Positions 1 to 6,064 of a DNA stretch of 6,064 nucleotides are shown piece after piece (the stretch's first letter is position 1; each line of letters opens with the position of its first letter). This DNA comes from Pseudomonadota bacterium (GTDB taxonomy: Bacteria > Pseudomonadota > Gammaproteobacteria > Acidiferrobacterales > Acidiferrobacteraceae). Below the pieces are notes generated by a model. That model saw nothing but the letters and a program-made list of their open reading frames with translations. It searched no databases and was not told the origin of the DNA. Made by a program: the position numbers and the translations under genes. The stretch covers positions 1 through 6,064 of the forward strand of contig JAJYPQ010000263.1 in assembly GCA_021795255.1 (NCBI GenBank), written 5' to 3'.

Positions 1-11
1 ACGGACCCAAA

Positions 12-103
12 GTGATCACGATCGATCAGAATCCGTGATCACCATCAACCAGAACGGGTGATCACGAGCAATCAGAATGGGTGATCACGAGAGGCCAGAA
101 AAC
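12..103. repeat. Four tandem 23-bp direct repeats (iteron-like, GTGATCAC core)
   Basis: Copies start at 12, 35, 58 and 81, an exact 23-bp period. Each opens with the 8-bp palindrome GTGATCAC and carries CAGAA at unit positions 16-20 (CAGAA is also present in the last, most diverged copy). The middle of the unit is variable. Copies 3 and 4 lie within the 3' end of the primase-helicase gene, whose stop codon is at 62-64. A 23-bp period is not a multiple of three, so the repeat is not a protein repeat and is probably kept as DNA. Two helical turns per unit and closeness to a replication gene are typical of plasmid iterons bound by an initiator (established for iteron plasmids; inferred here). 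Bases 1-11 do not continue the pattern, so the array seems to begin at 12. Six GATC sites lie between 14 and 86. I cannot tell which protein binds it. Confidence 0.8.
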
Positions 104-3100
104 GCACCCCCCTTGGATCTCTTCCGGATCAACCTCATACCGGTCTACATGCAACCCATGTTCCTCTAAGCCGAACAGTGGCATCCCTCCAAAAATCCTG
201 ATCGTGTAGGGCTTGCCTGTCAGGTTGTTGGCACCACGATTCCGCCCGATGGCCTGTACGGTTTCGCATGTCGAAAGCCGCAAGAAAAACTCGCGCATCC
301 TCTTATCGGTGGGGAGCGGGTGGCGGGATTCAACCCAGGCGCCACCCTCATCGATGTCCATGTACTCTTGAACCTCAACGGGGCCGTCTGGCTGTTCAGG
401 CCAGTCAGCGGGGTCGGCTCCTGCTGCCAGGGCCGCAATACGCGCACCCTGCCATGCAGCCGACCAGCCATGCTCCGGCGTGAAGTGTCCCCCGACGATT
501 ATCAGGTTTCTTTCAGCGAGATTGTTTTGGGCGCGATGTCCACCGCCAAAATGGTAAATTCGTTCATCTTCCATGTCAGGGTCAACCCCAAGCCGTGCCC
601 TCTTCATCCAGATGTGCCCATGATCGGGGAAGAGTTTTAAGAGGGCTTTGTGCTTAGCAATCGCGGCATCACGCGCACCCGGCTCTGCGTCATCGCGCCA
701 TGCGCCATGACCGAAGAATTGGGTCGGGTATCGGACGATAAGGGCATCTTGAAAGGCAACGGCATTGACCTCTTTCGCGCCGTTGGCCCTACAGATAGAG
801 AGCGTGACTGGGTCCGGTGTGGCATCACAAAAGACGGTCGGGAGTCGACCGACACGACCGATGATCGGTTTAGACGCCGCTACAACGATAGCCCCATCCT
901 CGACCCGTCCGCATCCGTACTTCAGTGACTCGCTGATGGCCCAGGCGGCACGCAATGGGGCATGGCGTAAGACGCCCTTGGGCCCAAAATCCAACGCTTC
1001 CCAAGCCGCAGTCTCACCACTCTTTCCTCGCGCTTCTAGGAGTTTGTCTATGACCTTCGAGAGCGCCAGGTCCACATTTATACGTCCGCTCTTGCCAACC
1101 AACCTTGAGAGTGAGTCTGAAAGCTGCGCAAAAAGAGGTTGTGCGGATTCCAGCACCTTCCGGTACTCCTCCAAATCCGAGCCGAGCGGTTTCTTCGCAA
1201 GATTTTTGAGTATGGCCGCCGCACGAGAGGCCCAAAAGTCCACATCCTGGTGGGTGATTAGGATCGTGTCGCTGAGGCCCGCGCCCTCGTCAAAAAACAC
1301 AAGAGCATCGATTGAGTCCTCTTCGTTTTCTGCGTACTCCGCTAAGGGCTCAGAATAACTCTGCGAACATGCCACAAAGGCTCGCGCCGCAAGCGCGTTC
1401 CGTAGGTGATCTTGCCAGCGGCATGGGATAATCTCCTCGATTTCCTCGGGGCTGAACTTCAATTTTAAAAGTGCGTTTTGCGCTTTGCCCCAACGTAAGG
1501 ACCCCGGTTTGTGGTGCCCCAGCGCCCATTTTAGCCCATTGGGGCAGGTCCTGCAGAACATGGCCTGTGTGTAGTTATGTTTTTGCTCAACCGCCTTCAT
1601 CATGTCCTTATGATTCGGGCAGTACGCACAATGCTCCGGGTCGGGGTTACGTCCCCAATAGTGGAACCAGCCCGCCGCTTCATAAGCGGCCGCCTGGCTG
1701 TGATCAGGAACAAAAACGCGGACGGCGCCGGTTGCCATGAGGCGGGCGTCGTGGATAAGGTCTTTCAGAAGCGTGGTCTTACCAACGCCAGTCGTGACCT
1801 TGAAAATCGCTAAAGGCGCGACCTTCGCGCTCTTCTTTTTGCGCTTCTTTTTGCCGTTGTCGTTGATCTCAGGTTCAGTGTCGTCTTCTGGCTCCAGCCA
1901 TTTGAGATACGCGTCCACAGTCGCCCGTAAGCCTTTTTCTAAGACCTTCCGTGCTTCCTCGACCGGCAGGACCTCAATCGGAGCAAAGGCTTCAGCACCC
2001 TGCTTCTTCCGCCAGTTCTTAATGTGCGCGGTCGAGGCCTTGGCTTTTGGTATCTCCCGAGGAACCTCGCGCCGTCCGGCTTCAACCGCAGCCCGCAATC
2101 CATCAACGCCGTCCTGCTCTAAAAAATCAAGAGGATCTTTATCCCGTCCTGGGGATGGGAGTACGAACCATTTAATGATGACCGGCAAGCCCCATTCTTG
2201 AATCTTCCTGACGCAATCCAGAGCCGCTTCTTCGCCCTTCTCGCCGGGATCTCCGACGACCCAAATCTCTTTGGCCCCTTTTGCGACGGCTCTTTCTGCG
2301 CTGGGACGAGATGGAACGCGCATGCCGTTCAAGTCAAACCCAGGGACCACCCATGCGTCTGTGTAGGCCACAGACATAGCTCCACCTGATCCCTGACCTT
2401 CCGTGTATATAAGCACCTTTCCCTTATCGCGTGGTGGGAAGACGAAGCTCGCAGCATGCCGTTCGTACTTACCTTTCTTGACTGGCACGAGATGACCGGC
2501 GACCGCCTTTTTGTTCTTGCCACCACGGCCCCATTCCCGCATGACCGAGACAAGTTTGCCGGTCGCCGGATCGCGGCGCGGCCATAAAAGGCAATGGGCG
2601 CGTTGACCCTTTTCCCCTATGTCCTTGTTCCAACTAAACTTATGGTTTCCAGGAAGCACTCGAACGCCAACGCGTATCGCAGCTTCGAGCATCCCGTCTC
2701 CGCGCCCATGTAGGTACTCCCGTGCCCAAAGGATCGCCTGAGACTGAACGCTCGCCAGCGCCCTCTCTTTCTGTCTCTTTGAGCGATTTGAGTTTAGGAT
2801 TTTTGTCTCTATTCCTCCATCTATGCGAAGGCCCATATCCCAGCACTTGATCGCGTCCGCTCTCCGGGTCGAGACATACTCATCGTCTTCTACGTGCTCG
2901 ATAGAGGCCCGTGGACCACCATCTAAGACTTTGCCGTCAAATATTCCAAGGAGAGTCTTAAGCTGTGACCAAGATCCTGAGCGGGGTTCGGCACTTGTCG
3001 CGTGGTCGGTCCAGCGCCCCGTGTCCTTTCTGACACTGACATTTTCCTTGACACCACCCCTCCATGTGGCCGCAATACGCAGGCGTGCGCCACTTCTTGA

Positions 3101-3157
3101 GAAGATGTGGATACCGGCGGCTTCGAGGGTTTGCTCGACGGTTAAGGGGGCGCTCAT
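62..3157 (-). CDS. Toprim primase-like / SF2 helicase fusion, probable replication protein (1031 aa)
   Basis: Large two-part DNA-processing protein, probably the element's replication primase-helicase. The N-terminal third ends in a Toprim-like domain at about residues 247-350: YTEGQGSGG with the conserved Glu at 253, WVVGDPGEKG with Asp303, and DPLDFLEQDG at 341-350. The second acid of the usual Toprim DxD appears to be Gly305, so catalysis may be altered. A lysine-rich linker (436-443) leads to an SF2-type helicase half: Walker A TTGVGKTT at 455-462 (Lys460), FVPDHS at 482-487, Walker B FFDEG with Asp623-Glu624, FCDATPD near 776-782, and motif VI-like VQAIGRNRG at 967-975. Cys510, 513, 535 and 538 form a CxxC-x21-CxxC pair that could hold zinc or an Fe-S cluster as in DinG/XPD-like helicases. 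The start is supported by a GGGGGT purine tract eight to nine bases upstream and by ATGA overlap with the preceding ORF, implying translational coupling. The 3' end runs into the 23-bp repeats. Function as replication protein is inferred from domains and context. Confidence 0.92.
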   Translation of the reverse strand: MSAPLTVEQTLEAAGIHIFSRSGARLRIAATWRGGVKENVSVRKDTGRWTDHATSAEPRSGSWSQLKTLLGIFDGKVLDGGPRASIEHVEDDEYVSTRRADAIKCWDMGLRIDGGIETKILNSNRSKRQKERALASVQSQAILWAREYLHGRGDGMLEAAIRVGVRVLPGNHKFSWNKDIGEKGQRAHCLLWPRRDPATGKLVSVMREWGRGGKNKKAVAGHLVPVKKGKYERHAASFVFPPRDKGKVLIYTEGQGSGGAMSVAYTDAWVVPGFDLNGMRVPSRPSAERAVAKGAKEIWVVGDPGEKGEEAALDCVRKIQEWGLPVIIKWFVLPSPGRDKDPLDFLEQDGVDGLRAAVEAGRREVPREIPKAKASTAHIKNWRKKQGAEAFAPIEVLPVEEARKVLEKGLRATVDAYLKWLEPEDDTEPEINDNGKKKRKKKSAKVAPLAIFKVTTGVGKTTLLKDLIHDARLMATGAVRVFVPDHSQAAAYEAAGWFHYWGRNPDPEHCAYCPNHKDMMKAVEQKHNYTQAMFCRTCPNGLKWALGHHKPGSLRWGKAQNALLKLKFSPEEIEEIIPCRWQDHLRNALAARAFVACSQSYSEPLAEYAENEEDSIDALVFFDEGAGLSDTILITHQDVDFWASRAAAILKNLAKKPLGSDLEEYRKVLESAQPLFAQLSDSLSRLVGKSGRINVDLALSKVIDKLLEARGKSGETAAWEALDFGPKGVLRHAPLRAAWAISESLKYGCGRVEDGAIVVAASKPIIGRVGRLPTVFCDATPDPVTLSICRANGAKEVNAVAFQDALIVRYPTQFFGHGAWRDDAEPGARDAAIAKHKALLKLFPDHGHIWMKRARLGVDPDMEDERIYHFGGGHRAQNNLAERNLIIVGGHFTPEHGWSAAWQGARIAALAAGADPADWPEQPDGPVEVQEYMDIDEGGAWVESRHPLPTDKRMREFFLRLSTCETVQAIGRNRGANNLTGKPYTIRIFGGMPLFGLEEHGLHVDRYEVDPEEIQGGCVFWPLVITHSDCS

Positions 3158-3477
3158 GGCGCACCCCCAAACTCAAACGCGGGGGGACTATATGTATAGT
3201 GTAGTCGTCGGGGCGGTTCGGGGTCTCCGCTAGAGTCTCCGCCGCTATCGCTCGTCGCCCGGCGCTGGGAGGCTGGCGAGCGTCGTGCACGGGCCCGGCT
3301 CTGGGTGCGGCATGTGTGGAAGAATACGGGGATCATTGTTCTCCGCCCAAGCCCACGGCGCCGACGGGCAGTCCACCAGGCGCGTTTAGCGCGGGCACGG
3401 CGTGCTTTATCCCAAAAGTCATTGGGCAGTGACAGAGATGTTGTAAAACAGGAATCTTCTGATAGAATGTTTGTCAT
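3154..3477 (-). CDS. Small arginine-rich protein, translationally coupled to the primase-helicase (107 aa)
   Basis: I do not recognise this protein. It has a short polar N-terminus, a very basic segment at about residues 23-46 (many Arg/Lys, with a WW pair at 34-35), a second Arg-rich stretch at 57-73, and an acidic/proline-rich tail. No enzyme motif or membrane segment is visible. Evidence that it is translated is mainly its start and end: AGGAGGG lies about seven bases before the ATG at 3477, and its TGA overlaps the ATG of the primase-helicase as ATGA. It could be a DNA- or RNA-binding accessory protein. It could also be mainly a coupling ORF whose translation lets ribosomes reach the primase-helicase start. 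Its first codons contain a plus-strand antisense promoter, and its ribosome binding site is in a hairpin loop, so it is probably the point where replication-gene expression is controlled (inference). The low-complexity composition leaves some doubt. Confidence 0.68.
   Translation of the reverse strand: MTNILSEDSCFTTSLSLPNDFWDKARRARAKRAWWTARRRRGLGRRTMIPVFFHTCRTQSRARARRSPASQRRATSDSGGDSSGDPEPPRRLHYTYSPPAFEFGGAP
3187..3200. promoter_or_regulatory. AT-rich perfect dyad upstream of the primase-helicase
   Basis: ACTATA and TATAGT are perfect inverted arms with a TG centre, 30-43 bases before the primase-helicase ATG. A second, overlapping pair GACTA (3186-3190) and TAGTC (3202-3206) extends it. It stands out in GC-rich surroundings and lies inside the end of the 107-codon ORF. 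It could be an operator or the -10 region of an internal minus-strand promoter (TATACA-like), but I see no good -35 partner, so the role is open. Confidence 0.3.
3441..3468 (+). promoter_or_regulatory. Candidate plus-strand promoter for an antisense RNA
   Basis: TTGTAA (3441-3446, 4 of 6 matches to TTGACA), a 16-base spacer and TAGAAT (3463-3468, 5 of 6 to TATAAT). The -10 is preceded by TG one base upstream (3460-3461), giving an extended -10, TGATAGAAT. Expected transcription start is near 3475. It lies on the strand opposite the early codons of the 107-codon ORF and points at the rho-independent terminator at 3510-3543, with no plus-strand gene in between. That arrangement suits a short regulatory RNA rather than an mRNA. 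Confidence 0.5.
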
Positions 3478-3502
3478 GCCGTTGCCCTCCTGAGGCTTCG
3501 GT
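3478..3502 (-). promoter_or_regulatory. Hairpin presenting the ribosome binding site of the 107-codon ORF
   Basis: On the minus-strand mRNA the arms are CCG-aa-GCC and GGC-aa-CGG, a symmetric stem with an AA/AA internal loop. The seven-base loop TCAGGAG contains the Shine-Dalgarno sequence. The stem ends directly at the ATG (3477). The 52-codon leader ORF stops at 3506-3508, a few bases upstream, so a ribosome terminating there would cover and open this hairpin. The stem is short (3+3 pairs) and its stability is not calculated. Confidence 0.5.
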
Positions 3503-3505
3503 GAT

Positions 3506-3664
3506 TTACCAAAAGGCCCGTCCTATACGGGCCTTTTGCTTTTGTGTACTGCCAAACAGCCTAGAGCGTTTTTCTAATGTCTGGAAGCCTATTTTTATCC
3601 ATCCAATATTCTGCATATTCCTGCACGCAAATGCACTTTGCGTGAAACATAGCGTGTTGAACAT
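3506..3664 (-). CDS. Candidate leader ORF (52 aa) ahead of the replication genes
   Basis: The ATG at 3662-3664 is preceded by AAGGAG (3671-3676) with six bases between, close to an ideal ribosome binding site. That site overlaps the TAA of the helix-turn-helix gene. The 52-residue product begins MFNTLCFTQS and ends KARIGRAFW. It is basic in its second half, and its last codons are the terminator hairpin itself. I do not recognise a family. The stop (3506-3508) is 28 bases before the ATG of the 107-codon ORF and just before the hairpin that holds that gene's ribosome binding site. This suggests a translated regulatory leader like the leader peptides of IncFII and IncI/B plasmids, where the act of translation matters more than the product (inference). 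Another ATG at 3667-3669 is only one base from the ribosome binding site and would give 23 codons; it is less likely. Confidence 0.45.
   Translation of the reverse strand: MFNTLCFTQSAFACRNMQNIGWIKIGFQTLEKRSRLFGSTQKQKARIGRAFW
3510..3543 (+). terminator. Rho-independent terminator (long perfect hairpin)
   Basis: Perfect 12-bp arms, 3510-3521 (CAAAAGGCCCGT) and 3527-3538 (ACGGGCCTTTTG), with a five-base loop CCTAT, then CTTTTG on the plus strand. Because of its AAAA/TTTT ends it can act in both directions. The plus-strand tail (TTTTGCTTTTG) is the better one. On the plus strand it ends the candidate antisense RNA. On the minus strand it lies inside the 52-codon leader ORF, only about 20 bases before the ribosome binding site of the next gene, where there is little room for another promoter. 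Minus-strand transcripts must therefore read through it, and leader translation could help by blocking hairpin formation. Confidence 0.75.
3624..3644. repeat. Perfect 8-bp inverted repeat inside the leader ORF
   Basis: CACGCAAA (3624-3631) and TTTGCGTG (3637-3644) flank a five-base centre, 21 bp in total. The size and symmetry fit an operator for a dimeric regulator, for instance the helix-turn-helix protein encoded just upstream. It could equally be an RNA hairpin in the leader of the replication mRNA. No second copy was noticed elsewhere in the window. Confidence 0.5.
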
Positions 3665-3674
3665 TGCATACTCC

Positions 3675-4427
3675 TTATGCCGCCTTGCCAAACAAATCCA
3701 CCTGCCCCTGTGCCACGGCACGCGGCGTCCGCGCACGTACCCCGATCTTGCGAAGCTTGCGCGGCTTCTGGGACTGCACGGGATCACCAAAAAGATCATA
3801 GATGGTTGCTGTCGTGATCTCAGTCTTGACCTTAGTCCTCGGTTTGCGCCCGGCGCGGCTAGGCGCCCGGCGGATCGCGACCTCGGTCGTGATGGGGTCG
3901 TCCAGGTGGCTGGCAGCCAACCCTGCCCCAAGACCGCACGCGTATTTTAATAGCTGATTGATTATGTTACGTACCTGCCTTGGCGTACGGCCGATCATCT
4001 TCCCTATATCTGCCGTACTCATCCCCCGAGCGAGCCCCACAAGCACATCCCAATTTTTATACGTCCTTGGGGTTAAAACTCGGACAGCGTTCCACTGGTC
4101 AATTGTAAGCATCTGCGCTGGCGCGATGCGGCGATGTTTACCCATCCTGCCCGGGCGCTCAAGGTCATAAACTGTAGTTTCCTTGGCCCGCCGCGCCTCC
4201 ACCCACGCCTCATGGTTTATTTCATCTCCATCAATATTTTGAGCCGGAGCAAACTCCCCCTGAGGCAGTTCCCCCCTCAAGAAATCCCACATCAATGAGG
4301 CAGCTGTTTTTTTCACACCAGCCCGCTCGCCATTCAAATAAACAGCCTCTGGGTCGTTGGCTGCTAGCCACGCGGCCGCCGGGTCAGGGCGTAAAAAATG
4401 GTAATGTTCAAACTGTCCGGTATTCAT
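3675..4427 (-). CDS. LuxR/GerE-like helix-turn-helix protein with C-terminal clamp-binding-like motif (250 aa)
   Basis: Probable DNA-binding regulator or replication accessory protein. Residues 118-165 (starting LTPRTYKNW, then GMSTADIGKMIGRTPRQVRN) match the pattern of a LuxR/GerE or sigma region 4 helix-turn-helix. There is no receiver or autoinducer-binding domain recognisable in front, so it is not a standard LuxR regulator. Residues 185-230 are rich in Arg, Lys and Pro. The C-terminus ends GQVDLFGKAA: QVDLF at 242-246 resembles the QL(S/D)LF peptide by which proteins bind the DNA polymerase III beta clamp, and a related YDLFG occurs at 210-214. The start at 4427 is chosen because AGGA lies about eight bases upstream. 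The longer in-frame ATG at 4496 would read a T-rich tract as a run of Phe inside a terminator-like hairpin region. Its stop overlaps the ribosome binding site of the 52-codon leader, so it probably shares an mRNA with the replication genes. Confidence 0.85.
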   Translation of the reverse strand: MNTGQFEHYHFLRPDPAAAWLAANDPEAVYLNGERAGVKKTAASLMWDFLRGELPQGEFAPAQNIDGDEINHEAWVEARRAKETTVYDLERPGRMGKHRRIAPAQMLTIDQWNAVRVLTPRTYKNWDVLVGLARGMSTADIGKMIGRTPRQVRNIINQLLKYACGLGAGLAASHLDDPITTEVAIRRAPSRAGRKPRTKVKTEITTATIYDLFGDPVQSQKPRKLRKIGVRARTPRAVAQGQVDLFGKAA

Positions 4428-4479
4428 GGCGTCGATCCTCGCACCAAAAAAGAAAAATGCTCGGCCGGGTCGGAGCGGG

Positions 4480-4505
4480 AAAAACAAAAGGCGCACGGAG
4501 GCGCC
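4480..4505 (-). terminator. Terminator/attenuator-like hairpin before the helix-turn-helix gene
   Basis: On the minus strand GGCGC (4505-4501) and GCGCC (4494-4490) form a five-base GC stem with a six-base loop, followed directly by TTTTGTTTTT (4489-4480). It lies about 55 bases upstream of the helix-turn-helix start, downstream of the candidate promoter at 4718-4745. It would therefore end that transcript early unless avoided. The stem is short, but the T-tract is good. Confidence 0.5.
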
Positions 4506-4539
4506 AGATTTGCCGGATTTTAGGCGCGCGAAAGCGCCT
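4501..4539 (-). promoter_or_regulatory. Possible antiterminator partner of the 4480-4505 hairpin
   Basis: AGGCGC (4539-4534) pairs with GCGCCT (4527-4522). The second of these can instead pair with GGCGC (4505-4501), which is the first arm of the terminator stem. This gives the 1:2, 2:3, 3:4 choice seen in attenuators. The segments are only five or six bases of GGCGC-type sequence, so chance pairing is possible. Confidence 0.3.
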
Positions 4540-4565
4540 GAGTGAAGCCATTTTTGGGAGATTTT

Positions 4566-4605
4566 AGGACCCGGAATTCAGGACGGATCTGTCCTGTGTG
4601 GTCCT
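4566..4605. repeat. Nested AGGAC inverted repeats
   Basis: AGGACC (4566-4571) pairs with GGTCCT (4600-4605). Inside it CAGGAC (4579-4584) pairs with GTCCTG (4591-4596) around GGATCT. Read on the plus strand the outer stem is followed by TTTT (4606-4609), but no plus-strand gene ends here. Read on the minus strand it falls in the leader of the helix-turn-helix gene. It may be an operator or an RNA structure. Confidence 0.4.
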
Positions 4606-4745
4606 TTTTCAACCCAGGCCAAGAAGGCGGGGTTGTAGAGGTAAGGCCGCTTAAGGCTTCGCATTGGTGCTGTTTTTATAACGCGCCCAGTTGACGCGAG
4701 GGTTGCCCCTAAGAAGAATGATAGCAACCACAGGAAAAACGTCAA
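4578..4745 (-). CDS. Candidate small single-span membrane protein, weak start (up to 55 aa)
   Basis: This frame is open from the TAG at about 4782 to a TGA at 4578-4580 and reads like protein. A hydrophobic run (FFLWLLSFFLGATLA) is followed by a basic stretch (RVIK, RSLKRP) and YLYNPAFLAWVEKGP, which follows the positive-inside pattern of a one-span membrane protein. No ATG precedes the hydrophobic part. The best start is TTG at 4745, with no clear ribosome binding site, and the first ATG (4664) leaves only 28 codons after the hydrophobic part. It may be a remnant of a gene that lost its start, a non-ATG small gene, or chance. The same bases hold a good promoter match, and the two readings compete. 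Confidence 0.27.
   Translation of the reverse strand: MTFFLWLLSFFLGATLASTGRVIKTAPMRSLKRPYLYNPAFLAWVEKGPHRTDPS
4718..4745 (-). promoter_or_regulatory. Candidate sigma-70 promoter for the helix-turn-helix operon
   Basis: On the minus strand TTGACG (4745-4740), a 16-base spacer and TATCAT (4723-4718), with an extended -10 TGC directly before it. Five of six bases match at each box. Expected start is near 4711, giving a leader of about 280 bases before the helix-turn-helix ATG at 4427. It is also the only place between the DUF3841 gene and that gene where I see a complete promoter. Beyond the items listed at 4480-4745, I see nothing further in the stretch 4428-4770. Confidence 0.45.
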
Positions 4746-4770
4746 GCCTATGCTTGCCAGCCAACCCGAT

Positions 4771-5439
4771 CTAAGTGGAAGGATCTAAGACTATATCGTC
4801 CTTACATATCTCAGCCAGAACCGCTTGAATAAACGGAGGGTGCGCCCCCCAAAGAAAGCCGCTCTCATGACCTAATTTCAGGTCGAATATCCTTTCCCAG
4901 CTCCCGCGGCAGTCTGGCTCAGGCGGAATCCGACAGGCCTGGCGCTCTCGCTCTCTCTCATCTTTCTCGGTTGCCGTAAGGTACGGCGGTATACTCCACA
5001 GGGGCGGCCATTTGCCGCCCGACTTTTCTATGTCGGAAAAGACACCAAGTATCTGCTCCCACGGTAAATAGAATGAAAAGAGTACGCGCTTTCGGGGTAC
5101 CGCGATTCGTAAGAGTACGCTTGGTGGAGGTAGACAAGCGGGCTGTAACAGGGTCGCCCAAATGGGCAGGTCGGGCACGTCGATCTTAAGGCGTGCTTTC
5201 ATTTGGTTAACCATCCAGGTGTAAGCGCGGCACTTTCCTAGCTTCCTCGACTCGTCGGTAGGGAAGGCGTGGGTGGGGTTGCCTCTCAACGGCACGCCAT
5301 TGTTTAGTTGCGCTACGGCATCGGTATGCTGGATGGTCCAGAGGGTCACGGGGTCGTCGGGTCCACAGGCCTCAATTTGGTGAAGTAACGCGGCCATCGT
5401 GGGAATTTGGGGATAGCAAATTGGCGCTGATACTTCCAT
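4771..5439 (-). CDS. DUF3841-family protein (222 aa)
   Basis: The sequence follows the DUF3841 pattern: VTLWTIQHTDAVAQL (31-45), LRGNP (51-55), AYTWMVNQMKARL (72-84), a PIWA element (92-95), a beta-rich VLLRIAVPRKRVLFSFYLPWEQIL (108-131, described here in part), and the typical C-terminal SWERIFDLKL (180-189) followed by FIQAVLAEI (203-211). This covers the whole family length. The function of DUF3841 is not established as far as I know, and no catalytic motif is obvious. The start at 5439 has AAAGGAA about 11 bases upstream, a loose spacing. A second ATG at residue 15 lacks a ribosome binding site but would keep the complete domain. The gene follows the Mrr endonuclease gene by 57 bases on the same strand, so co-transcription is likely. 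A role linked to that restriction enzyme is only suggested by position. Confidence 0.85.
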   Translation of the reverse strand: MEVSAPICYPQIPTMAALLHQIEACGPDDPVTLWTIQHTDAVAQLNNGVPLRGNPTHAFPTDESRKLGKCRAYTWMVNQMKARLKIDVPDLPIWATLLQPACLPPPSVLLRIAVPRKRVLFSFYLPWEQILGVFSDIEKSGGKWPPLWSIPPYLTATEKDERERERQACRIPPEPDCRGSWERIFDLKLGHESGFLWGAHPPFIQAVLAEICKDDIVLDPST

Positions 5440-5460
5440 GAGTTTCGGGTTTCCTTTGCC

Positions 5461-5502
5461 CGCCTAGGCGTAATGTAGTATCAAGAACTGAGTATCTTAC
5501 TC
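5461..5502. promoter_or_regulatory. Two short dyads between the Mrr and DUF3841 genes
   Basis: CGCCTAGGCG (5461-5470) is a perfect 10-bp palindrome. GAGTA-tct-TACTC (5490-5502) is an inverted repeat that spans the Mrr stop codon. They may be operator sites, but I see no convincing promoter between them and they are short enough to be accidental. Confidence 0.25.
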
Positions 5503-6064
5503 AAAAAACTCCTCATCCACGGCCTTGCTGTAAAAGGTCTCCTGGAGCCGGCAACCAACGTTGTGCTGAATCATGAGGCGCGCAAGCGTTTTGCCGTCAA
5601 TGAGTACGAGCCGTTTGCTCAAATGCTCCGCAGTCTCGCGGGCGGATGTCGAGAATCGGGACGTTGTCACAAAAAGCCCCTTGCTGGCCTTAACGCGATC
5701 GAGGCTCCCAAAGAAGTCCCGGATGGCGCCGGCCCCCACCGGGTTATCCTCCGCATAGCGTTTGGCCTGGACATAAATACGATCCAGTCCTAAAGGGTCC
5801 TGATCGATCACGCCATCGATACCATTGTCACCACTGCCACCCACCAGCGCCTGATCCACCTGCGCTACCGTCCCTCCATAGCCCATAGCGATCAGGAGGC
5901 TTACGATGAGCTTCTCAAAGAAGGCAGGTGTCCCAGCGCAGATCCGTTGCAGAAGTTCGACGGCAAGCCCCCGCTCCATCTCCTCGTGGGTCGCCCGCAG
6001 GATTTCATCGGGGGTGAGGGTCGGGTGCGCCAAAAGGGGCGGGGGTGCCAGCACCTCCTTGCCC
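5497..6064 (-). CDS. mrr: Mrr-family restriction endonuclease, C-terminal part (cut by window edge)
   Basis: Type IV-like restriction endonuclease of the Mrr family, which cuts DNA carrying foreign methylation. The visible 189 codons are the C-terminal catalytic Mrr_cat domain. Counting from the GTG at 6054, they show PAFFEKLIVSLLIAMGYGG (43-61), VGGSGDNGIDGVI (71-83) with the catalytic Asp80, YVQAKRY (94-100) with the QxK pair Gln96 and Lys98 of the PD-(D/E)xK fold, IRDFFGSL (111-118), GLFVTTSRFS (126-135) and VLIDGKTLARLMIQHNVG (150-167). The usual GDGGIDG is GDNGIDG here, and the active-site residues are intact. The frame stays open to the last base of the window. The GTG at 6054 has AAGGAG immediately against it with no spacing, so it is not a credible start, and the N-terminal winged-helix domain probably lies beyond the edge. 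It is probably in an operon with the DUF3841 gene. Confidence 0.93.
   Translation of the reverse strand, partial: GKEVLAPPPLLAHPTLTPDEILRATHEEMERGLAVELLQRICAGTPAFFEKLIVSLLIAMGYGGTVAQVDQALVGGSGDNGIDGVIDQDPLGLDRIYVQAKRYAEDNPVGAGAIRDFFGSLDRVKASKGLFVTTSRFSTSARETAEHLSKRLVLIDGKTLARLMIQHNVGCRLQETFYSKAVDEEFFE

Follow-up and report, generated by a model that had tools for sequence, protein, structure and literature searches.

A countertranscribed RNA of about 70 nt probably blocks the translation of a leader ORF and, through it, that of a primase-helicase, in a CopA/Tap/RepA-like manner. The window, that is, the whole stretch of DNA analysed (6,064 bases), appears to be an entire contig, and its five prominent ORFs, all on the minus strand, correspond to an Mrr-type endonuclease, a DUF3841 protein, an HTH protein, a 107-aa ORF and the primase-helicase. 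The conserved parts of the control region, its covariation, the selection on codon choice and the hairpin at the helicase start are computed from the window and related loci; as a reading of these sequences, the interpretation can be regarded as well supported by the comparative evidence. The features concerned are:

62..3157, minus strand: primase-helicase gene, 1031 aa, with the DnaG-type primase part N-terminal and a C-terminus truncated in comparison with relatives
3146..3168, minus strand: coupling hairpin of the mRNA, GGGGGTGC-GCCATGA-GCGCCCCC, whose loop holds the helicase start codon and the leader stop codon
3154..3477, minus strand: target leader ORF, 107 aa, with a conserved N-terminal stretch, a variable middle and a C-terminal motif DSGGD..PEPPR
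3441..3468, plus strand: antisense promoter, TTGTAA-16-TG-A-TAGAAT, within codons 4-13 of the target ORF
3475..3545, plus strand: predicted antisense (countertranscribed) RNA, ~70 nt, from fold, model match and covariation
3478..3502, plus strand: first stem-loop, from the fold, with the anti-Shine-Dalgarno CTCCTGA (3487-3493) in the loop region
3486..3491, minus strand: Shine-Dalgarno AGGAGG of the target ORF, read in the sequence
3510..3545, plus strand: rho-independent terminator of the antisense RNA, stem 3510-3538 and U-rich tail
3558..3586, minus strand: weak candidate sense promoter, TTCCAG-17-TAGGCT, facing the antisense promoter, placed by its position in relatives
3675..4427, minus strand: HTH protein gene, upstream neighbour

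Predicted promoter, terminator and RNA fold in the window

The plus-strand promoter combines a -35 element TTGTAA (3441-3446), a 16-nt spacer and a -10 element TAGAAT (3463-3468), the latter extended by a TG at 3460-3461; it leads into a terminator whose stem has 12 perfect pairs, seven of them G-C, with a loop of 5 and a tail CTTTTGTGTA, which interrupts the U run. The preliminary description, made from the letters of this DNA, had claimed an extended -10 promoter followed on the plus strand by a perfect terminator, and this is confirmed; the distance of about 70 bases that it gave between the two does not hold, since 41 nt separate the -10 element from the stem and the figure of about 70 nt applies to the RNA as a whole. 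With its start placed at 3475 by the -10 element and its end by the terminator, the RNA has a predicted fold of two hairpins (-31.6 kcal/mol, z -5.0), and none of 200 shuffles is equally stable. Its proposed complementarity to the ribosome-binding site and start codon of the ORF coupled to the primase-helicase is found in the sequence; CTCCTGA, which had been assigned to the first stem-loop, indeed lies in the loop region and is complementary to part of the minus-strand AGGAGG, and the stem that carries it is weak in the window, with short helices around a 2x2 internal loop.

Scanning the whole window returns 6 promoter-like sites (2.8 ± 1.6 expected) and 15 terminator-like ones (5.9 ± 2.5 expected), both moderately above chance. 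The window has a single combination of an extended -10 promoter and a long terminator within 90 nt, and none of 1500 random sequences (order-1 Markov, window length) has any, with the thresholds for the pair chosen once the feature was known. As a sequence feature, the promoter with the two hairpins is real. Candidate sense promoters score no better than shuffled sequence in any of five loci. On the minus strand, positions 3506-3661 form a reading frame of 52 codons, with a Shine-Dalgarno-like sequence, that enters the terminator hairpin and ends just past it; by eye, it is absent in the same form from two related loci, L002 and L003.

Related loci, covariation and codon choice

The protein collection contains six relatives of the helicase, 41-72% identical to it, and genome contigs have six loci; in the family of the genome that carries L002, helicase matches occur in 7 of 18 genomes at E 1e-10, known ones included. 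The comparison covers 13 helicase loci (the window, L002, L003, L004, L005, L006, L027, L028, L030, L039, L040, L041 and L042), among which L005 and L006 are close copies. In a scan reaching as far as 1200 nt ahead of the helicase, a terminator stands at the equivalent place in the window, L002, L003 and L041; the other terminator-like hairpins in antisense direction (L002, L003, L030, L040) and those in sense direction (L003, L028, L040, L041) are never at that place. A covariance model built from the window, L002 and L003, so that the match in the window is a self-match, was run over 24 sources and matches at the right place in L042 (64.7 bits) and L041 (30.9 bits). In L042 the RNA is further upstream because an insertion sequence (~3925-5245, by eye) splits the leader ORF downstream of it, and in this copy the coupling should be broken. 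In L041 (4776-7976) the leader ORF and the primase-helicase are fused in frame, and the antisense RNA is found at the start of the fused ORF. Position and spacing of the antisense promoter are equal in the window, L002, L003 and L042, with a looser match in L041.

Among 57 genomes of the order, 36 have a model match at E ≤1, and the five matches above 30 bits are all in these elements; a 369-genome sample of the class gives two more (42.1 and 38.4 bits), which were rejected as ordinary terminators, and L041, being below these chance scores, counts by position and not by score. The model matches in L098, L099, L105 and L106 were rejected, as they look like ordinary terminators on reading, and L097, which shares its genome with L042 and has the identical RNA body, was left out of the count, its contig ending at the promoter. 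The antisense RNA is thus kept in 5 of the 13 helicase loci, which are not fully independent because L003 and L042 share leader sequence. Absence from the other eight was judged from the hairpin and model scans in L005, L027 and L028, and L004 was read in part; by eye, L039, L040 and L030 lack such a leader ORF, their HTH coding region reaching near the helicase, and the overlapping ORF of L006 starts differently. Homologous elements that keep the genes and lose the RNA had been named beforehand as counting against a regulatory RNA; they do occur, in these eight loci, but in those that were read the target start is also gone or changed.

The covariance check proposed in the preliminary description was run on an alignment of the five sequences that is model-fitted, leans to structure and has three rows from the model itself, so that the result is supportive rather than conclusive: 91.1% of 90 pair cells are standard (shuffles, 78.5 ± 2.8), 8 of 18 pairs show two-sided changes (shuffles, 4.0 ± 1.1), and the covariation score is 0.450 (shuffles, 0.215 ± 0.047). 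None of 500 shuffles matches any pairing measure, shifting the partners lowers every measure, and the terminator and the first hairpin each contain two-sided changes. Such counts alone are strand-blind, and the mRNA strand folds too (z -5.0, -3.1, -4.9 and -1.4 in four loci), as would be expected if the hairpins acted in the mRNA, as a 5' UTR structure or a protein-binding operator for the leader ORF, and no separate RNA were made. This explanation is unlikely, since the asymmetries between the strands point to the plus strand: the antisense strand has the lower energy in 5 of 5 loci (-31.6, -35.4, -32.9, -33.1 and -29.0 vs -30.3, -24.2, -31.8, -31.3 and -24.0 kcal/mol, three of the gaps being small), it has more G-U pairs, which are A-C in the mRNA, in 4 of 5, and its T-rich tail is the longer in 5 of 5; moreover, codon choice preserves a promoter aimed into the hairpins. 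The anti-Shine-Dalgarno bases are, by eye, in or next to the loop of the first hairpin in the five loci (CTCCTGA, CCTCGTGAT, CCACTAT, CTCTGGA and CTCCCA), although in the CCACTAT case CTCC spans stem and loop.

The flanks of the terminator stem, with A and T runs on both sides, also bear on the proposal that the hairpin is a terminator or attenuator in sense direction, perhaps working both ways, that separates the leader ORF from the upstream genes, and that the antisense RNA, if made, works by attenuation, as in pT181 or pIP501. L042 speaks for it, its U tail being imperfect and its mRNA-side tail T-rich too, with TTTTTT. The sense-side tail is not conserved, since the other four loci have TTTTGG, TTCCC, TTTCG and TTTATA, and the leader ATG is only ~30 nt away from the hairpin; a sense-direction terminator or attenuator seems a distinctly improbable account of the hairpin.

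The antisense promoter lies in coding sequence, and its conservation may simply follow from that of the N-terminal peptide, with the pair of signals coincidental. The peptide is indeed conserved: 18 further leader proteins are conserved over the first ~14 residues and at the C-terminus but variable in between, and position 5, the -10 codon, is I or L by eye in 17 of the 18 (the exception is P0011; P0013 is numbered from an internal Met, and P0026 is not independent, its start being that of L003's own leader protein). When codons 1-15 are redrawn at random without changing the peptide, 20,000 times per null, none of the draws attains the observed promoter score of 45, summed over five loci, under gene-wide codon usage (mean 30.1 ± 3.8), 5'-end usage (30.8 ± 3.9; drawn from 39 ORFs, one of which is L003's own leader ORF) or uniform synonymous usage (32.7 ± 3.9). 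Not every single locus is striking, the single-locus fractions ranging from 0.001 to 0.15, the highest under the mildest null; among 38 control ORFs taken mechanically from ten loci, one scores ≥8 (a 9) and none 10. Codon choice in the first 15 codons of the leader thus favours the antisense promoter beyond amino-acid needs, and with the two-sided changes in the terminator and first hairpin themselves it leaves coincidence a very remote explanation.

Leader ORF, primase-helicase and genomic setting

The leader and the helicase overlap by ATGA in the window, L002 and L003, and 9 of 12 folded loci (the window, L002, L003, L042, L004, L005, L006, L039 and L028) have all 8 pairs of a GGGGGTGC-nnnATGA-GCGCCCCC hairpin whose loop includes the start codon, with a compensation of G-C to A-T in L028. 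It is incomplete in L040 (6/8, of other sequence), L030 (2/8) and L027 (5/8), the chosen helicase start codon being uncertain in L040 and L030. A conserved U-G in this hairpin can pair only on the mRNA strand, a bias opposite to that of the antisense RNA; as the hairpin also occurs in loci without the RNA, it is no evidence for the RNA itself. Since this 8-bp hairpin encloses the start of the helicase gene, ribosomes probably need to translate the leader ORF for the helicase to be made. The leader proteins P0009-P0026 share the C-terminal motif ARRSPASxRRATxDSGGDxxGDPEPPR...GGAL, whose last codons overlap the helicase ribosome-binding site.

The primase-helicase is, by inference, the replication protein. 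The Toprim label given to it in the preliminary description suits its primase part, for which the three best fold matches are DnaG-type primase domains and a PHROG DNA primase match is found; Toprim_3 appears in 6 of 6 relatives, below the Pfam cut-off, and the window's protein has no Pfam match and no sequence relative in the Protein Data Bank. The same protein contains GVGKTT, DEGA and QAIGRNRG, which we take to resemble helicase motifs, in a part with no helicase family match and low model confidence; the overall confidence of the AlphaFold model is low (mean pLDDT 50.2), and its use is therefore limited to the N-terminal part. The helicases of L002 (636-4034) and L003 (5035-8379) start with a zinc-finger-like CPAHDD..C..GC segment that is missing from the window's protein, which suggests a swap of the N-terminal part. 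At the left contig end, tandem 23-bp repeats (12-100; GTGATCAC four times) stand where relatives have the final ~115-120 helicase residues; they may represent iterons, the junction of a recombination event or the end of an assembly. On the other side, the genes for the DUF3841 protein and the Mrr-type endonuclease (4771-6063) adjoin the replication module and are possibly defence cargo; HTH ORFs similar to that of the window are found upstream, by eye, in L003, L042, L097 and L039.

Tyrosine integrases (L102, L097), a TrwC relaxase (L039) and a TrwB-type coupling protein with a ParA-like protein (L101) are encoded on contigs that hold relatives, and two relatives without the RNA sit in a 3.4-Mb contig, which suggests elements that are integrative, mobilizable or conjugative, or plasmids related to such. 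Searches with the helicase (queries: protein, A1) gave no match in viral contigs or phages, and in plasmids only one partial match, to Acidithiobacillus caldus pTcM1; with the L003 helicase, the matches in plasmids were only partial (9 records), and for the leader ORF, for the HTH protein and for the DNA of the control region there was none. The RNA-alone DNA search gave 4 weak matches in plasmids, the best of which, in a Xanthomonas plasmid (27.3 bits by the RNA model), is downstream of parC and was rejected as a partition-operon terminator; in viral contigs, 15 matches to a DNA pattern and one to a second pattern were discarded, the architecture being absent on reading.

A phylogeny of 18 helicase proteins splits the loci that bear the RNA into two separate, well-supported groups with RNA-less loci between them, the window with L002 and L003 (among rows of unseen RNA status) and L041 with L042, which forces at least two changes; because long branches meet, this pattern is a lead only. 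The leader start of L042, MTEIIAENPGFASP, resembles that of L003, MTEIIAENPQNTSP, and their helicases belong to different clades; the control cassette may therefore travel apart from the helicase. It is conceivable, if still doubtful, that the antisense RNA, the leader ORF with a promoter in its first 13 codons and the hairpin sequestering the Shine-Dalgarno sequence constitute a transferable replication-control cassette moving between distantly related primase-helicases, in which the RNA loop, and not Rep, defines the coexistence of elements and the leader N-terminus is conserved mainly as an opposite-strand promoter.

Proposed control and known systems

From these features we infer transcription of the RNA, its pairing with the mRNA, a translational block, coupling and control of replication. 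A plus-strand cis-antisense RNA of ~70 nt would start at a promoter embedded in the initial codons of the very ORF that it targets and terminate just upstream of the target's ribosome-binding site, and its first contact with the mRNA leader would probably be made via the anti-Shine-Dalgarno loop and the single-stranded spacer. By hiding the Shine-Dalgarno sequence and AUG of the 107-codon leader ORF, the RNA would stop leader translation; because the helicase start is in a hairpin and in the AUGA overlap, ribosomes would have to finish the leader to open it, and blocking the leader would thus shut off the primase-helicase, presumably the replication protein, with a dosage-dependent negative feedback on replication. 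The elements of the functional class are present at the level of sequence, namely a convergent promoter, a terminator and a short structured RNA fully complementary to the rep leader. Retention of the parts in 5 of 13 loci and in two distant helicase clades, the compensatory changes and the antisense strand bias all support the original reading as a plasmid-type countertranscribed RNA.

The RNA does not belong to the Rfam copy-control families (CopA, RNAI, ctRNA, FinP): cmscan of the window to E 1 returned two unrelated families only. The FinO/ProQ domain PF04352 was found in none of five related genomes, drafts among them. The preliminary description knew of no case with this gene type, but the RNA is not the first, since RepX of RSF1010 and asRNA1 of pSYSA are precedents on helicase-type replication genes. 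The nearest in form is RepX of RSF1010/R1162 (IncQ-1), described in the available part of PMC8136791 as a 75-nt antisense RNA of two stem-loops over the ribosome-binding site and start of repA-repC, mutations in which raise copy number; the repA of pRSF1010 is annotated as a helicase. RepX faces repA itself, whereas the RNA of the window faces a leader ORF, and RepA, RepB and RepC are separate proteins in RSF1010; the RNA covariance model R1 has no match in the rep region of pRSF1010 (1900-3400). By eye, the antisense strand at the repA start of pRSF1010 (L108, 2790-2900) presents the same order of start codon, anti-Shine-Dalgarno hairpin, GGTGGTTA spacer and GC-rich hairpin. A review gives RSF1010, in the section available, as a plasmid without antisense system (PMC12361487), in conflict with PMC8136791, which is preferred because its available text cites experiments.

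The nearest system in logic is CopA/tap/repA of the IncFII plasmid R1, whose type of coupling has its sequence counterpart here in the ATGA overlap and the hairpin at the helicase start; in I-complex plasmids, rep translation is controlled by the antisense RNAI, according to the accessible part of PMC10724649. In comparison with these systems, the Rep protein is different, the leader ORF is long and the antisense promoter is within its first codons. In gene type, pSYSA and pSYSX are the nearest: in the available text of PMC9978351, pSYSA has a small ORF and a cis-antisense RNA upstream of a primase-helicase Rep (asRNA1/ssr7036/CyRepA1), asRNA1 being ~150 nt, over the coding part of the small ORF and proposed to act on a primer, while the antisense RNAs of pSYSX start ~25 nt downstream of the CyRepX start codons with the anti-Shine-Dalgarno accessible, their regulatory role being put forward as a hypothesis (PMC10899382, in part). 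Homology to CyRepA1 was rejected (hhalign probability 0.1%), as was membership of NF042913, the CyRepA1 family, with no match for the window's protein (P0001) and six relatives and a match for the CyRepA1 control; the RNA covariance model has no match in the pSYSA rep region. RNAII of pMV158, a very small antisense RNA inhibiting rep translation (PMC4485353), differs in having one hairpin instead of two, in its rolling-circle replicon and in its pairing with the repressor CopG. Among the matches listed in the open-access literature, a scope to which subscription papers mostly do not belong, no description of the antisense RNA was found; the RNA family is apparently undescribed, its control logic being known and the combination new.

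In summary, if the interpretation is true, the RNA would represent a new countertranscribed family that has no sequence relationship to the tested Rfam families and is linked to a primase-helicase to which no curated family could be assigned, and RNA-based replication control would extend to elements whose relatives adjoin integrase and conjugation genes. The first codons of the leader would double as the promoter of its own repressor, a dual coding that is testable codon by codon, and the in-frame fusion of L041 would serve as an experiment made by nature, with the RNA going where the beginning of the translation unit goes.
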